DNA of 64,000 bases from Motilibacter peucedani. GTDB lineage: Bacteria; Actinomycetota; Actinomycetes; Motilibacterales; Motilibacteraceae. Below the pieces are notes generated by a model. That model saw nothing but the letters and a program-made list of their open reading frames with translations. It had not been told where the DNA came from and did no database searches. The first letter of the stretch is position 1; every line of letters starts with the position of its first letter. The position numbers and the translations under genes were made by a program. The stretch lies in NCBI RefSeq assembly GCF_003634695.1, contig NZ_RBWV01000012.1, positions 1 through 64,000 on the forward strand. The letters run 5' to 3'. This document shows, piece after piece, positions 1 through 64,000 of this stretch.

Positions 1-157
1 TTCGGACAAGTCACTTCCCGGACCCACCACGCCCGACGCTACGCCCGCGATCGACACCCGACCAGACCCCGCCGCCCCTCCCGTCCAAGCGCTCTTCGCG
101 TGAGTCCCAACGGCACCCTTGACACAGAAGGGAGCCATGAGCGGGCGCTCGGCCGGG

Positions 158-673
158 CTATCCCACGGACAGCACCGTGCTACCCGCCAGGGGCCTGGGC
201 TCGCCGTTCCCGCCGGTCTGGACACTGACGAGGCACGGCAGCCCCGACTGCGCATCGGCGGTGATGACCATGGCTCGCACCATCGCGTCCGGCGGGAGGC
301 TGCCCGAAGGAGCCGGGTGACCCGTGGTGACGGTAAGGGGGAAACGTCCGATAAGTTTGATCTGTAGTTCGCGGCCCGAAGTGCACGGGTGACCCGTGTT
401 CGAGTGCTCCACACTGCCCGAACGCTCTATGGCGGTGGCGCTCGAGACCGAAGCTCCTTGCTCTGCGATCGTCTGGCGGGCCACCGCCTCGGCCTTCGTG
501 ATCGCATCCGGATCCAGCGAACTGACGCCCACCTGCCCGGCGCTTCGAGACGTCTCACGATTGGTCGGGGTCGAGGTCGGCTGCGGCGTCTGCGTAGAAG
601 AGCACGCTGAGAGCACCGGCAGGACGACGAGAGCAGCGAGCGACACCTTCACGCCAGTCGGACGGCGAGTCAT
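158..673 (-). CDS. Putative secreted lipoprotein, unknown function
   Basis: The protein of about 171 residues starts with a basic stretch (MTRRPTGVK), a hydrophobic segment and a lipobox-like LSAC. It is therefore probably a lipoprotein anchored outside the cytoplasmic membrane. After the cysteine comes a Ser/Thr/Pro-rich linker, then a soluble region with two further cysteines that could form a disulfide. I chose the ATG at 673 because the longer reading (to 721) would put 16 unlikely residues before the signal peptide. No enzymatic motif is recognised. It lies alone on its strand at the left end of the accessory region. Export is inferred from the signal sequence only; no function is proposed. 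Confidence 0.6.
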   Translation of the reverse strand: MTRRPTGVKVSLAALVVLPVLSACSSTQTPQPTSTPTNRETSRSAGQVGVSSLDPDAITKAEAVARQTIAEQGASVSSATAIERSGSVEHSNTGHPCTSGRELQIKLIGRFPLTVTTGHPAPSGSLPPDAMVRAMVITADAQSGLPCLVSVQTGGNGEPRPLAGSTVLSVG

Positions 674-888
674 GCCCGATGGTTCCACGCCTGAGGCCAG
701 GCGGTGCATCCCACTGACCACGTCGAGACAGTGCCTGGTTCCGATTGCGTACCCAACAGATCGGTCGGCGCGGCATGTCCGTGCATCTGGGCCGATTGCT
801 TACCGCGACTCTGGGGCTGCGGCGAGCCGTCTCGGTCCGGGGATACCCGTCGGGTGCATGCAACGGACGGCCTGGGTGCGAGGGCGAC

Positions 889-1248
889 GTGTTGACGAAG
901 GCTCGGGTCCTCGATCTGCCCCCTTCCCTAACCGGCCTCGGTCTCGACAAGAGCGAGGCGGAGGTACGTGCAGTCGTCGCTCACATGGACGCCGAACAGG
1001 TGCGACGGATAGTTGACCGCTTCTGTTCTGGCTGGCCGGGAGAGGAACCCGGGAGCGCGTGCGTATGCGGTGCCATGGGAGCCGAGCGGCACGGGCGTCG
1101 AGTTGAGGCTCACTTTGAAGCCGAGGAGCTCGGCGCCGAGCGCGTAATGGCCTGGTGGGCGTATGAGCGCTACGGGCCGGACATGCCGTTCAATGGGCAG
1201 TCCGTCCGTGAGTACGTTCTCAAGTTCAAGCCGTACGACCCGGGCTGA
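889..1248 (+). CDS. Hypothetical protein, about 119 aa
   Basis: The reading frame encodes a charged soluble protein with no signal peptide or membrane helix. A short cysteine pair (CVC) sits in its middle, and its C-terminal third is rich in aromatic residues (VMAWWAYERYG). The start is uncertain: a GTG at 889 has a GAGGG stretch about five bases upstream, whereas the longer frame from 745 has no convincing ribosome binding site. The coding character is weaker than in the core genes, and no family is recognised. It may be a real accessory gene or a chance frame; the coherent C-terminal half argues mildly for a gene. Confidence 0.35.
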   Translation: MLTKARVLDLPPSLTGLGLDKSEAEVRAVVAHMDAEQVRRIVDRFCSGWPGEEPGSACVCGAMGAERHGRRVEAHFEAEELGAERVMAWWAYERYGPDMPFNGQSVREYVLKFKPYDPG

Positions 1249-1369
1249 GGACGAGGCACGCAAGTGGGCCGCTCTTGTTGCAGGCCGCCATGCATGATGG
1301 GCAACACAGCGCGCCTCGCGGTATGAGCGAGCGTCTGGCGGGCATGCACGTGACGCAGGAGGTGTAGTT

Positions 1370-1612
1370 GTGGCGAAGCGCAAGAAACCCCCAGCTAGCG
1401 AACTGTTGCGCTTGGCGTGGCAGTCGCCTGGAGGTCAGCGGCGCTGTCTAAGCGCGCTCGCGGCGGCGGTAGTACTTGGGCTGCTGCTCGGCGCTGCAGG
1501 CATCGACGACAGTCCTTTGGCGTACGTCGCGCTCGCTGTGCTGGTCGCCATCGTCGTCCCGGTGGTCCTAAGGCCGGCCAGTCGCGAGTGGAGCCGCCGG
1601 CAGGGCCTCTAG
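1370..1612 (+). CDS. Small two-helix membrane protein
   Basis: An 80-residue protein starts at a GTG with a good GGAGG ribosome binding site just upstream (in gcaggaggtg). It has a Lys/Arg-rich N-terminus (MAKRKK), two hydrophobic segments at roughly residues 28-44 and 50-67, and a basic C-terminal tail. By the positive-inside rule both ends should be cytoplasmic. It is one of a set of tiny two-helix membrane proteins scattered through the first 8.5 kb. No family is recognised and no partner gene is evident. Confidence 0.6.
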   Translation: MAKRKKPPASELLRLAWQSPGGQRRCLSALAAAVVLGLLLGAAGIDDSPLAYVALAVLVAIVVPVVLRPASREWSRRQGL

Positions 1613-1810
1613 GCACCAGTGTTCAGCCCACCTCGTGCACATCGGCACGACCATGAGGTATTCGCCGTGCGCCTCGCACTCCGACCGTGGCATGTGTGGA
1701 GGCTTGCCGCTACTTGATCGCGGCGACGCGACCGCCGCGCCTCAAGCGGCACCGCAACTCGAGCCCTCGGCTAGAGCGGGACGGTGACAGTTCGCGGCGA
1801 GCTCCTCCTG

Positions 1811-2002
1811 TCACCTCATCAAGACCCGGAAGTTGATCAACGCGATGACTACCCCAGCGGACCCAAGGAGGCCTCCTCCCGCGACATGACCAAGCAGCGC
1901 GAGCACAAGACCCGCCAACCCTATGAGGATCGCGCCGAGGAAAGCGGCCCGCTCCATCGACGTCATGCGGCGCCAAGTTGACCGCTGATCTTGTCGCGGC
2001 AT
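1811..2002 (-). CDS. Small two-helix membrane protein
   Basis: A 63-residue protein is preceded by GGAGAG five bases before the ATG at 2002; an internal ATG at residue 13 is the alternative start. Two hydrophobic segments (about residues 19-38 and 43-58) are separated by a Gly-rich turn. The N-terminus is basic and the end is short. It is transcribed in the same direction as the next small membrane gene at 2085-2258 and could share its transcript. The function is unknown. Confidence 0.6.
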   Translation of the reverse strand: MPRQDQRSTWRRMTSMERAAFLGAILIGLAGLVLALLGHVAGGGLLGSAGVVIALINFRVLMR

Positions 2003-2084
2003 CGGTTCTCTCCAGTGATACGGACGGTCCCCTCATACCCGTCTAACTCTTTCGCACTTCGGCATGGTCGGGGGACACGCGGGC

Positions 2085-2258
2085 CTACCGCTGGGAGCCG
2101 CTCCGTCGTGCGGCGAGGAGAGCGAGAGTCACAGGGACGGCAGCCGCAAGCACGGGGACGAGCCGAGCGGCTCCATCGGCTCCAGTCAAGCGCAAGGACA
2201 GGTAGAGGCCGATGAGGGCGAGGACTGCGAACGCGCCCGTGGTCCAGTAGGTCCGCAC
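2085..2258 (-). CDS. Small two-helix membrane protein, 57 aa
   Basis: I found this gene by direct reading; it is too short for usual ORF cut-offs. A GTG at 2258 is preceded by GGGGAAG about eight bases upstream. The 57-residue product has two hydrophobic helices separated by a short loop containing GADGAAR, followed by a basic tail (ARRSGSQR). Overlapping frames on the same strand are Arg/Pro-rich and look non-coding, whereas this frame has a clean membrane topology. The gene lies 82 bases upstream of the 1811-2002 gene on the same strand, so the two may be co-transcribed. The function is unknown. Confidence 0.55.
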   Translation of the reverse strand: MRTYWTTGAFAVLALIGLYLSLRLTGADGAARLVPVLAAAVPVTLALLAARRSGSQR

Positions 2259-2310
2259 ACAAGATCACTTCCCCGGCGTCGCGGCGCCAACCGCACGTCC
2301 GTCCCGGCGC

Positions 2311-2331
2311 GCTCGTCGGCACGAGCGGTCA
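2311..2331. repeat. Dispersed imperfect palindrome, copy 1
   Basis: The sequence GCTCGTCGGCACGAGCGGTCA contains arms GCTCGT and ACGAGC around GGC. It shares the core TCGGCA-x-GAGCGGwC with copies near 5804, 5257 and 8435. It is intergenic between two accessory genes. Confidence 0.5.
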
Positions 2332-2481
2332 TCGCCACGCGCTCCGTCGGCGGCATGAGCGGTGAGCGCTCGGAGCTAGGGACTGGCCTCGGCGCTTTAT
2401 GCGCGCCCCGACGCTGGTCGTGTTGGCCCTGAGAGAGTGTGACAGCGATTGACGGGCTGACGACTCTAGGCGGCGGGCGAC

Positions 2482-2811
2482 GTGCTTCAGATTGAGCGCT
2501 TCGGCAAAGTTCAAGAAGGTCGATGGAAAGGCTGGTGGATCTACGCAACCCGCCAGTCGGGCGATGCGGTGATGTTCTTCGCATTCGATTTTGATAACGA
2601 TGCAAGCGGCATGGTGGCCGACGAACTATGGGCGCCAACTGCCGAATACGCGACTGATCTGGCTACTGACTGGGCTGTCGATTGGCTGAGTCTGGAGGAG
2701 TCTGAGCGTATCTGGGCGACCCGAGGCGTCCTCCGCAGCGAGCTCGACTACAAGCCGTTGCCATCGAGGAGCGAGAAGCTTCGGGCTTGGTGGGCGGGTA
2801 GGCGGCGCTGA
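2482..2811 (+). CDS. Hypothetical protein, 109 aa
   Basis: This is a soluble acidic protein with many aromatic residues (GWWIYATRQ, FFAFDFDND, DWAVDWL) and a basic C-terminal end (RAWWAGRRR). Translation begins at a GTG; the upstream GGCGGG is only a weak ribosome binding site. Third codon positions are much less GC-biased than in core genes to the right, consistent with recent acquisition. The compact acidic composition resembles small immunity-type or SUKH-like proteins in size only. No family motif is recognised, so no function is assigned. Confidence 0.55.
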   Translation: MLQIERFGKVQEGRWKGWWIYATRQSGDAVMFFAFDFDNDASGMVADELWAPTAEYATDLATDWAVDWLSLEESERIWATRGVLRSELDYKPLPSRSEKLRAWWAGRRR

Positions 2812-2910
2812 CTCGATTACCTGCAACTAGGGAGGAATCGACTGTGCCCGCCCTCACCTTCCTGAGCTTCGGTGCCGCAGGAAGCAGTGCGCCTGCTCTC
2901 GGAGCGGCAT

Positions 2911-2947
2911 GGTCGCTCGCCCGCGAGCTCGGCGGCAAGAGCGGACG
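2911..2947. repeat. Dispersed imperfect palindrome, copy 2
   Basis: Left arm GGTCGCTCGC and right arm GGCAAGAGCGGACG share the left-arm pattern of the copy at 5804 and the right arm of the copies at 4432, 5301 and 8435. It lies 22 bases before the start of the small gene at 2969. Confidence 0.55.
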
Positions 2948-2968
2948 TTCCGTGCAAGTCTCACCGGC

Positions 2969-3190
2969 ATGTCCCTGGACGACGAGACGAGCAGCGACCA
3001 GCCCACAGTCGTGACCGTGCGGGTGGAGTTGGGCCGAGATCCTGACGGCCCGCCTGACGTCTACGAGCTCTCTCACGTGAGTCCCTGGCCGCTGATGCTC
3101 GAGGATGAGGCCATCTCATCTGCTCTCCAGAGGGGCCTCGAGGCGCTGCTTGAGCAGCTTGGTTGGCAGGGGCCGCCCTGGCCGTCCTAG
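2969..3190 (+). CDS. Hypothetical protein, 73 aa
   Basis: A small acidic soluble protein begins at the ATG at 2969 (MSLDDETSSDQ). It reads as a compact alpha/beta domain: a strand-like TVVTVRVELG, a turn DPDGPPDVYEL, then a C-terminal amphipathic helix (ALQRGLEALLEQLG). The frame is open further upstream to 2909, but that extension is Arg-rich and overlaps the palindromic repeat, so it is not thought to be coding. No family is recognised. The gene ends about 30 bases before the IS30-family element. Confidence 0.5.
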   Translation: MSLDDETSSDQPTVVTVRVELGRDPDGPPDVYELSHVSPWPLMLEDEAISSALQRGLEALLEQLGWQGPPWPS

Positions 3191-3193
3191 TCA

Positions 3194-3214
3194 AGCCCGC
3201 ACCGATAGCGGGGC
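3194..3214. repeat. Short GC-rich inverted repeat, possible further palindrome copy
   Basis: GCCCGC and GCGGGGC flank ACCGATA just after the 73-aa gene and nine bases before the IS30-family element. The copy on the far side of the element (4432) has the same layout, GCCCGC then a spacer then GCGGAC, so the element may have inserted between two such repeats. It could equally act as a terminator. Confidence 0.35.
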
Positions 3215-3222
3215 GGTCTCTA

Positions 3223-4427
3223 GCGGTCGTCGCAACACTCCTTGATCATCGGCTCTGCCGAGGAAGGGGTGGTGGTTGTGGCGGTGCGGACAGCGTTGAC
3301 GCCGGCTGAGGTTGATGAGGTGTGGTCGCGGTGGCGTTCGGGGCAGGCGGTGAAGGTGCTGTCGCGGGAGATGCGGCGGCATCCAACGACGGTGCGTGAT
3401 CTGCTCAAGCGCTGCGGAGGGATCCGGCCCAGGCCGCGCACGCGCCCACCGTTGCGGCTGAGTCTGGGCGAGCGGGAGGAGATCTCCCGCGGTCTGGCTG
3501 CTGGGCTGTCGTTGCGGGCGATCGCCACCGGGCTCGGTCGTGCCCCGTCGACGGTGAGCCGCGAGGTCGAGCGCGCAGGCGGCCGAGACGCGGATCGCGC
3601 GTTGGACGCGGACGCCGCGGCGTGGGCGGCGGCGTGCCGGCCTAAGCAGTGCAAGCTGGCGGCCCATCCGCGGCTGCGGGCGGTCGTGCAGGACAGACTG
3701 CGGGAGGACTTCTCCCCGGAGCAGGTTGCCGGGTGGCTGGTCCGCCAGTTCCCCGACGAGCCGGAGATGCGGGTGTCGCACGAGACGATCAACCGCTCAC
3801 TGTTCGTGCAGTCCCGCGGCGCGCTGAAGAAGGAACTGACCCAGCACCTGCGCACCCGGCGGGCGATGCGCCGACCGGCCGGCAAGCGCCTGCCTGATGG
3901 TCGCGGGAACCGGCTGCATGAGCTGACGATCAGTGACCGGCCCGCAGAGGTCGAGGACCGCGCGGTCCCCGGGCACTGGGAAGGCGACCTGGTCTTTGGG
4001 CGCGGGATGAGCCCGGTCGCGACACTGGTCGAGCGCTCGACCCGGTTCGTGATGCTCGTCGCGCTGCCCGAGGGACACAAGTCCGAGCTCGTCGTCGACG
4101 CCCTCGCCGCCAAGATCCAGACCCTGCCCGCGGCGCTGGCGAAAACGCTGACGTGGGATCAGGGCAACGAGATGAGCCTGCACGCAAGGTTCACCGTCGC
4201 GACAGGTGTCCAGGTCTACTTCTGCGACCCGAAATCGCCGTGGCAGCGCGGCAGCAACGAGAACACCAACGGACTGCTTCGCCAGTACCTCCCAAGAACG
4301 CTGAACTTCCGCACACTGACCCAAGCCGACTTCGACGCCATCGCCGACAAGCTCAACACCCGCCCTCGACAGACGCTCGGCTTTCGGACACCATCCGAAG
4401 CACTGGACGAGGTGTTGCGTTAGCCGC
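3223..4427 (+). mobile_element. IS30-family insertion sequence, apparently intact
   Basis: The element of about 1.2 kb carries a single full-length transposase gene bounded by imperfect terminal inverted repeats. The left end reads GCGGTCGTCGCAACACTCC. The right end, read inward on the opposite strand, is GCGGCTAACGCAACACCTC; the two share GCGG, four variable bases, then CGCAACAC. No clear target duplication is visible; the family usually makes only 2-3 bp. The ends are defined by this inverted-repeat match and may be off by a few bases. Confidence 0.8.
3242..4423 (+). CDS. IS30-family DDE transposase
   Basis: This 393-codon gene encodes the transposase of the surrounding element. It begins with an HTH_38-type DNA-binding region containing LSLRAIATGLGRAPSTVSREV. 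The RNase H-like integrase core follows with a DDE triad: D in GHWEGDLVFG near residue 249, D in LTWDQGNEM near 306, and E in SPWQRGSNENTNG near 340. The family signature SHETINRSLFVQ and the terminal LNTRPRQTLGFRTPSEAL are present, and length matches the family. The annotated start is a TTG; a GTG a few codons on (before AVRTALTPAEV) is a plausible alternative. No frameshift or lost catalytic residue is seen, so it may be active. Confidence 0.93.
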   Translation: MIIGSAEEGVVVVAVRTALTPAEVDEVWSRWRSGQAVKVLSREMRRHPTTVRDLLKRCGGIRPRPRTRPPLRLSLGEREEISRGLAAGLSLRAIATGLGRAPSTVSREVERAGGRDADRALDADAAAWAAACRPKQCKLAAHPRLRAVVQDRLREDFSPEQVAGWLVRQFPDEPEMRVSHETINRSLFVQSRGALKKELTQHLRTRRAMRRPAGKRLPDGRGNRLHELTISDRPAEVEDRAVPGHWEGDLVFGRGMSPVATLVERSTRFVMLVALPEGHKSELVVDALAAKIQTLPAALAKTLTWDQGNEMSLHARFTVATGVQVYFCDPKSPWQRGSNENTNGLLRQYLPRTLNFRTLTQADFDAIADKLNTRPRQTLGFRTPSEALDEVLR

Positions 4428-4431
4428 CTGA

Positions 4432-4452
4432 GCCCGCAGGCAAGAGCGGACG
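4432..4452. repeat. Dispersed imperfect palindrome, copy 3
   Basis: GCCCGCAGGCAAGAGCGGAC lies directly after the right end of the IS30-family element and 30 bases before the zinc-ribbon gene. It shares the right arm GGCAAGAGCGGAC with the copies at 2911 and 5301. Confidence 0.55.
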
Positions 4453-4481
4453 TTGGACCAGACGAGCCCGATGATGGTTGA

Positions 4482-4742
4482 GTGGCGGACGAGAGCGACT
4501 ACTGGCGTTGCCCCAACTGCGGTCACACGGATGAGACGCGCCCTCATCGCCGCGGCGTACAAAGAGCGTCCACCCTGCTCGGGATCACCGCCGCTCGAGG
4601 ACCCCGCGAGCTGCACTGCGGCAACTGCGGGCACGTGTGGGGGATGCCAGCTCCCGATGAGTGGGACCGCCAGCAGCAGCGACAACAAGCCGCACGGCTC
4701 AGCAGGGTCGAGCAGCGCAACCGTGAGCTCGGCGGCCAGTGA
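4482..4742 (+). CDS. Small zinc-ribbon protein
   Basis: An 86-residue protein has two CxxC pairs, CPNCGH near residue 10 and CGNCGH near residue 46, typical of a zinc ribbon. A charged, Gln-rich helical tail follows (DEWDRQQQRQQAARLSRVEQRN). The start is a GTG without a strong ribosome binding site. Proteins of this kind often bind nucleic acid or act as subunit adaptors, but the domain alone does not define a role. It is immediately preceded by a copy of the dispersed palindrome and is isolated on its strand. Confidence 0.6.
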   Translation: MADESDYWRCPNCGHTDETRPHRRGVQRASTLLGITAARGPRELHCGNCGHVWGMPAPDEWDRQQQRQQAARLSRVEQRNRELGGQ

Positions 4743-4807
4743 CGCGCTCCGCGGCATGACCGTGAGATCGAGGGTTCGCCTGATCCGAAGGATCACCGAC
4801 GCCAGCA

Positions 4808-5161
4808 TCAGCCCTGGAGGAGTTGTGCCATTTCCGACGCTTCAGCCCACTTCGACGCATAGGACTTCGCTTTGCCGGCGAAAGCGAAAGAGATGCGTCC
4901 TGCCTTCTCGCTGCGTTCGCGCCACCGCACGTCACTAAGGCTTGCGCGCGGGAACCGCTCTAAAACCCGGTCTCGCCTGAGCGCGAACGCGCTGGCTTGG
5001 ACTCGGTACAAGTCCTCGTCAGTGAGAATCAACGCCTGTACTCCGTTGAAGCCATACCAGGGACCTCTACTGACGTGCGCGACGAGTCTGATCGGATGGC
5101 TCGGGCCAACCACCTTCTGCAGATTGTCCAATTCAGGCCCGCTGTACCCTCGTCGCTTCAT
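4808..5161 (-). CDS. Small PH-like/YokE-like domain protein
   Basis: The 117-residue product begins MKRRGYSGPELDNL, preceded by GGAAGGA eight bases upstream of the ATG at 5161; the frame stays open far upstream but without coding character. The sequence fits a bacterial pleckstrin-homology-like fold: alternating strands (ALILTDEDLYRVQA, RISFAFAGKAKSY) with a LTDEDLYRV turn and a C-terminal helix (ASEMAQLLQ). Such domains in small bacterial proteins are mostly of unknown role and sometimes pair with membrane proteins. Two small membrane proteins are encoded upstream on the same strand. Family membership is inferred from pattern only. Confidence 0.55.
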   Translation of the reverse strand: MKRRGYSGPELDNLQKVVGPSHPIRLVAHVSRGPWYGFNGVQALILTDEDLYRVQASAFALRRDRVLERFPRASLSDVRWRERSEKAGRISFAFAGKAKSYASKWAEASEMAQLLQG

Positions 5162-5256
5162 GTAATCATCCTTCCGCATGAGCTGCTCGGAACTGCACCT
5201 ACCCGCGTGTGGGCCTGCGCAGCCGTTGGCGTGAGCCTCCCACGCAGTCCCTCGAT

Positions 5257-5315
5257 CGTCCGACCTTCGGCAGGGGCGGACGTCGCCGGCGCGCGGAGCG
5301 CGGCAAGAGCGGACA
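5257..5315. repeat. Two adjacent copies of the dispersed palindrome
   Basis: The first copy (5257-5282) has perfect 6-base outer arms CGTCCG and CGGACG around ACCTTCGGCAGGGG. The second (5301-5315) carries the conserved right arm CGGCAAGAGCGGACA. The first closely matches the copy at 8435 (TCCGACCwTCGGCArGrGCGG). Confidence 0.6.
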
Positions 5316-5391
5316 CTGGCGGCGAGGCACGAGTGCCGCTGCTCAGTCCTGCGGGTGGTGCGCTCCTCGCAGGGCCATGTGAGGACGTTGC

Positions 5392-5613
5392 TCAACTTGC
5401 GAAGAAGAAGGCGACGCCGAAACAGATGAATCCTGCGCCGATGATGCGCATCATCCAGGGACTGGTCCGTCCCTCGTAAGCCTGGTAGCCGTAGTTGCGT
5501 AACCAGGCGGGACCCTTCGTGTCATTAGCGCGCGCTATCGGCGCAGCCTTGACCACGAGAGTGCCTCCAACTAAGAGGAAGATGATCCCGACAGTGATAC
5601 CCAGATGGCTCAC
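5392..5613 (-). CDS. Small two-helix membrane protein
   Basis: This 73-residue protein has a first hydrophobic segment at the N-terminus (about residues 5-24). A polar loop of about 28 residues containing PAWLRNYGYQAYEG follows, then a second hydrophobic segment near the C-terminus. Its ATG overlaps the TGA of the upstream gene by four bases (ATGA), so the two are likely translationally coupled and may encode partners. No family is recognised. Confidence 0.62.
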   Translation of the reverse strand: MSHLGITVGIIFLLVGGTLVVKAAPIARANDTKGPAWLRNYGYQAYEGRTSPWMMRIIGAGFICFGVAFFFAS

Positions 5614-5804
5614 TTCCTTCTGCTCCGGACGAGCGTGACTACGAAGGATACGACCAGGAACGCGACAGCTAGCAGCACCAGCCAGAGCGGCCTCCCGCCT
5701 CCGCCTCCGTGGCTACTGTCCGCCGCCTGTGAAAGACCCTCGATCATGAGTTTGATCATCGCCTCGCCGGTGTCGACGCAAACGAAGCTTGCCTCTCGGC
5801 GCAT
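5610..5804 (-). CDS. Small single-helix membrane protein
   Basis: The reading frame of up to 64 residues ends in a hydrophobic helix followed by a basic tail (VRSRRK), preceded by a polar Gly-rich segment. The true start may be an internal ATG (MIKLMIEGLS), which would give about 50 residues and fits better than the first ATG. It overlaps the next gene downstream by four bases, which supports expression as a pair. The function is unknown. Confidence 0.55.
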   Translation of the reverse strand: MRREASFVCVDTGEAMIKLMIEGLSQAADSSHGGGGGRPLWLVLLAVAFLVVSFVVTLVRSRRK

Positions 5805-5860
5805 GGTCGCTCATCGGCAGGAGCGGTCAGGGCTACGCACCATGACCGCGGCAAGACCGG
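5804..5860. repeat. Dispersed imperfect palindrome, copies 6 and 7
   Basis: GGTCGCTC and GAGCGGTC are arms around ATCGGCAG (5804-5829). A partial second copy, GCGGCAAGACCGGA, follows at about 5848-5861. The left arm GGTCGCTC also occurs in the copy at 2911. Confidence 0.5.
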
Positions 5861-5861
5861 A

Positions 5862-6248
5862 TGATGGTTCGCTAGGGGTGGCGGTGCATGACTATGCAGC
5901 GCCGCGACAGGGACGGGCCCGGGTCGGGGCTGGACGTTACGCAGCAACCACGACCTTTCCTTGAGCATCCTGCCGGGCGCGCTCCGGTAGCTTCGGCACG
6001 AGGTGCGGCGCACCGCTTGGACGGTGCCGGTCACGGCCGCGCTGTGGGTCGCTGCCTACGTGACGAGATGCGGCCTCCTTTCTCCCACGGGCGGGCGGGC
6101 GCGTAGTGTCCGGTGAACACGAAGGACCTCACCGCCCTTGCGGACGCCTGCGTCAAACGTCTATGTCTAGGTGATAGCGCGCGACAACCGCGACAGGCAT
6201 AGCGGAGGACAAGGGATAAGCGCGCACCCTGCGAAGGGAGGCGCGAAG
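5862..6248. other. Stretch without a recognisable gene
   Basis: No frame here shows coding character. A 37-codon plus-strand frame starting with GTG near 6002 contains a short hydrophobic run, but it has no convincing ribosome binding site. The stretch may hold the 3' region of the large secreted-protein gene to its right, or decayed sequence. No terminator hairpin is obvious. Confidence 0.4.
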
Positions 6249-7841
6249 TTACTTCGTTCCGCACGCCGTATGCGACGGCAACCGCGAGACCCGAGCGGTA
6301 CTCCAGGCGCAGAAGATTACGGTTCCCGACCGGGGAAGTCCTCCCCTGAAGAAGTGCTTCGCTACTACCGGCACCCGAGTCCGAGCAACGACGGCATCAA
6401 CAGCCAACGTGTACGGTGAGCCTCCTGGGCCGGTCACGATCACGCGGTAAGCCGCGTTCTGAGGCCCAAAGAGCAGGACTCCGGACCAGCCCCGTCGCCC
6501 GCGACGGTACACGGAGTAAGGAATCGCGCTTGACGAACCCCGCTTTGTTGCGCCGGTTCCATGGCCGTGCTTGTCCTTCACCAGCAACTGGTTTGGCGGC
6601 TCCTGTATGGCGTAGAACGGCCTGATCCACCCGAGATGTTGGGTGAGTGTGACGTGAATGTCCGACTCGGCCAACGGAATGAAGTCTGATGGCTTGTCGA
6701 CGGAGTGCACGCGGTAGCAGTAGGTAAAGGGGCCCGAGTTGTAGAGTTCGGCTCCGAACTGGGTGCCCGCGTGCCAGATCTCATGGAATCCATCGGTGTG
6801 CCAACGGAGATACAAGTCCCCTGATCCGCCGACCACGCAATTGCTGACTACCTTCGTGGAGTTCTCAGGATTGGGCCACCGACAGTCCGGCGCCCCCGGA
6901 TTCTGTCTCAGTATGTCGAGGTGGGCAGTGGCCTTGCTTTGGATGAGCACCTCGAACAACTGCATCACCGAGGGGCCGATGCCGATACGCACATTTAGTG
7001 TTCCGGATCCGCTATAAGAACAGGTGGCGTCAGGGGCCGGCTGCACGGGTGCGAAGTCCAACGGCAACGGGTCGTAGCGAACGCGTAGCAATTTCAGTGC
7101 GTCGTGGTAAGAAATGTCGATTGCGGGCAGAGTGACAAAGACATGAGCGGGACTGCATGAGGGTCGGAAGCTCCACGCTATATGGCCGTGGCAGGAAGCG
7201 TCTACGCCGTAGTGAAGATCCGCGGAGCCTGCAATGACGTCCGCTGCCGGTTTGTACGATCCCTGCATGTGCAGCAAGTCGCACGAGGTGATGGCGCTAC
7301 CCTCGTCCCATGCGTCCGGCTGGTCGCAACCAGCCCCCACGAAGTGCAGGTCTACTGGGAGTTGTGACGGCCCCAGGATCCAATCGTATGAGAGGCCGCC
7401 GCTGCCGTCTGGAGGATCCTGCCAATGCTGGCTGTCGTCTGGAGGAGTAGGCGTCCGACTTGCAGTGGCTGAAGCGGTCGCCGTCTCCGCCGCGCCTTCG
7501 GGAGATGCGCAAGGAAATGTGACGGTTTTGCTTTGATGACCGCTGGCGGACAGGACTTGGATCTTGGTTATCACGGCGCCGTCACCGCTGTTCTGCTGTG
7601 TCAGGGCTGCGCTCATCATCAGATCCTCAGTGACAGTGCTGTGACTGCCTGGGGCCTCAGCGCCATCGACTTCAGCACCGCCGCTGAATGTTATGGTGCC
7701 AGTCCACTCCCTGGCCGGGTCGACACCAGTCGACTGGTGCGCGCTTGACGTCAGCGCCGTGACCGGCACGGGAAGCGTCGTGGCGGCAGCCACACTTGCG
7801 AAGGCAAAGCAGATGGCTCGTGACCGTGCCCCCATGCCCAT
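6249..7841 (-). CDS. Large secreted protein, unknown function
   Basis: This protein of about 530 residues starts with a signal peptide (MGMGARSRAICFAFASVAAATTLPVP). I prefer the ATG at 7841, though the frame continues upstream to 8009. The mature part has a low-complexity Ala/Thr/Ser/Pro segment (about residues 125-150), then a long beta-rich region with several cysteine pairs expected to form disulfides outside the cell. A region resembling an immunoglobulin-like or beta-sandwich repeat occurs near the C-terminus (YRVIVTGPGGSPYTLAVDA). No catalytic motif or sorting signal is recognised. It is the only large gene besides the transposase in the accessory region. Confidence 0.6.
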   Translation of the reverse strand: MGMGARSRAICFAFASVAAATTLPVPVTALTSSAHQSTGVDPAREWTGTITFSGGAEVDGAEAPGSHSTVTEDLMMSAALTQQNSGDGAVITKIQVLSASGHQSKTVTFPCASPEGAAETATASATASRTPTPPDDSQHWQDPPDGSGGLSYDWILGPSQLPVDLHFVGAGCDQPDAWDEGSAITSCDLLHMQGSYKPAADVIAGSADLHYGVDASCHGHIAWSFRPSCSPAHVFVTLPAIDISYHDALKLLRVRYDPLPLDFAPVQPAPDATCSYSGSGTLNVRIGIGPSVMQLFEVLIQSKATAHLDILRQNPGAPDCRWPNPENSTKVVSNCVVGGSGDLYLRWHTDGFHEIWHAGTQFGAELYNSGPFTYCYRVHSVDKPSDFIPLAESDIHVTLTQHLGWIRPFYAIQEPPNQLLVKDKHGHGTGATKRGSSSAIPYSVYRRGRRGWSGVLLFGPQNAAYRVIVTGPGGSPYTLAVDAVVARTRVPVVAKHFFRGGLPRSGTVIFCAWSTARVSRLPSHTACGTK

Positions 7842-8193
7842 GCTGAAGGATGCCCCCCAAGCGGCTCGCTGGCAAGACTCGCCGGACAGGCAGCCGAGGA
7901 GTGCTCGCCGGACCACTCGCCGTTGCTGACGCACCTTGGAGATGGCGCTCGGGCCGCTGTCCCGTAAGCCCACGGGTGAAAATGCCCGCTTAGGCACTTC
8001 ATATGGCACAAGATCTGAGGGTCACCAGCCAGGCCTCGAGATGGAACGTTCGGCTCCGGGCTTGAACTCCGCTCTGCATGACCTTCCGGACCGCGGCATC
8101 CCTTGCAACCAATGCCGCTTTGCGCTTCTCGGCAGGACCGCGAAGTCGGCGGCGCCTGCCTAGCCAGAGCGTGGTTAGGCTGCCTGATCGGAA
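7842..8193. other. Intergenic or undefined stretch
   Basis: This stretch holds only the upstream open extension of the secreted-protein frame and no independent frame with coding character. It probably includes that gene's promoter. I saw no confident -35/-10 pair and no hairpin. Confidence 0.35.
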
Positions 8194-8373
8194 CTAGTGC
8201 GGCCGGTGGTCGGAGCGCCGGCGAATGACCGCCATCGCTGTGGCGCCGACGACACCGCCGAAGAGGACAGCACGCACCCAAGTAGGCCAACCGACGGCAT
8301 CAGACACATACGAGACGAGCAGCGCAACGAGGATCCCTGCGCAGAAGAGGACGAGCTGATTCGGCGGGCGCAT
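8194..8373 (-). CDS. Small two-helix membrane protein, 59 aa
   Basis: I found this gene by direct reading; it is below common length cut-offs. The ATG at 8373 opens a 59-codon frame. It encodes one hydrophobic helix right after a short polar N-terminus (MRPPNQ), a turn with SDAVGWPTW, a second helix, and a basic tail (IRRRSDHRPH). The ribosome binding site is weak. It matches the other two-helix mini-proteins of this region in layout, though not obviously in sequence. The function is unknown. Confidence 0.45.
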   Translation of the reverse strand: MRPPNQLVLFCAGILVALLVSYVSDAVGWPTWVRAVLFGGVVGATAMAVIRRRSDHRPH

Positions 8374-8434
8374 CGGCCGAGCATGTCACTACGTCTGGAG
8401 CTTCCCGCCGGCTGTGCGCGGGGCGTGCGGTCGT

Positions 8435-8459
8435 CATCCGACCATCGGCAAGAGCGGAA
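8435..8459. repeat. Dispersed imperfect palindrome, copy 8
   Basis: ATCCGACCATCGGCAAGAGC followed by GGAAA nearly repeats the copy at 5257. It is the rightmost copy and marks the approximate right limit of the low-density region. Confidence 0.55.
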
Positions 8460-8519
8460 AACGCTGACTGGTCTAGGCGGTCGCGCCGGCTCAGGCGTCC
8501 GAAATCGCCGTGCGACGTT

Positions 8520-9125
8520 TCAGCGTCTTGCGCCTGGTTCAGAGGTGGAGGCGGGCAGGTCGACCGTGCAGCTGGAGCCGTCGGGGGACTCGAAGTGGAG
8601 GTGCAGCGTTCGCGCGTCTGGCGGGGTCGGCGGCCGGAAGCGCGCGATGTAGCGCCAGGGGGCGTCTTCGCCACCAGCCTGCGCGGAGCCCAAGCGGTAG
8701 GCCGTGCCCCGGTCGTCGGTCACCGTCATGCTCACCTCGGTGAGACGCTCCGCCGGCCACCTCGGAGGGTCGACGGGGTCGTCCCTCGAGAACGTCTCGT
8801 GCCATGTGGCGGAGGCAGCGACGTACTCGCTGAGGATCGGCTCACCAGCTGGCTCCCGACCGATGAGCTCCAGCGTCAGGTGGTTCGCGACAGAGGCTGT
8901 GACGAGGTAGACGTCGGCGCCTTCGACATGGCCGACGACCGACTCCGGCACCGACAGCCGGACCCGTGGCACCTGCGTGACCTGCACGAGGTAGACCCAG
9001 TCCGGGTCGTCGAAGTCGGCGTGCACCAAGCCGTCGGCGAGCAGCTCCCGGGAGCTGTTCGGCGGAGGGTCATGACGAGAACCGCCGAAGACCAGCTCGG
9101 TGGTTGCCCTGCTCAGGTCGATCAT
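8520..9125 (-). CDS. Conserved-looking hypothetical protein, 201 aa
   Basis: This soluble protein has no signal peptide or membrane segment. It has alternating hydrophobic and charged stretches typical of a beta-rich fold (DWVYLVQVTQVPRVRLSVPE, ADVYLVTASVANHLTLELIG) and ends in STSEPGARR. Codon use is strongly GC-biased like the core genes to the right, unlike the genes to its left. It is transcribed away from the tRNA-Lys gene. No family is recognised. Confidence 0.6.
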   Translation of the reverse strand: MIDLSRATTELVFGGSRHDPPPNSSRELLADGLVHADFDDPDWVYLVQVTQVPRVRLSVPESVVGHVEGADVYLVTASVANHLTLELIGREPAGEPILSEYVAASATWHETFSRDDPVDPPRWPAERLTEVSMTVTDDRGTAYRLGSAQAGGEDAPWRYIARFRPPTPPDARTLHLHFESPDGSSCTVDLPASTSEPGARR

Positions 9126-9178
9126 GGCTAGACGCTAGCGGCGTGGACGCGCCTGAGCGGACCGGGCACCGAAACAAA

Positions 9179-9212
9179 CCTGCGGCGATGCCCAGAAGGA
9201 CATCGCCGCAGG
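9179..9212 (-). terminator. Rho-independent terminator of tRNA-Lys
   Basis: A 12-bp stem (CCTGCGGCGATG with CATCGCCGCAGG) encloses a 10-base loop. Read on the minus strand it is followed by TTTGTTTC. It starts eight bases beyond the tRNA 3' end. Confidence 0.8.
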
Positions 9213-9220
9213 TCAACGGG

Positions 9221-9293
9221 TGCGCCGCGAGGGAATCGAACCCCCAACCCGCGGATTAAGAGTCCGCTGCTCTGCCAGTTGAGCTAGCGGCGC
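9221..9293 (-). tRNA. tRNA-Lys (CTT)
   Basis: A 73-nt cloverleaf on the minus strand has acceptor stem GCGCCGC/GCGGCGC, D-arm GCTC...GAGC, anticodon loop ctCTTaa and T-loop TTCGATT. The discriminator is A and CCA is not encoded. Its 3' end faces the accessory region, the orientation expected if that region had entered at this tRNA, although no duplicated 3' end was found. Confidence 0.95.
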
Positions 9294-9338
9294 GCGGGCA
9301 GAACATTACCAGGGTCCGTGGGCCCGCCCGGCCAGGCC

Positions 9339-9518
9339 CTAGCCAGCGGCCCACCAAGCGAGCTCGGGGCGCCCCTCGTGCTCGAGGATGTCGCGCGAGC
9401 TCGGCCCGTCGACATCGGTCAGGTCGCAGATCAGCGACAGCGGGATCCCGGCGGCCAGGAGCTGCATGCAGAGCTCCGTGGCCGGACGGCTGGTCTTCTC
9501 AAGAGTCGTTGCCCCCAT
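9339..9518 (-). CDS. Small conserved hypothetical protein, 59 aa
   Basis: The ATG at 9518 is preceded by GAGGG eight bases upstream, which favours it over the longer frame from 9617. The 59-residue product has a helical core (PATELCMQLLAAGIPLSLICDL) followed by an acidic TDVDGPSSRDILEHE and an aromatic C-terminus. It looks like a small soluble alpha-helical protein; I recall similar mini-proteins in actinomycetes but can assign no role. It lies downstream of, and on the same strand as, the oxygenase gene and could be the last gene of that transcript. Confidence 0.6.
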   Translation of the reverse strand: MGATTLEKTSRPATELCMQLLAAGIPLSLICDLTDVDGPSSRDILEHEGRPELAWWAAG

Positions 9519-9626
9519 GGCATATCCCTCGGTCGTCGAAGTGCCGCACTGATGCGCCGGTCGAGTGGAGGGATCCCCGCTCACGCTTGGTGCATGCCCG
9601 ACTACGCAATAGACCACCCGATCGGG

Positions 9627-10889
9627 TCAGCCCTCGGCCGGGACGACCACTCCTTCGCGCAGCAGCCGACGCACCAGCACCACCCCGTCGGCCTCGTCCA
9701 GCCCGGGCAGCTCAGCGGCGAGGAACGTCTCCCCGCTCAGCAGCGCGTCGACAGCCGCCGCGGTGTCCGCCGGCAACGTCAGCGACCGACCGGGCAGCAC
9801 GAGCTGGACCGAGTCACCGGCCGGCCGCAGCTGCGCGCGGAGGGCGTCGCGCAGACGTACGGCTGTGGTGCCCGTAGCCGACCGCGCCGCGGCCGCCTGG
9901 GCGAGCGGAGCGATCGGCGCCGGCCGGCTCTTCGGCCAGACGCTGCGGCGCAGCCGCTCGGCGACGTCAGCGGCAGGCACCTCGCGGACGGCGGCCGCGA
10001 GCGCCTCGAGCGTCGCGGCGACCTCTTCCTGCACGGCGGCTGGGTCGGCGACGTCGACGCCGAGCGGCAGGGATCGGCGCAGCTCGGGGGAGCGCGCGGC
10101 CAGCGCCGTCAGGGCCTCGGCCACCGCGTACCGCGTCACCGTGTGGATGCCGACGGTGATGTGGGCGGAGACGTCGCCCAGCGCCTCGGCGGCGTGGAGC
10201 CAGCCGCGGGGGAGGTAGAGCGCGTCGCCCGGGCGCAGCACCTCGTCGAGGAAGGGCTCCTCGGCGGCGCGCTCGGCCACAGCGGCCCGCCGGTCGGTCC
10301 ACACCTGCGAGCGCAGGGGCGACTCGAGCACGGGCCGCGAGATGCGCCAGCGCTTCTCGCCGGCGACCTGGAGCACGAAGACGTCGTGCACGTCGTAGTG
10401 GGCGTCGAAGCCGCGCGACTGCGGCGGCGTGACGTAGGCGTTGACCTGCACCGGGTGGCCGAGCTCGGCGGCCAGCGCGCTGGCGAACGCGACGAGCGGC
10501 GGGTGGTTGCGGTGGAGACCCTGCAGCACGATCGAGGCGCCGTCGGCGAACAGGCCGAGCAGGGCGTCGTCGCGCACCTGGTCGGCGATCTCGGCGCCCG
10601 CGCCGCCGGAGCCGGTCCAGCGCGAAGGGTCGATGACCTGCCCGTCCTTCGCCACCCGGATGAAGGGGGTGCGCAGGCCGCGCTCGGAGAGCAGCTCGTC
10701 GACCGCGTCGAGGCTCAGCAGGTCGCTGAAGCCGCCCACTCCGCCGGGCAGCGAGGCGGCGCGGGCCAGCAGCGCCTGCCGGCCCCAGTAGTCCTCGGCG
10801 AAGGAGTCCACGTCGAGCGGCAGCACGCGCTGCAGCGCCGGGTGGGGGTCGGACCCCACCCGGCGCTCAGCGTCGTCCACCAGCGTCAT
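9627..10889 (-). CDS. JmjC/cupin_4 Fe(II)/2-oxoglutarate oxygenase (ribosomal-oxygenase-like)
   Basis: This 420-residue protein belongs to the cupin_4/JmjC family, which includes ribosomal protein hydroxylases such as YcfD, MINA53 and NO66. The iron facial triad is visible as H164-x-D166 in FDAHYDVHDVFVLQVAGEKRW and H232 in LPRGWLHAAE. Lys179 in the GEKRW segment suits 2-oxoglutarate binding. A dimerisation helix region and a C-terminal winged-helix-like end (about residues 365-420) follow, as in family members. The known activity is hydroxylation of a protein side chain (Arg or His). The gene starts nine bases after the stop codon of an acidic repeat peptide, so translation is probably coupled. 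That peptide is a candidate substrate, but this is inference. Confidence 0.88.
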   Translation of the reverse strand: MTLVDDAERRVGSDPHPALQRVLPLDVDSFAEDYWGRQALLARAASLPGGVGGFSDLLSLDAVDELLSERGLRTPFIRVAKDGQVIDPSRWTGSGGAGAEIADQVRDDALLGLFADGASIVLQGLHRNHPPLVAFASALAAELGHPVQVNAYVTPPQSRGFDAHYDVHDVFVLQVAGEKRWRISRPVLESPLRSQVWTDRRAAVAERAAEEPFLDEVLRPGDALYLPRGWLHAAEALGDVSAHITVGIHTVTRYAVAEALTALAARSPELRRSLPLGVDVADPAAVQEEVAATLEALAAAVREVPAADVAERLRRSVWPKSRPAPIAPLAQAAAARSATGTTAVRLRDALRAQLRPAGDSVQLVLPGRSLTLPADTAAAVDALLSGETFLAAELPGLDEADGVVLVRRLLREGVVVPAEG

Positions 10890-10898
10890 GCGACGGGC

Positions 10899-11153
10899 TC
10901 AGGCGCCGCCGTCAGCGCCGCCGTCGGCACCACCGTCGGCACCGCCGTCCGCGCCACCGTCAGCCCCGCCGTCGGCGCCGCCGTCGTGCTGGCCCGGCTG
11001 GCCGGACGCGCCGCCGTCGGCGGGACCCTCGGCACCGCTGTCGGCGCCGCCGTCAGCGCCACCGTCCTGCTGGCCGGGGACGCCGGACGCGCCGCCGTCC
11101 GCGGGACCTTCGGCGCCGCTGTCGCTGGTGATGCTGTCGTCATCGAGGGCCAT
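10899..11153 (-). CDS. Acidic DGGA-repeat peptide, candidate substrate of the adjacent oxygenase
   Basis: The 84-residue product has a strong AAGGAG ribosome binding site six bases before its ATG, so it is very likely translated. After a 12-residue N-terminus (MALDDDSITSDS) it consists entirely of repeats. Two tandem 27-residue units (13-39 and 40-66) start GAEGPADGGASG, and seven DGGA units run from residue 57 to 84. It has no Lys, Arg, Cys or aromatic residue and a single His (56), so it is extremely acidic and probably unstructured. No signal peptide is present. Coupled with a JmjC oxygenase downstream, it resembles a precursor or client peptide with many Asp sites. It could instead be a low-complexity structural protein. 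Confidence 0.75.
   Translation of the reverse strand: MALDDDSITSDSGAEGPADGGASGVPGQQDGGADGGADSGAEGPADGGASGQPGQHDGGADGGADGGADGGADGGADGGADGGA
10902..11117 (-). repeat. Tandem repeats inside the DGGA-peptide gene
   Basis: Two 81-bp units lie in tandem (11117-10956), overlapped by seven 12-bp units encoding DGGA (10985-10902). The 12-bp period in the plus-strand reading is close to gccgccgtcagc, with synonymous variation. That variation suggests the array is maintained at the protein level and is not the result of very recent slippage. Confidence 0.75.
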
Positions 11154-11365
11154 GAGGACTCCTTCTGTCAGGGACCGGAGACAGCATGATCACCCATCGC
11201 GATCACGCCCGTGGAGTCGCTACCCCGAACCGACACGCGCCACTCGTCCGGGAACGCCCGGCTCGGTTGATGAACAGTCGGTGAACGAGTGGCGCCAGGG
11301 CTGTCCTGGCGGGCTGCGGCGGGGGAGGTTGGCCCCGACACCTGCCCCAGAGAGACAGAGGAACG

Positions 11366-12529
11366 ATGGACGCGGACACGCTGCTGCTGGCCACCGTGGT
11401 GGTCACGGCGTTGGGGTTCGACTTCACCAACGGCTTCCACGACACCGCCAACGCGATGGCCACCTCGATCGCGACCGGCGCGCTCAAGCCGAAGGTGGCG
11501 GTGGCGCTCGCGGGCGTCCTCAACTTCGTCGGAGCGTTCCTGTCGCTGACCGTCGCCGCGACGATCGCCAAGGGCATCGTCGACCAGGACGTGGTCACGC
11601 TGCCGATCGTGTTCGCCGGCCTGGCGGGCGCGATCCTGTGGAACCTGCTGACCTGGTACCTCGGCCTGCCGTCGAGCTCCTCGCACGCCCTCATCGGAGG
11701 CGTCGTCGGCGCGACGTTCATCGCGGCCGGCGCCGACGCGGTGCTCGGCAAGGGCATCCTCAAGTCGGTGATCATCCCCGCGCTGCTGGCGCCGTTCGCC
11801 GCGGGCTTGGTTGCCGCGATCGGGACGTTCGCCGCCTACCTCATCACCCGCCGCGTCAACGACGGGATCCGCACGCGCGGCTTCCGCGTCGCGCAGATCG
11901 GCTCCGCCTCGCTCGTCTCGCTCGCGCACGGCACCAACGACGCGCAGAAGACGATGGGCATCATCACGCTCGCGCTGGTCGCCAACCACGACCTGGGCAA
12001 GGGCGCCGACACCCCGATGTGGGTCATCGCCTCCTGCGCGGTCGCCATCAGCGTCGGCACCTACCTCGGCGGCTGGCGCGTCATCCGCACGCTGGGCAAG
12101 GGCCTGGTCGAGATCGAGACCCCGCAGGGCTTCGCCGCCGAGGCATCCTCGGCCTCGGTGATCCTCGCCTCCTCGCACTTCGGCTACCCGCTCTCGACCA
12201 CGCACGTGGTCTCCGGCTCGATCCTCGGCTCGGGCGTCGGCAAGCGCGCCGCGCAGGTGCGCTGGAGCCTCGCCGGGCGCATGGCGCTCGGCTGGGTGCT
12301 GACGCTGCCGGCGGCAGCGGTCGTCGGAGGCGTCGCGTACGCCGGTGCGCACCTCATCGGCGGAACCGCGGGCGTCGTCGTGATGGCGCTCGTGCTCGCC
12401 GCCTGCGCGGCGGCGTTCTTCCTCGCCTCGCGCCGCAGCCCGGTCGACCACACGAACGTGAACGACGACTGGGAGGCCCGGAAGCCCGCGGCTCCCGCCG
12501 CGCCCCAGCGCGCGCTGGCGAAGGTCTGA
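11366..12529 (+). CDS. pit: PiT-family inorganic phosphate transporter
   Basis: A 387-residue integral membrane protein imports phosphate (as metal-phosphate, with protons) through the cytoplasmic membrane. The family signature appears twice in inverted halves: GFDFTNGFHDTANAMATSIATGAL near the N-terminus and VSLAHGTNDAQKTMG near residue 190. The sequence LPSSSSHALIGG at about residue 110 and its counterpart YPLSTTHVVSG at about 275 are the expected second motif pair. About ten hydrophobic helices are present. A small membrane protein and polyphosphate kinase 2 follow on the same strand, forming a phosphate uptake and storage group. No Pho box was identified. Confidence 0.93.
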   Translation: MDADTLLLATVVVTALGFDFTNGFHDTANAMATSIATGALKPKVAVALAGVLNFVGAFLSLTVAATIAKGIVDQDVVTLPIVFAGLAGAILWNLLTWYLGLPSSSSHALIGGVVGATFIAAGADAVLGKGILKSVIIPALLAPFAAGLVAAIGTFAAYLITRRVNDGIRTRGFRVAQIGSASLVSLAHGTNDAQKTMGIITLALVANHDLGKGADTPMWVIASCAVAISVGTYLGGWRVIRTLGKGLVEIETPQGFAAEASSASVILASSHFGYPLSTTHVVSGSILGSGVGKRAAQVRWSLAGRMALGWVLTLPAAAVVGGVAYAGAHLIGGTAGVVVMALVLAACAAAFFLASRRSPVDHTNVNDDWEARKPAAPAAPQRALAKV

Positions 12530-12539
12530 GGGCGGCATC

Positions 12540-12782
12540 GTGAGCGACTACATCGACTTCAGCGCGCTCGGCCAGGTGCTGCTGGCCAGCGTCCTCATCG
12601 GCGCCGGCCTCGTGGCGGTCTTCTCCGTCGGGCTGGTCGGCCTCTCGGCCTACGAGGGCCAGCTCGTCGAGGGCTCCGCGGGCCGCAAGGGCACGCCGCT
12701 CGGCCTCGCCGTCGCGGTGCTCTGCTTCGCCGTCGTGGTCGGCGGGATCGCGCTCGGCCTGTGGACGATCCTCGGCAAGTGA
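12540..12782 (+). CDS. Small two-helix membrane protein linked to phosphate transporter
   Basis: This 80-residue protein has two hydrophobic helices (about residues 12-34 and 55-76) separated by a polar loop containing YEGQLVEGSAGRKG. Its GTG lies ten bases after the transporter stop, so the two are co-transcribed and probably translationally linked. Small membrane proteins in this position are common next to actinobacterial pit genes. A regulatory or stabilising role is plausible but not shown. Confidence 0.75.
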   Translation: MSDYIDFSALGQVLLASVLIGAGLVAVFSVGLVGLSAYEGQLVEGSAGRKGTPLGLAVAVLCFAVVVGGIALGLWTILGK

Positions 12783-12828
12783 CCCGCCGACAGGTGGCCG
12801 GGCACGCCCGACGGGGAAGCATCTCGGC

Positions 12829-13698
12829 ATGACGCAGCTCGCGCTCGACCCGGCCCTGCACGGCCTGCGCGTCGACGACGACGATGACGACGACCCGGTG
12901 CTGCTGCGTGCCGACGGCGAGCCGGTCGACACCTGGCGCGAGGGATACCCCTACGACGAGCGGCTCCCGCGCAAGGACTACGAGCGCGAGAAGCGGCTGC
13001 TCCAGATCGAGCTGCTCAAGCTGCAGAAGTGGGTCAAGGCGAGCGGCGAGAAGCTGGTCATCGCCTTCGAGGGCCGCGACGCCGCGGGCAAGGGCGGCAC
13101 GATCAAGCGGTTCACAGAGCACCTCAACCCGCGCGGCTCGCAGGTCGTGGCGCTGGAGAAGCCGAGCGAGCGCGAGAGCACGCAGTGGTACTTCCAGCGC
13201 TACATCGCCCACCTGCCGGCCGCCGGCGAGATCGTGCTGTTCGACCGCAGCTGGTACACCCGCGCCGGCGTCGAGCGCGTCATGGGCTTCTGCACGCCGG
13301 CGGAGTACGCCGAGTTCATGCGCCAGGCTCCCGAGCTCGAGCGCATGCTCGTGCGCTCGGGCATCCACCTGGTCAAGTTCTGGTTCTCGGTGTCGCAGGC
13401 CGAGCAGCGCACCCGCTTCCTCATCCGGCAGGTCGACCCGGTGCGCCAGTGGAAGCTCTCCCCGATGGACCTCGCCTCGCTCGACAAGTGGGACGACTAC
13501 ACCGAGGCCAAGGAGGCGATGTTCCTCCACACCGACACCGACGACGCGCCCTGGATCGTCGTCAAGAGCAACGACAAGAAGCGCGCTCGGCTCGAGGCGA
13601 TGCGCCACGTGCTCGACCGCTTCGACTACGACGGCAAGGACGCCTCCGTCGTCGGCACCCCTGACCCGCTCATCGTGGGCCGGGGGCTCCAAGCCTGA
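12829..13698 (+). CDS. ppk2: Polyphosphate kinase 2
   Basis: A 289-residue cytoplasmic kinase of the PPK2 family transfers phosphate between polyphosphate and nucleotides. The P-loop GRDAAGKGGTIKRF lies near residue 81. The Walker B/lid sequence FDRSWYTRAGVERVMGF, with its catalytic Asp and Arg, lies near residue 138. The family segments LRKDYE-like RKDYEREK and QWKLSPMDL are present. The N-terminus has a run of Asp residues (VDDDDDDD). Length fits single-domain PPK2. The direction of catalysis (AMP, ADP or GTP class) cannot be told. It follows the phosphate transporter and ends one base before the convergent GH43 gene. Confidence 0.92.
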   Translation: MTQLALDPALHGLRVDDDDDDDPVLLRADGEPVDTWREGYPYDERLPRKDYEREKRLLQIELLKLQKWVKASGEKLVIAFEGRDAAGKGGTIKRFTEHLNPRGSQVVALEKPSERESTQWYFQRYIAHLPAAGEIVLFDRSWYTRAGVERVMGFCTPAEYAEFMRQAPELERMLVRSGIHLVKFWFSVSQAEQRTRFLIRQVDPVRQWKLSPMDLASLDKWDDYTEAKEAMFLHTDTDDAPWIVVKSNDKKRARLEAMRHVLDRFDYDGKDASVVGTPDPLIVGRGLQA

Positions 13699-13699
13699 C

Positions 13700-15985
13700 T
13701 CAGCGGTAGACGCAGAACCAGTCGAAGCTCACCAGCCCACCGGCGCCGGACTGCGAGAGCAGGCCGACGCGTACGGGGTCCGCGAGCGGCAGCGTCCAGG
13801 TGGCGCCGCGCACCCACGTCGCTCCGTCGTTGCTGCTGTACGCCGTCAGCAGCCGCTCGGAGCCCGACGCCCGCGACGCGATGCGCAGCCAGGTCGTCGC
13901 CCCGGGCGGGCCGACGATGCTGCCGCCCCACGACAGCAGCCCGGCGAACGAGCGCTCCTGCCCGAACTCGACCTGCCGGGTGTTGAAGATCGCGACGTTC
14001 GACAGGCGCACGAACTCGTCCGGACCTGCGTAGACCACCAGGCCGCCCTGCTGGAAGTTGCGGACGGTGTCGACCCCGAAGTCGTTGGTGAGCTTGGTCT
14101 CGACGACCCACCGGGCGCCGGGCACGTCGCGCAGGAGCAGCGAGGTGCCGCCGTCGCCAGGACCGACGAGGTCGCCGGCCTCGGTCGGCCACACCAGCGA
14201 GCCGCCGCTGACCGTGGCGGGCACCGGCCCGCCCTCCTGCGTCCACGAGGGGTCGATCGCGGAGCCGGTGAACTCGTCGCTGCGCGAGGCGTCGAGCCTG
14301 CCGAGCCGCAGGGGCGGCTCGAGCTCGAGCGGTCGCGACGGGATCGGCAGGGCGCTGATGTTGTCGACCGTCGAGCCGGCCGTGCCGACGACGCCGCCGG
14401 AGTACCAGCCGGAGCCAGTCGGCGCAGCGGCGGGCAGGGTCAGCGTCGCGACCGGGTCGCCGAGGCGGGCACTGCTCACGTCTGCGTACGCCGTGGTGCC
14501 CTTCACCTGCAGCACCACCGAGTGCCACGCCTCCACCGCGAAGCCGGCCGGGAGGGCGACGGAGGTCCTGCGTCCGCCGGCGACCAGCTCCAGGCGGGAC
14601 GTCGAGGGCACCAGCCGCGCAGACACGGCCCAGCCGCCGCGCTCGGCCCGCACCGTGAGCGCGGTGGTCGCGGTGCCGCGCACGTCGGCCTCGACGCGCG
14701 CCCGGGCGCTGCCCGTGGGGAACAGCAGTGACGCGGGGGCCGGCGCCACCGCGTACGCACCGGAGTCGCGCTCCGAGCGCACCTGCCACCCGGCGCTGCC
14801 GCGCCACCTCGAGAACCCGGTGCTGACGTCGGTCGACCCGTTGCCCACGACGACCGGTGGCCGCTCCCTCGAGTCGCTCGGCCCAGCGCCCCCGTCGACG
14901 ACCGGCCAGCCGCCGACCCAGTCGAGCCGGTCCATGAGCATCGGCCGCTGGTTGATGCCGCCCGGCTCGTCGAGCCACGGGTCGCCGCGGTCGATGGCGT
15001 GGTAGACGATCCAGTCCTGACCGGTGAGGTCGGTGAGCAGCGCGTTGTGCCCCGTGCCGATCCAGCGGTTGCCGTTCTGGCGCAGCACCGGCGTGCCGCC
15101 CGTGCGGGAGGCCATCAGCGAGATGCCCTGCGCGTCGACGAAGGGGCCGGTGATGCTGCGCGAGCGCCCCACCTGGACGCTGTAGCCGGTGGTCGGCCCG
15201 GCGCAGCAGTTGGCGGTGGAGGCGAACAGGTACCACCAGCCGGAGCGGTGCACGAGGTAGGCGCCCTCGAACTTGTTGTCGATGGCGATCTGGGTCGCCG
15301 GCCCGGTCGTGCGCCGGCCCGAGGGGTCGAGCGGCGCGGTCCAGAGGCCGCCGTAGTAGGAGCCGTAGACGATGTGCTGGCTGCCGTCGGCGTCGGTGAC
15401 CACGTCGGGGTCGAACGTCCAGAGGTAGTTGCCCGGCCCGCCGTTGCCCCGCGGCGCCACGACCGGTGCCCCGGAGTCGGTCCACGGCCCGGCCGGTGTC
15501 GGCGCGGTGGCCATGCCGATGGCGTTGTCGTCGCGGTCGGGGCTGACGGTCGTCTGGGTGACGACGTAGTAGAGGCGGTACTCGCCGTCGACGTAGCGGA
15601 TGTCCGGCGCCCACAGCCCGAGCCCCGGGGCCGTGTCCGCCCACGACGGCAGGGTGGTGGCGGTGAAGGCGTCGCCGACGTGGGTCCAGCGCACCAGGTC
15701 CTTCGACCGCACGATCGGCAGCCAGTGCGGGGTCCCCTCGCCCTCGCGCAGCGGGTCGGAGGTGCCGTAGGCGTACCACCAGCCGTCCTTGCCCCTGATC
15801 ACCGAGGGGTCGGCGAAGGTGTCCGCCACCCCGTGCAGCACGGGGTTGACGTAGGGGCCCGAGGGGCGCGAGGCAGGTGCGGCGCCAGCAGGGGTGGCGG
15901 CGCCGACGGCGCAGAGGGCGAGGGTGGCGGTGACGGCCAAGGCCGCGCGGAGGCCCATGCCCGCTGTTGTACGCCTGCCCGGCAT
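13700..15985 (-). CDS. Secreted GH43 glycosidase with C-terminal beta-sandwich
   Basis: The 761-residue protein has a signal peptide (about residues 1-36) followed by a five-bladed GH43 propeller. The catalytic Asp is in DTFADPSVIRG near residue 59. A second Asp is in LWAPDIRYVDGEYRLYY, and the acid/base Glu is in NKFEGAYLVHRSGWWYLF. This layout suits arabinan endo-alpha-L-arabinosidase or beta-xylosidase activity on plant hemicellulose; the precise substrate cannot be read. The C-terminal third has two concanavalin-like beta-sandwich regions, the last starting DEFTGSAIDPSWTQEG as in DUF1349/GH43 C-terminal modules. A start at 15958 (MGLRAALAV) is an alternative. It diverges from the GGDEF gene 45 bases away. 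Confidence 0.9.
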   Translation of the reverse strand: MPGRRTTAGMGLRAALAVTATLALCAVGAATPAGAAPASRPSGPYVNPVLHGVADTFADPSVIRGKDGWWYAYGTSDPLREGEGTPHWLPIVRSKDLVRWTHVGDAFTATTLPSWADTAPGLGLWAPDIRYVDGEYRLYYVVTQTTVSPDRDDNAIGMATAPTPAGPWTDSGAPVVAPRGNGGPGNYLWTFDPDVVTDADGSQHIVYGSYYGGLWTAPLDPSGRRTTGPATQIAIDNKFEGAYLVHRSGWWYLFASTANCCAGPTTGYSVQVGRSRSITGPFVDAQGISLMASRTGGTPVLRQNGNRWIGTGHNALLTDLTGQDWIVYHAIDRGDPWLDEPGGINQRPMLMDRLDWVGGWPVVDGGAGPSDSRERPPVVVGNGSTDVSTGFSRWRGSAGWQVRSERDSGAYAVAPAPASLLFPTGSARARVEADVRGTATTALTVRAERGGWAVSARLVPSTSRLELVAGGRRTSVALPAGFAVEAWHSVVLQVKGTTAYADVSSARLGDPVATLTLPAAAPTGSGWYSGGVVGTAGSTVDNISALPIPSRPLELEPPLRLGRLDASRSDEFTGSAIDPSWTQEGGPVPATVSGGSLVWPTEAGDLVGPGDGGTSLLLRDVPGARWVVETKLTNDFGVDTVRNFQQGGLVVYAGPDEFVRLSNVAIFNTRQVEFGQERSFAGLLSWGGSIVGPPGATTWLRIASRASGSERLLTAYSSNDGATWVRGATWTLPLADPVRVGLLSQSGAGGLVSFDWFCVYR

Positions 15986-16030
15986 CGGTGGGAAGCCCCC
16001 GTTTCGTCCGTCACGGGTAGTCTTCCGCGC

Positions 16031-17548
16031 GTGAGCAGCCTCGAGGCGCGCGACGGCTCGTCGCCGAGCCGGCACGAGCTGCCGATCGCCGCGCTGCGCA
16101 GCCTCTACGGCGTCGTGCGCGCCATGAGCGAGGCGCGCACGCTGGCCGACGCGCTGCAGACGGTGTGCGACGGCGTCGTCGAGGGCGTCGGCTTCGAGAT
16201 CGCGGTGCTCAACGTGGTCGACGAGGACGGCAGCTTCGAGACGGTGGCCGTCTCGGGCTCCGAGCAGGCGCGCGAGGCGCTGCTGGGCTCGCGCCACGAC
16301 CGCGACACCTACGACACCGAGTTCTCCGTCGCCGAGGCGTGGGGCAACCTGCGCTTCGTGCCGCACGACGCGCTGCCGCCGGACCAGCTGACCGGCTGGG
16401 TGCCCGACATCGAGGTCTCGGTCGACCCGACCGCCTGGCACCCGATGGACGCGCTGTTCTCGCCCCTCTACGCCGCTGACGGCACGCTGATCGGCATGCT
16501 CTCGGTCGACCTGCCGCGCGACCGGCGGCGTCCCGGGCCGCTGCAGCGCGAGCTGCTCGAGATCTTCTCGACCCAGGCGGGCATCGCGATCGAGAACGCC
16601 CGGCTCATCGAGCAGCTGCGCCGCAACGAGGAGCAGCTGCGCGAGCAGGAGGAGTCGTTCCGGCTCGCCTTCGACGGCGCCGGGGTCGGCATGGGGATGC
16701 TGGTGCTCACCGACGACGGCTCGGCGGTCTACGAGCGCGTCAACGCGCGTCTCGCCAGCCTGCTCGGGCGCAGCGTCGACGAGCTGCAGTCGGGCGTCGC
16801 CCTCGAGCTGGTGCACCCCGACGACCTGGAGCAGGAGCTCGCCGTGCGCCGCCGGCTCTTCGAGCTGGTGCGGGCCGACCCCGACGCCCGCCCCCTGGAG
16901 CGCAGGGAGCTGCGCATCGCGCGCCCGGGCGGCGACGACACCTGGGTCGAGGTGACCACGGCGGTCGTCGCCGCCACGGCGCACTCGGTCCGAGCGCTCG
17001 ACCAGGTCGAGGACGTCACCGAGCGGCGCCGGGTCGAGATCGACCTCCGCCGGCGCGCCCGCCAGGACCCGCTCACCGGGCTGCCCAACCGCGACACGAT
17101 CGAGCGCCGGCTCGTCAAGGCCGTCGACCGCGCCCGGCGCACCGGACGCACCGGTGCGGTGCTGTTCTGCGACCTCGACGGCTTCAAGGCGGTCAACGAC
17201 ACCTACGGCCACTCGACCGGCGACCTGGTGCTCGTGGCGGTCGCGCGGCGCATCGCGGGAGAGGTGCGCGACAGCGACGTGGTGGCCCGGCTCGGCGGCG
17301 ACGAGTTCGTCGTGGTCGCCGAGGACGTCTCGCAGCAGGACGCGCTCGCGCTCGCCGAGCGGATCCGCACTGCTGTGGCCCAGCCGGTGCGCGAGGGCAC
17401 CGTCGACGTGGGGGTGACGGTGAGCATCGGGCTCGCCCGGATCACCGCTGAGGCCGAGGTCGCCGCCCTGCTCGACCTCGCGGACAGCCAGATGTACCGC
17501 GCGAAGGCGCTCGGGCGGAACGCGGCCTCCTACGCCGAGGAGGCGTAG
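16031..17548 (+). CDS. GAF-PAS-GGDEF diguanylate cyclase
   Basis: This 505-residue soluble protein makes cyclic di-GMP. An N-terminal GAF domain (about 20-180) is followed by a short coiled-coil linker (LRRNEEQLREQEE), a PAS domain (about 205-335) and a GGDEF domain (about 345-505). The active-site signature ARLGGDEF is intact near residue 422. The product-inhibition site RxxD (RDSD) sits exactly five residues before it, so the enzyme is predicted active and feedback-regulated. There is no EAL domain and no membrane anchor. The GTG at 16031 is chosen because the frame upstream overlaps the divergent GH43 gene and lacks coding character. The signal sensed by GAF or PAS is unknown. Confidence 0.92.
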   Translation: MSSLEARDGSSPSRHELPIAALRSLYGVVRAMSEARTLADALQTVCDGVVEGVGFEIAVLNVVDEDGSFETVAVSGSEQAREALLGSRHDRDTYDTEFSVAEAWGNLRFVPHDALPPDQLTGWVPDIEVSVDPTAWHPMDALFSPLYAADGTLIGMLSVDLPRDRRRPGPLQRELLEIFSTQAGIAIENARLIEQLRRNEEQLREQEESFRLAFDGAGVGMGMLVLTDDGSAVYERVNARLASLLGRSVDELQSGVALELVHPDDLEQELAVRRRLFELVRADPDARPLERRELRIARPGGDDTWVEVTTAVVAATAHSVRALDQVEDVTERRRVEIDLRRRARQDPLTGLPNRDTIERRLVKAVDRARRTGRTGAVLFCDLDGFKAVNDTYGHSTGDLVLVAVARRIAGEVRDSDVVARLGGDEFVVVAEDVSQQDALALAERIRTAVAQPVREGTVDVGVTVSIGLARITAEAEVAALLDLADSQMYRAKALGRNAASYAEEA

Positions 17549-17554
17549 CGAGCG

Positions 17555-17977
17555 TCAGGCGCCGAAGCGCAGGTGCGTGAAGACGCCCGACGTGGCGGGC
17601 TCGATCACGAAGGTGCCGCCCCGGCGGGCCAGCACGTAGTCGGCGTAGCGGAGGAACTCGACGAGGTCGGCGCCCAGCTCGGGCAGCTCGCCGACGTCGA
17701 CGAGCACGACGTCGCCGGGCCGGGCGGCGAGGACCGCCTCGGCCACGCGCTGCCACATGAGCGGGCTCTCGGCGTCGCGGCCGAGGGCGACGCGCAGGCG
17801 CTTGGTGCGGCTCTCCTGCTCGCGGACGACGGTGACGGAGTGGTGCCCGGGCGCGGGCACGCTGCTCGCCGGGCGCCGCAGGTCGATGACCCGGCCCCTG
17901 CTGCCCAGCGAATCCCGCCGGACCACGTCCGGACGGGTCGCGGAGTGGACCGCGCTGCCTTCCAGGGTCGTCGACAC
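17555..17977 (-). CDS. STAS-like domain protein
   Basis: The GTG at 17977 is preceded by AGGAGG at ideal spacing, giving 140 residues; a longer frame to 18070 is unlikely. After a variable N-terminus, the last about 80 residues fit a STAS-like alpha/beta fold (VAEAVLAARPGDVVLVDVGELPEL, LVEFLRYADYVLARRGGTFVIE), as in anti-anti-sigma factors. A clear phosphorylatable Ser at the usual DxS position is not evident, so it may be a degenerate or non-canonical member. It ends six bases from the convergent GGDEF gene. Confidence 0.6.
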   Translation of the reverse strand: MSTTLEGSAVHSATRPDVVRRDSLGSRGRVIDLRRPASSVPAPGHHSVTVVREQESRTKRLRVALGRDAESPLMWQRVAEAVLAARPGDVVLVDVGELPELGADLVEFLRYADYVLARRGGTFVIEPATSGVFTHLRFGA

Positions 17978-18088
17978 GGGCGCCTCCTCCCTGAGGTTCC
18001 TGGGAGGCTTCTGCCCTCGTCGGCGCCGGTCAATCCCCGAGCGTGCGGTTTTCTCAACAACGACAGGCATCGTTGTCCGTCGGCGTCG

Positions 18089-18286
18089 TCAGCCCACCGC
18101 GAGCGAGAGGGCGAACCAGGCGAGCCACGCGAGCACGACGACCGCCAGGGCCGCCTGCCGGCGCACGACCACGGGACGGCGCGGACGGTCGCCCCCGAGC
18201 AGGTCGCGCCCCGTGACGGCCGACCAGGCCTGCACCACGGCGAGCGCTGCCGCCGCGACGCCGACGGCGCCGAAGACGTACCTCAT
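18089..18286 (-). CDS. Small two-helix membrane protein
   Basis: This 65-residue protein (MRYVFGAVG start) has hydrophobic helices at about residues 4-22 and 45-63, linked by a basic loop (GGDRPRRPVVVRRQA). The positive-inside rule puts the loop in the cytoplasm. The ATG has no obvious ribosome binding site; a slightly longer start at 18313 is possible. It diverges from the VWA/MoxR cluster, about 100 bases away. No function is known. Confidence 0.55.
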   Translation of the reverse strand: MRYVFGAVGVAAAALAVVQAWSAVTGRDLLGGDRPRRPVVVRRQAALAVVVLAWLAWFALSLAVG

Positions 18287-18387
18287 GCGGCGCTGCTCAT
18301 GGCTCCGGAGCATGCCACGCGCCCGCTCCCAGGAACTACACAGGATCTGACCAGCGGGCTGTCAGCCTCGTGCCGCAGAGTGGTCCC

Positions 18388-19365
18388 GTGCCCTCCTCCT
18401 TCTCGCTCGAGGCGCCCGGCCGGCTCTGGGCGCTGCTCGGGCTCGTCGCGCTCGTGGTCGCGGCCGCCGTGCTGGCCGCGCGCCGGCGGCGCGGCACCGA
18501 CGCGTACGCGGTGCCCGCCCTGCGCGCCTCCGCCGCGCCTCGCGCCTCCGCCTGGCCACGGCGCGTGCTGGCGGCGGTCTTCGGCGTGGCGGTGCTCGTG
18601 CTGACCACCGGGTTCGCGCGGCCCAGCGTCGAGGCGAAGGTCGGCCACCAGCACGCCGTCGTCATGATCGCGCTCGACACCTCGACCTCGATGGAGGTCG
18701 ACGACGTGAGCCCCAACCGCTTCGCGGCGGCCAAGGAGACGGCCAAGGAGTTCATCCGCAAGCTGCCCTCGACGATCGACGTGGGCCTGGTCGGCTACAA
18801 CGCCACCGCGGCGCTGGTCGCCGCGCCCACCTCCGACCACGAGCAGGTCGCGGCCGCCGTCGACACCCTGACGATGAAGGGCGGCACGGCGATGGGCGAC
18901 GCGCTCGAGCTCTCGCTCGACGCCGCGCTGCGCGACCTCGCCTCCGCCGGGGCGACGAAGGACGACGGCAGCCCGCCCGCCGCCCGCCTCGTGCTGCTCT
19001 CCGACGGCGGCAACACCACCGGCAGCCCGCTCGAGTCCGCCATCCAGGACGTCGCCGACGCCCAGGTGGCCGTGTCGACGATCGCGCTCGGCACCGAGAG
19101 CGGCGAGGGCAAGGTCTTCGACGGCCGGCAGGTCACGGCCCCGGTCGACTACAGCGCGCTGCAGCAGGTGGCCGACGGCACGGGCGGCACCGCCTACCGG
19201 GCCGCCGACGCCGACCGGCTCTCGCAGGTCTACTCCGACATCGGCACGCAGGTGGTGACCCGCACCGAGCGCAAGGACGTCTCCACCGCCTTCGCCGGAG
19301 CCGGGCTCGGCCTGCTCGCCCTCGTCGCCGCGTCCTCGCTGATCTGGTCGGGCCGGCTGCTGTGA
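18388..19365 (+). CDS. Membrane-anchored VWA-domain protein (BatA-like), copy 1
   Basis: The protein of about 325 residues has an N-terminal membrane helix and a second helix near residue 60. An extracytoplasmic von Willebrand A domain follows, and a C-terminal helix closes the chain. The metal-ion-dependent adhesion site is intact: DTSTSM near residue 98, a Thr in the GGTAMGDAL loop, and Asp in LLSDGGNTT. Proteins of this type (BatA/BatB, Aer) work with MoxR AAA ATPases in envelope stress tolerance or metal-protein assembly. It is the first gene of a four-gene cluster and is clearly paralogous to the last. The GTG start is preferred over the upstream in-frame start at 18370. Confidence 0.85.
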   Translation: MPSSFSLEAPGRLWALLGLVALVVAAAVLAARRRRGTDAYAVPALRASAAPRASAWPRRVLAAVFGVAVLVLTTGFARPSVEAKVGHQHAVVMIALDTSTSMEVDDVSPNRFAAAKETAKEFIRKLPSTIDVGLVGYNATAALVAAPTSDHEQVAAAVDTLTMKGGTAMGDALELSLDAALRDLASAGATKDDGSPPAARLVLLSDGGNTTGSPLESAIQDVADAQVAVSTIALGTESGEGKVFDGRQVTAPVDYSALQQVADGTGGTAYRAADADRLSQVYSDIGTQVVTRTERKDVSTAFAGAGLGLLALVAASSLIWSGRLL

Positions 19366-19411
19366 CGCCCGCACCGACCCGCCCCGCCCGCACCCTCCCG
19401 AGGAGACCCCG

Positions 19412-20443
19412 ATGAGCCTGCACCACCCCCACGAGCGGACCGAGACCAGCGACCTGCTCGAGCAGGTGGTCATGGAGATCAAGAAGGTCATCGTCGGCCA
19501 GGACCGCATGGTCGAGCGCATGCTCGTGGCGCTGCTCTCGCGCGGCCACGTGCTGCTCGAGGGCGTGCCCGGCGTCGCCAAAACGCTGGCCGTCGAGACG
19601 CTCGGCAAGGTCGTCGGCGGCACGTCCGCGCGCCTGCAGTTCACCCCCGACCTCGTGCCCTCCGACATCGTCGGCACCCGGGTCTACCGCCCCAGCCAGG
19701 AGCGCTTCGACACCGAGCTCGGCCCCGTCTTCGCCAACCTCGTGCTCGCCGACGAGATCAACCGGGCGCCCGCCAAGGTGCAGTCCGCGCTGCTCGAGGT
19801 GATGGCCGAGCGGCAGGTGTCCATCGGCGGCACGACGTACAAGCTGCCGAACCCGTTCCTCGTCCTGGCGACGCAGAACCCCATCGAGAACGAGGGCGTC
19901 TACACGCTCCCCGAGGCCCAGCGCGACCGCTTCCTGCTGAAGGTCGACGTGCCGCACCCGACCATGGCCGAGGAGCTCGAGATCGTGCGCCGGATGTCGG
20001 TGGCCAAGCCGGTCGCCGAGCAGGTCATGGAGACCGAGCAGCTGGTCGCCGCGCAGGCCGAGGCCGACCGCGTCTTCGTGCACCACGCCGTCGCCGAGTA
20101 CGCCGTGCGCCTGGTCATGGTCACCCGCGACCCCGTCGCGTGGCACGCGCCCGACCTCGCGCCGCTCATCGCCAACGGCGCCTCGCCGCGCGGCTCGCTC
20201 GGCCTGGTGCAGGGCGCGCGGGCGCTGGCGCTGCTGCGCGGACGCCCCTACGTCCTGCCCGCCGACGTCGCCGACCTGGCCGTCGACGTGCTCTCGCACC
20301 GCATCGTGCTGACCTACGACGCCCTCGCCGACGCGGTGCCGGCCCGCACGGTCATCGAGCGCGCGCTCTCGGTCGTCGCGCAGCCGGTGGTGGCCCCCGC
20401 GCAGAGCTCGCTGCAGCACGCCGCGGACGCCTCGGTCGCATGA
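19412..20443 (+). CDS. MoxR-family AAA+ ATPase
   Basis: A 343-residue cytoplasmic AAA+ ATPase of the MoxR group is a chaperone-like partner of VWA proteins. Walker A is GVPGVAKT near residue 51 and Walker B is LVLADEINRAP near residue 110. Sensor 1 (FLVLATQNPIENEGVYTLPEAQ) and the arginine finger region (RDRFLLKVDVP) are intact. The C-terminal lid helices follow. Its ATG has an AGGAG-containing leader (cgaggagacccc), and its TGA overlaps the ATG of the DUF58 gene. The order VWA-MoxR-DUF58-VWA is typical for this system. Confidence 0.93.
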   Translation: MSLHHPHERTETSDLLEQVVMEIKKVIVGQDRMVERMLVALLSRGHVLLEGVPGVAKTLAVETLGKVVGGTSARLQFTPDLVPSDIVGTRVYRPSQERFDTELGPVFANLVLADEINRAPAKVQSALLEVMAERQVSIGGTTYKLPNPFLVLATQNPIENEGVYTLPEAQRDRFLLKVDVPHPTMAEELEIVRRMSVAKPVAEQVMETEQLVAAQAEADRVFVHHAVAEYAVRLVMVTRDPVAWHAPDLAPLIANGASPRGSLGLVQGARALALLRGRPYVLPADVADLAVDVLSHRIVLTYDALADAVPARTVIERALSVVAQPVVAPAQSSLQHAADASVA

Positions 20444-21372
20444 GCCCCACGCTGCCCCCGCCGCCGCTGGTGGCGCCCTCGACCGTCAAGCGGCTCTCGC
20501 TGCAGGTCGCGCGCCGCCTCGACGGGCTGCTGCAGGGCGAGCACCTCGGCCACCGGCTGGGGCTCGGCAGCGAGCCGGCCGACGCTCGGGCCTACGTGCC
20601 CGGCGACGACGTGCGGCGCATCGACTGGGCGGTCACCGCGCGCACGTCGGAGACCCACGTGCGCACGACGATCGCCGAGCGCGAGCTCGAGTCGATGCTG
20701 GTCGTCGACCTGTCGGCCTCGATGTCGTTCGGCACCGCGACCGCCGAGAAGCGCGAGGTGGCCATCGCGGTGGCCGCGGCCTTCCTCCACCTGGCGAAGG
20801 GACCGGGCGACCGCACGGGCGCGCTGCTGATCGGCGAGGACGGGCTGCACTCCCTGCCGCCGCGCGGAGGGGCGCTGGGCGCCTACTCCACCCTGAGCGC
20901 GCTGCTGCGCCAGCCGCGCGCGACGACGGCCGGCGCGGGAGCGCCCGACCTCGCAGCAGGGCTCCGCGCCGCCGCGGTGCGCCAGCGCCGGAGAGGGCTC
21001 GTGGTCGTGGTCAGCGACCTGCTCGACCCGGTCGAGTCGTGGCACCGGCCGCTGCGCCACCTCACCGCCCGCAACGACGTGATCGTCGCCCAGCTCGTCG
21101 ACCGGCGGGAGCGCGAGCTGCCCGACGTCGGCGTGCTGCGCCTGGTCGACCCCGACTCCGGCCGCGAGGTCGAGCTCGCCACCAACGCCCGCACGCGGGC
21201 GAGGTACGCAGAGGCCGCCGCAGCGCGGCTCGCGGCCCAGGCCGCCGCCGTGCGCGACGCCGGTGCGTCGCACCTCGTGGTGCGCACCGAGGACGACTGG
21301 CTGCCGCAGCTCGCCCGCCACCTCGTACGCCGCCGTCGCGTCGGTCTCGCACCCACCACCCGGAGGACCTGA
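20440..21372 (+). CDS. DUF58 domain protein of the MoxR cluster
   Basis: This 310-residue soluble protein carries the DUF58 hallmark YVPGDDVRRIDWAVTART near residue 50, followed by a VWA-like fold with DLSASM (near residue 88) as a MIDAS-type motif. No membrane helix is seen. DUF58 proteins are encoded beside MoxR in most phyla and are thought to be adaptors or substrates of the ATPase. The start codon overlaps the moxR stop (ATGA), and the stop shares a base with the next ATG (TGATG), so the genes are translationally coupled. Confidence 0.9.
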   Translation: MSPTLPPPPLVAPSTVKRLSLQVARRLDGLLQGEHLGHRLGLGSEPADARAYVPGDDVRRIDWAVTARTSETHVRTTIAERELESMLVVDLSASMSFGTATAEKREVAIAVAAAFLHLAKGPGDRTGALLIGEDGLHSLPPRGGALGAYSTLSALLRQPRATTAGAGAPDLAAGLRAAAVRQRRRGLVVVVSDLLDPVESWHRPLRHLTARNDVIVAQLVDRRERELPDVGVLRLVDPDSGREVELATNARTRARYAEAAAARLAAQAAAVRDAGASHLVVRTEDDWLPQLARHLVRRRRVGLAPTTRRT

Positions 21373-22325
21373 TGCACGGCCTCGCCTTCGACCACCCAGG
21401 GCGTCTGCTGCTGCTGGCGCTCGTGGTGGTGCTCGGGGTCGCCTACGCGCTGCTGCAGCGGCGCCGCTCGCGCGATGCCGTGGTGCTGCCCGGTCTCAGC
21501 GCGCTGATGGCCTCGCTGCCCAAGCTGGGCTGGCGGCGCCACGTCGTGGCCGCCGCCATGCTCGTCTCGCTCGCGGGCGCCACCGCTGCCTTCGCCGCCC
21601 CGACCGCCGAGGTGAAGGTCGCGCGCGAGCGGGCGACCGTCGTCGTCGCCCTCGACGTCTCGCTCTCCATGGCCGCGACCGACGTGAGCCCCGACCGTCT
21701 CAGCGCCGCGAAGTCGGCCGCGTCGCAGTTCGTCTCCGGGCTGCCGGCCCGCTTCAACGTCGGGCTGGTCGCCTTCAGCGGCGTGGCCGACACCGTCGTC
21801 GCACCCACCCAGGACCACCAGAAGGTCGAGGACGCGATCGCGACGCTGCAGCTCGGCAACGGCACCGCGATCGGTGACGCGGTCGCCTCGTCGCTCGACG
21901 CCATCGCCGCGGTGCCGGGTGCGCGCGGGACCGCCGCGGCGCCCGCCCGGGTCGTGCTGCTCTCCGACGGCGCCAACACGACCGGGCGCACGCTGCCCGA
22001 CGTCGAGCAGCAGGCGCTGGCCGCAGGCGTACCCGTCTCGACGATCGCCTACGGCACCCCGGACGGCATCGTGCGGGTGCAGGACGGCTTCGTCCGCGTG
22101 CCGGTCGACGGTCCGGCGCTCGCCGAGCTCGCCGACGTGACGCACGGGCAGGCGTACCAGGCCGCCAGCGGCAAGGAGCTCGAGGGCGTCTACGACGACA
22201 TCGGCAGCCAGGTCGGCTACACCACCGAGCGGCACGGCGTGGCCGCGGGCGCGACGGGTCTCGCGCTGCTGGCCGCGCTGGCGGCAGGCGCGGCGGCCCT
22301 GGCGTGGAGCCCGCGGACGATCTGA
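21372..22325 (+). CDS. Membrane-anchored VWA-domain protein (BatA-like), copy 2
   Basis: The 317-residue protein has the same architecture as the first gene of the cluster: two N-terminal membrane helices, a VWA domain and a C-terminal helix. The MIDAS is DVSLSM near residue 95, with GNGTAIGDAV and LLSDGANTT completing the site. The two copies share long collinear segments (DVSPxR, VGLV, VSTIAxGT, VYDDIGSQV), so they arose by duplication. Both keep metal-binding residues, so neither looks degenerate. It closes the cluster and faces the convergent methyltransferase gene seven bases away. Confidence 0.86.
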   Translation: MHGLAFDHPGRLLLLALVVVLGVAYALLQRRRSRDAVVLPGLSALMASLPKLGWRRHVVAAAMLVSLAGATAAFAAPTAEVKVARERATVVVALDVSLSMAATDVSPDRLSAAKSAASQFVSGLPARFNVGLVAFSGVADTVVAPTQDHQKVEDAIATLQLGNGTAIGDAVASSLDAIAAVPGARGTAAAPARVVLLSDGANTTGRTLPDVEQQALAAGVPVSTIAYGTPDGIVRVQDGFVRVPVDGPALAELADVTHGQAYQAASGKELEGVYDDIGSQVGYTTERHGVAAGATGLALLAALAAGAAALAWSPRTI

Positions 22326-22332
22326 GGCCGTC

Positions 22333-23076
22333 TCAGGCGCGGGTCGCCTCGAGCTGGAGGCGCACGTAGTCGACCACCGGCTCGGGCATCCGCGCGGTGA
22401 CCGCCTGCACGAACGGCCGTCGCTCAGCGGGCGGCAGGTCGTGCAGGTGGGCGGCGAGCAGGACCGTCGCGACGAAGGTGTCGAGCTGCTCGCCGCGCTC
22501 CAGGCGTGCGGGGTCCTCGACCAGGCGGACCTCGACGTCGACGAAGCCGGCGGTCAGCAGGCTGTCGCGCGTCTGGTCGACGTCGCGGAACTCCCACATG
22601 TCGCTGTCGCTGCTGCCGGTGACCTCGGCCAGCGCGTGCTGGAAGGCGGCGATGTTGCCGCGCCCGCCGCACTCGGCGACGAACCGGCCGCCCGGGCGCA
22701 AGCAGGCGGCCAGGCTGCGGAAGACGACGTCGATGTCGGGCACCCAGTGCAGGGTCGCGACGCTGATGGCGGCGTCGGCCGGCTCGTCGAGGGTGAAGGG
22801 CTGACGCAGGTCCGACTGCACGGCGGTCACCCGCGGGTCGTCGCCGATCGTGGCCCGCAGCTGCTCGAGCATGTGCACCGAGCCGTCGACCGCCACGACC
22901 TGCCCGCGCGGCAGCCGCTCGAGCAGCAGCCCGGCGTCGCGGCCGGAGCCGCAGCCGATGTCGAGGACCGTCTCGTCACCGGTGAGCGCCAGGCGCTCGA
23001 CCACCGCGCGGCCCCAGTGCTCGTGCGGCAGCGGCAGCGAGTCGTAGACGCGCGCGTCCCACTCGACCAGCTCCAT
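22333..23076 (-). CDS. Class I SAM-dependent methyltransferase
   Basis: This 247-residue cytoplasmic enzyme has a Rossmann methyltransferase core. Motif I is VLDIGCGSGRDAGLLLERLP, the acidic Asp binding the SAM ribose is in VVAVDGS, and SVATLHWVPD is the post-motif segment. It resembles trans-aconitate or small-molecule methyltransferases of the Methyltransf_11/25 type; the acceptor is unknown. The ATG at 23076 (MELVEWDARVYDS) is preferred to a longer frame to 23130 because it has a purine-rich leader and matches the family N-terminus. Confidence 0.82.
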   Translation of the reverse strand: MELVEWDARVYDSLPLPHEHWGRAVVERLALTGDETVLDIGCGSGRDAGLLLERLPRGQVVAVDGSVHMLEQLRATIGDDPRVTAVQSDLRQPFTLDEPADAAISVATLHWVPDIDVVFRSLAACLRPGGRFVAECGGRGNIAAFQHALAEVTGSSDSDMWEFRDVDQTRDSLLTAGFVDVEVRLVEDPARLERGEQLDTFVATVLLAAHLHDLPPAERRPFVQAVTARMPEPVVDYVRLQLEATRA

Positions 23077-23138
23077 GTCCTCGGCCCCTCCGCCTCGCCC
23101 CACCCCGTTCGGGCACGAGAGTAGGGCCACGGGACGAG

Positions 23139-23189
23139 CGAGCCCCCGTCGCCGCGCGCGGAGGTCCGCACGTCGGCCACGGGGGCTCG
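23139..23189 (-). terminator. Probable terminator hairpin of tRNA-His
   Basis: Perfect 11-base arms CGAGCCCCCGT and ACGGGGGCTCG enclose about 29 bases that can pair further. It lies directly downstream of the minus-strand tRNA. There is no U-tract, so it may be a processing or intrinsic stop structure of the high-GC type. Confidence 0.5.
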
Positions 23190-23191
23190 GG

Positions 23192-23267
23192 TGGGGTGAG
23201 TGACGGGGCTCGAACCCGCGACAACCGGGATCACAACCCGGTGCTCTACCAGCTGAGCTACACCCAC
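23192..23267 (-). tRNA. tRNA-His (GTG)
   Basis: The minus-strand cloverleaf has acceptor GTGGGTG/CACTCAC, anticodon loop ttGTGat and T-loop TTCGAGC. Position -1 is G (complement of base 23268), pairing with C73 as in all tRNA-His, and CCA is encoded at 23192-23194. Confidence 0.95.
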
Positions 23268-23311
23268 CATGGGCGCGCCGGTGGGGGCCGCGCCGGAGAG
23301 AAGTGTAGCGG

Positions 23312-23926
23312 TCAGCCGGACGTCGGCTGCGCGGGTGCCTCGTACTTCGCCGCGATGGCCCGCGTGGTGTCGGTGTCGGGCCCGGGCTGGGGGACGAACA
23401 CGGCCTCGCGGTAGTAGCGCAGCTCGTTGATGCTCTCGTGGATGTCGGCGAGCGCGCGGTGGCCGCCGGCCTTCTTCGGCGAGTTGAAGTAGGCGCGGGG
23501 GTACCACCGGCGCGCGAGCTCCTTGATGCTCGACACGTCGACGATGCGGTAGTGCATGAAGGCGTCGAGCGCCGGCATGTCGCGGGCGATGAAGCCGCGG
23601 TCGGTGCTCACCGAGTTGCCGGCCAGCGGCGCCTTGCGCGCGTCGGGGACGTGCTCGCGCAGGTAGGCGAGCACCTGGGCCTCGGCGTCGGCGAGGGTCA
23701 CGCCGCCCTCGAGCTCGTCGAGGAGGCCGGAGGCGGTGTGCATCTCGCGGACCACGTCGGGCATGTGCTCGAGCACGCCGTCGGGCGGCCGGATGACGAC
23801 GTCGACGCCGTCGCCCAGGATCGTCAGGTCGCTGTCGGTGACGAGGGCCGCGATCTCGACGAGGGCGTCGCGCCCCAGGTCGAGACCGGTCATCTCGCAG
23901 TCGATCCACACAAGCCGCTCGGACAT
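23312..23926 (-). CDS. orn: Oligoribonuclease
   Basis: A 204-residue cytoplasmic DEDDh 3'-5' exonuclease degrades short RNA oligomers, including linear pGpG from c-di-GMP breakdown. ExoI motif [13 protein letters not shown] is at residues 6-18. ExoII lies around [15 protein letters not shown], and ExoIII with its His and Asp is in [14 protein letters not shown]. Length and sequence match actinobacterial Orn. The start ATG at 23926 faces the divergent CopD-CtaG gene 69 bases away. The nearby diguanylate cyclase makes the c-di-GMP connection notable, though the two are not linked in one operon. Confidence 0.95.
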
Positions 23927-23995
23927 GGCCTCAACCCTAGGGGGGCGCAGCTCACATCGCCCGCGCACCCCACGAGGGGGCATGCTTGAGGCGAC

Positions 23996-26062
23996 ATGTC
24001 TGCTCCCACCGCGCCGAGCCCCGGCCCTCGCACCGACCCGGCTGCGGGCACCGCCCGCCAGGAGCGGCCGTGGGGCCCGCCGGCCGCGGCGGTCGCCCTC
24101 GCGGTGCTGCTCGTCTCGGCCCTCGTGGGCGGCGGCGACCCGCACGGGTCGACCCCAGGCGTACCGAGCTCCGGGCCGCTCGTGGGCTGGGGGCTGCTGG
24201 TCACGCGGCTGCTCAGCGACGCCGCCGGCATCGCGGCGGTCGGGCTCCTGCTCGGCGCCGCCGTCCTGCTGCCCAACCGCGAGGGCCGGCTCACGGGCAG
24301 CGGCTTCAGCGGTGTGCGCCTCGCCTCGCTCGCCGGGGGCGTGTGGGCGGTGTCCAGCCTGGTGGAGTTCGCGCTCACCACCTCCGACATCCTCGGCCGC
24401 CCGGTGGCCGACGTGCTCCAGCCGCGGGTCTTCCGCGCGACGATGGACCAGGTGCCGCAGGCACGTGCGCTGGTCGTGCAGGTCCTGATGGCCGTCGTGC
24501 TCGCCGTGGCCGCGCGGTTCACCTTCACCGCCGGTCGGGCGCTGGCGCTGCTCGCGCTCGCCGTGGCCACGCTGGTGCCGCCGCTGCTGACCGGGCACTC
24601 TGCCGCCGCGGGCCAGCACATGCTCGCGATCTCGAGCCTGGTCGTCCACGTCGTGGCCCTCGCTCTCTGGGTCGGTGGTCTCGGCGTGCTGCTGTGGGTG
24701 TGGCGCCGCTCGCCGGAGAGCCGGGCACTCCAGGTCGCGGCGACGCGCTTCAGCACGCTGGCACTCTGGGTGGCGGTCGCGGTCGGCGTCAGCGGCATCG
24801 TCAACGCGGCAGTGCGGCTCGCGACCTGGCCGGCGCTGCTCGACACCGCCTACGGCGGCCTCGTGCTCTTCAAGGCCGCGCTGTTCTTCGCACTGGTGGC
24901 GGCGGGCGCCCGTCACCGGGCGGTGACGCTGCCGCGGTTCGGCAGCGACCGGCGCGCGTTCGTACGCCTCGCTGCGGCCGAGCTGCTCGTCATGGCCGCC
25001 GCTGTCGGACTCGCTGTGGCGCTCGGGCGCACGCCCACGCCGGCGCCGCTGGACGAGGGCTCCGACGCCACGGTCGACCTCGACGTGCTGCGCTCGGTCA
25101 TCGGCTTCGACCCGCCGCCCCGCCCTGCGCCGATGCGGTTCGTCACCGAGTTCCAGATCGACGGCTTCTTCCTCACCGGCGTGCTGACGGCCGGGATCCT
25201 CTACGCCATCGGCCTGCGCATGCTGCACCGGCGAGGCGACGCGTGGCCGGTCGGCCGAGCGGTGTCGTGGTACGTCGGGCTCGCCGTCGTCCTGTACTCG
25301 ACGTGCGGCGGACTGGGCGCCTACTCGCACCTGCTGTTCAGCGCCCACATGGTCAGCCACATGCTGCTCTCGATGGTGGCGCCGATCTTCCTCGTCCTCG
25401 CCGCGCCGGTGACCCTGGCACTGCGTACGCTGCCGACCGGCTCCGGCCCCACCGACCTCGGCGCGCGGCAGGCGCTGCTCGGCGTGCTGCACTCACGGCC
25501 GGTCGCGTTCTTCACGCACCCGCTGGTGGCGGCAGGCATCTTCGTCGGCAGCCTGTTCGGGCTCTACTTCACCCCGGTGCTCGACTACCTGATGAACGCC
25601 CACCTGGGCCACTCGATCATGGCGGCGCACTTCCTGCTCGCCGGCTCGCTGTTCTTCTACGTGCTCGTCGGCATCGACCCGGCGCCGCGGCGGCTGCCGC
25701 ACCTCGCGCGCATCGGGGTGCTCTTCGCCGTCATGCCCTTCCACGCGTTCTTCTCCGTGGCCGTCATGTCGACGTCCACCGTGCTGGCGAACGACTACTA
25801 CACGGTGCGGCTGCGCGACCCCTACGGCGTGGGGATCCTGCACGACCAGCACGTCGGCGGCGGGCTCGGCTGGGCGCTCGGCGAGGTCCCCGTCGTCATC
25901 GTGCTGGTGGCGATCTTCGTCGCCTGGGTGCGCGCCGACGAGCGGGAGGCCAAGCGGCGCGACCGCGCCTCCGACCGCGCCGTAGCTCGCGGAGAGGACG
26001 ACGAGCTGGCCGCGTACAACGCGTGGCTCCGGCAGATGAACGAGCGGGCGGGCGGCCGGTAG
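23996..26062 (+). CDS. CopD-CtaG fusion: copper-resistance D / cytochrome c oxidase assembly protein
   Basis: This 688-residue polytopic membrane protein is typical of actinomycetes. The N-terminal half is a CopD-like copper domain (helices around residues 25-345, with [33 protein letters not shown] carrying His candidates). The C-terminal half is a caa3-type CtaG domain (about 395-640), with [18 protein letters not shown] and [14 protein letters not shown] as His/Met-rich helices. It probably moves or inserts copper during cytochrome oxidase assembly. The C-terminal tail is charged and cytoplasmic. It starts with ATG at 23996 divergent from orn. Confidence 0.9.
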
Positions 26063-26137
26063 CGCCGTCGGACGGTTGCGCTCCGACCCGCGTGGGACCA
26101 TCGACGCGAGCGCGTCGGACGTGTCCGGGCGCGACTC

Positions 26138-26210
26138 GCCCTCGTAGCTCAGCGGACAGAGCAGCGGACTTCTAATCCGTCGGTCGCAGGTTCGATCCCT
26201 GCCGGGGGCG
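26138..26210 (+). tRNA. tRNA-Arg (TCT)
   Basis: A 73-nt cloverleaf has acceptor GCCCTCG/CGGGGGC, D-arm GCTC...GAGC, anticodon loop ctTCTaa, T-loop TTCGATC and discriminator G. CCA is not encoded. Confidence 0.95.
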
Positions 26211-26255
26211 CCTCTGAGGGCAACGGGCTTCCACGCGGCAGCCGAGGGGAGCAGG

Positions 26256-26654
26256 ATGCGCCCCGTGAGCGATCCCGAACTGGCTGCGGCCCGTACCGAG
26301 TTCCAGCGCTGCATCGAGCAGCGCGACCAGGACCTGGCGAGGCGCGTCCTGCACGACGCGTACGCGCTCGTCGTGGTCGTCCCGCAGCCCGCCGTCATGC
26401 CGCGCGAGCGGTGGGTCGAGCTGCTGCCGGAGTATGTCGTGACGGGCTACGAGGAGCACGAGGCGTTGGTCGACGTCGAGGGCGATGTCGCCGTCGTGCT
26501 GTCACGGGCGACGCAGCACGCGACGTTCCTGGGCCAGGACCGCAGCGGCGTCTTCGTGATCACCGACACGTGGCTGCGCGGTGCCGACGGCCGGTGGCGG
26601 GTGTGGCGCCGGCACTCGACGCCCGCGTCGGCGGGGGCGCTGCCGGGGGCCTGA
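26256..26654 (+). CDS. SnoaL/DUF4440-like small protein
   Basis: The 132-residue soluble protein fits the NTF2/SnoaL-like cone fold: an N-terminal helix pair (AAARTEFQRCIEQRDQDLARRVLHDAYALV), followed by strands ending in a VITDTWLRGADGRWRVWRRHS sheet typical of DUF4440. Members range from polyketide cyclases to binding proteins, so a function is not assigned. The ATG has GAGGGGAG upstream. It follows tRNA-Arg by 45 bases and stands alone. Confidence 0.75.
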   Translation: MRPVSDPELAAARTEFQRCIEQRDQDLARRVLHDAYALVVVVPQPAVMPRERWVELLPEYVVTGYEEHEALVDVEGDVAVVLSRATQHATFLGQDRSGVFVITDTWLRGADGRWRVWRRHSTPASAGALPGA

Positions 26655-26841
26655 GGTCGCCTGGTCGCGCCCGTCGGGCGGCCTCCGGCGCGTGAGGCGA
26701 CGGAGCGAGGATGTCGCACGGATGACAGCTGCCCTGTGCCGGTCGTGACAGACGGGGACGCCGACGCCTGGCACTTTTCCAGGTGTCAGAACGAACCAGC
26801 ACCGAGCGGCCGCAGACGGCCACCGAACCACGGAGGTCCCG

Positions 26842-27351
26842 ATGCCGAACGTCTCCCGCCGCGGAATGCTCAAGTCAGCGGGCGCGCTGGTCGGAGCCAC
26901 CGGCCTGGCCGTCGCTCCCGCGACCGCAGCGCGGGCCGCGGCGGCCCGACCGGCCGGCCCCGCGACGCTCGTCCTGCACGCGTCAGCCCTCCGCCTGCTC
27001 GGCGTCAAGGCGCGCAAGCCCGGTGACGCCATCACGGCACGCGGGCTGGTGAGCACCACCGAAGGCGCCGAGCCCCGCGGCGAGCTGTTCATCACCGGCA
27101 CCCGCATGGCGGCCGAGAGCCTGCTGCTGCCGTCGCTGGCCGCGGTCGAGAACCACCTGTTCGTCCTGCCGGAGGGGACCCTGACCGGCACCGGCACGGT
27201 CGACCACGACGGGCACGGCACCTTCACGGTCACCGGCGGCAGCGGCGCGTACGCCGGCGCCCACGGCACCTACAGCACCCGTCAGAGCGCCGACCACTCC
27301 GGGTCGGGCACCGCCGTCGTCACCCTCGTGCTGCACAGCAGCGCCCGCTAG
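26842..27351 (+). CDS. Tat-exported small beta-barrel (allene oxide cyclase-like) protein
   Basis: This 169-residue protein begins with a twin-arginine signal (SRRGMLKSAGALVG, cleavage near AARAAA). The mature domain has the strand and glycine pattern of the allene oxide cyclase-like/dirigent barrel: GELFITGTRM, FVLPEGTLTGTGTVDHDGHGTFTVTGGSGAYAGAHGTYS. Bacterial members are mostly uncharacterised secreted proteins. It is followed 51 bases downstream by an Hcp-family gene on the same strand, suggesting joint expression. Folding before export is implied by the Tat signal. Confidence 0.75.
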   Translation: MPNVSRRGMLKSAGALVGATGLAVAPATAARAAAARPAGPATLVLHASALRLLGVKARKPGDAITARGLVSTTEGAEPRGELFITGTRMAAESLLLPSLAAVENHLFVLPEGTLTGTGTVDHDGHGTFTVTGGSGAYAGAHGTYSTRQSADHSGSGTAVVTLVLHSSAR

Positions 27352-27402
27352 CACGCCCTGCACCGACAGACCGACCCCCCAGACCCGAAGAGGAAACCCG
27401 AC

Positions 27403-27972
27403 ATGGCCATCGACGTCTTCATGACCCTCCAGCGGTACGACCGCACCTACCTCCCGAGCGAGAGCCAGGTGGACGTGTCGACGCTCACCGACTACACCGG
27501 CCGGGTCATGCCCGCGGCCATGAGGGGCTTCGTCTTCCAGCTCTCCGAGTACTCCTTCGACGTGGAGCAGACCCTCAACATCGGCTCCGCCTCGGGAGGC
27601 GCCGGGGCCGGCAAGGTGACCTTCAACCCGCTGTCGATCACGCGGCTCGTCGACGTGTCGAGCCCGTCGATCTTCCTGGCGTGCGCGAGCGGCGCGCCGT
27701 TCATGCAGCTCGACCTCTACCTGCGCAAGGCCTCCGGCGGTGCCGCGGCGGGGTTCGTCTTCCTGCAGTACACGTTCAAGCTCGTCGCGGTGAAGACCCT
27801 CGCGTGGTCGCACGACGAGGAGAGCCCGAGGGAGTCCGTGACCTTCGACTACGGCGGCCTGCAGGTGAAGTACCGCGCGCAGAACCCCGACGGCAGCGGC
27901 GCCAAGCCGATCGTCAACGGGTGGAACCGGGTCAGCAACGTCGCCGACGTGGGCACGAACCCCATCAACTAG
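27403..27972 (+). CDS. Orphan Hcp-family (type VI tube protein) homologue
   Basis: The 189-residue protein matches the Hcp family (PF05638) in layout: an FQLSEYSFDVEQT strand, a Gly-rich loop SASGGAGAGK, then VTFNPLSITRLVDVSSPSIFLACASGAPFMQLDLYLRKASG. The C-terminal pair ESVTFDYGGLQVKYRAQNPDGS corresponds to the closing strands of the Hcp barrel. Hcp forms hexameric rings that stack into the type VI secretion tube in Gram-negatives. No sheath, VgrG, baseplate or ClpV gene is in this window, and no signal peptide is visible. Its role in a monoderm is therefore open. GAAGAGGAAA serves as its ribosome binding site. Confidence 0.85.
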   Translation: MAIDVFMTLQRYDRTYLPSESQVDVSTLTDYTGRVMPAAMRGFVFQLSEYSFDVEQTLNIGSASGGAGAGKVTFNPLSITRLVDVSSPSIFLACASGAPFMQLDLYLRKASGGAAAGFVFLQYTFKLVAVKTLAWSHDEESPRESVTFDYGGLQVKYRAQNPDGSGAKPIVNGWNRVSNVADVGTNPIN

Positions 27973-28059
27973 CAGGAGTAGTCGACCGGACACGTTGGTG
28001 AGCGTGACGTCGTTCGACCCGGGTGGGGGCGGGGCTCGCCTGCGCTACCGTCTCCGGCC

Positions 28060-28314
28060 ATGAGTCAGACGCAGCTTCGAGAGGCCCGACGGCGGGTCGA
28101 GGGTCTCGCCGTTCTGGCCGCTGTAGTGGGCTACGGGCTCGCTGCCGTGCTGGCCGTGCTGGGGGTGTTCGGAGGCGGTCAGTCGCTGCTCGGCGGGGTC
28201 GTCGCCGCCGCGGTCGTCGTGCTGGTCGTGCGTCTGGGCACCGCGTACCACCGCCTTGCGGTGGCCACGGCGCTCGCCGTCGACAGCCTCCTCGCGGAAC
28301 CGGCGGCAGACTAG
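28060..28314 (+). CDS. Small two-helix membrane protein
   Basis: This 84-residue protein has a charged N-terminal helix (SQTQLREARRRVEG), two hydrophobic helices (about residues 16-36 and 42-60) and a short hydrophobic tail. The ATG at 28060 is chosen from codon usage; the upstream sequence lacks a strong ribosome binding site. It stands alone between the Hcp gene and a convergent conserved gene. The function is unknown. Confidence 0.6.
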   Translation: MSQTQLREARRRVEGLAVLAAVVGYGLAAVLAVLGVFGGGQSLLGGVVAAAVVVLVVRLGTAYHRLAVATALAVDSLLAEPAAD

Positions 28315-28405
28315 CGAGAGCCTCGACATCCGCACGAGCGCGAACAGCCGGCTCGTACACCGCAGTCACAGCCACAACGTGTTGGCGCTGCCGAAGGGAC
28401 GCCCG

Positions 28406-29230
28406 CTACCCGCGCGTTGCACGAGAGTTCACCAGGTCGCCTGAGTACGACAAGTCGTCCTGCGGGCCCACTGGCCAGGCCTCCAGGTCCCTCGCTCCGA
28501 TGACCGCATCGATCAACTCGCGGGAACCTCCGACGAGGGTCGAGTCGAAGTCGACCTCGGTGGCGATGCACCAGCTGCGGTCGGCCGGCCACATCAGGCT
28601 CGGGGACTGGGGGACGAACCAGTCCGGCGTGACCTGGTGGCCGACCGTCGTCGCAGCATGCAGGGTCCCCTTGAAGAGCAGGTAGTTCCGCTGCGGATGC
28701 TGGAGCCGGGGCGCCTCGAGGGCAGCGAGGGGGACGCCCGGACGGCGAGGCGGAACCGGCGGACGCAGCTCCCGCGGACCGCTCGTCGCGCTGACGAACG
28801 CTGTGCCGCCACCGTCCACCCAGCCCCAGCCCTCCCAGACGGCGACGAAGCAGTCCTGGCCACCCGCGTACGGCTCGAGCACTCCCAGGAGAGCCTGCAG
28901 GGCAGGCTCGGCCAGGTTGCCCTCGCGCGGCTTCGGGCCGGTCCACCGTCCGGCCGGCGGGTCAGCCTCCGCGTCCGCACGCGTGGTCCTCGAGATCGAG
29001 TGCCACTGCATGAGGGCGTGCGGGACAGCCCCCGTGGCCCTGCAGACATCGGCCCACGTGAGCCCGTCGACCGGCGCAGCGTTGCCGTCGGGCGGGTGGA
29101 GGACGCGCGCGTACGCCTCGAAGCCCTGAGGCACGACACTGCAGACCCTGCCGCCGAAGCCGCACAGGCGGGGCGCGATCCACGCAGCCACGCCCACGTC
29201 GGTCTCCGGGAGCAGCCCCTCGAAGCTCAT
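28406..29230 (-). CDS. Conserved actinobacterial protein of unknown function, 274 aa
   Basis: This soluble protein contains segments I recall from an uncharacterised actinobacterial family: CSVVPQGFEAYARVLHPP, ADVCRATG, CFVAVWEGWGW, NYLLFKGTLHAA, SPSLMWPADRSWCIATEVDFDSTLVGGS. No catalytic signature is known for it. The ATG at 29230 follows the coding end of the next minus-strand gene by 12 bases, so the two may form one transcript with the secreted protein upstream. No membrane segment is present. Confidence 0.75.
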   Translation of the reverse strand: MSFEGLLPETDVGVAAWIAPRLCGFGGRVCSVVPQGFEAYARVLHPPDGNAAPVDGLTWADVCRATGAVPHALMQWHSISRTTRADAEADPPAGRWTGPKPREGNLAEPALQALLGVLEPYAGGQDCFVAVWEGWGWVDGGGTAFVSATSGPRELRPPVPPRRPGVPLAALEAPRLQHPQRNYLLFKGTLHAATTVGHQVTPDWFVPQSPSLMWPADRSWCIATEVDFDSTLVGGSRELIDAVIGARDLEAWPVGPQDDLSYSGDLVNSRATRG

Positions 29231-29242
29231 CGCCGTCCTCCG

Positions 29243-30835
29243 TCAGCGCGTGCGCAGGAGGGTGCGCAGCACCACGGCTCCACCCACCCGCACCTCCACC
29301 ACGTCGCCGGTGTGGATGGTCGTTCGGAGCCTGTGAGCAGGTCGAAGGGTGGCGTTGCCGCTGGCAGTGAGCCGGACGGTGCCCAGTGCCAACGCGTCCC
29401 CGTCCGCACCGACGACGCTGACCTCGGCCGCAGCGTGCGCGCGGGCCTTGCCCAGCCGGAGGGCTAGCGTCCGCCCGTCCCACGCTGCGCTGCCCGTGCC
29501 GACCACCGATCCGGGCCAGCCCGGAAGCACCGCCGGCCCGTCGACCTCGGTGTCCCGAGCGCCGAGGGCTTCGTACTGGAGGTCGAGGAACACCTGCGGA
29601 CCGCCCGCCTGGCACACCCCGGAGACCGTCAGCGCGGCGTGCCGCAAGGTGCCGTAGACCGGGTCGTACACGGCCTGTGTCACCTCGACATGACCGGCCG
29701 CGACGTCGCAACCGGACGAGGCGTGAGACAGCGAGAGAGCCGCCCGGCCGTCGCCGATCTCGTAGCCGCCGACCTCGAGCGGTCCGGCGTCCGGAGCAGT
29801 GAGGTCGAGGGACCAGTAGGAGTAGTTCTCGTCAGGAGCGGTGCTGATCTGGAAGTGCGTCGTTCCTCCGCTCTGGTACGGCAGGAACTGGTAGGCCGGC
29901 GGGGTGACGGCGCCGGAGGGGGCGGCACCGAGCAGCGTGCGTGCACCAGTGCGCCAAGTCAGGGCCGTCGTCCCGGGACGCAGAACTCCAGCCAGCGGGA
30001 CGTCCACGTCCCCCGCACTCGTCACCAGGTGCAGTGCGGCATCGCGCTGGCCGGTGGATCGCGGTGCGAAGCGGACGCCGACCCGACAGCCGGCCCCGGC
30101 GTACCCGTCGGCCGAGCAGCCGTAGCTGTGGAGCGAGAACTCGCTCGCTGCAGGACCCTCGACCGCCGCCGAGCCCACGTCGAGCGGCAGGCCGTCCGCA
30201 CCGAGGACCCAGACGGCGGCGTCGCCGAAGTCCGTGTCCTTCGTGCCGGACGGGAAGGCCAGGGCGTCGGGAGCGGTGACGACTCCGGTGACGAGCTCGT
30301 TCAGCTTGAGCTCACCGTAGAGCGGGGTGTCGACGCCGTCGCAGTACTGCACGAACGAGAGCCAGAGCCGCTGCACCGATCCGTCAGCGGCGAAGGCGAC
30401 GTCCCGGATCGAGAGGGTCCCGCCGGTGACCCTGCAACCACGCCCGTTGCCGGTCACCAGGAGCCGCGGCAGGCCCGCGCTGACCTCGTCGGAGGCGATC
30501 CGCGGGAACACCCCCGGCACGAGGGCGTGGCCAGCAGGCGCTGCCAGCACGACGGACACGTCGTCGACGTACGTCGGAGTTGCGGGGTTCTGGGCGCGCA
30601 CCTCGACGTAGCTCGGGCCCTCGCTGTACGTGCTGAACTCGGCGTGCGGCGCCGCGTAGAGCCGCGGGACCCCGCCACCGACGAAGTCCCCCGGCGCCGA
30701 GTAGAGGGCGAGGAAGCTGACCAGACGGCTGGACTCCGCGTGTGCGGCAGGCGGCACCGCGACGCTCGCCGCCAGGGCGCAGAGGAGGGCGAGGAGGCCC
30801 GACACCAGGCCGAGCAGACGACGTGTGCGGAGCAC
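29243..30835 (-). CDS. Large secreted beta-sandwich protein, unknown function
   Basis: The 530-residue protein has a clear signal peptide (MLRTRRLLGLVSGLLALLCALAASVAVPPAAHA). The mature chain is beta-rich and has three regions with paired cysteines (NGRGCRVTG...QYCDG, YGCSADGYAGAGCRV, SSGCDVAAG...VCQAGG). Between them is an Ig/abnormal-spindle-like segment (VGVRFAPRSTGQRDAALHLVTSAGDVDVPLAGV) of the type used as structural modules in surface proteins. A C-terminal barwin- or SH3-like end contains IHTGDVVEVRVGG. No sortase signal or catalytic motif is seen. It may be a cell-surface or matrix protein. Confidence 0.7.
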   Translation of the reverse strand: MLRTRRLLGLVSGLLALLCALAASVAVPPAAHAESSRLVSFLALYSAPGDFVGGGVPRLYAAPHAEFSTYSEGPSYVEVRAQNPATPTYVDDVSVVLAAPAGHALVPGVFPRIASDEVSAGLPRLLVTGNGRGCRVTGGTLSIRDVAFAADGSVQRLWLSFVQYCDGVDTPLYGELKLNELVTGVVTAPDALAFPSGTKDTDFGDAAVWVLGADGLPLDVGSAAVEGPAASEFSLHSYGCSADGYAGAGCRVGVRFAPRSTGQRDAALHLVTSAGDVDVPLAGVLRPGTTALTWRTGARTLLGAAPSGAVTPPAYQFLPYQSGGTTHFQISTAPDENYSYWSLDLTAPDAGPLEVGGYEIGDGRAALSLSHASSGCDVAAGHVEVTQAVYDPVYGTLRHAALTVSGVCQAGGPQVFLDLQYEALGARDTEVDGPAVLPGWPGSVVGTGSAAWDGRTLALRLGKARAHAAAEVSVVGADGDALALGTVRLTASGNATLRPAHRLRTTIHTGDVVEVRVGGAVVLRTLLRTR

Positions 30836-30943
30836 GGATCTCCTTGCGGTCGAGGGCCGGTCGGCCGGGGCAGACCCTACAACTGCGCGGTTCGTCGACG
30901 ACGAGGTCGCCCAGGCGTCACGCCGTCGTACGGCTGCTCGTCA

Positions 30944-31729
30944 TCAGCAGGAGCTCTCGGCGATACGGCCGTTGAGCCTGCGCTGCCACAGCACGTCGTC
31001 CCGGCTGCTGACGGCTCGCAGCCTCACGCGGAAGCGTCCGTTGCGATCCGTCCGGACGGCGGTCGCCGGCTCTTCGGTGCAGTCGTCGGTCAGGTCGACG
31101 TTGAGTCGGAGTCCCTTCACCGGTCGGTGCGACCGCGCGAGGCGCACGACGCCCGTCACGACGCTGCTGCGGCCACGGCGGGGCGGCGGGCTGGCCGTCG
31201 TCGTCACGGTGATCCAGTCGACCGCACGCACGTTGACCGAGACGTCGGTGGGTGCGGCGAGGAGCTGGTAGTGGGAGGTGCTGTTGTCCGCGCCCACTCC
31301 GCGCAGGCGCCAGATGCCGGCCTGCCCGCTGGTGATCGCCACGCGTCCCACCCAGGTGCCGTCCGTGGCGGAGCCCTCGGTCAGGTGCAACGTCACCGCG
31401 AGCTCTGCCCGCCCGTGGCCACCTGGGCCGGCGCCGGCGCGTGTGAGGACGGCGCACGGGCAGGGGACGTAGAGCGGCTCGCTGCCGCCGGTGTCGACGG
31501 AGCCGCTCGCGAGGATCGGTGAAGGTGAGGTCAGGCGGACGCTGACGGTCAGCAACCCGTACCCCGTGCCCGTGATGCGTGCCGTCGGCCCGCTCAGGGA
31601 AGCGGCGGCGACGACCGGTGGCCCGTCGGCGGTCGCCGCGGCCGGCGCCCCGGAGAGGAACGCCCCCAGCACCATGGCGCTCAGCACCAGCGGTCGAGAA
31701 CGGTGGAGCAGAGCGTCGCGCATCCGCAT
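30944..31729 (-). CDS. Secreted beta-sandwich protein, unknown function
   Basis: This 261-residue protein starts at the ATG at 31729, which has GGAAGGA seven bases upstream; the long upstream frame is not coding. A signal peptide ends near ATA-DGPP. The mature region looks like two Ig-like sandwiches, the second (DWITVTTTASPPPRRGRSSVVTGVVRLARSHRPVKGLRLNV) resembling bacterial Ig modules with a terminal Cys. A CPCAVL dicysteine segment lies in the first. It is encoded upstream of, and on the same strand as, the larger secreted protein. Confidence 0.65.
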   Translation of the reverse strand: MRMRDALLHRSRPLVLSAMVLGAFLSGAPAAATADGPPVVAAASLSGPTARITGTGYGLLTVSVRLTSPSPILASGSVDTGGSEPLYVPCPCAVLTRAGAGPGGHGRAELAVTLHLTEGSATDGTWVGRVAITSGQAGIWRLRGVGADNSTSHYQLLAAPTDVSVNVRAVDWITVTTTASPPPRRGRSSVVTGVVRLARSHRPVKGLRLNVDLTDDCTEEPATAVRTDRNGRFRVRLRAVSSRDDVLWQRRLNGRIAESSC

Positions 31730-31958
31730 CGAGGATCCTTCCGGCCAGGTCGTTGCCCTCCTAGGAGACGGCATCCGGCCCAGCCGGTTCATCGAGGGCA
31801 CTCGTCCGGCGCCCGTGCCTGCCGTCGACGACGACGAGTCCTCGAGGTCCCGATCCGCACGACCCGAGCGGCGGTGCCGTGCCGTGGCGGTACGGGCGAC
31901 CAGTTCGCCTGGGCCAGGGCGTCTGCACCTCGACAACGCCCGCACGCAGGAGGTCCCG

Positions 31959-32495
31959 ATGGGTCGAATCATCAGCTCGGTGCTCGTGTCGCTCGACGGC
32001 GTGGTCGAGGCGCCCTGGACGTGGGCACCGTTCGACGACGAGGCGAAGGCCGTCGCGCTGGGCGCGCTGCGGACCTACGACGGTTTCGTCATGGGCAGGG
32101 AGAGCTACGAGCGGTTCTCGACGATGTGGGGCCCGGTCGTCGGCGACCCCTACATCGACGCGGTCAACGCGGCGCCCAAGCACGTGGTGTCCTCGACGCT
32201 CGACGACGTCTCGTGGAACGCCTCGCTGGTCACCGGCGACCCGGTCGAGCAGGTGGCCGAGCTGCGTGCGAGCAAGACCCTGGTGAAGTACGGCACCGGT
32301 CGCCTCGACGACCTGCTGCTCGCCCACCGGCTGCTCGACGAGGTCAACCTCTGGGTCTGGCCGGTCGTCGTCGGCTCCGGTCGCCACGTCTTCGAGGGCC
32401 TGTCGACGCCCGTGCCACCGCTGGAGCTGACATCGGTCCGCGAGCTGGCGAACGGGTCCGTGATCCACTCGTACGTGCCGAGGTACGCGGGGTAG
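31959..32495 (+). CDS. RibD/dihydrofolate-reductase-like reductase
   Basis: A 178-residue cytoplasmic protein of the RibD C-terminal/DHFR superfamily starts after a strong AGGAGG site. The family hallmarks are SLDGVVEAPWTW at the N-terminus, FVMGRESYERFSTMW near residue 46, and the C-terminal VNLWVWPVVVGSGRHVFEG. Stand-alone members are predicted NAD(P)H-dependent reductases of unknown substrate. It is not near riboflavin or folate genes here, so a role in those pathways is not implied. Confidence 0.88.
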   Translation: MGRIISSVLVSLDGVVEAPWTWAPFDDEAKAVALGALRTYDGFVMGRESYERFSTMWGPVVGDPYIDAVNAAPKHVVSSTLDDVSWNASLVTGDPVEQVAELRASKTLVKYGTGRLDDLLLAHRLLDEVNLWVWPVVVGSGRHVFEGLSTPVPPLELTSVRELANGSVIHSYVPRYAG

Positions 32496-32708
32496 CTGAC
32501 GAGCAGCGGGTGGATCGGCTGTTCAGGGGCTTCCTCGTCCTCTTTGCAGTCGTCTTCGTGGTGATCGCCGGCGGGTTCGCCTACGTGACGACGAAGGGCG
32601 TCTCGCAGCGGCGCGGCACGCGCGACAAGAGCTCCGACCCCCGGGAGCGGCAGGAACGAGCCTCGGGGCAGGCACGTCGGCGACCCGCAGGCTCGGTAGC
32701 CTCCAGCC

Positions 32709-33161
32709 GTGACCCTGGTCCTGGTGCTCCTGCACGGCGGGCTCGCCGCGGTGTGGCTCGGCGCCATGGCCTACAGCCTGCGCGTCGTGCAGCCCCGGCT
32801 GGTCGAGTTCCACGGTGGGCCGGCCGCGGCCGAGGACGCCGCGACCTTCGTCGCGGCCGGTGCCCGGTGGAAGGTCGTCGGTGTGCTGGCCGGGCTGGCC
32901 CTCACCGGCGCCGGCCTCGTCGCGCTCGAGGGCGATGACGCGGGCACGGGGTGGTGGGTGCTCGTGGTGGCCAAGCTGGTCGCGCTGGCGCTGGCGTCGG
33001 GCATCTTCTGGTACGTCTCCTGGCGGATGTGGCCGCGGCGGCTGTTCGCCACAGCGGCCGAGGTGCCGGCACACCGCCGCCGTTTCGAGCTGGCCGGGAC
33101 GACCCTGCTCGCCCTGGCTGCGCTGGCTTCGGTGCTCGGCGTCGTGCTCCGCTACCTCTAG
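32709..33161 (+). CDS. CopD-like four-helix membrane protein
   Basis: This 150-residue protein has about four hydrophobic helices (near residues 2-25, 53-72, 80-103 and 127-148). It carries an N-terminal LLHGGLAAVWLGAMAYSL segment with His and an R-rich cytoplasmic loop (PAHRRRFELAG), as in CopD domain proteins implicated in copper handling. It begins with a GTG without a clear ribosome binding site. It ends 20 bases from the convergent phosphotransferase gene. It resembles the CopD half of the fused CopD-CtaG protein elsewhere in the window in fold only. Confidence 0.7.
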   Translation: MTLVLVLLHGGLAAVWLGAMAYSLRVVQPRLVEFHGGPAAAEDAATFVAAGARWKVVGVLAGLALTGAGLVALEGDDAGTGWWVLVVAKLVALALASGIFWYVSWRMWPRRLFATAAEVPAHRRRFELAGTTLLALAALASVLGVVLRYL

Positions 33162-33180
33162 CCCCCGCTGCGCGCCGACG

Positions 33181-34053
33181 TCATCGCAGGGCGAGCAGCT
33201 CGTCCAGGACGCGGTAGCCCCGCTGCACCACCTCGGCGGCGAGGTCGTCGTGCCCGACGCGGCCGGACCACTCCAGCTGCAGGAGGACCTGGGTCGCAGA
33301 CAGGACAGCAGCTCCGTCCCAGCCGACGAGCGTCAGGACCCTGGTCCACAGTTGAGTCCGGGCGTCGTCCAGCGGACTGTGGAAGGTGTGCCACAACAGG
33401 GTCGTGAGGTCGGTGGCACGCGTACCGCTGCCTGCGTTCTCGATGTCGACGACCGCCACGACCGCTCCGTCACGGACGAGGACGTTGCTCGGGTTCAGGT
33501 CGGCGTGGACCATGTCGGGCGCCTCGCCCGGCGGCTGGGCGTCGACGCACAGGGCCTGAAGGCGCTCGACCAGGTCGGCGGCAGCGGGGGAGTGCGCGGC
33601 GCCGGTGCGGCGTACGCCGGTGGCGACCTCCCAGGCGTACGACCAGTGGTCGTAGGGCTCGGAGGCCTGGCCCGCCTGGAGCTCGACGACGTCCATCAGC
33701 TGCTCGACGAGCGCCGGGGTCAGCTCCGCGGGAGACGCGTCCACGGCGTCCATCACGTGCCAGACGTGGGTGGCTGTGGCGCCCGAAGCGAGCCACGCCG
33801 GGGTCGGGTAGCCGCGCCGCCGCATGTGCTCGACCACTCGCTGCGCGCGGAGCACGTCGTCGAGGGAGTGCGCGTGGGCGCGGGGCACGGCCTTGAGGAC
33901 TGCGTCCGCTCGTCCCGCCAGCGTGGCGCGGAAGGCGCCGCTGTTGACGCCTCCTGACAGGCGGCTCAGTGACGTGACCTCCGCCCCGACGGCGCGCATG
34001 ACCTCGTCGAGCACATCAGCCGGAACGTCCACCTGTCCAGCCAACCAGACCAC
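33181..34053 (-). CDS. Aminoglycoside phosphotransferase (APH)-family kinase
   Basis: The 290-residue cytoplasmic protein has an APH/choline-kinase-like fold. The catalytic loop is VHADLNPSNVLVRD (Asp and Asn, near residue 183) and the metal-binding DxE-type motif is VVDIENAGSG (near residue 205). The N-lobe has the ATP-binding region LSGGVNSGAFRATLAGRADAVLK. Family substrates include antibiotics, homoserine, choline and sugars; none can be chosen here. Its GTG directly abuts the TAG of the WYL regulator, so the two are translationally coupled. Confidence 0.82.
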   Translation of the reverse strand: MVWLAGQVDVPADVLDEVMRAVGAEVTSLSRLSGGVNSGAFRATLAGRADAVLKAVPRAHAHSLDDVLRAQRVVEHMRRRGYPTPAWLASGATATHVWHVMDAVDASPAELTPALVEQLMDVVELQAGQASEPYDHWSYAWEVATGVRRTGAAHSPAAADLVERLQALCVDAQPPGEAPDMVHADLNPSNVLVRDGAVVAVVDIENAGSGTRATDLTTLLWHTFHSPLDDARTQLWTRVLTLVGWDGAAVLSATQVLLQLEWSGRVGHDDLAAEVVQRGYRVLDELLALR

Positions 34054-34770
34054 CTACGCCAGCCGCCGGGTCTGCCACCGTGCGAGGTCCGCCTCGAGCA
34101 GCGCCGGGTCGCGGGCCGGCGGCACCTCGTCGAGGATCTCGAGGCGCGAGATCCGCTCGATGCGGAAGCCGCGGATCGCCTCCCGGAGCCGGCACCACCC
34201 GACCAGCAGCCACGCGTCGCCGGCGCGCAGCAGCCCCATCGTCTCGACCTCGCGCACGGTGCTGCTGGAGAGGTCGGGCCCGCCGTCCTGGTCCTCGCCG
34301 AGGTAGGTCAGCCGCACCACGCGGCGGGCGGCGATCACGTCGGCGAGCAGCCCGAGCGGCACCGCGTCGTCTCCCGGTGCGGCGGCGTCGATGACCCGCA
34401 GCCTGCCGAGCACCTCCTGCACGGGAGCGCGGTGCTCCTCCGCCATGACTGCGGCGATCTTGGCGTCCGCCCGGCGGGCGGCGCTCCGGTAGGGCGAGGA
34501 GTCGAGCAGCGCGAGCCCGGCAAGGACCGCCAGCGACTCCGCAGCCGACAGGTTGAGCGGGGGCAACGAGTACTCGCGCAGGATCGAGTAGCCGCCCGCA
34601 GCTCCGTGGTCGGCGTAGATGGGGACCCCCGTCTGCTGGAGCGACGCGATGTCGCGCTCCACAGTGCGCGAGGAGACCCCGAACTCCGTGGCGAGCCGAG
34701 CGGCCGACCACGGTCGGCGCGCTCCGCGGAGCAGGTCGACCAGCGCGTACTGCCGCTCGGCTCGCTTCAT
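34054..34770 (-). CDS. YafY-type HTH/WYL transcriptional regulator
   Basis: This 238-residue regulator has an N-terminal DeoR/HTH_11 winged helix (MKRAERQYALVDLLRG...FGVSSRTVERDIASLQQTG) and a C-terminal WYL domain (about 135-235). In the WYL domain VRLTYLGEDQ and GDAWLLVGWCRLREAIRGFRIERIS are the ligand-binding strands. WYL proteins sense nucleotides or nucleic acids. It is encoded between a SnoaL-like gene (41 bases upstream) and the phosphotransferase, with no gap to the latter. It may regulate its own operon. Confidence 0.88.
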   Translation of the reverse strand: MKRAERQYALVDLLRGARRPWSAARLATEFGVSSRTVERDIASLQQTGVPIYADHGAAGGYSILREYSLPPLNLSAAESLAVLAGLALLDSSPYRSAARRADAKIAAVMAEEHRAPVQEVLGRLRVIDAAAPGDDAVPLGLLADVIAARRVVRLTYLGEDQDGGPDLSSSTVREVETMGLLRAGDAWLLVGWCRLREAIRGFRIERISRLEILDEVPPARDPALLEADLARWQTRRLA

Positions 34771-34811
34771 GCACCAACCCTGGCAGACACAGGCGCGTAC
34801 GGTGCGGTGCC

Positions 34812-35216
34812 TCAGCTGCGCATGCTGCGCTGCCCGCCGACCGACCAGGCACGGCGGATGCGGCCGTCCGGGGCGAAGTCGAACACGTCGACGCCGCCGG
34901 CGCGGTGGTTCCCCGCCTCGACGTCCCAGAGCAACCGGCCGTGCTCGCCGTCGACGGCGTCCGCGACCTTGGTGAAGACCACACCGGGGTTCTGCCCGTG
35001 CCACCAGTCGAGGTAGCCCGCGAAGTCCTCCGCACTGCGGATCGCGTCCGCAGGGGTCGACCCGTCCGGCTCGGTCACGGCGAAGTGGATGCGGAAGTCG
35101 TCGGAGCAGATCTCCCGGGCGATGCCGCCGTCGGTGTTCCACATCGTCAGCCACCGGTCGAGCGAGGCGCGAGCGCTGGCGGGAGTGGGCGTCGTGCGGT
35201 TCGTGGTGTCGGTCAT
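34812..35216 (-). CDS. SnoaL-like/NTF2-fold protein
   Basis: This 134-residue soluble protein with an NTF2/SnoaL-like fold carries RASLDRWLTMWNTD, DDFRIHFAV and a closing sheet GGVDVFDFAPDGRIRRAWSVGG. Such proteins are isomerases, hydratases or ligand-binding proteins. The ATG at 35216 (MTDTTNRTTPT) is preferred over an extended frame to 35291. It is the first gene of a three-gene operon with the WYL regulator and the APH-family kinase. Confidence 0.75.
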   Translation of the reverse strand: MTDTTNRTTPTPASARASLDRWLTMWNTDGGIAREICSDDFRIHFAVTEPDGSTPADAIRSAEDFAGYLDWWHGQNPGVVFTKVADAVDGEHGRLLWDVEAGNHRAGGVDVFDFAPDGRIRRAWSVGGQRSMRS

Positions 35217-35449
35217 GCACCCACCGTCGAGCACGCCCGCGACAACGGTGTGTCGGAGTTCTCGCGACGGATGCGGACAGGTTTCGTTCACCGGCCCCGA
35301 CGCCGGATCCGACCACGGGGACGAGGGCCTGACCCGCCTCGGGCTCGCGCCGCCAGAGCCCGCATGAAGCGGCCGATCGTGCCGGACGGCCCGTACGCGC
35401 TGCGCCGTTCGGCCCCGGCGCCCGGCGCCGGGGTGCGAGGATCCCGGGC

Positions 35450-38400
35450 GTGATGCTCTACCGGCTCCTCGGGCCCTTCGCGGTCGAGCGGGCCGGTCGC
35501 CCGGTCGACCTCGGCGGGCCGAAGCAGCGCGCCCTCGCGGCGGCCCTCGCGCAGGAGGCGGGCGTCACCGTCAGCACCGACCGGCTGCTGCAGTGCATCT
35601 GGGGCGACGACCAGCCCCCGAGCGCCGTCTCGAGCCTGCACGCGCTGGTCTCCCGCGTGCGCAGCGCCCTGCGCGCCGAGCCGGGGGAGCCGGCCGCGGT
35701 CGTACGCAGCGGCAACGGCTACTCGCTCGACGTCCCGGCGTCAGCCCTCGACACGACGCGGTTCGTCGAGGCCGCCCGGGCGGCGCGCTCGTCGGTGCAG
35801 CGCGGCGACTGGGCCGGCGCCGTGCGGCAGGCCGAGTCGGCGCTGTCGTGGTGGCGCGGAAGCTACCTCGAGGACCTCGCGGACGAGGACTGGGTGCGCC
35901 CGTCGTCCGCGGCGTGGAGCGAGCGCCGCGCCGGTGTGCTGGAGGACCTCGTGACCGGCCTGCTCGGTGTCGGCGAGCTGGCCACGGCGGTCGCCAGGAC
36001 CGGCACGATGCTCGCGGAGCAGCCGCTGGGCGAGCGGGCGGCGTGGCTGCACATGACCGCGCTGCACCGGGCCGGTCGCTCGGGGGACGCGCTCGCGGCC
36101 TACCGAAGCCACGCCGCCGCGCTCGACGACGAGCTCGGGCTGGAGCCCGGTCCTGAGCTCAAGGGCCTGCAGACTGCGATCCTGCGCCAGGACCCGGCGG
36201 TCGCGGGCTGGCCGGCCAGTGCGTCTCCACCGATCAGACCAGAGCAGACCTCTGAAGTCAGAGCGGTGGAGACGGGCGAGCGGCTGGTCGGGCGCACCGC
36301 AGAGCTGGCTGTCGTCGACGAGGTCCTGCATCTCGCGCGAGGACAGCGGTCGGCGTGGCTGGTGCTCATGGGCAAGGCAGGCATCGGCAAGACGCGGCTG
36401 GCTACGGAGGCGGCGGCGCACTGGCGCGCCGAGGGCGGCTCCGTCGTGCAGGTGGCCTGTCCTGACGACGACGCGCCACCGCCGTGGTGGCCGGTCCGGC
36501 AGGTGCTGCGAGCGCTGGGCGCCGACCCCGGCCCGGTGCTTGCGCCGGAGGCGAGCGTCGACGCGGACACCGCCCGCTTCGACGCTCTCGAGCGGGTGCG
36601 CGACGTGGTGGTCGCCGAGCTCGCCCGAGGCCCGCTGCTGCTCCTCGTCGACGACGCGCACTGGGCCGACCCGGCGTCGCTGCGCCTGTTGTCGCTGCTC
36701 GCCGAGACGGTCGACGTGGCCGGGCTCGCCGTCGTGCTGACGGCCCGCGACGGCGTGGACGCCCAGCCGCTCGCCCGCGTGCTCGCCGCCGTCGCGCGGC
36801 GGCCGGGCAGCCGGCACCTCGTGCTCCCACCCCTGGGCGCGGGCGACGTCGAGGCCCTGGCCTCGCAGGTGTCCGGACGCTCCCTCTCCGCAGCAGACGC
36901 CGGTCAGCTCGTCTCGCTCACGGGCGGCAACCCCTTCCTGGTGCGGGAGTACGCACGTGGCGGCACCAGCGACGAGGCACCTGCGGCAGTGCGCTCGGTG
37001 CTCCGCCGACGGCTCGACGCGTTGCCTGCTGCCCTGCTGGAGGTCGTACGCGTCGTGGCGGTCCTCGGCGACCCGCTCGACGTCCGGACGGTCGCGGCGG
37101 TGCTCGGACGCGACGAGCTCGAGGTCGCCGGTGATCTCGACGACGCGGCCGACAGGGACGTCCTGGCACCGGCGCTGGCCGGCGGTGGATACACCTTCGC
37201 GCACGCCCTGCTCCGCGAGGAGGCGGCGGCCGACGTGCCGGGGCTGCGGCGGGAGCGGATGCACCTGGCCGCTGCCGAAGCGCTCGCGTCCTCCTCGCTG
37301 GCCGACGACGTCGTGCGTCGGGCAGCCCACCTGCGGGCTGCCGGCCAGCTCGCCGACCCGCCCACCACCTTCGCCGCCGCTCATGCGGCAGCGCTGGCCA
37401 CGGAGGCACAGTGGGACCCGGACGCGGCCGCGACGTGGTGGCGCGTCGCCGTCGAGGCCCTCGACGCCTCCGTCGGCACCGACGCCCGGCAGCGCGACGG
37501 CCTCGTCGCCGCCGAGCTGGCAGCGCTCTCCCGCGCCGGCCGAGGGCAGGACGTGCTCGACGTGCTCGACCGCGAGCTGGTGGTGGCCCTGCGAGCTGGG
37601 CTTCCTGGCTCGGCGGGACGGCTCGCAGCGAACCTGATGCGCGCGTCGGGCTCCTGGCCGTGGCCGGCCTACGGGTCGGACCCTGCACCACTGATGACCA
37701 CTCTGCGCGGGCTCGAGCCGCTTCTCGCCCGAGATCCTGCGGCTCGGTCCCGCGTGCTCGCCGTCACCGCCATCGGCAGCTGCTACGACCTCGACCCCGC
37801 GGTGCCCGACGGGCTCAGCGCCCGGGCGCTCGAGCTGGCCCGCTCGACGGGCGACCCCGACGTCGTCGCCGACGCCCTGCTGGGGCGCGCACTGACGTTC
37901 TCCGGTGTCGCGTCCCACGCCGAGGAGTCGATCGCCCTGCTGGAGGAGCTCGGCTCGCTCGGGCACGCGTTGGCACCGCTGGACGAGGTGATCCGGCACA
38001 ACGTTCTGACGATGGCCTGCATGAACCTCGGCCGGGTCGACGAGGCGGAGCACCACGTCGCCGCCGGAGTGCTCGGCAGCGACCTGTTGCGGCTGCCGGT
38101 CAACCGCGTGCAGCTGCGCTGGGCGGAGGCCTGCACCGCGCAGTGGCGCGGCGACCTCGACCGGGCCGAGCAGCTCTACGCGGCGGCCGAGCGCGCGCAC
38201 CGGGCGACCGAGCTGCAGCAGTCGGGCACCTTCGAGCTCGCCCAGCTGGTGCTCGCCTGGGAGCGGGGCAGGGTCGGCACCCTCGTCGGCCGCGTGCCGA
38301 CCAACCCCGTGGTGGAGGCGTGGGTGGCTCCCGTGGTCGCGGCTGCTGCCGACCGCCCGGGCGCCGACCGTGCGCTCGAGGCCGAGGTCCGCAGACCCGA

Positions 38401-38824
38401 GCCCGACGTCTGGACCTCGCACGGCCGGCTGACCCTGCTCGCGCACGCTGTGGCAGACCGTGGTCTGCTCCACCTCGTACCGGAGCTGCGGACGCGCCTG
38501 GAGCCGCTCGCGGGAGAGCTCGCCACCATCGGGCAGATCGGGACGCCGGGACCGGTGTCGCTGGCTCTCGCCCGGCTCGCCCGGCTGGCGGGGGAGCGGG
38601 AGGCGGCCACCGCGTACCTCGCTGCTGCACTGGAGACCGCTCGCCGCCTGCGCGGCGCCACGTCGGAGCTGAGGTGCCGGCTGCTCGCGCTCGAGTGGGC
38701 GGTGGGCGACGGGATTCCTGCTGCGCGCGAGCGAGAAGAGCTCGAGGAGCTCGCCCCGTCGGCTGCTGCCCGTGGCATGCACGGGCTGGCCGAACGGGCC
38801 GACGAGCTGCTCGCGCGGCGGTGA
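35450..38824 (+). CDS. SARP-like regulator: OmpR-type DNA-binding, BTAD and STAND-type ATPase
   Basis: The 1124-residue protein has an AfsR/SARP-like N-terminus. An OmpR-type winged helix (YRLLGPFAVERAGRPVDLGGPKQRALAAAL...SSLHALVSRVRSAL) is followed by a bacterial transcriptional activation domain (about 95-245, ending DDELGLEPGPELKGLQ). A P-loop NTPase comes next with Walker A MGKAGIGKTRL near residue 307 and Walker B LLLLVDDAHWAD near 400. The last about 500 residues are helical, TPR-like repeats. Such large SARPs activate secondary-metabolite or stress genes in response to a signal read by the ATPase/TPR part. No biosynthetic cluster is visible here. GTG 35450 and ATG 35453 are equivalent starts. 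Confidence 0.9.
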   Translation: MMLYRLLGPFAVERAGRPVDLGGPKQRALAAALAQEAGVTVSTDRLLQCIWGDDQPPSAVSSLHALVSRVRSALRAEPGEPAAVVRSGNGYSLDVPASALDTTRFVEAARAARSSVQRGDWAGAVRQAESALSWWRGSYLEDLADEDWVRPSSAAWSERRAGVLEDLVTGLLGVGELATAVARTGTMLAEQPLGERAAWLHMTALHRAGRSGDALAAYRSHAAALDDELGLEPGPELKGLQTAILRQDPAVAGWPASASPPIRPEQTSEVRAVETGERLVGRTAELAVVDEVLHLARGQRSAWLVLMGKAGIGKTRLATEAAAHWRAEGGSVVQVACPDDDAPPPWWPVRQVLRALGADPGPVLAPEASVDADTARFDALERVRDVVVAELARGPLLLLVDDAHWADPASLRLLSLLAETVDVAGLAVVLTARDGVDAQPLARVLAAVARRPGSRHLVLPPLGAGDVEALASQVSGRSLSAADAGQLVSLTGGNPFLVREYARGGTSDEAPAAVRSVLRRRLDALPAALLEVVRVVAVLGDPLDVRTVAAVLGRDELEVAGDLDDAADRDVLAPALAGGGYTFAHALLREEAAADVPGLRRERMHLAAAEALASSSLADDVVRRAAHLRAAGQLADPPTTFAAAHAAALATEAQWDPDAAATWWRVAVEALDASVGTDARQRDGLVAAELAALSRAGRGQDVLDVLDRELVVALRAGLPGSAGRLAANLMRASGSWPWPAYGSDPAPLMTTLRGLEPLLARDPAARSRVLAVTAIGSCYDLDPAVPDGLSARALELARSTGDPDVVADALLGRALTFSGVASHAEESIALLEELGSLGHALAPLDEVIRHNVLTMACMNLGRVDEAEHHVAAGVLGSDLLRLPVNRVQLRWAEACTAQWRGDLDRAEQLYAAAERAHRATELQQSGTFELAQLVLAWERGRVGTLVGRVPTNPVVEAWVAPVVAAAADRPGADRALEAEVRRPEPDVWTSHGRLTLLAHAVADRGLLHLVPELRTRLEPLAGELATIGQIGTPGPVSLALARLARLAGEREAATAYLAAALETARRLRGATSELRCRLLALEWAVGDGIPAAREREELEELAPSAAARGMHGLAERADELLARR

Positions 38825-38831
38825 CCTCGGC

Positions 38832-39215
38832 TCAGGCGCCCGGGTCGCGCATCGCCACGGCGTCGATCTCGACCAGGATGCCGGCGAGCTGGCTGCCGAC
38901 GGTCGTGCGCACGGGGTAGGGGGCCGGCACGACCCGGGCGTAGACCTCGTTGAACTCCGCGAACAGCGAGAGGTCGGAGAGGTGCACAGTGGTCTTCATG
39001 ACGTCAGCGAGGGTCAGGCCGACGACGTCGAGCGCCAGACTGAGGTTGCGCAGCACCGCCTCGGTCTGGGCGGCCACCCCCTCGGGGACCTCGCCGGTCT
39101 GGGGGTCCTGCGGGCCGAAGCCGGCGGTGAAGACGAGCCCGTTGAGCTCGACGACCTGGCTGTAGGGGCCGGCCGGCGCGGGCAGCCGGTCGCTCACGTG
39201 GGCCTGCTTGGGCAT
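38832..39215 (-). CDS. ridA: RidA-family enamine/imine deaminase
   Basis: This 127-residue cytoplasmic protein of the RidA/YjgF family hydrolyses reactive enamine/imine intermediates such as 2-aminoacrylate. Family hallmarks are GPYSQVVELNGLVFTAGFGPQDPQTGEVPEG, QTEAVLRNLSLAL and a C-terminal LAGILVEIDAVA. The canonical active-site Arg is expected near the VRTTVGS segment (PYPVRTTVG). It starts 31 bases after the D-amino-acid dehydratase-like gene on the same strand. That fits, because PLP dehydratases of Ser/Thr release exactly these enamines. Confidence 0.9.
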   Translation of the reverse strand: MPKQAHVSDRLPAPAGPYSQVVELNGLVFTAGFGPQDPQTGEVPEGVAAQTEAVLRNLSLALDVVGLTLADVMKTTVHLSDLSLFAEFNEVYARVVPAPYPVRTTVGSQLAGILVEIDAVAMRDPGA

Positions 39216-39246
39216 GGCGTTTCCTCTCCTCGAACGGGTGCAGTGC

Positions 39247-40521
39247 TCAGAAGAACGTGTGGGCCACGCCGGTCACGCGGCCCTCGTCGTCGGCCAGCAG
39301 GGCGTGCTGCCACTTGTCCATCGCCGTGCAGGGATGGGAGATGCCGAGCACGACGGTGTCGCCGACCTGCAGGGGCTCACCCGTCACGCGGAGGAAGCCG
39401 TGCTGGTCGTTGAGCGCGACCACCTCGGCCTCCCTGACGTCGACAGCCTCGCCGCCGCGGTCGGCGGCCAGCACCACCGGCAGCCCCTCGTCGAACGACA
39501 CGTCGCGCCGGCCGGCGTTGAGCAGCACCAGACCCGGCTCGGGCGCCGAGACCACCGTGGTCCGCACGCGGAGCGCGGGCACGAACTCCGGGAGGTCGGC
39601 TCCGCGCAGTGAAGGTGAGTCGCGCAGGTAGACGCCGTGGTCGTGCACGACGTAGGCCCCGCTCCGCACGACCACCGACGTGCCGGGCAGCGGGTCGCGC
39701 CACAGCTCCTCGGCGACGACGTCGAAGAAGTGGCTGCCACCGGCGGAGAGCACGAGCCCGCCACCGAGCAGACCGAGCTCCGCGAGCTGGCGGCCGGACA
39801 GACGTACGCTGCGGCACAGCTCCCGGACGCCGTCGACCACCAGCTCCGGCGTCGGTGCCGTCACCGGTCCCTCGAAGCACGACACCCCTGCGACCTCCAG
39901 CCCGGCCGCGTGGGCGGCGCGGGCCACCGACACGACGTCGGCACCACTGCGTACGCCGGTGCGGCCCTGCGCCACCCCCACGTCCACGAGGAGGCGGAGC
40001 CGCCGGCCGACGAGCGGTGCCAGCAGCTCGACGCCGCGGGTGCTGTCGACGTGGACGAGGACCTCGAGCCCCTCGGTGGTGTCGAGCAGGCGCCGCAGCG
40101 CAGCGAGGCCTCCGGGGTCGGCCACCTCGTTGGCGATGAGGACCCGTCGGGCGCCGTGCGCGACGAAGACCGCTGCCTGCCAGGGGTTCGCAGCGGTGAG
40201 CGCCCAGGCGCCCGCCTCGAGCTGGGCGACGAAGAGCTCCGGGCTCATCGTCGTCTTGGCGTGCGGGGCGAGCTGGACGTCGCGGCTGCGGCAGAAGTCC
40301 GCGAGGACGGCGATGTTGTGGCGCACGGCCGGTGCGCTGACCACCAGCGACGGGGTCGAGAAGCGCTCGTCGGTGACGCGGACGCCCGACTCGACCAGCG
40401 CGCGCGGCGTCGTCGGACCCGCCAGCCCGGCGAAGCCCTTGGCCAGCGGGGTCACCGGGGTGTCCGCGAGCGCGTCGAGCGCCGCACGGGCGGCCACCGC
40501 GTCGAAGGCCTCCGCGGTCAC
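39247..40521 (-). CDS. PLP-dependent D-serine dehydratase/D-threonine aldolase-like enzyme
   Basis: The 424-residue cytoplasmic enzyme has a fold-type III (alanine-racemase-like) N-terminal barrel with the Schiff-base lysine in APHAKTTMSPEL. The C-terminal D-ser_dehydrat domain has the metal ligands in YVVHDHGVYL and LGISHPCTAMDKWQ. Relatives dehydrate D-serine or D-threonine or cleave D-threonine. The first about 45 residues form a helical extension typical of the amino-acid deaminase subgroup. The GTG at 40521 overlaps the TGA of the lactonase gene (GTGA). The RidA gene follows directly. Exact substrate is unknown. Confidence 0.85.
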   Translation of the reverse strand: MTAEAFDAVAARAALDALADTPVTPLAKGFAGLAGPTTPRALVESGVRVTDERFSTPSLVVSAPAVRHNIAVLADFCRSRDVQLAPHAKTTMSPELFVAQLEAGAWALTAANPWQAAVFVAHGARRVLIANEVADPGGLAALRRLLDTTEGLEVLVHVDSTRGVELLAPLVGRRLRLLVDVGVAQGRTGVRSGADVVSVARAAHAAGLEVAGVSCFEGPVTAPTPELVVDGVRELCRSVRLSGRQLAELGLLGGGLVLSAGGSHFFDVVAEELWRDPLPGTSVVVRSGAYVVHDHGVYLRDSPSLRGADLPEFVPALRVRTTVVSAPEPGLVLLNAGRRDVSFDEGLPVVLAADRGGEAVDVREAEVVALNDQHGFLRVTGEPLQVGDTVVLGISHPCTAMDKWQHALLADDEGRVTGVAHTFF

Positions 40522-41426
40522 CGGGACCCTGGTGCGAACGTGCGGGGTGCGCCGGTGACCGACATGACGAGCGAGTAGATCGACGTGGTGGCGGCCATGA
40601 ACATGCGGTTGCGGCGCTGGCCGCCGAAGGTGATGTTGCCGACGACCTCGGGCACGAGGATGCGCCCCAGCAGGGTGCCGTCGGGGTCGTAGCAGTGGAC
40701 GCCGTCGGCGCTGGCCGCGGCCCACAGCCGTCCGGCGTCGTCGAGGCGGATGTTGTCGAACCCGCCGTCTGCCGGCCCGGTCGCGAAGAGCCGGTCGTCG
40801 GCCAGCGTCCCGTCGTCGGCGACCGAGAAGGCCCGGATGAGGTTGGCGCCGCTGTCGGAGACGAACAGCTGCGACTCGTCAGGGGTGAGGACCAGCCCGT
40901 TGGGGTTGTCGAACCCGTCGGCCGCGAGCGAGACGGCGCCGGTGGCGGGGTCGATGCGGTAGACGTTCGACGCGCCGATCTCGCTCTCGCCGCGGTTGCC
41001 CTCGTAGTCGCTGAGGATGCCGTAGACCGGGTCGGAGAAGAAGATCGTGCCGTCGGAACGGACGATCACGTCGTTGGGGCTGTTGAGCCGCCGGCCCTCG
41101 AACCGCTCGGCGAGCACGGTGACCGAGCCGTCGTGCTCGGTGCGCGTCACCCGCCGGTTGCCCTGCTCCGCGCTGACCAGGCGCCCGTGGTGGTCGATGG
41201 TGTTGCCGTTGGGGAACCCCGCGGGCGAGCGGAAGACGCCGACCGTGCCGGTGGCCTCGTCCCAGCGCAGCAGCCGGTCGTTGGGGATGTCGCTCCACAG
41301 CAGGTAGCGCCCGGCAGGGAACCAGACGGGCCCCTCGGCCCAGCGGCAGCCGGTGTAGACGGTCTCCAGCTGCTTGTCGCCCCGCGCGCAGTCGGCGAAC
41401 CGCTCGTCGAGCACCTCGTAGAGCAC
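40518..41426 (-). CDS. SMP-30/gluconolactonase-like lactonase
   Basis: The 302-residue protein is a six-bladed propeller of the SMP-30/gluconolaconase/LRE family, hydrolysing sugar-acid lactones with a divalent metal. The metal-site segments are visible: CRWAEGPVWFPAG (Glu near residue 31), LNSPNDVIVRSDGTIFFSDPVYG (Asn/Asp near 115-118), DNPNGLVLTPDESQLFVSDS (near 170-190) and FDNIRLDDAGRLWAA. It is intracellular (no signal). It is preceded by an SDR 13 bases upstream, so it may act on lactones formed by that dehydrogenase. Confidence 0.9.
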   Translation of the reverse strand: MLYEVLDERFADCARGDKQLETVYTGCRWAEGPVWFPAGRYLLWSDIPNDRLLRWDEATGTVGVFRSPAGFPNGNTIDHHGRLVSAEQGNRRVTRTEHDGSVTVLAERFEGRRLNSPNDVIVRSDGTIFFSDPVYGILSDYEGNRGESEIGASNVYRIDPATGAVSLAADGFDNPNGLVLTPDESQLFVSDSGANLIRAFSVADDGTLADDRLFATGPADGGFDNIRLDDAGRLWAAASADGVHCYDPDGTLLGRILVPEVVGNITFGGQRRNRMFMAATTSIYSLVMSVTGAPRTFAPGSR

Positions 41427-41439
41427 TGCCCCTCCTCGC

Positions 41440-42201
41440 TCAGCCGCGGCCGACGAAGGGCATCTTCGTCGCCATCACGGTCATGGTGGCCACGTTCGCG
41501 TCGAGCGGCAGGCCGGCCATGTAGACGACGGCCCGGCCCACCTCGGCGACGTCCATCAGCGGCTCGGGCCGGACGCTGCCGTCGGCCTGCACCGCCCCGT
41601 CGGCCGCGCCGCGTGCCATGTCGGTTGCCGCGTTGCCGATGTCGATCTGCCCGCAGGCGATGTCGAACTCGCGCCCGTCGAGCGCGGTCGCCTTCGTCAG
41701 TCCGGTGACCGCGTGCTTGGTGGCGGTGTAGGCGATCGAGCGCGGACGCGGCGCGTGGGCGGCGATGGACCCGTTGTTGATGATGCGGCCGCCGCGCGGG
41801 TCCTGGTGGCGCATGACCCGGAACGCCTCGCGCGTGCAGAGGAACGCGCCCGTGAGGTTGACGGCCACGACCTCGTTCCACGCGGCGAGGTCGTGGGCGT
41901 CGATGTCGACGCTGGGAGCTCCGGTGCCGGCGTTGTTGAAGAGCAGGTCGAGGCGTCCGTGCCGGCGCACGGTCTCGTCGAACAGCGCTCGTACGCTGCC
42001 CTCCTCGGTCACGTCGGCCGCCACCGCTTCGAGCGAGCCGGCGAGCCCGTGGCCCTGGTCGACGACCGACTCGAGGGCGGCGACCCTGCGCCCGGCGAGC
42101 ACCACGGTCCAGCCGGCCGCTGCGAGAGCCGTGCCGACCGCCGCGCCGATGCCGCTGCCGCCGCCCGTGACGACGGCGATGCGCGGGCTGTCGCCGGCCA
42201 T
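41440..42201 (-). CDS. Short-chain dehydrogenase/reductase
   Basis: A 253-residue NAD(P)-dependent oxidoreductase has a [12 protein letters not shown] cofactor loop near residue 13, NNAG at the fold centre, and the catalytic Ser-Tyr-Lys set in [29 protein letters not shown]. The R after AGR ([11 protein letters not shown]) suggests NADP(H) preference, with modest certainty. An AGGAGGG site precedes the ATG at 42201; the longer frame from 42270 is rejected. It is the first gene of the SDR-lactonase-dehydratase-RidA operon, so it may oxidise a sugar or hydroxy acid feeding that pathway. Confidence 0.88.
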
Positions 42202-42294
42202 CGGCCCTCCTGACTGCTTCGCGGGCCGACGGATGCGGCGCTCGAGCCGATCATGCACCCCGTCGTGCACGCTGCGGCACGTGGGTCGACCCGG

Positions 42295-42918
42295 TCAGCG
42301 GACGACGGCCAGCACGACCGGCTCGTCCTGGCCGGCCCAGGTGCCCGTCAGCGCCGGACCGCCCGGGAGGACCCGGTCGAGCCTGCGCGCGACCACCAGC
42401 TGACGCCCGCCCGCCTCGACGGTCGCCGGGTCGCTGTCGGCGTCCGTGCGTACGCCGTCCACCTGCGGCACCGTCGCGTCCGGCGACCCGCTGCCGCGCA
42501 CGAGGACGGTGGGCGTACGCGCCTCCCGCCGGTCGCCGTGGTCGACCTCCTCCGCGGCGCCCGTGCCGCCGGTGAGCACCACCCGCAGCAGCCCGGCGGC
42601 GTAGACCGGGTCGCTGCACGCGTCGTAGACCCAGCGCCGGCCGAGCACGGAGTGCTCGACCGTCCCGACGAGGGCCACCGCCTGCTCGTCGACCGGTGCT
42701 CCGCGGTAGGTCAGCGGCACCTGCAGCAGCGGGCCGGCACCACTGCGTACCACGAGGGTCTCGACGCCCACCTCGCCGGCCGGGTCGTCGAAGCGGTAGG
42801 CGCCCACCTGCTCGAGCTCGGGCGTCCCGGAGCCCGTCCACCACGGCCGCGTCGGCAGCCACGCGGTCAGCAGCTCGAGCTTGGTCGGGACGAGGGTCGC
42901 GCGGTGGATCAGTGCCAT
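42295..42918 (-). CDS. Maltokinase N-terminal cap-like domain protein
   Basis: This 207-residue soluble protein begins MALIHRATLVPTKLELLTAWLPTRPWW, the signature of the maltokinase N-terminal cap-like (CG0192-related) family. The cap domain normally precedes an APH-fold maltokinase, but here it stands without a kinase domain, as in other actinomycetes. It may bind a sugar or nucleotide. It lies upstream of the SDR operon on the same strand with a 93-base gap, so co-transcription is uncertain. Confidence 0.8.
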   Translation of the reverse strand: MALIHRATLVPTKLELLTAWLPTRPWWTGSGTPELEQVGAYRFDDPAGEVGVETLVVRSGAGPLLQVPLTYRGAPVDEQAVALVGTVEHSVLGRRWVYDACSDPVYAAGLLRVVLTGGTGAAEEVDHGDRREARTPTVLVRGSGSPDATVPQVDGVRTDADSDPATVEAGGRQLVVARRLDRVLPGGPALTGTWAGQDEPVVLAVVR

Positions 42919-42952
42919 GCGACGGATCGTAGGCGAGGCCGGTCGGGCCGGC

Positions 42953-43201
42953 TCAGCGGTCGCCGACGGCGTTGACCGCCCGCAGCACCACCCAGTAGAT
43001 GACGCCGGCGATCGCGCCGGTGAACACCCCTGCCAGCACCGCGTGGAGTACCGACGTACCGGCAATGAGGTCCTTGACGATCCACGCAACCACGAAGACC
43101 AGGGCGAGGCCGGCGGCACCGACGGCGGGTGACCGGCGCCGGTCCCACAGCTCCTGCTGCGCACGGCGGGCGAAGGCGGGGAGCTCGGGCACGGCTCCCA
43201 T
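42953..43201 (-). CDS. Small two-helix membrane protein
   Basis: The 82-residue protein has a basic N-terminus (ARRAQQELWDRRRSP), hydrophobic helices at about residues 28-45 and 52-73, and a short VNAVGDR tail. The ATG at 43201 has GGGAGC upstream. It is encoded between the cap-like protein and an anchored propeller on the same strand, only 12 bases after the latter. Function is unknown. Confidence 0.6.
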   Translation of the reverse strand: MGAVPELPAFARRAQQELWDRRRSPAVGAAGLALVFVVAWIVKDLIAGTSVLHAVLAGVFTGAIAGVIYWVVLRAVNAVGDR

Positions 43202-43213
43202 GCTCCCAGACGC

Positions 43214-44446
43214 TCAGGGGGCGAGCGCCAGCACGCCCGCCTGGTAGAGGACACGGCCCGGCACCAGCGGCCCGACCGAACGCAGGCCGTCGAGCCTGTC
43301 GCGCCACACGAGCAGGCGGGTACGGCTGCCCTCGCCCAGCGACACGACCAGCCAGCTGCTGTCGGGCGACCACGTCAGCCCGGCGGAGTACTTCGCCGCG
43401 AGCTCCACGCCGTCGAGCACGCGCAGCTTCCCCGTGCGCAGGTCGAGGACGGCGATGTCGGAGGTCGGCCCGGGGTGGTCGAGGTAGAGCCGCGGGTCGC
43501 TGAGCTCGCGCGAGAGCTGGAAGGCGGCGTACCTGCCGTCCGGGCTGAGCGCCGCTGCAGAGGTCGGCGCCCGACTGCTCGGCACGGTGACGCGCCGCAG
43601 CGTACGAGCAGCGGGCGAGCCGAAGCTGAGGACGCACGGGCTGCCCTCGTCGCAGTAGCCGGCGAGCAGCACCGCGCGGGCGTTGGCGCCCATCAGGCGG
43701 CCCTCGCCGACCGTGCGCAGCCGGTGCCCGTCGGCGCGTGAGCGCACCTCGACGGCGGGGGCGAAGTTGCCCGACGTGCCGAGGATGCCTTCGGGCAGGG
43801 TGCTGTCCGGCGAGAAGTCGCCGCTCAGGCGTAGCGTGCCCCGCCCGTCGAGCCGGTGCATCACCACCGGGGCGGAGTTGTCGTCCGGCCAGTCGACCGC
43901 GTAGGTGCCACCTGAGCCGGTCACGATCTGGTCGGCGTGCGACCGGCTCGGCGCCACCGGTGCCAGGTCGCCGTCGAGCCGCAGGACCTCGGAGGTCAAG
44001 GCGCTCAGCTCGTCGCAGGTCGCGGCCAGCAGGGCGAAGCCGCTGCCCGCGCGCTGGAGCGAGGTGACGTAGCCGCCCGCGAGCCCTCCGACCGCGCTCA
44101 CCCGTCCCGAGTCGAGGTCGACCGCGTGCAGGCCGTCGCCCGCCACGAGCAGGCGCAGGCCCGTCGGCTCGTCGAGGGCCGGCGCCGTGACCCGGGGCAC
44201 CGCGACGGTGTTCCCGCACGCGCCGGCGCGCTCCGGCCACGGCGTGGGCGTGGGACGAGACACCTCCAACGACGCGGTGGTGGTGGGCGCCGCACGCACC
44301 GTCTCGGGCAGCGGCGGTGACCCGCGGCTGACGAGCCAGCCCCCGACGCCGAAGGCGGCGAGCAGCACCGCCACCACCGCGATGCCGCGGCGCGACGGCG
44401 GCGGCGGCGCGGGCTCCGGCTCGGGCGTCAGGTCGAGCAGCTCCAC
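43214..44446 (-). CDS. Membrane-anchored WD40/TolB-like propeller protein
   Basis: The 410-residue protein has a cytoplasmic Pro/Glu-rich N-terminus, one membrane helix (about residues 21-40) and an extracytoplasmic Pro/Thr linker. A beta-propeller made of TolB/WD40-like repeats follows, with blades such as AALSPDGRYAAFQLSR, DIAVLDLRTGKLRVLDG and LTWSPDSSWLVVSLGEGSRTRLLVWRDRL. It has no catalytic motif. It may serve as a protein-interaction or sensor domain at the cell surface. The start is a GTG. Confidence 0.75.
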   Translation of the reverse strand: MELLDLTPEPEPAPPPPSRRGIAVVAVLLAAFGVGGWLVSRGSPPLPETVRAAPTTTASLEVSRPTPTPWPERAGACGNTVAVPRVTAPALDEPTGLRLLVAGDGLHAVDLDSGRVSAVGGLAGGYVTSLQRAGSGFALLAATCDELSALTSEVLRLDGDLAPVAPSRSHADQIVTGSGGTYAVDWPDDNSAPVVMHRLDGRGTLRLSGDFSPDSTLPEGILGTSGNFAPAVEVRSRADGHRLRTVGEGRLMGANARAVLLAGYCDEGSPCVLSFGSPAARTLRRVTVPSSRAPTSAAALSPDGRYAAFQLSRELSDPRLYLDHPGPTSDIAVLDLRTGKLRVLDGVELAAKYSAGLTWSPDSSWLVVSLGEGSRTRLLVWRDRLDGLRSVGPLVPGRVLYQAGVLALAP

Positions 44447-44498
44447 CGCCCCAGTGCACCACCGCCCGCGCGTCAGGAGAAGCGCGGGGCGGTCACGA

Positions 44499-45302
44499 TC
44501 ACAGCACCTTGGACAGGAACGCCCTCGTGCGCTCGTGGCGCGGGTTGCCGAGGACCTCGGCGGGGGAGCCGTACTCGACGATCACCCCGCCGTCCATGAA
44601 CGCCACCTTGTCGGCGACCTCGCGGGCGAAGCCGATCTCGTGGGTGACCACGACCATCGTCATGCCGTCGGCCGCGAGCCCCCGCATGACGTCGAGCACC
44701 TCGCCGACCAGCTCGGGGTCGAGCGCGCTCGTCGGCTCGTCGAAGAGCATCAGCCGCGGCTTCATCGCCAGCGCGCGGGCGATCGCGACGCGCTGCTGCT
44801 GCCCGCCCGAGAGCTGCGAGGGGTGGTGGTCGGCGTGGTCGAGCAGGCCCACCCGGCTCAGCAGGGTGCGCGCCTGCTCCCTCGCCTCGCCCGGCTTGAC
44901 GCCGCGCACGCGCACCGGCGCCTCCATGACGTTCTCGATGGCCGTCATGTGCGGGAAGAGGTTGAAGCGCTGGAACACCATGCCGATCTCGGCCCGCTTG
45001 GCGGCCACCTCCTTCTCGCGCAGCTCGTGGAGGGTGTCGCCGACGCGGCGGTAGCCGACCAGCTCGCCGGAGACCTCCAGCTCGCCGCCGGAGATCTTCT
45101 CGAGGTGGTTGATGCAGCGCAGGAAGGTCGACTTGCCGCTGCCGCTCGGGCCGAGCAGGCAGAGCACCTCGCCGGGCGCGACCGAGAGGTCGATGCCCTT
45201 GAGCACCTCGTGCCGGCCGAAGCTCTTCCGCACGGCCCGGGCGCAGACGACGGGCTCGGTCGGCGTGCCCGTCGTCGCGGTGCTGGTCGTCGGGGTGCTC
45301 AC
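44499..45302 (-). CDS. Polar amino-acid ABC transporter ATPase
   Basis: This 267-residue ATPase energises amino-acid import with the adjacent permease and binding protein. Walker [10 protein letters not shown] is at residues 51-59. The Q-loop is in [18 protein letters not shown], the ABC signature is [15 protein letters not shown], Walker [15 protein letters not shown], and the H-loop [15 protein letters not shown]. The N-terminus has a Thr-rich extension of about 18 residues. The GTG overlaps the permease TGA (GTGA), so the genes are coupled. Sequence type is GlnQ/HisP-like; whether it serves Glu, Gln, His or another amino acid cannot be told. Confidence 0.94.
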
Positions 45303-46246
45303 GAGGGTCCTCCACCGAGGCGGGGCATGCCCAGGGCGAGCATGCGCAGGCGCTGCAGAGGCGTCGGCGGCAGCGCCCGGCTGGCGCCGCGGGCGAAGCG
45401 CCGCTCGAGGTAGTACTGCCCGACCGTCAGCGTGCTGGTCATGATGAGGTACCAGGTCAGCGCGACGAAAAGCAGTGGCATCACCTGGTAGTTGGTGTTG
45501 TAGATCAGCTGCGCCGAGTAGGTCAGCTCGGTGTAGGCGATGATCGTGACGATCGAGGTCGTCTTCAGCATCGAGTTGAACTCGTTGCCTGTCGGCGGGA
45601 TGATCACGCGCGCCGCCTGCGGCAGGATGATGCGCCGCAGCGCCAGCCCGCGGCCCATGCCCAGCGCGGCCGCGGCCTCGCCCTGGCCCTCGTCCACCGA
45701 GAGCAGGCCGGCGCGGACGATCTCGCTGTAGTAGGCCGCCTCGCTGAGCCCGAGGCCGAGGATCGCCGCCATGAACTTGGTGACGACGTCCTTGGCGTCG
45801 GCGGAGACGAACTCCGGGCCGCCGAAGGGGATGCCGAAGCTGACCTTCGGGAGCAGGGCGCCGATGTTGTACCAGACCAGCACCTGCACGAGCACGGGCA
45901 CGGCGCGGAAGAACCACACGTAGAGCCAGCAGATGCCCGCCACCACCGGGTTCGCCGACCGGCGCCCGATGGCGAGCAGGGTGCCGAGCACGATGCCGAG
46001 CAGCATCGCGACGATCGTCAGCACGATGGTCGCGCGCACGCCGGAGAGCACCTGGGAGTCGAAGAAGAAGTCCCCGAAGGTGCCCCAGCCGAAGCGGGGG
46101 TTGCGGAACGCGCCCTGCACCAGCTGGGCGAGGACGACCAGCAGGAGCACCGCCGCCACCCACCGCCCGGGATGGCGTACGGGGACGACCCGGGCGGGTG
46201 GGCGGTCGGTGGTCGGCGCGTCGGCGGTGACGGGCGGCTGGCTCAT
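45299..46246 (-). CDS. Polar amino-acid ABC transporter permease
   Basis: This 315-residue HisM-type permease has a long N-terminal cytoplasmic tail, a first helix near residue 31, and a five-helix BPD_transp_1 domain from about 70 to 290. The EAA loop that contacts the ATPase is [29 protein letters not shown]. The insert [18 protein letters not shown] is an extracytoplasmic loop of the amino-acid subfamily. Only one permease gene is present, so it likely forms a homodimer. It starts four bases after the binding-protein stop. Confidence 0.92.
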
Positions 46247-46250
46247 CGGA

Positions 46251-47231
46251 TCAGCTGGTGGCGCCGTTGATCACCGGGTCGGTGATCGCACCGTTCTGGG
46301 TGCCCCAGGTCTCGAGGACCTTGGCGTAGCTGCCGTCGGCGATCAGCGCCTTGAGCGCGTCCTGCACGGCCTTGGCCATGCCGTTGCCCTTGGGCAGCGC
46401 GATGCCGTAGGGCGCCTCGCCGTAGGGGTCGCCCGAGAGGACGAACGCGCCCTTGCTCCGCTTGACCTGGTAGGCGGCGACGGGGGAGTCGGCCATCGAC
46501 ACCGCGTCACGGCCGCTCGACAGGGCGACGTTGGCCGCGCCCTGGTCGGGGTACTGGTCGACCTTGACGGCCTTCTTGCCGCCGTCGGTGCACTTCTTCG
46601 ACTGCGCGGTCGCGTCGTCGGCCTGGGTGGTGCCCTTCTCGACCGCGACGTTGAGCCCGCACAGCTCGTCGAGGGTGGTGACGGGCTTCGCGCCGGCCTT
46701 GGTGAAGAACGAGGTGCCGGCGTTGAAGTAGGTCACGAAGTCGACGACGGCCTCGCGCTTCTTGGTGTCGGTGAAGCTGCTCATGCCCATGTCGTAGCGG
46801 CCGGCCTGGATGCCGGGGATGATCGAGTCGAACGTCTGGTTGACGACCTCGACCTGCAGGCCGAGCTTCGCGCCGATCGCCTTGGCCAGGTCGGCGTCCA
46901 TGCCCACGACGGTCTTGCTGCCCGGCTGGAAGAACTCGTTGGGCGCGTAGCTCGCGTCGGCGGCCACGGTCAGCTTGCCCTTGCTCTTGACCTCGGCGGG
47001 CACCTCGCTGGCCGGGTCGGCTGCCGCTCCCGTGCCGCCGGAGGCGTCGGCCGAGGCCGCGGGGGCGTCGGAGCCGCCGGCCGCGGGCGCCGAGGCCGCC
47101 GCGGAGGAGGGCGCCGAGGCCGCCGGTGCCGCACCGGCGTCGGTCGACGGCGAGCTGCTGCCGCCGCAGCCGGCGAGCGCCAGGCCGGTGACGGTCAGCG
47201 CCAAGGGGAGAGCGCGGAGCGGAGTACGCAC
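46251..47231 (-). CDS. Amino-acid ABC transporter substrate-binding lipoprotein
   Basis: This 326-residue extracellular lipoprotein has a lipobox LAGC (cysteine near residue 21), a long Ala/Ser/Pro-rich linker (about 22-75) and an SBP_bac_3 domain. Landmarks are KGKLTVAADASYAPNEFF, VGMDADLAKAIGAKLG, FDSIIPGIQAGRYDMGMSSFTDT and GTTQADDA. These match polar amino-acid binders. The GTG at 47231 has GGAAGG upstream. It is the first gene of the three-gene operon, divergent from the cobalamin riboswitch. Confidence 0.93.
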   Translation of the reverse strand: MRTPLRALPLALTVTGLALAGCGGSSSPSTDAGAAPAASAPSSAAASAPAAGGSDAPAASADASGGTGAAADPASEVPAEVKSKGKLTVAADASYAPNEFFQPGSKTVVGMDADLAKAIGAKLGLQVEVVNQTFDSIIPGIQAGRYDMGMSSFTDTKKREAVVDFVTYFNAGTSFFTKAGAKPVTTLDELCGLNVAVEKGTTQADDATAQSKKCTDGGKKAVKVDQYPDQGAANVALSSGRDAVSMADSPVAAYQVKRSKGAFVLSGDPYGEAPYGIALPKGNGMAKAVQDALKALIADGSYAKVLETWGTQNGAITDPVINGATS

Positions 47232-47449
47232 GGAGGACCTTCCTGTCTCGTCTGTCGGACCCGGACCTTCCCGGATTCGGGTGGTGATGCGGGTGCCGCA
47301 CGCAGGATTGAACTCGAACGGACGACCCTGCGTGTTGCGTCCAGGTGACCGGCGCGTGTCCGCAGGTGGGGGCACGACCGGGTCGCCTGGTCGGGCGAGC
47401 CTACCGACCGGCGAGCGCTCTGGCAGCCGTCCTGTCCACACGCCCCTCC

Positions 47450-47575
47450 GGCGTGCCATGATGGCCGCCTCGAGCGCTGGAAGCCGGTGAGAGCCCGGCG
47501 CGGTCGCGCCACTGTGACTGCTCGTGCGGACGGAGCGCCGTCCGCACGGTGGGAGCCAGACCTGGCCTCGGGACC
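47450..47575 (+). promoter_or_regulatory. Cobalamin (adenosylcobalamin) riboswitch
   Basis: The conserved core is clear: GGAAGCCGGTGAGAGCCCGG at 47479-47498, then the B12-box-like GCCACTG at 47508-47514 in GCGGTCGCGCCACTGTGA. The 3' paired region with GGGAGCCAGACCTG follows around 47550. It lies about 50 bases before cbtB, in the 5' leader of the five-gene cobalt/cobalamin operon. Outer limits are approximate. Known members of the class lower downstream expression when B12 is plentiful. Confidence 0.92.
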
Positions 47576-47622
47576 GTCCCACCCGTCATCCGTCCGGGCG
47601 CGTCTACCCAGGAGCCGACACC

Positions 47623-47880
47623 ATGGCCCACGCCTTCCCCCCTGCCCAGCTGCCTGCGACTGCCGCCGCTGCGCGTGCCGACGGGGCCGGTGCCCCCGTG
47701 GCGCTGCCCACCGTGTCGCTGCGCGAGCTGGCCCCCTTCCTGCTGCTCGCCCTGGTCCTGGGTGCGCTCGCGGTCTACTTCGTCGGCGCCGAGCAGGGCG
47801 CCACCTCGCTGCTGGGCGGCCACGTCGTGCACGAGTTCGTGCACGACGGGCGCCACCTCATCGGCTTCCCCTGCCACTGA
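47623..47880 (+). CDS. cbtB: CbtB, cobalt transporter small subunit
   Basis: The 85-residue membrane protein has one helix (about residues 35-55) and the diagnostic His-rich C-terminus HVVHEFVHDGRHLIGFPCH, thought to bind cobalt. It is the small partner of CbtA. Its N-terminus is Ala/Pro-rich. AGGAG lies nine bases before the ATG. As first gene after the B12 riboswitch, it is the most directly regulated. Confidence 0.94.
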   Translation: MAHAFPPAQLPATAAAARADGAGAPVALPTVSLRELAPFLLLALVLGALAVYFVGAEQGATSLLGGHVVHEFVHDGRHLIGFPCH

Positions 47881-47892
47881 GGCGCGGCTCGC

Positions 47893-48657
47893 ATGGCACG
47901 CACGCTGCTCGTCCGCGGCATGCTCGTCGGCCTCGTCGCCGGCGTGCTCGCCTTCCTGGTCGCCCGGCTGCTCGGCGAGGCGCAGGTCGCCCACGCGATC
48001 GCCTTCGAGTCGGCCCGCGAGGCCGCCGAGGGCGCCGCGCCCGAGGAGGAGCTGGTCTCCCGCACGGTGCAGAGCACCCTCGGCCTGCTGACCGCGACCA
48101 CCGTCTTCTCCGTCGGCCTCGGCGGGGTCTACGCGCTGGCCTACGCGCTGGTGCAGGGCCGCCTCGGCCGGCTCGGTGCCCGGGCGACCGCCGCGCTGAC
48201 CGCGCTGGGAGGTTTCCTCGCCGTCTACGCCCTGCCCGCGCTGAAGTACCCCGCCAACCCGCCGGCGATCGGGCGCGCCGACACGATCGGCTCCCGCACC
48301 GCCTACTACCTCGCGATGGTGCTGCTGTCGTTCGCGGTCGTGGTCTCCGTGGCGGTGGCCGGCCGGGCGCTGGTCGGGCGGCTGGGCACCTGGAACGCCT
48401 GGACCGTCGCGGTCGCCGGCGGCGTCGTCGCCGTCGGCGTCTGCTACGCGGCGATGCCCGGCGTCCACGAGACCCCGGCCGGCTTCCCCGCCGACGTCCT
48501 GTGGCGGTTCCGGCTCGCCTCGTGGGCGGTCTCGCTCACGGTCTGGGCGACGTTCGGCCTGCTGTTCGGCGCCCTGACCGAGCGCGCGCTGGCGGAGCAC
48601 CCGTCCCGGCGCCGCGCCCGCGGCACTTCTGCCGCCGCCCGCTCATCGCTGGCCTGA
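47893..48657 (+). CDS. cbtA: CbtA, cobalt transporter
   Basis: This 254-residue integral membrane protein has about six helices, the predicted cobalt permease partnered with CbtB. Landmarks are [24 protein letters not shown], the conserved loop [10 protein letters not shown], and [22 protein letters not shown] near residue 115, a family hallmark. The gene starts 12 bases after cbtB. Its product supplies cobalt to the synthesis steps encoded downstream. Confidence 0.93.
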
Positions 48658-48674
48658 CCGCCCGCCGCGGCAGG

Positions 48675-49628
48675 GTGCCCACCGCGGCCGGGCTGCTGCT
48701 CGGGTCGGCCCTCGACGCGGCGCTCGGCGACCCCCGCCGCGGCCACCCGGTCGCCGGCTTCGGCGCGGTGGCCGCGCGGCTGGAGGCGCTGGTGTGGTCC
48801 CCGTCGCGGGGACGCGGCACCGCGTACGCCGTGGTGCTGACCGGGTCGGCAGCCACGCTGGGCGTGGCGCTGGCCCGCGCCACGCGCTCGCGCCCGCTCG
48901 CCCGCACGGCCGTCACGGCGCTCGTCACCTGGTCGGTGCTCGGCGGCACGTCGCTGCGGCGCGAGGGGACGACGCTCGGCGACCGGCTGCTCGAGGACGA
49001 CCTCGACGCCGCCCGCGCGCAGCTGCCCGCGCTGTGCGGGCGCGACGCCTCCGTCCTCGACGGGGGCGAGCTCGCCCGTGCAGGCCTGGAGTCGGTGGCC
49101 GAGAACACCTCCGACGCCGCCGTCGCGCCCCTGCTGTGGGGAGGGCTGCTCGGGCTGCCGGGACTGCTCGCCTACCGCGCGGCCAACACCCTCGACGCCA
49201 TGGTCGGGCACCGCAGCGAGCGCTACGAGGCCTTCGGCTGGGCCTCGGCCCGGCTCGACGACGTGCTGAACCTGCTGCCCTCGAGAGTGACCGGTGTGCT
49301 CGCGGTCGTTCTGGCGCCTATGGTCGGTGGCCGCTCGCGCGACGCCCTGCGGGTCTTCCTCGCCGACCGCGCCGCCCATCCCAGTCCCAACTCCGGCCAG
49401 TGCGAGGCCGCGTTCGCCGGTGCCCTGAGCGTCCGGCTCGGCGGCACCAACGTCTACGCCGGGCGGGTCGAGCACCGGCCGGTGCTCGGGTCGGCCTCGC
49501 CCGCGTGCGGTCCTCGGGACCTCGCGCGGGCCGCCCGGCTGTCAGGTGCGGTGCAGATAGGGGCGGTGGCTCTGGGCGTCCTGCTCGCGCTGCTCCGTCC
49601 GGCGTCGTCGAGGCGTGGTGCGGCATGA
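48675..49628 (+). CDS. cobD: Adenosylcobinamide-phosphate synthase CobD/CbiB
   Basis: This 317-residue membrane enzyme attaches the aminopropanol arm to cobyric acid, giving cobinamide. Family hallmarks are the N-terminal [17 protein letters not shown], the [15 protein letters not shown] motif near residue 147, the [25 protein letters not shown] segment, and [17 protein letters not shown]. About five hydrophobic segments are present. I selected the GTG at 48675, 17 bases after cbtA; an upstream non-ATG start cannot be excluded. Its TGA overlaps the cobQ ATG. Confidence 0.92.
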
Positions 49629-51144
49629 GCGGCGCGCTGCTGGTGGCCGGCACCACCTCCGACGCCGGGAAGAGCCTGCTGACCGCAGGCATCTGCCGCT
49701 GGCTCGTGCGGCGAGGCCTCTCGGTCGCGCCGTTCAAGGCGCAGAACATGTCGCTGAACTCCTGGGTCACCGCCGACGGCGCCGAGATCGGCCGTGCGCA
49801 GGCCGTGCAGGCCGCCGCCGCGCGGGTCGAGCCCGAGGCCGCCATGAACCCCGTGCTGCTCAAGCCGGGCAGCGACCGGCACTCGCAGGTGGTGCTGCTC
49901 GGCCGGCCGGTCGCCGAGGTCGACGCGATGAGCTACCGCGAGCACAAGCCGCGGCTGCTCGAGGTGGCGCTCGAGAGCCTCGCGGACCTGCGTCGGCGCT
50001 TCGACGTCGTGGTCTGCGAGGGTGCCGGCTCGCCCGCCGAGATCAACCTGCGCGACCGCGACATCGCCAACATGGGGCTCGCGCGAGCCGCGGGGCTGCC
50101 CGTCGTGGTCGTCGGCGACATCGACCGCGGCGGCGTGTTTGCCTCTATGTTCGGCACGCTGTCGCTGCTGTCCGCGGCCGACCAGGCGCTGGTGGCGGGC
50201 TTCGTCGTCAACAAGTTCCGCGGCGACCCCGCGCTGCTCGAGCCGGGGCTGGCGATGCTGCGCGTGCTCACCGGCCGCCCGGTCCTCGGCGTCGTGCCGT
50301 GGGTCGGTGGGCTGCAGCTCGACCTCGAGGACTCGCTGGGCATGGACGTGCCGCGCGCCCCCGCCGGCCCGCCGGTGGGCGCCGAGACGCTGCGCGTCGC
50401 AGTCGTACGCCTGCCGCGCGTCAGCAACGCCACCGACGTCGACGCGCTGGCGTGCGAGCCGGGCGTCGAGGTCGTCTTCGCCGACCGGCCCGAGCAGGTG
50501 CTCGCCGCCGACCTCGCCGTCCTGCCCGGCTCGCGGGCCACGGTCACCGACCTCGACTGGCTGCGCTCGCGCGGGCTGGACGTGGCGCTCGCCCTGCGCG
50601 CCGACCGTGGGCTGCCGGTGCTGGGCATCTGCGGCGGCTACCAGATGCTCGGGTGCACGATCGTCGACCCGGTCGAGAGCCGCCGCGGCGAGGTCGAGGG
50701 TCTCGGGCTCCTGCCGGCCTCGACCCGCTTCGAGCGCGACAAGACCCTGGGGCGTCCTCGAGGCACCGCCGCCGGTGGCGAACCGGTCGAGGCCTACGAG
50801 ATCCACCACGGCATCGTGACCGCTGACGCCGAGCCGCTGTTCACCACCTCCGACGGTGTCGGAGAGGGGTGCCGCGCGGGCTCCGTCTGGGGCACGACCT
50901 GGCACGGCGTGCTCGAGAACGACCTGTGGCGCCGGGCCTTCCTGCGGGAGGTCGCCGACCTGGCCGGCCGCGCGTTCGAGCCGGCGCAGCGTACGTCGTT
51001 CGCGGCTGTCCGCGATGCGCGCCTCGACGCGCTCGGCGACCTCGTCGAGAACCACTGCGACACCGGAGCGCTGCTCCGCCTGATCGAGGAGGGCGCGCCG
51101 ACCGGGCTGCCCTTCGTCCCGCCCGGAGCACCGGAGGTCCCCGC

Positions 51145-51148
<4 letters not shown>
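49625..51148 (+). CDS. cobQ: Cobyric acid synthase CobQ
   Basis: A 507-residue glutamine amidotransferase amidates the b, d, e and g side chains of adenosylcobyrinic acid a,c-diamide. An N-terminal dethiobiotin-synthetase-like ATPase begins [23 protein letters not shown], with [12 protein letters not shown] and [17 protein letters not shown] (near residue 164). The C-terminal GATase domain has the nucleophile Cys in [12 protein letters not shown] (near residue 335) and His in AYEIHHGIV (near 393). Its GTGA/ATGA overlaps with both neighbours show tight translational coupling. Confidence 0.95.
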
Positions 51149-54795
<3,647 letters not shown>

Positions 54796-54850
54796 GTGTC
54801 CGAACGCGTACGCCTGTCCGCGCTGGTCAGCGCGCGACGGGTTCGGACAC
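54796..54850. terminator. Inverted repeat between convergent genes
   Basis: Perfect 10-base arms GTGTCCGAAC (54796) and GTTCGGACAC (54841) begin at the cobN stop and reach into the last codons of the convergent GH2 gene. They could form a bidirectional terminator hairpin for cobN, with a long loop and no U-tract. Confidence 0.5.
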
Positions 54851-57166
54851 GAGGACGGTGGCGGGCGGGAGACCGTCGACGCGCACGGTGACGGTCGCGG
54901 CGCCCGGCCCGTCGGCGCGCACGAAGCCGACCATCCGTCCGAGGTGCGCGCGCCGCGAGCCGGACCGGCCGTCCTCGCGGTCGAGCAGGTCGCCGGTCTC
55001 CAGCGCCACCAGGGTGACCGGACCCTCGACCTCCCAGTGCAGCCGGCCGTCGTAGCGCGGCACCGGGTTGTCCGCCGCGTCGACCACGTGGACCGTCACG
55101 TGCGCGAGCTGACCCGGGGCGAGCTGGGGCCGGTCGACGCCGAGCACGAGCGCAGCTGGTGGTCCAGCGGTGTGGAGGAGATCGGTCACCGGTTCCTCGC
55201 CCGCGTCGCTCGCCACGACGTACAGCGATCCTGGCTCGTAGGCGACGTCCCAGTGCAGTGCGCCGTCCGTCGACTCCGTGCGGTGCCGGACGCCCGCGGA
55301 CACGTCGTTGACGAACAGCTCGGCGCTCTCGCAGGTGGTGAAGCAGACCACCCGAGCCGTGGTGCCGACAGCGGAGTCCCACGCTCGCACGACGTCGCGG
55401 TAGGGCCAGCCGCGCCCCTCGGGCACCGGCAGCGGCGCGACACCGAGCCAGGCCATGGGCACCGGGCTCCAGAGGCTCCGACGCCAGTGGTAGTGCGGCT
55501 TGGGGAAGCCTGCGAGATCGAGAAGGCCGGCGCCGTTGCCGCGCGCCGGCCACTCGTGCACCTCGCCGAGGTAGTCCACGCCGGTCCACAGGAACTGCCC
55601 GGAGATGAAGTCGTTGTCGGCGACACCGCGCCACGCGTCCCAGGTGTGGGAGTTCTCGCTGCCGTAGAGCACTCGTGCCGGGTAGGCGGCGTGGTCGTCG
55701 GCGTAGCGGTACTCCTGGTAGTTGTAGCCCACGACGTCGAGCGCGTCGGCGAACCCGACCTCGTTGGCGACGACCGCCGCCGCGAGCCCCGCGGTGACCG
55801 GCCGCGTGTCGTCGTGCTCCTTGACGACTGCTACCAGGCGCCGCGCGATCTCGCCCATGCGCGCGGCATCGGGCCGCTCGGGCTCGTAGCCGCTGCCGTA
55901 GATCTGCGGGTTGGGCCCGATGTCGAGCGCCGGGTGGGAGTAGGGGTCGTTGGGGTAGTCGATCTCGTTGCCGATGCTCCACATGACGATGCTGGGGTGG
56001 TTGCGCCCGCGGCGGACCATGTCGGCGAGGTCGCGCTCGCCCTCGGCGACGAAGTCCGCGGCCGTCCCTTCGTTGCCCGGCTCGCCGAGGTTCCACCCCT
56101 CGAGCCACTTGTTCTTGTTGACCTCCCACTCGTCGAAAGCCTCGTCCTGCACCAGGAACCCGAGCCGGTCGCAGAGGTCGTAGAGGTAGGCGGCGTGCGG
56201 GTTGTGCGACATGCGTACGGCGTTGGTGCCCGCCGCCTTCAGCACGTGCAGCCGGCGCTCCCACACCTCGGACGGCACGGCCGTGCCCAGCACGCCGGCG
56301 TCGTCGTGCAGGCAGACGCCGCGCAGCGTCGTGCTGCGGCCGTTGAGGAAGAAGCCGGCGTCGGGGTCGAAGCGGAAGCTGCGTACGCCGACCGCCACCT
56401 CTTCGTCGTCCAGGACCTCGTCGCCCGCCCGCAGCTCGACGCGCAGTCGGTAGAGGTGCGGGTGCTCGGGGGACCAGAGGCTCGGTGCGTCCAGCGAGAG
56501 CTCGAGCGCGGCTCCTCCGTCCGTGACCTCGGCCGCGGCGCCGGCGACCCTGCGATCGTCGGGCCCGCGCAGCGCGCAGTCGACGGTGAGCCCGTCAGGT
56601 GCAGCGCCGGCGATGTCGAGGCGTACGCGTACGGCCACGGTCGCCGACTCCGCTGACACCTGCGGCGTCGTGACGACGACGCCCCACTCGGCGAGCCGAG
56701 CCGTGCCGGTCGACACGAGGGTGACGGGCCGGTTGATGCCCGAGCCGGTGTACCACCGCGAGTCGGCGTGGGCGGAGTGGTCGACCCGCACGGCGAGCAC
56801 CTGGCGTCCGGAGGGGTCGAGCGCGTCGGTGAGCTCGTAGGTGAAGGAGGCGAAGCCGCTGCCGCGGTGCCCGAGGTGGACGCCGTTGAGCCACACGTCG
56901 CTGCCGCGGTAGACACCGTCGAAGTGCACGAAGTGGCGGGTGCCGGGCTCAGGGACGAGCTCGAAGGCCACGCGGTACCACCCGATGCCTGCGGGCAGGA
57001 AGCCCGTGGCGCTGGCCAAGCCCCGGTCGTGCGGCCCCTCGATGCCCCAGTCGTGCGGCACTGCCTGCGCGCGCCACCCGCTGTCGTCGTGGTCGGGCGA
57101 CTCAGCGCCCGGCGAGTCGCCCAGGGTGAAGCGCCAACCGGTCAGGAGCGGGGTCTCGCGGCGCAC
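54827..57166 (-). CDS. GH2 glycoside hydrolase (beta-galactosidase-like)
   Basis: This 779-residue enzyme has no signal peptide and is probably cytoplasmic. GH2 domains are in order: sugar-binding jelly roll (about 1-155, WLNGVHLGHRGSGFASFTYELTDAL), Ig-like domain (about 165-265), and a TIM barrel from about 270. The acid/base Glu401 is in IVMWSIGNEIDYP and the nucleophile Glu504 in LYGSENSHTWD. A C-terminal Ig-like DUF4982-type region follows. Substrate is probably a beta-galactoside or related plant glycoside. The GTG at 57166 has GAGGAGG upstream. A duplicated 14-bp palindrome lies in its promoter region. Confidence 0.92.
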   Translation of the reverse strand: MRRETPLLTGWRFTLGDSPGAESPDHDDSGWRAQAVPHDWGIEGPHDRGLASATGFLPAGIGWYRVAFELVPEPGTRHFVHFDGVYRGSDVWLNGVHLGHRGSGFASFTYELTDALDPSGRQVLAVRVDHSAHADSRWYTGSGINRPVTLVSTGTARLAEWGVVVTTPQVSAESATVAVRVRLDIAGAAPDGLTVDCALRGPDDRRVAGAAAEVTDGGAALELSLDAPSLWSPEHPHLYRLRVELRAGDEVLDDEEVAVGVRSFRFDPDAGFFLNGRSTTLRGVCLHDDAGVLGTAVPSEVWERRLHVLKAAGTNAVRMSHNPHAAYLYDLCDRLGFLVQDEAFDEWEVNKNKWLEGWNLGEPGNEGTAADFVAEGERDLADMVRRGRNHPSIVMWSIGNEIDYPNDPYSHPALDIGPNPQIYGSGYEPERPDAARMGEIARRLVAVVKEHDDTRPVTAGLAAAVVANEVGFADALDVVGYNYQEYRYADDHAAYPARVLYGSENSHTWDAWRGVADNDFISGQFLWTGVDYLGEVHEWPARGNGAGLLDLAGFPKPHYHWRRSLWSPVPMAWLGVAPLPVPEGRGWPYRDVVRAWDSAVGTTARVVCFTTCESAELFVNDVSAGVRHRTESTDGALHWDVAYEPGSLYVVASDAGEEPVTDLLHTAGPPAALVLGVDRPQLAPGQLAHVTVHVVDAADNPVPRYDGRLHWEVEGPVTLVALETGDLLDREDGRSGSRRAHLGRMVGFVRADGPGAATVTVRVDGLPPATVLVSEPVAR

Positions 57167-57213
57167 GGGCTGCCTCCTCGGGCTCGAGGGCTACAGCCAA
57201 GCACAGCCGGGCT

Positions 57214-57297
57214 CTCCCAGGGCGATGGGCGTCCACGACGTCGTGGGTTCCGGTGGTCGCTCCAGGGCGACGGCGGTCCACGACGTCGTGGGGGACG
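57214..57297 (-). promoter_or_regulatory. Duplicated 14-bp palindrome, candidate operators of the GH2 gene
   Basis: Two perfect copies of CCACGACGTCGTGG lie at 57233-57246 and 57278-57291, exactly 45 bp apart. Each sits in a longer imperfect direct repeat beginning CCAGGGCGAyGG. They lie 67-125 bases upstream of the GH2 start codon, between it and the terminator of the protease gene. A dimeric repressor bound at both sites is plausible; no regulator gene is adjacent. Confidence 0.6.
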
Positions 57298-57302
57298 AGA
57301 CA

Positions 57303-57341
57303 GGCGTCCCCCCGCACCGGCGAGCGGTGCGGAGGGACGCC
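57303..57341 (-). terminator. Strong terminator hairpin of the S8 protease gene
   Basis: The arms GGCGTCCCCCCGCACCG and CGGTGCGGAGGGACGCC pair over 17 positions with one mismatch around a 5-base loop. The hairpin lies 22 bases beyond the minus-strand protease stop. There is no U-tract, as is common in very GC-rich actinomycetes. Confidence 0.75.
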
Positions 57342-57362
57342 TGGGTGGAGCGGTGTGCGTGC

Positions 57363-60300
57363 CTAGCGCAGGCGCACCGTGTCAGCCTGCTCGGAGCCGG
57401 ACTTGTCCTCGAGCGAGACGACGAGCCAGCCCTTCGCCGGCACGCTGGCCAGGCGAGCCCGGTCGACCGCGGCCGGGATGGCGCCCTTGGCGCCGCCCGG
57501 GACGGTGGCGAACTGGCCGGTCTGCAGCGCCGGGTGGAAGGCGTCGAACGAGCCGATCTCGTCGACGATGTCGAACCCTGCTCCGAACAGCGAGAACGCC
57601 GTCGTGAAGAAGTCGACCCGCCCGTGGGCGGCCGTCAGGCCGACCGTGCTGAGCGAGAACGGCAACTCCACGACGGAGGTGTTGATCTCGCCGCCGAGGA
57701 CGTAGCCGCCCACCAGCGCGCCGCTGGCGAGGTCGAGCGTGAACGAGCCGAAGACGCCGTCGGGCGTGCCCGTGGTGAGCAGGCCGTTGTCGACGCCGAC
57801 GACCACGTAGTCGCCCGAGCCGTCACCGTCGGTGTCGAGGAGCACCTCGGTGTCGGCCGCCGCCGCGTTGGCCAGCCGGTCGTGCAGCGAGACCGCGAAG
57901 ACGCCGAGGTCGGAGCTCGGGAACGACTGGACGCCGACCTCCCGCACGTCGGGGGCGTCGAACAGCAGCGGCTGGTCGGTCGAGTCGTCGTCGGCCGATG
58001 CCCACGAGTAGACGTCGGCCGAACCGGCCACCGGCGAGGAGTTCTTCACGCCGATGGCGACCGAGGAGGCGCCCTTCTTGAGCGACACCGAGTGGTCGGC
58101 GCGCACGGCCGAGGTGACCTTCGGGATCATCAGGTAGGGCACGCGCAGCGTCGGAGCACCGCTGGAGACCGGCGTCGCGACGATGTTGCCGGCGACCGCC
58201 TCGAGCTGGTTCGCCGAGGGCGAGCCCGCCGGGGTGGTCGTCACCGTGACCTTGACGCGGACCCAGCCGTGGGCGGGGACCGTGACCGTCGAGGGCGAGA
58301 TCGACACGGTGGTCGCCCCCGAGGCGCGCAGCTCGGCCTCGTCGGTCAGCGCGTAGGTGGCCGCCGAGCCGCTGGTGTTGAGGATGCGCACGTTGTCCGA
58401 GCCGGTGAGCGTCTTGGCGCCCTCCTTGTAGCCGAGCGACACGCTGGTCGCCTTACCGTCGTAGGCGAGCACCGGGGTGGTGATCGCCTCGTCGGGGTCG
58501 ACGAGGCCGGCGCCGGCGAGCACCGGGCTGTAGCCCTTGACGCCCGACGGGTCGGCGGTGTTGACCAGGGCGGCCTTGAGCTGCGCGACCGAGAGGCTCG
58601 GTCGGGCCTGCTTGACCAGCGCCGCTGCGCCGGCGACGAACGGCGCCGACATCGAGGTGCCGGACTCGGTCAGCGGCCCCTTGCCCGTGCCGACACCCGC
58701 AGAGACGACGGAGACGCCGGGGGCGGTGAGGTCCGGCTTGGCCGCGTCACCGACGAGGCCGGGGCCGGAGGAGGTGAAGCTGGCAGGGGCCAGGTAGTTC
58801 GGGTTCGGCAGCCCGGCGCCCTGGGTGAGGCTGGCGGTCTGGCCGTCGAGGCCCTGGAGCTGCACGCCCTGCTCCGGCGTGGCGCCGAGGAAGGGGATGG
58901 TGACGCCGGGGATCGGGCCCTCGATCGGCGGGTAGCCGGGCGAGGAGTTGACCATGATGACCGCGGCCGCACCGGCCTGCTGGCCGTACTGCGCGCGGGC
59001 CACGCGGTCGCAGTCGCCGCGCACCGTCACGACGATGTCGCCGGCGTAGGGCGTGTAGCTGGCCGGGTCGCAGCCCAGCGACTCGTCGGCCGCCGTCGCC
59101 GGGTCGTCCTGCAGCACGACGATCGGCGCGTTGACCGAGGAGACGTCGGCCTGGTTGGAGACCTGCAGGTCGAGGGTGGTGCCCCCGACCGCCAGCCGGG
59201 CGTTCGGCAGGACCGGCACGTTGTCGACTGCCGCGACGCTGATGGCGGCCTTAGAGGTGCTGGGTGCGCCCACGATGTAGGGGCTGTCGCCGTCGTTGCC
59301 GGCGCTGATGACCGAGACGGTGCCGGCCGCGGCGGCGTTCTCGATCGCCTCGTTCTCGGCGTCGTTGCCGACGCCGTAGGGCGAGCCGAGGCTCAGGTTG
59401 ATGATGTCGAGGTGGTGCGCGACGGCCCAGTCGATCGCCGAGATCACGATGTCGTCGCCGACGGTGCCCTCGCAGCCGAAGACCTTCAGGCCGTAGAGGG
59501 TCGCCTTGGGCGCGACGCCCGGGGAGACGACGAAGTCGGTCGCGTCGTAGCCGGCCTGGGAGTAGGGCCCGGTGTAGGTGCCGTCGGCCGTCACGCCCTC
59601 GCCCGCGGCGATGCCGCCGACGTGGGAGCCGTGCCCGTCGCAGTCGAGCGGGTCGGGGTCGGGCTTCGGCACCGGGTTGGTGTCGGCGTCGTAGTCGTTG
59701 CCGACGAAGTCGTAGCCGCCCGCGACCTTGGCGGTCGGGAAGGTGCCCGGCTCGATGACGGTCGGGTCGTTCGACTGGTAGGCCGCGACCGTGCCCGGGC
59801 CGCCGAAGTCGGCGTGGGTGTAGTCGATGCCGGTGTCGATGATGCCGATCTTGACGCCCGAGCCGTCGTAGCCCAGCGCGTCCCAGACCTGGCTCGGCAC
59901 GCCGAGCAGCGGCGAGGGCGCGGAGTCGGCCATCGGCTTGGCCGTGGTGACGGCCTGGACGCCGACGACGCCCGGCAGCTTCGCGGCCTTGGCCAGCGCG
60001 GAGCGGGTCAGCGACACGGAGACGCCGTTGTAGGCGGTGTGCACGCTGGTGCTGACGCGGCCGCCGAGCGCCTTGAGGCTCTTGATGGTCGTGGCCTGCT
60101 GGGCCGTGACGCCGGCGGCGACCGAGCGCTCCTGTGCGGCCGTCAGGGGGGTGCCGGCAGCCTGCGCCGCTGCGGCGGCGACGGCCACCGGGTCCTTGGA
60201 CAGCTGGAGCAGGACCTGCACGCGGCTGGTGCCCTTGGCGCGCGCGAGGATCTTGTCGACCTCGGCCTTGTCGACCTTGGTGCCCTTCGGCAGCTGGTGG

Positions 60301-60431
60301 AGGGTCTTGCCGCCGACCTTGACGGTCTTGGTGGGCGGGAGGTGGCCCGGTTCGGCGGCTGCGGCCGCGACCGGCGTGGAGATGACGAGCAGGGCTGCCG
60401 CGGCGAGCGGGAGCCTTCGACGGATCTGCAC
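57363..60431 (-). CDS. Secreted subtilisin-like serine protease (S8) with PA domain
   Basis: This 1022-residue extracellular protease has a signal peptide (about 1-27) and an inhibitor_I9-like propeptide (about 50-163). A subtilase domain follows with catalytic Asp199 (IGIIDTGIDYTHADFG), His267 (CDGHGSHVGGIAAG) and Ser593 (ESGTSMSAPFVAGAAAL). A protease-associated domain is inserted at about 430-545 (GDIVVTVRGDCDRVARAQYGQQAGAAAVIMVNSSPG). C-terminal Fn3-like domains run to the end, with a final DLGVFAVSLHD..DTEVLLDTDGDGSGDYVVVGVD Asp-rich segment that may bind calcium. The GTG at 60431 has GGAGG upstream. The architecture matches the cucumisin/C5a-peptidase-like group. Confidence 0.93.
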   Translation of the reverse strand: MQIRRRLPLAAAALLVISTPVAAAAAEPGHLPPTKTVKVGGKTLHQLPKGTKVDKAEVDKILARAKGTSRVQVLLQLSKDPVAVAAAAAQAAGTPLTAAQERSVAAGVTAQQATTIKSLKALGGRVSTSVHTAYNGVSVSLTRSALAKAAKLPGVVGVQAVTTAKPMADSAPSPLLGVPSQVWDALGYDGSGVKIGIIDTGIDYTHADFGGPGTVAAYQSNDPTVIEPGTFPTAKVAGGYDFVGNDYDADTNPVPKPDPDPLDCDGHGSHVGGIAAGEGVTADGTYTGPYSQAGYDATDFVVSPGVAPKATLYGLKVFGCEGTVGDDIVISAIDWAVAHHLDIINLSLGSPYGVGNDAENEAIENAAAAGTVSVISAGNDGDSPYIVGAPSTSKAAISVAAVDNVPVLPNARLAVGGTTLDLQVSNQADVSSVNAPIVVLQDDPATAADESLGCDPASYTPYAGDIVVTVRGDCDRVARAQYGQQAGAAAVIMVNSSPGYPPIEGPIPGVTIPFLGATPEQGVQLQGLDGQTASLTQGAGLPNPNYLAPASFTSSGPGLVGDAAKPDLTAPGVSVVSAGVGTGKGPLTESGTSMSAPFVAGAAALVKQARPSLSVAQLKAALVNTADPSGVKGYSPVLAGAGLVDPDEAITTPVLAYDGKATSVSLGYKEGAKTLTGSDNVRILNTSGSAATYALTDEAELRASGATTVSISPSTVTVPAHGWVRVKVTVTTTPAGSPSANQLEAVAGNIVATPVSSGAPTLRVPYLMIPKVTSAVRADHSVSLKKGASSVAIGVKNSSPVAGSADVYSWASADDDSTDQPLLFDAPDVREVGVQSFPSSDLGVFAVSLHDRLANAAAADTEVLLDTDGDGSGDYVVVGVDNGLLTTGTPDGVFGSFTLDLASGALVGGYVLGGEINTSVVELPFSLSTVGLTAAHGRVDFFTTAFSLFGAGFDIVDEIGSFDAFHPALQTGQFATVPGGAKGAIPAAVDRARLASVPAKGWLVVSLEDKSGSEQADTVRLR

Positions 60432-60554
60432 TAGCTGGCCCTCCTGGTGCGAGGTGCGGACGGCGGCGGACCCCGTCCGGCGTGCTGGGTGCTCGGACCA
60501 TAGCAACGCAACCCCGCCCGGGACAGTGCAGCGCGGAAAAGGGATGCGGACGCG

Positions 60555-60591
60555 GGAGGACCCGCACGGCGGCGTGCCGTGCGGGTCCTCC
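60555..60591 (-). terminator. Strong terminator hairpin of the GH2-like gene
   Basis: Perfect 16-base arms GGAGGACCCGCACGGC and GCCGTGCGGGTCCTCC enclose a 5-base loop. The hairpin is 17 bases beyond the minus-strand stop codon at 60608 and upstream of the protease promoter. Confidence 0.8.
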
Positions 60592-60607
60592 TGGGACGTG
60601 CGAGCCG

Positions 60608-63600
60608 CTAGAGCAGCGCGTCCACCAGCGGCAGCAGCGTGCTCTTGGCCGTGGCGCTCACCTTCGATGCCTTGGCCCCCGACACGGCGTCGCGCAGGGC
60701 GTGCGCCTTCTGCGTCGCCGTGGCCGAGTCACCGGCCGCCTGCGCCGACTCGATCGAGTCCACCAGCGACTGGAGGTCGTTGGCGGTGCTCTGCACGATG
60801 TCGCCGCTGCGGGTCAGCGTGCCGACCTGCTGGCGCACCGCCTGGACCGGCGTGCGCGCCGGGAGGAGGGCGTCGAGCAGGGCGGTCAGCTGCGTACGCG
60901 CCGCGACCGTGATGTTTGCCGGTGCCGCGTCGAGGGTGGCCCGGACCGACTGCAGCTTCGCACGCATCGCGCCGAAGTCGTGCGCCGCTTCCGCCGCCGA
61001 GGCGGCGGACAGGGTGCTGCGCAGGCTGCGCGCCGTGCTGGCCGGCACGCCGCCCGAGGCGGCGAGACGGTCGAGGGCGGTGCTGACGTCGCTGATGCGC
61101 GTCACGCTCGGCTCCCCGGCCGCCAGCGAGGCGATCTCGCTGTCGGAGAGGACCCGGTCGTAGGCGTGCACCGAGTCGATGGCGCCGGGGAAGAAGTCCA
61201 CGGCACCGCCGTTGAACTTGCCGCGGCCGATGACCAGGTTGCCCGGGTCGTTCGCGCCGCCGCAGACCGACGCGCTGCCGGCGAGCTTGCCGTCGACGTA
61301 GATCCGGATCTCACCGGCGGCGAGGTCGCGGACACCGGTCAGGTGGTACCACCGGCCGACCTGCGGGGTGCCGACGCCGGTGGCGAGGGCGCGGGTCTGC
61401 GGGTAGCTGAACGCCCACACGTGGTCGGCACCGGAGTACTGCAGGAAGAAGTCGCTGGCCTGCGCCCCGTCCTGGCTCACCACCGTCGCGAAGCCGTCGG
61501 TGCGGTCGATCTTCGCCCACGCCGAGACGGTGTAGCTGCCGGAGGTGTCGAGCACCTGCGCGCCGGTGTCGACGAACTGGTTGCTGCCGTTGAACTGCAG
61601 CGCCTTGCCGCTCGTGCCGGCCGTCCACGTCGGGCCGTTGACCAGCGTGCCGTCGTGGGCGCCGCCGCTCAGGTCCTCGGTGACCGTGCCGGAGCCCTCG
61701 TCGAGCGGCCAGTAGCCGGTGCCGACGAGGCCGGGCTTGCCGGGCTTGACCACGACCGAGCCGGTGCTGGCCCCGGCCGCGATGACCTTCTCGTTGACGG
61801 CCTTGACCTGGGCCGGGTCGACCTTCTCGACACGGCGGTCGTAGGTCCACAGACCGTTGAGCTCGGTCTCGACGTCGGTGATCTGCGTGTAGACCGAACC
61901 GGACAGCCCGCAGCTCGCAGCACCGATCAGCTGGCTGGTGTTGGAGACGTAGGCGTTGGTCAGGTCAGCAGTGGTCTTGAGGTCGGTGCCGTAGTTGCTC
62001 AGCGAGCCGCCAGGCCACGTGTGGCCGGGGATGACCAGGCCGTAGCCGCCGTGCTCGCCGTCCATCGCTGCGCGGTTCGCGTCCGGTGACGGGAACGCCG
62101 GGCCGTTGTACATGTGCCAGTCGATGACGTCGCCGTGGCCCGAGTCGCCCTTCGAGGCGCAGCAGTTGACACCGCTGTGGGCGTCGACCAGGCGCGTCGG
62201 GTCCTGGGCCTTGACGGAGTCGGCGATCTGACCGGTGACCGTGCGGTCCCACTCGCCCCAGCCCTCGTTGAAGGGGATGAAGCCGATGACCGAGGTGTCG
62301 CTGTCGTGCTGGTCGACGATGCGGTGCAGCTGGGTCTGGAAGTTCGCGCGGGCGGTGTCGTTGGTGAAGAAGCCCGCGGGGATGTCCTGCCAGACCATGA
62401 GGCCCAGCCGGTCGGCCCAGTAGTACCAGCGGTCGGGCTCCACCTTGATGTGCTTGCGCACGGTGTTGAAGCCCATCTCCTTGTGCTGCACCAGGTCGAA
62501 GGCGAGCGCCTCGTCGGTCGGAGCGGTGTAGATGCCGTCCGGCCAGTAGCCCTGGTCCAGGGTGGAGAGCAGGAAGGTCGGCTTGCCGTTGAGCACGATG
62601 CGCTGCTTGCCGTTGATGACCTTGAGCCCGATGGAGCGCAGGCCCTGGTAGCTGCCCACGGTGTCGGTCGAGCCGCCGTCGGTCAGCGTGACCTTCAGGT
62701 CGTAGAGGTAGGGGTCGTCGGGCGACCACAGGTGCGGGTTGGCGATGGAGAGCGTCAGGGCGGTGTTCGCCGCGCCGGTCACCGAGCCGTACGTCTTGCC
62801 GTCCTTCGACGCGACGACCGTGACGCTCGCGCCGGCGGAGGCGCTGGCGGACTCGGCCGTGACCTTGAAGTCCGAGCCGGGCACGTCGGAGGTGATCTTC
62901 AGCGAGTCGACGTGGGCGGGCGCGACCGGCTCGAGCCAGACGGTCTGCCAGATGCCCGAGGCCGGCGTGTAGAAGATGCCGCCGGGGTTGTTGGTCTGCT
63001 TGCCGGTGGCCTGGTTGCCGGAGTCGGTCGTGTCGACGACGCCGACGATGACCTCCTGCGGGCCGCTGCCCGTGACGGCGTCGGTGATGTCGGCGCTGAA
63101 CTGGTCGTAGCCGCCGGTGTGCTCGGCCACCTTGGTGCCGTTGACCCACACCGTCGCCGCGTAGTCCACGGCGCCGAAGTTCAGCTTGAGCCGAGCGCCG
63201 CTGCCGATGTTCCAGTCGGCCGGCACGGTGAAGGTGCGGCGGTAGAACATCCGGTCCTCGTGGCGCTGGACGCCCGACAGGACGGACTCGACCGGGTAGG
63301 GGACGAGGATCTTCTCGCCCAGGGTCTGGCCGACCGGGGGAGTGTCGACCGAGTCGGTCGCCGCGAACTGCCAGGTGCCGTTGAGGTTCTGCCACTTGGT
63401 GCGCGTCAGCTGCGGGCGCGGGTAGTCGGGCAGCGCGTTGCTCGGGCTGACCTGCGAGGCCCACGGCGTGGACAGCGTGTAGGTCGAGCCGTTGGTCGCC
63501 GCGACGTTGAACTCAGGCAGCGTCTTCTTCGTCGTCGCCAGGGTGCTCTTGCCGTCGTAGGTGATGCGGACCAGCGAGCCCTTGGTGATCGGCGTCGAGG

Positions 63601-64000
63601 TGGTCAGGATCAGCTTCGAGGCGTCCGACCCGTCGAGGGCCACGCTCGCCAGCGGGAACGCGATGTCGTCGACAGCGACGGTGACGTGCTGCGAGATGTC
63701 GGCAGGGAGGGGCTTGAAGTCGGTGTCGATGTCGAGGGTGGCGTGGGTCCCGCTCGCGTCGACCGCCGCGGTGCCGTTGACCGGGGGCTCGTAGCCCTCG
63801 GGCAGGTAGAACGCCGACGCGGGGATCGGCTCCGAGGGCGTGCTCGGGCTCGACCACGACAGGTGGAGGTTGGAGCCGCCGAAGTCCTCGAAGTACTCGA
63901 CCTTGACGTCGTAGCGCTTCCCGGCCTCGAGCTGCACGGGAGCGCTGGTCTGCCGGTTGTCCCAGTCGTCGACCCAGTGGTCGATGACGAGCTGCCCGCC
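60608..64000 (-). CDS. Secreted multidomain GH2-like glycosidase, 5' end outside window
   Basis: The visible 1130 residues lack the N-terminus and continue past the right edge. In order: the end of a PA14 domain (LVIDHWVDDWDNRQTSAPV...YFEDFGGSNLHLSWSSP), a linker Ig domain, then GH2 sugar-binding, Ig and TIM-barrel domains (YRRTFTVPADWN, GIWQTVWLEPV, MGFNTVRKHIKVEPDRWYYWADRLG). The acid/base Glu is in GFIPFNEGWGEWD and a probable nucleophile in MDGEHGGYGLVIPG. A LamG-like concanavalin domain follows (GYWPLDEGSGTVTEDLSGGAHDG). The last about 150 residues are helical FIMAH-like repeats, which end many secreted actinomycete enzymes. Extracellular action on a polysaccharide or glycan is inferred; substrate unknown. 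Confidence 0.88.
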   Translation of the reverse strand, partial: GGQLVIDHWVDDWDNRQTSAPVQLEAGKRYDVKVEYFEDFGGSNLHLSWSSPSTPSEPIPASAFYLPEGYEPPVNGTAAVDASGTHATLDIDTDFKPLPADISQHVTVAVDDIAFPLASVALDGSDASKLILTTSTPITKGSLVRITYDGKSTLATTKKTLPEFNVAATNGSTYTLSTPWASQVSPSNALPDYPRPQLTRTKWQNLNGTWQFAATDSVDTPPVGQTLGEKILVPYPVESVLSGVQRHEDRMFYRRTFTVPADWNIGSGARLKLNFGAVDYAATVWVNGTKVAEHTGGYDQFSADITDAVTGSGPQEVIVGVVDTTDSGNQATGKQTNNPGGIFYTPASGIWQTVWLEPVAPAHVDSLKITSDVPGSDFKVTAESASASAGASVTVVASKDGKTYGSVTGAANTALTLSIANPHLWSPDDPYLYDLKVTLTDGGSTDTVGSYQGLRSIGLKVINGKQRIVLNGKPTFLLSTLDQGYWPDGIYTAPTDEALAFDLVQHKEMGFNTVRKHIKVEPDRWYYWADRLGLMVWQDIPAGFFTNDTARANFQTQLHRIVDQHDSDTSVIGFIPFNEGWGEWDRTVTGQIADSVKAQDPTRLVDAHSGVNCCASKGDSGHGDVIDWHMYNGPAFPSPDANRAAMDGEHGGYGLVIPGHTWPGGSLSNYGTDLKTTADLTNAYVSNTSQLIGAASCGLSGSVYTQITDVETELNGLWTYDRRVEKVDPAQVKAVNEKVIAAGASTGSVVVKPGKPGLVGTGYWPLDEGSGTVTEDLSGGAHDGTLVNGPTWTAGTSGKALQFNGSNQFVDTGAQVLDTSGSYTVSAWAKIDRTDGFATVVSQDGAQASDFFLQYSGADHVWAFSYPQTRALATGVGTPQVGRWYHLTGVRDLAAGEIRIYVDGKLAGSASVCGGANDPGNLVIGRGKFNGGAVDFFPGAIDSVHAYDRVLSDSEIASLAAGEPSVTRISDVSTALDRLAASGGVPASTARSLRSTLSAASAAEAAHDFGAMRAKLQSVRATLDAAPANITVAARTQLTALLDALLPARTPVQAVRQQVGTLTRSGDIVQSTANDLQSLVDSIESAQAAGDSATATQKAHALRDAVSGAKASKVSATAKSTLLPLVDALL

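Follow-up and report, generated by a model that had tools for sequence, protein, structure and literature searches.

What is a gene for a small, strongly acidic repeat peptide doing directly in front of a gene for a JmjC oxygenase? The question is raised by a locus of Motilibacter peucedani (Actinomycetota; contig NZ_RBWV01000012.1), where the window, meaning the whole stretch of DNA analysed, is 64,000 nucleotides long. The peptide gene and its parts are located as follows.

11159-11164, minus strand: ribosome-binding site AAGGAG, 5 nt before the peptide ATG
10899-11153, minus strand: Asp-array peptide gene, 84 aa (list of open reading frames, phylum-wide pairing and pN/pS)
11118-11153, minus strand: N-terminal acidic motif MALDDDSITSDS, a predicted leader or recognition element (kept while cores differ)
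10959-11120, minus strand: two 27-residue units (residues 12-38 and 39-65), SGAEGPADGGASG.PGQ.DGGADGGAD (codon comparison)
10902-10985, minus strand: run of seven DGGA units (residues 57-84), of which units 1 and 2 overlap the second 27-residue unit

The translated product reads MALDDDSITSDSGAEGPADGGASGVPGQQDGGADGGADSGAEGPADGGASGQPGQHDGGA(DGGA)6 and is probably disordered. The initial annotation had described an 84-residue peptide with a strong ribosome-binding site, no Lys, Arg, Cys or aromatic residues, and a build of two 27-residue units plus seven DGGA units, all of which agrees with the features above. No NCBIfam or Pfam family covers the peptide or its variants (two sub-threshold matches in variants are chance matches), and a tblastn search of plasmid records with the peptide returned no match.

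A sceptical reading of such a sequence is that the repeat is an artefact of G+C-rich DNA without a protein product, given that the surrounding G+C content is 70-74% and the DNA is repetitive. The two 27-residue units, however, differ by eight synonymous and only two non-synonymous codon changes, which points to their identity being kept at the protein level. Between relatives, the pooled pN/pS of the peptide is 0.19, a value to be taken as indicative because aligning repeats tends to lower the ratio, and an RBS-like motif precedes the leader-anchored start in 80 of 85 relatives versus 104 of 680 control windows. Judged by these signals, the reading frame is under selection and the gene is translated. 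Together with a pairing that is kept across classes (below), the existing data refute the artefact for practical purposes, and we assign it a negligible probability.

The neighbouring enzyme is encoded on the same strand.

9627-10889, minus strand: JmjC_2 (NO66-type) Fe(II)/2-oxoglutarate oxygenase, 420 aa (Pfam PF08007, 6e-28)
10398-10400, 10392-10394 and 10194-10196, minus strand: iron ligands H164, D166 and H232, respectively, alongside the 2-oxoglutarate lysine K179 (alignment)
9630-9923, minus strand: C-terminal winged-helix domain, RRE-like in the order three strands then helices (model of the domain alone)

The PF08007 score is 97.3 bits against a cut-off of 22, and NCBIfam holds no match for this reading frame. 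The H-x-D...H iron site, previously described as intact, is invariant: H164, D166, H232 and also K179 are each kept in 139/139 aligned clade sequences. Residue R127 is likewise present in 139/139 sequences of the clade versus 2/13 of an outlying group, and is a candidate substrate-recognition residue. An AlphaFold2 model of the oxygenase (mean pLDDT 88) finds human NO66 as its best structural match (Foldseek 2.5e-26), with a VIA-align Z score of 29.8 and an rmsd of 4.4 over 388 residues, spanning model residues 7-420 and including the winged helix. As modelled, the oxygenase has an NO66-like fold. Like the window enzyme, NO66 (RIOX1), MINA53 (RIOX2) and YcfD belong to PF08007, carry the HxD...H iron site and the 2-oxoglutarate lysine, and share the domain order of JmjC, helical region and winged helix. 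They differ in sequence, at about 25% identity, and it is the window enzyme that is encoded beside an Asp-repeat peptide.

The pairing extends far beyond this locus. In a search of 60 relatives the oxygenase was found in 21 genomes, and in that set an acidic repeat ORF lies upstream of relatives at least 37% identical to the window oxygenase. Named genomes hold at least 582 oxygenase-related stretches; the best 80 of these are all from Actinomycetes, among them Geodermatophilaceae, Pseudonocardiaceae, Kribbellaceae, Kineosporiaceae, Micromonosporaceae, Microbacteriaceae, Motilibacter and others. Among distinct loci for which 330 nt or more of upstream sequence is available, a few of them assigned by eye, an Asp-rich repeat peptide stands directly upstream of 121/122 clade oxygenases and 0/12 outlying JmjC_2 genes. 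A phylum sample of 296 Actinomycetota genomes, chosen without homology to the window gene and searched with Pfam PF08007, gave the same picture: the family is present in 48 genomes, the clade oxygenase in about one genome in seven, and the peptide at 38/39 clade loci versus 0/10 outlying ones (Fisher p 1.3e-9). Other families and classes in this sample also have Asp-repeat peptides, with DGDATD or DADGTD replacing DGGA. All seven DGGADGGA-coding matches in the source genome fall at the peptide gene's locus, and among the 296 genomes clusters of three or more such matches are confined to oxygenase loci. The pairing of peptide and oxygenase is thus real and phylum-wide. The initial annotation had asked for this comparison in actinobacterial genomes, and the peptide ORF, whose absence or unconserved frame beside orthologous oxygenases would have spoken against it, is found next to them throughout the phylum with its reading frame conserved.

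The gene tree follows the type of repeat. DGGA-paired enzymes and the locus L116 form one clade (support 100/99), neighboured by a clade of most DxD-paired enzymes (100/98); L017 and the divergent L149 fall outside the DxD clade, and a divergent peptide-less gene, L134, sits inside it on a long branch. Two exceptions are only apparent, as the peptide is present but farther away in L065 and obscured by masked bases in L086. L116 (genome G183) is the sole clade locus whose upstream ORF is acidic and non-repetitive, which counts against the reading that we prefer below; an adjacent Suc_Fer-like gene, described below, is absent there as well. Separately, short non-repetitive peptides precede a different JmjC_2 clade, the outlying genes L021, L022 and L135 (e.g. 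METADELVVAVETLASVQDRFDTEHSDSDGSDGLNYPEGQ), and the upstream peptide of L136 has the C-terminal sequence EALSGGLEVI. Five JmjC_2 matches occur in genome G334, the one that holds L135. These peptides are possibly separate JmjC-associated precursor families.

The two genes are also closely spaced. The peptide stop codon lies 9 nt before the oxygenase ATG in the window, as had been noted, and across 59 measured loci the distance from the peptide stop to the first possible oxygenase start has a median of 1 nt, with an overlap in 28, which suggests translational coupling. An ORF just upstream and translationally coupled could be a regulatory leader (attenuator) that senses Asp, Gly or Ala supply for translation of the oxygenase. 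Attenuator peptides are short and need no conserved N-terminal motif, whereas the peptides here range from 58 to 225 aa among relatives, keep such a motif and are under selection at the protein level. In addition, no terminator-like site was found in window positions 9000-11600. We therefore regard attenuation as very improbable. Upstream of the peptide gene, IdeR, Fur, DosR and Zur boxes are not enriched. Geodermatophilaceae loci such as L028, L042, L058, L067 and L072 have a perfect LexA-type box, TCGAACnnnnGTTCGA, some 200 nt before the peptide; it was rejected as a regulator of the peptide, since it most likely serves a divergent dinB-like (Pol IV) gene, assigned by eye in L058.

How is the peptide itself organized? 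Its N-terminus is nearly constant, reading M[AS][LI][DNES]DDD[IM]x[TS] in Actinomycetes (e.g. MALDDDDMTT) and L[ST]D[DE][DE][IM]xT in other classes (e.g. LTDEDIxT), and is weak or absent in a handful of loci, among them L011, L014 and L076. Behind this motif the core changes in both repeat number and repeat type (DGGA, DGDATD), in line with the earlier expectation of a conserved N-terminus before a variable number of repeats. A spacing of 4 between Asp residues predominates in the DGGA group, and one of 3 or 2 in the DxD group. Rarer cores are built on ADGTDQGVxGGTYGPRD in L129 and on TEDDENLDAPGEHSQDTGDE in L149, and these unusual repeats are useful for deciding which residue is modified.

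The conserved adjacency to an enzyme of a protein-hydroxylating kind makes it very probable that the peptide is the substrate of the oxygenase, in which case the two genes would form a conserved substrate-plus-modifying-enzyme operon of Actinomycetota. Another way to explain the adjacency is that the peptide is a partner of the enzyme: as an acidic inhibitor, a chaperone or a mimic, it would hold the enzyme back from another target such as a ribosomal protein, or deliver it there. The peptide is indeed strongly acidic, and the oxygenase resembles NO66 in fold and sequence, with NO66, MINA53 and YcfD all having ribosomal proteins as substrates. A mimic, however, should keep a fixed length and sequence, while the core here holds anything from 6 to 30 Asp and differs in repeat type between clades; a constant N-terminal motif followed by a changing core is what one would expect of a leader whose core can be exchanged. 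A partner role is accordingly rather unlikely in our estimate.

If the peptide is a substrate, which residue would be modified? Asp makes up 20% of core residues and occurs in 117/117 cores. Gly and Ala are likewise in 117/117 cores, a point that counts against Asp as the target, and partial presence is seen for His (83/117), Pro (90/117), Asn (30/117) and Arg (37/117). Asp is the best candidate because it is the sole plausible side-chain target common to all 117 cores, and we infer multi-site hydroxylation of this residue. Known ribosomal oxygenases modify ribosomal proteins at His or Arg (PMC6006756), and that the closest characterised relatives do so counts against the choice of Asp. There is a competing possibility, unlikely in our judgement, that the peptide is the substrate and the target is something other than the Asp beta-carbon: Gly or Ala, the His of HDGG in the Actinomycetes form, or hydroxy-Asp that is oxidized further. 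NO66 and MINA53 are histidyl hydroxylases, and His directly precedes Asp at 125 core positions. Against this, His is absent from 34/117 cores and present in just 3/22 DxD cores, and Gly and Ala are unusual targets for the JmjC_2 enzyme family. For further oxidation there is a precedent in a graspetide cluster, where an oxygenase pair converts hydroxy-Asp to aminomalonate, according to the citing passage in PMC13097080.

Recognition of a constant leader calls attention to the C-terminal winged helix of the oxygenase, which we infer would bind it. Modelled alone (pLDDT 88), the domain shows three strands with helices after them. Its first Foldseek matches are ribosomal oxygenases, NO66 among them, followed by ten matches to RiPP-system proteins or domains (PqqD 5sxy, ThcOx, TbiB1, PbtF, GodF and the McbBCD complex) at weak E values of 0.03-0.3, the RREs of PqqD, TbiB1 and PbtF lying at 0.03-0.06. 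Because the winged helix is common to all ribosomal oxygenases, the RRE likeness is a family trait and no proof of leader binding, and both this and the weakness of the matches count against the proposal. The RiPP-domain matches do fit a remark in the accessible portion of a recent paper (mSystems 2025, PMC12710340) on JmjC PF08007 proteins of fish and algae that carry a fused RRE-like fold, with bacterial homologues of these proteins in RiPP-like contexts. That portion differs from the present case in that it gives neither a precursor or repeat peptide nor a partner gene or a distribution.

A third gene had been proposed for the unit.

9342-9518, minus strand: 59-aa ORF, member of a small family

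This ORF adjoins the oxygenase in genomes G002 and G004 and lies farther off in G001, and its family is found in 10/21 related genomes at varying loci. We rejected it as a third component, since it is a neighbour in only part of the family and its other relatives are at other loci. The conserved third gene is a different one. Clustering of neighbouring ORFs revealed a Suc_Fer-like gene (PF06999, the family that also holds the yeast Apd1/Aim32 group) immediately after the oxygenase and in the same orientation; the four loci scanned with PF06999 (L035, L027, L057, L079) scored 54.7-78.9 bits against a cut-off of 34.9, and a profile built from the family places the gene next to the oxygenase in 114/129 distinct loci, the DxD clade included. 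Neither the window nor L002-L004 has it next to the oxygenase. The single PF06999 gene of the window's genome is a dispersed paralogue. Genome G003, from the family of the window genome, carries the gene twice, in the operon (5.8e-104) and as a dispersed paralogue (4.8e-53), while G000, G001, G002 and G004 have just one gene, scoring like the paralogue. The window lineage has thus lost the operon copy, and the third gene is dispensable. No PDB chain matches the Suc_Fer-like protein. The last residue of HxGGH, which we take to be the family motif of Suc_Fer-like proteins, is often Asp at these loci, so that cluster binding is uncertain. We know of no role for Suc_Fer-like proteins with a peptide hydroxylase.

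In the flanks (up to 6 kb) of 80 named loci with incomplete annotation, no protease or transporter family is recurrent, and across taxa the Suc_Fer-like gene alone recurs. PitA and PPK2 were also considered as functional partners and rejected, neither being a recurrent neighbour family. Typical RiPP clusters differ in this respect, which counts against a RiPP-like reading, and leader processing by enzymes encoded elsewhere is possible. The same absence favours an intracellular role for the product. As a separate observation on the neighbourhood, positions 1-8000 of the window have a G+C content of 63-68% versus about 73% elsewhere, in a segment that ends near a tRNA-Lys gene (9219-9293), and this segment is possibly an integrated element.

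The account that we consider probable is a leader-guided, multi-site hydroxylation of the Asp-array peptide by its paired NO66-type oxygenase, with a Suc_Fer-like helper and an intracellular product. The first gene would supply a small peptide with a short constant acidic leader and a core of regularly spaced Asp. The second, the NO66-type JmjC Fe(II)/2-oxoglutarate oxygenase, would hold the leader, probably via its RRE-like winged helix, and hydroxylate many core sites, most likely at the Asp beta-carbon. The third, where present, would probably serve redox or iron maintenance of the reaction and may keep the iron reduced. An intracellular site of action is probable for the product, which is possibly a metal-binding polyanion of beta-hydroxy-Asp. 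This residue coordinates metals in siderophores and Ca in EGF domains, which makes metal binding a natural guess; both metal binding and the cellular role of the product are speculative.

Iyer et al. reportedly treated JmjC enzymes in bacterial peptide modification in 2010. Among characterised systems, a likeness is offered by BipG/BpmG, the JmjC ornithine hydroxylase of biphenomycin biosynthesis that acts on a RiPP precursor (PMC12707348): it too is a JmjC 2-oxoglutarate oxygenase hydroxylating a side chain of a genetically linked ribosomal precursor. BipG differs in catalysing a single late reaction of a large antibiotic cluster, with Orn of an FRF core as its target, whereas the operon here is compact, encodes an Asp array and comes without a radical SAM, MNIO or protease partner. 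Asp beta-hydroxylation in ribosomal precursors has been described for PesHI (PMC13060819) and SmaO/SmaX (cited in PMC13097080). In the accessible text of these sources PesHI modifies just one Asp in its precursor rather than an array, and neither PesHI nor SmaO/SmaX is described as a JmjC_2 enzyme. The present system would resemble RiPP-type leader-guided modification built on an enzyme of the ribosomal-oxygenase type. The searchable literature and family libraries yielded no published description or family entry of the peptide/oxygenase system, and the searchable literature no report of a modification of the peptide.

What would the system mean for this family of enzymes? Bacterial members of the fold family that includes human NO66 and MINA53 are known mainly from YcfD, and a clade of JmjC_2 oxygenases within it now gains a likely substrate. 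If confirmed, the system would provide an encodable multi-site hydroxylation array, from a peptide/oxygenase pair that is tiny and easy to express, as well as a lead on the function of non-ribosomal family members and material for comparison on how the winged helix of ribosomal oxygenases arose. More tentatively, and with some doubt on our part, the operons may represent an undescribed, phylum-wide class of ribosomal peptides in which an NO66-type oxygenase with a leader-binding domain and a Suc_Fer-like protein produce an intracellular poly-beta-hydroxyaspartate, e.g. a metal-binding or an oxygen- and iron-responsive polymer. Such a class, if true, would point to a common ancestry of eukaryotic ribosomal oxygenases and peptide-tailoring enzymes whose winged helix served to bind leaders.
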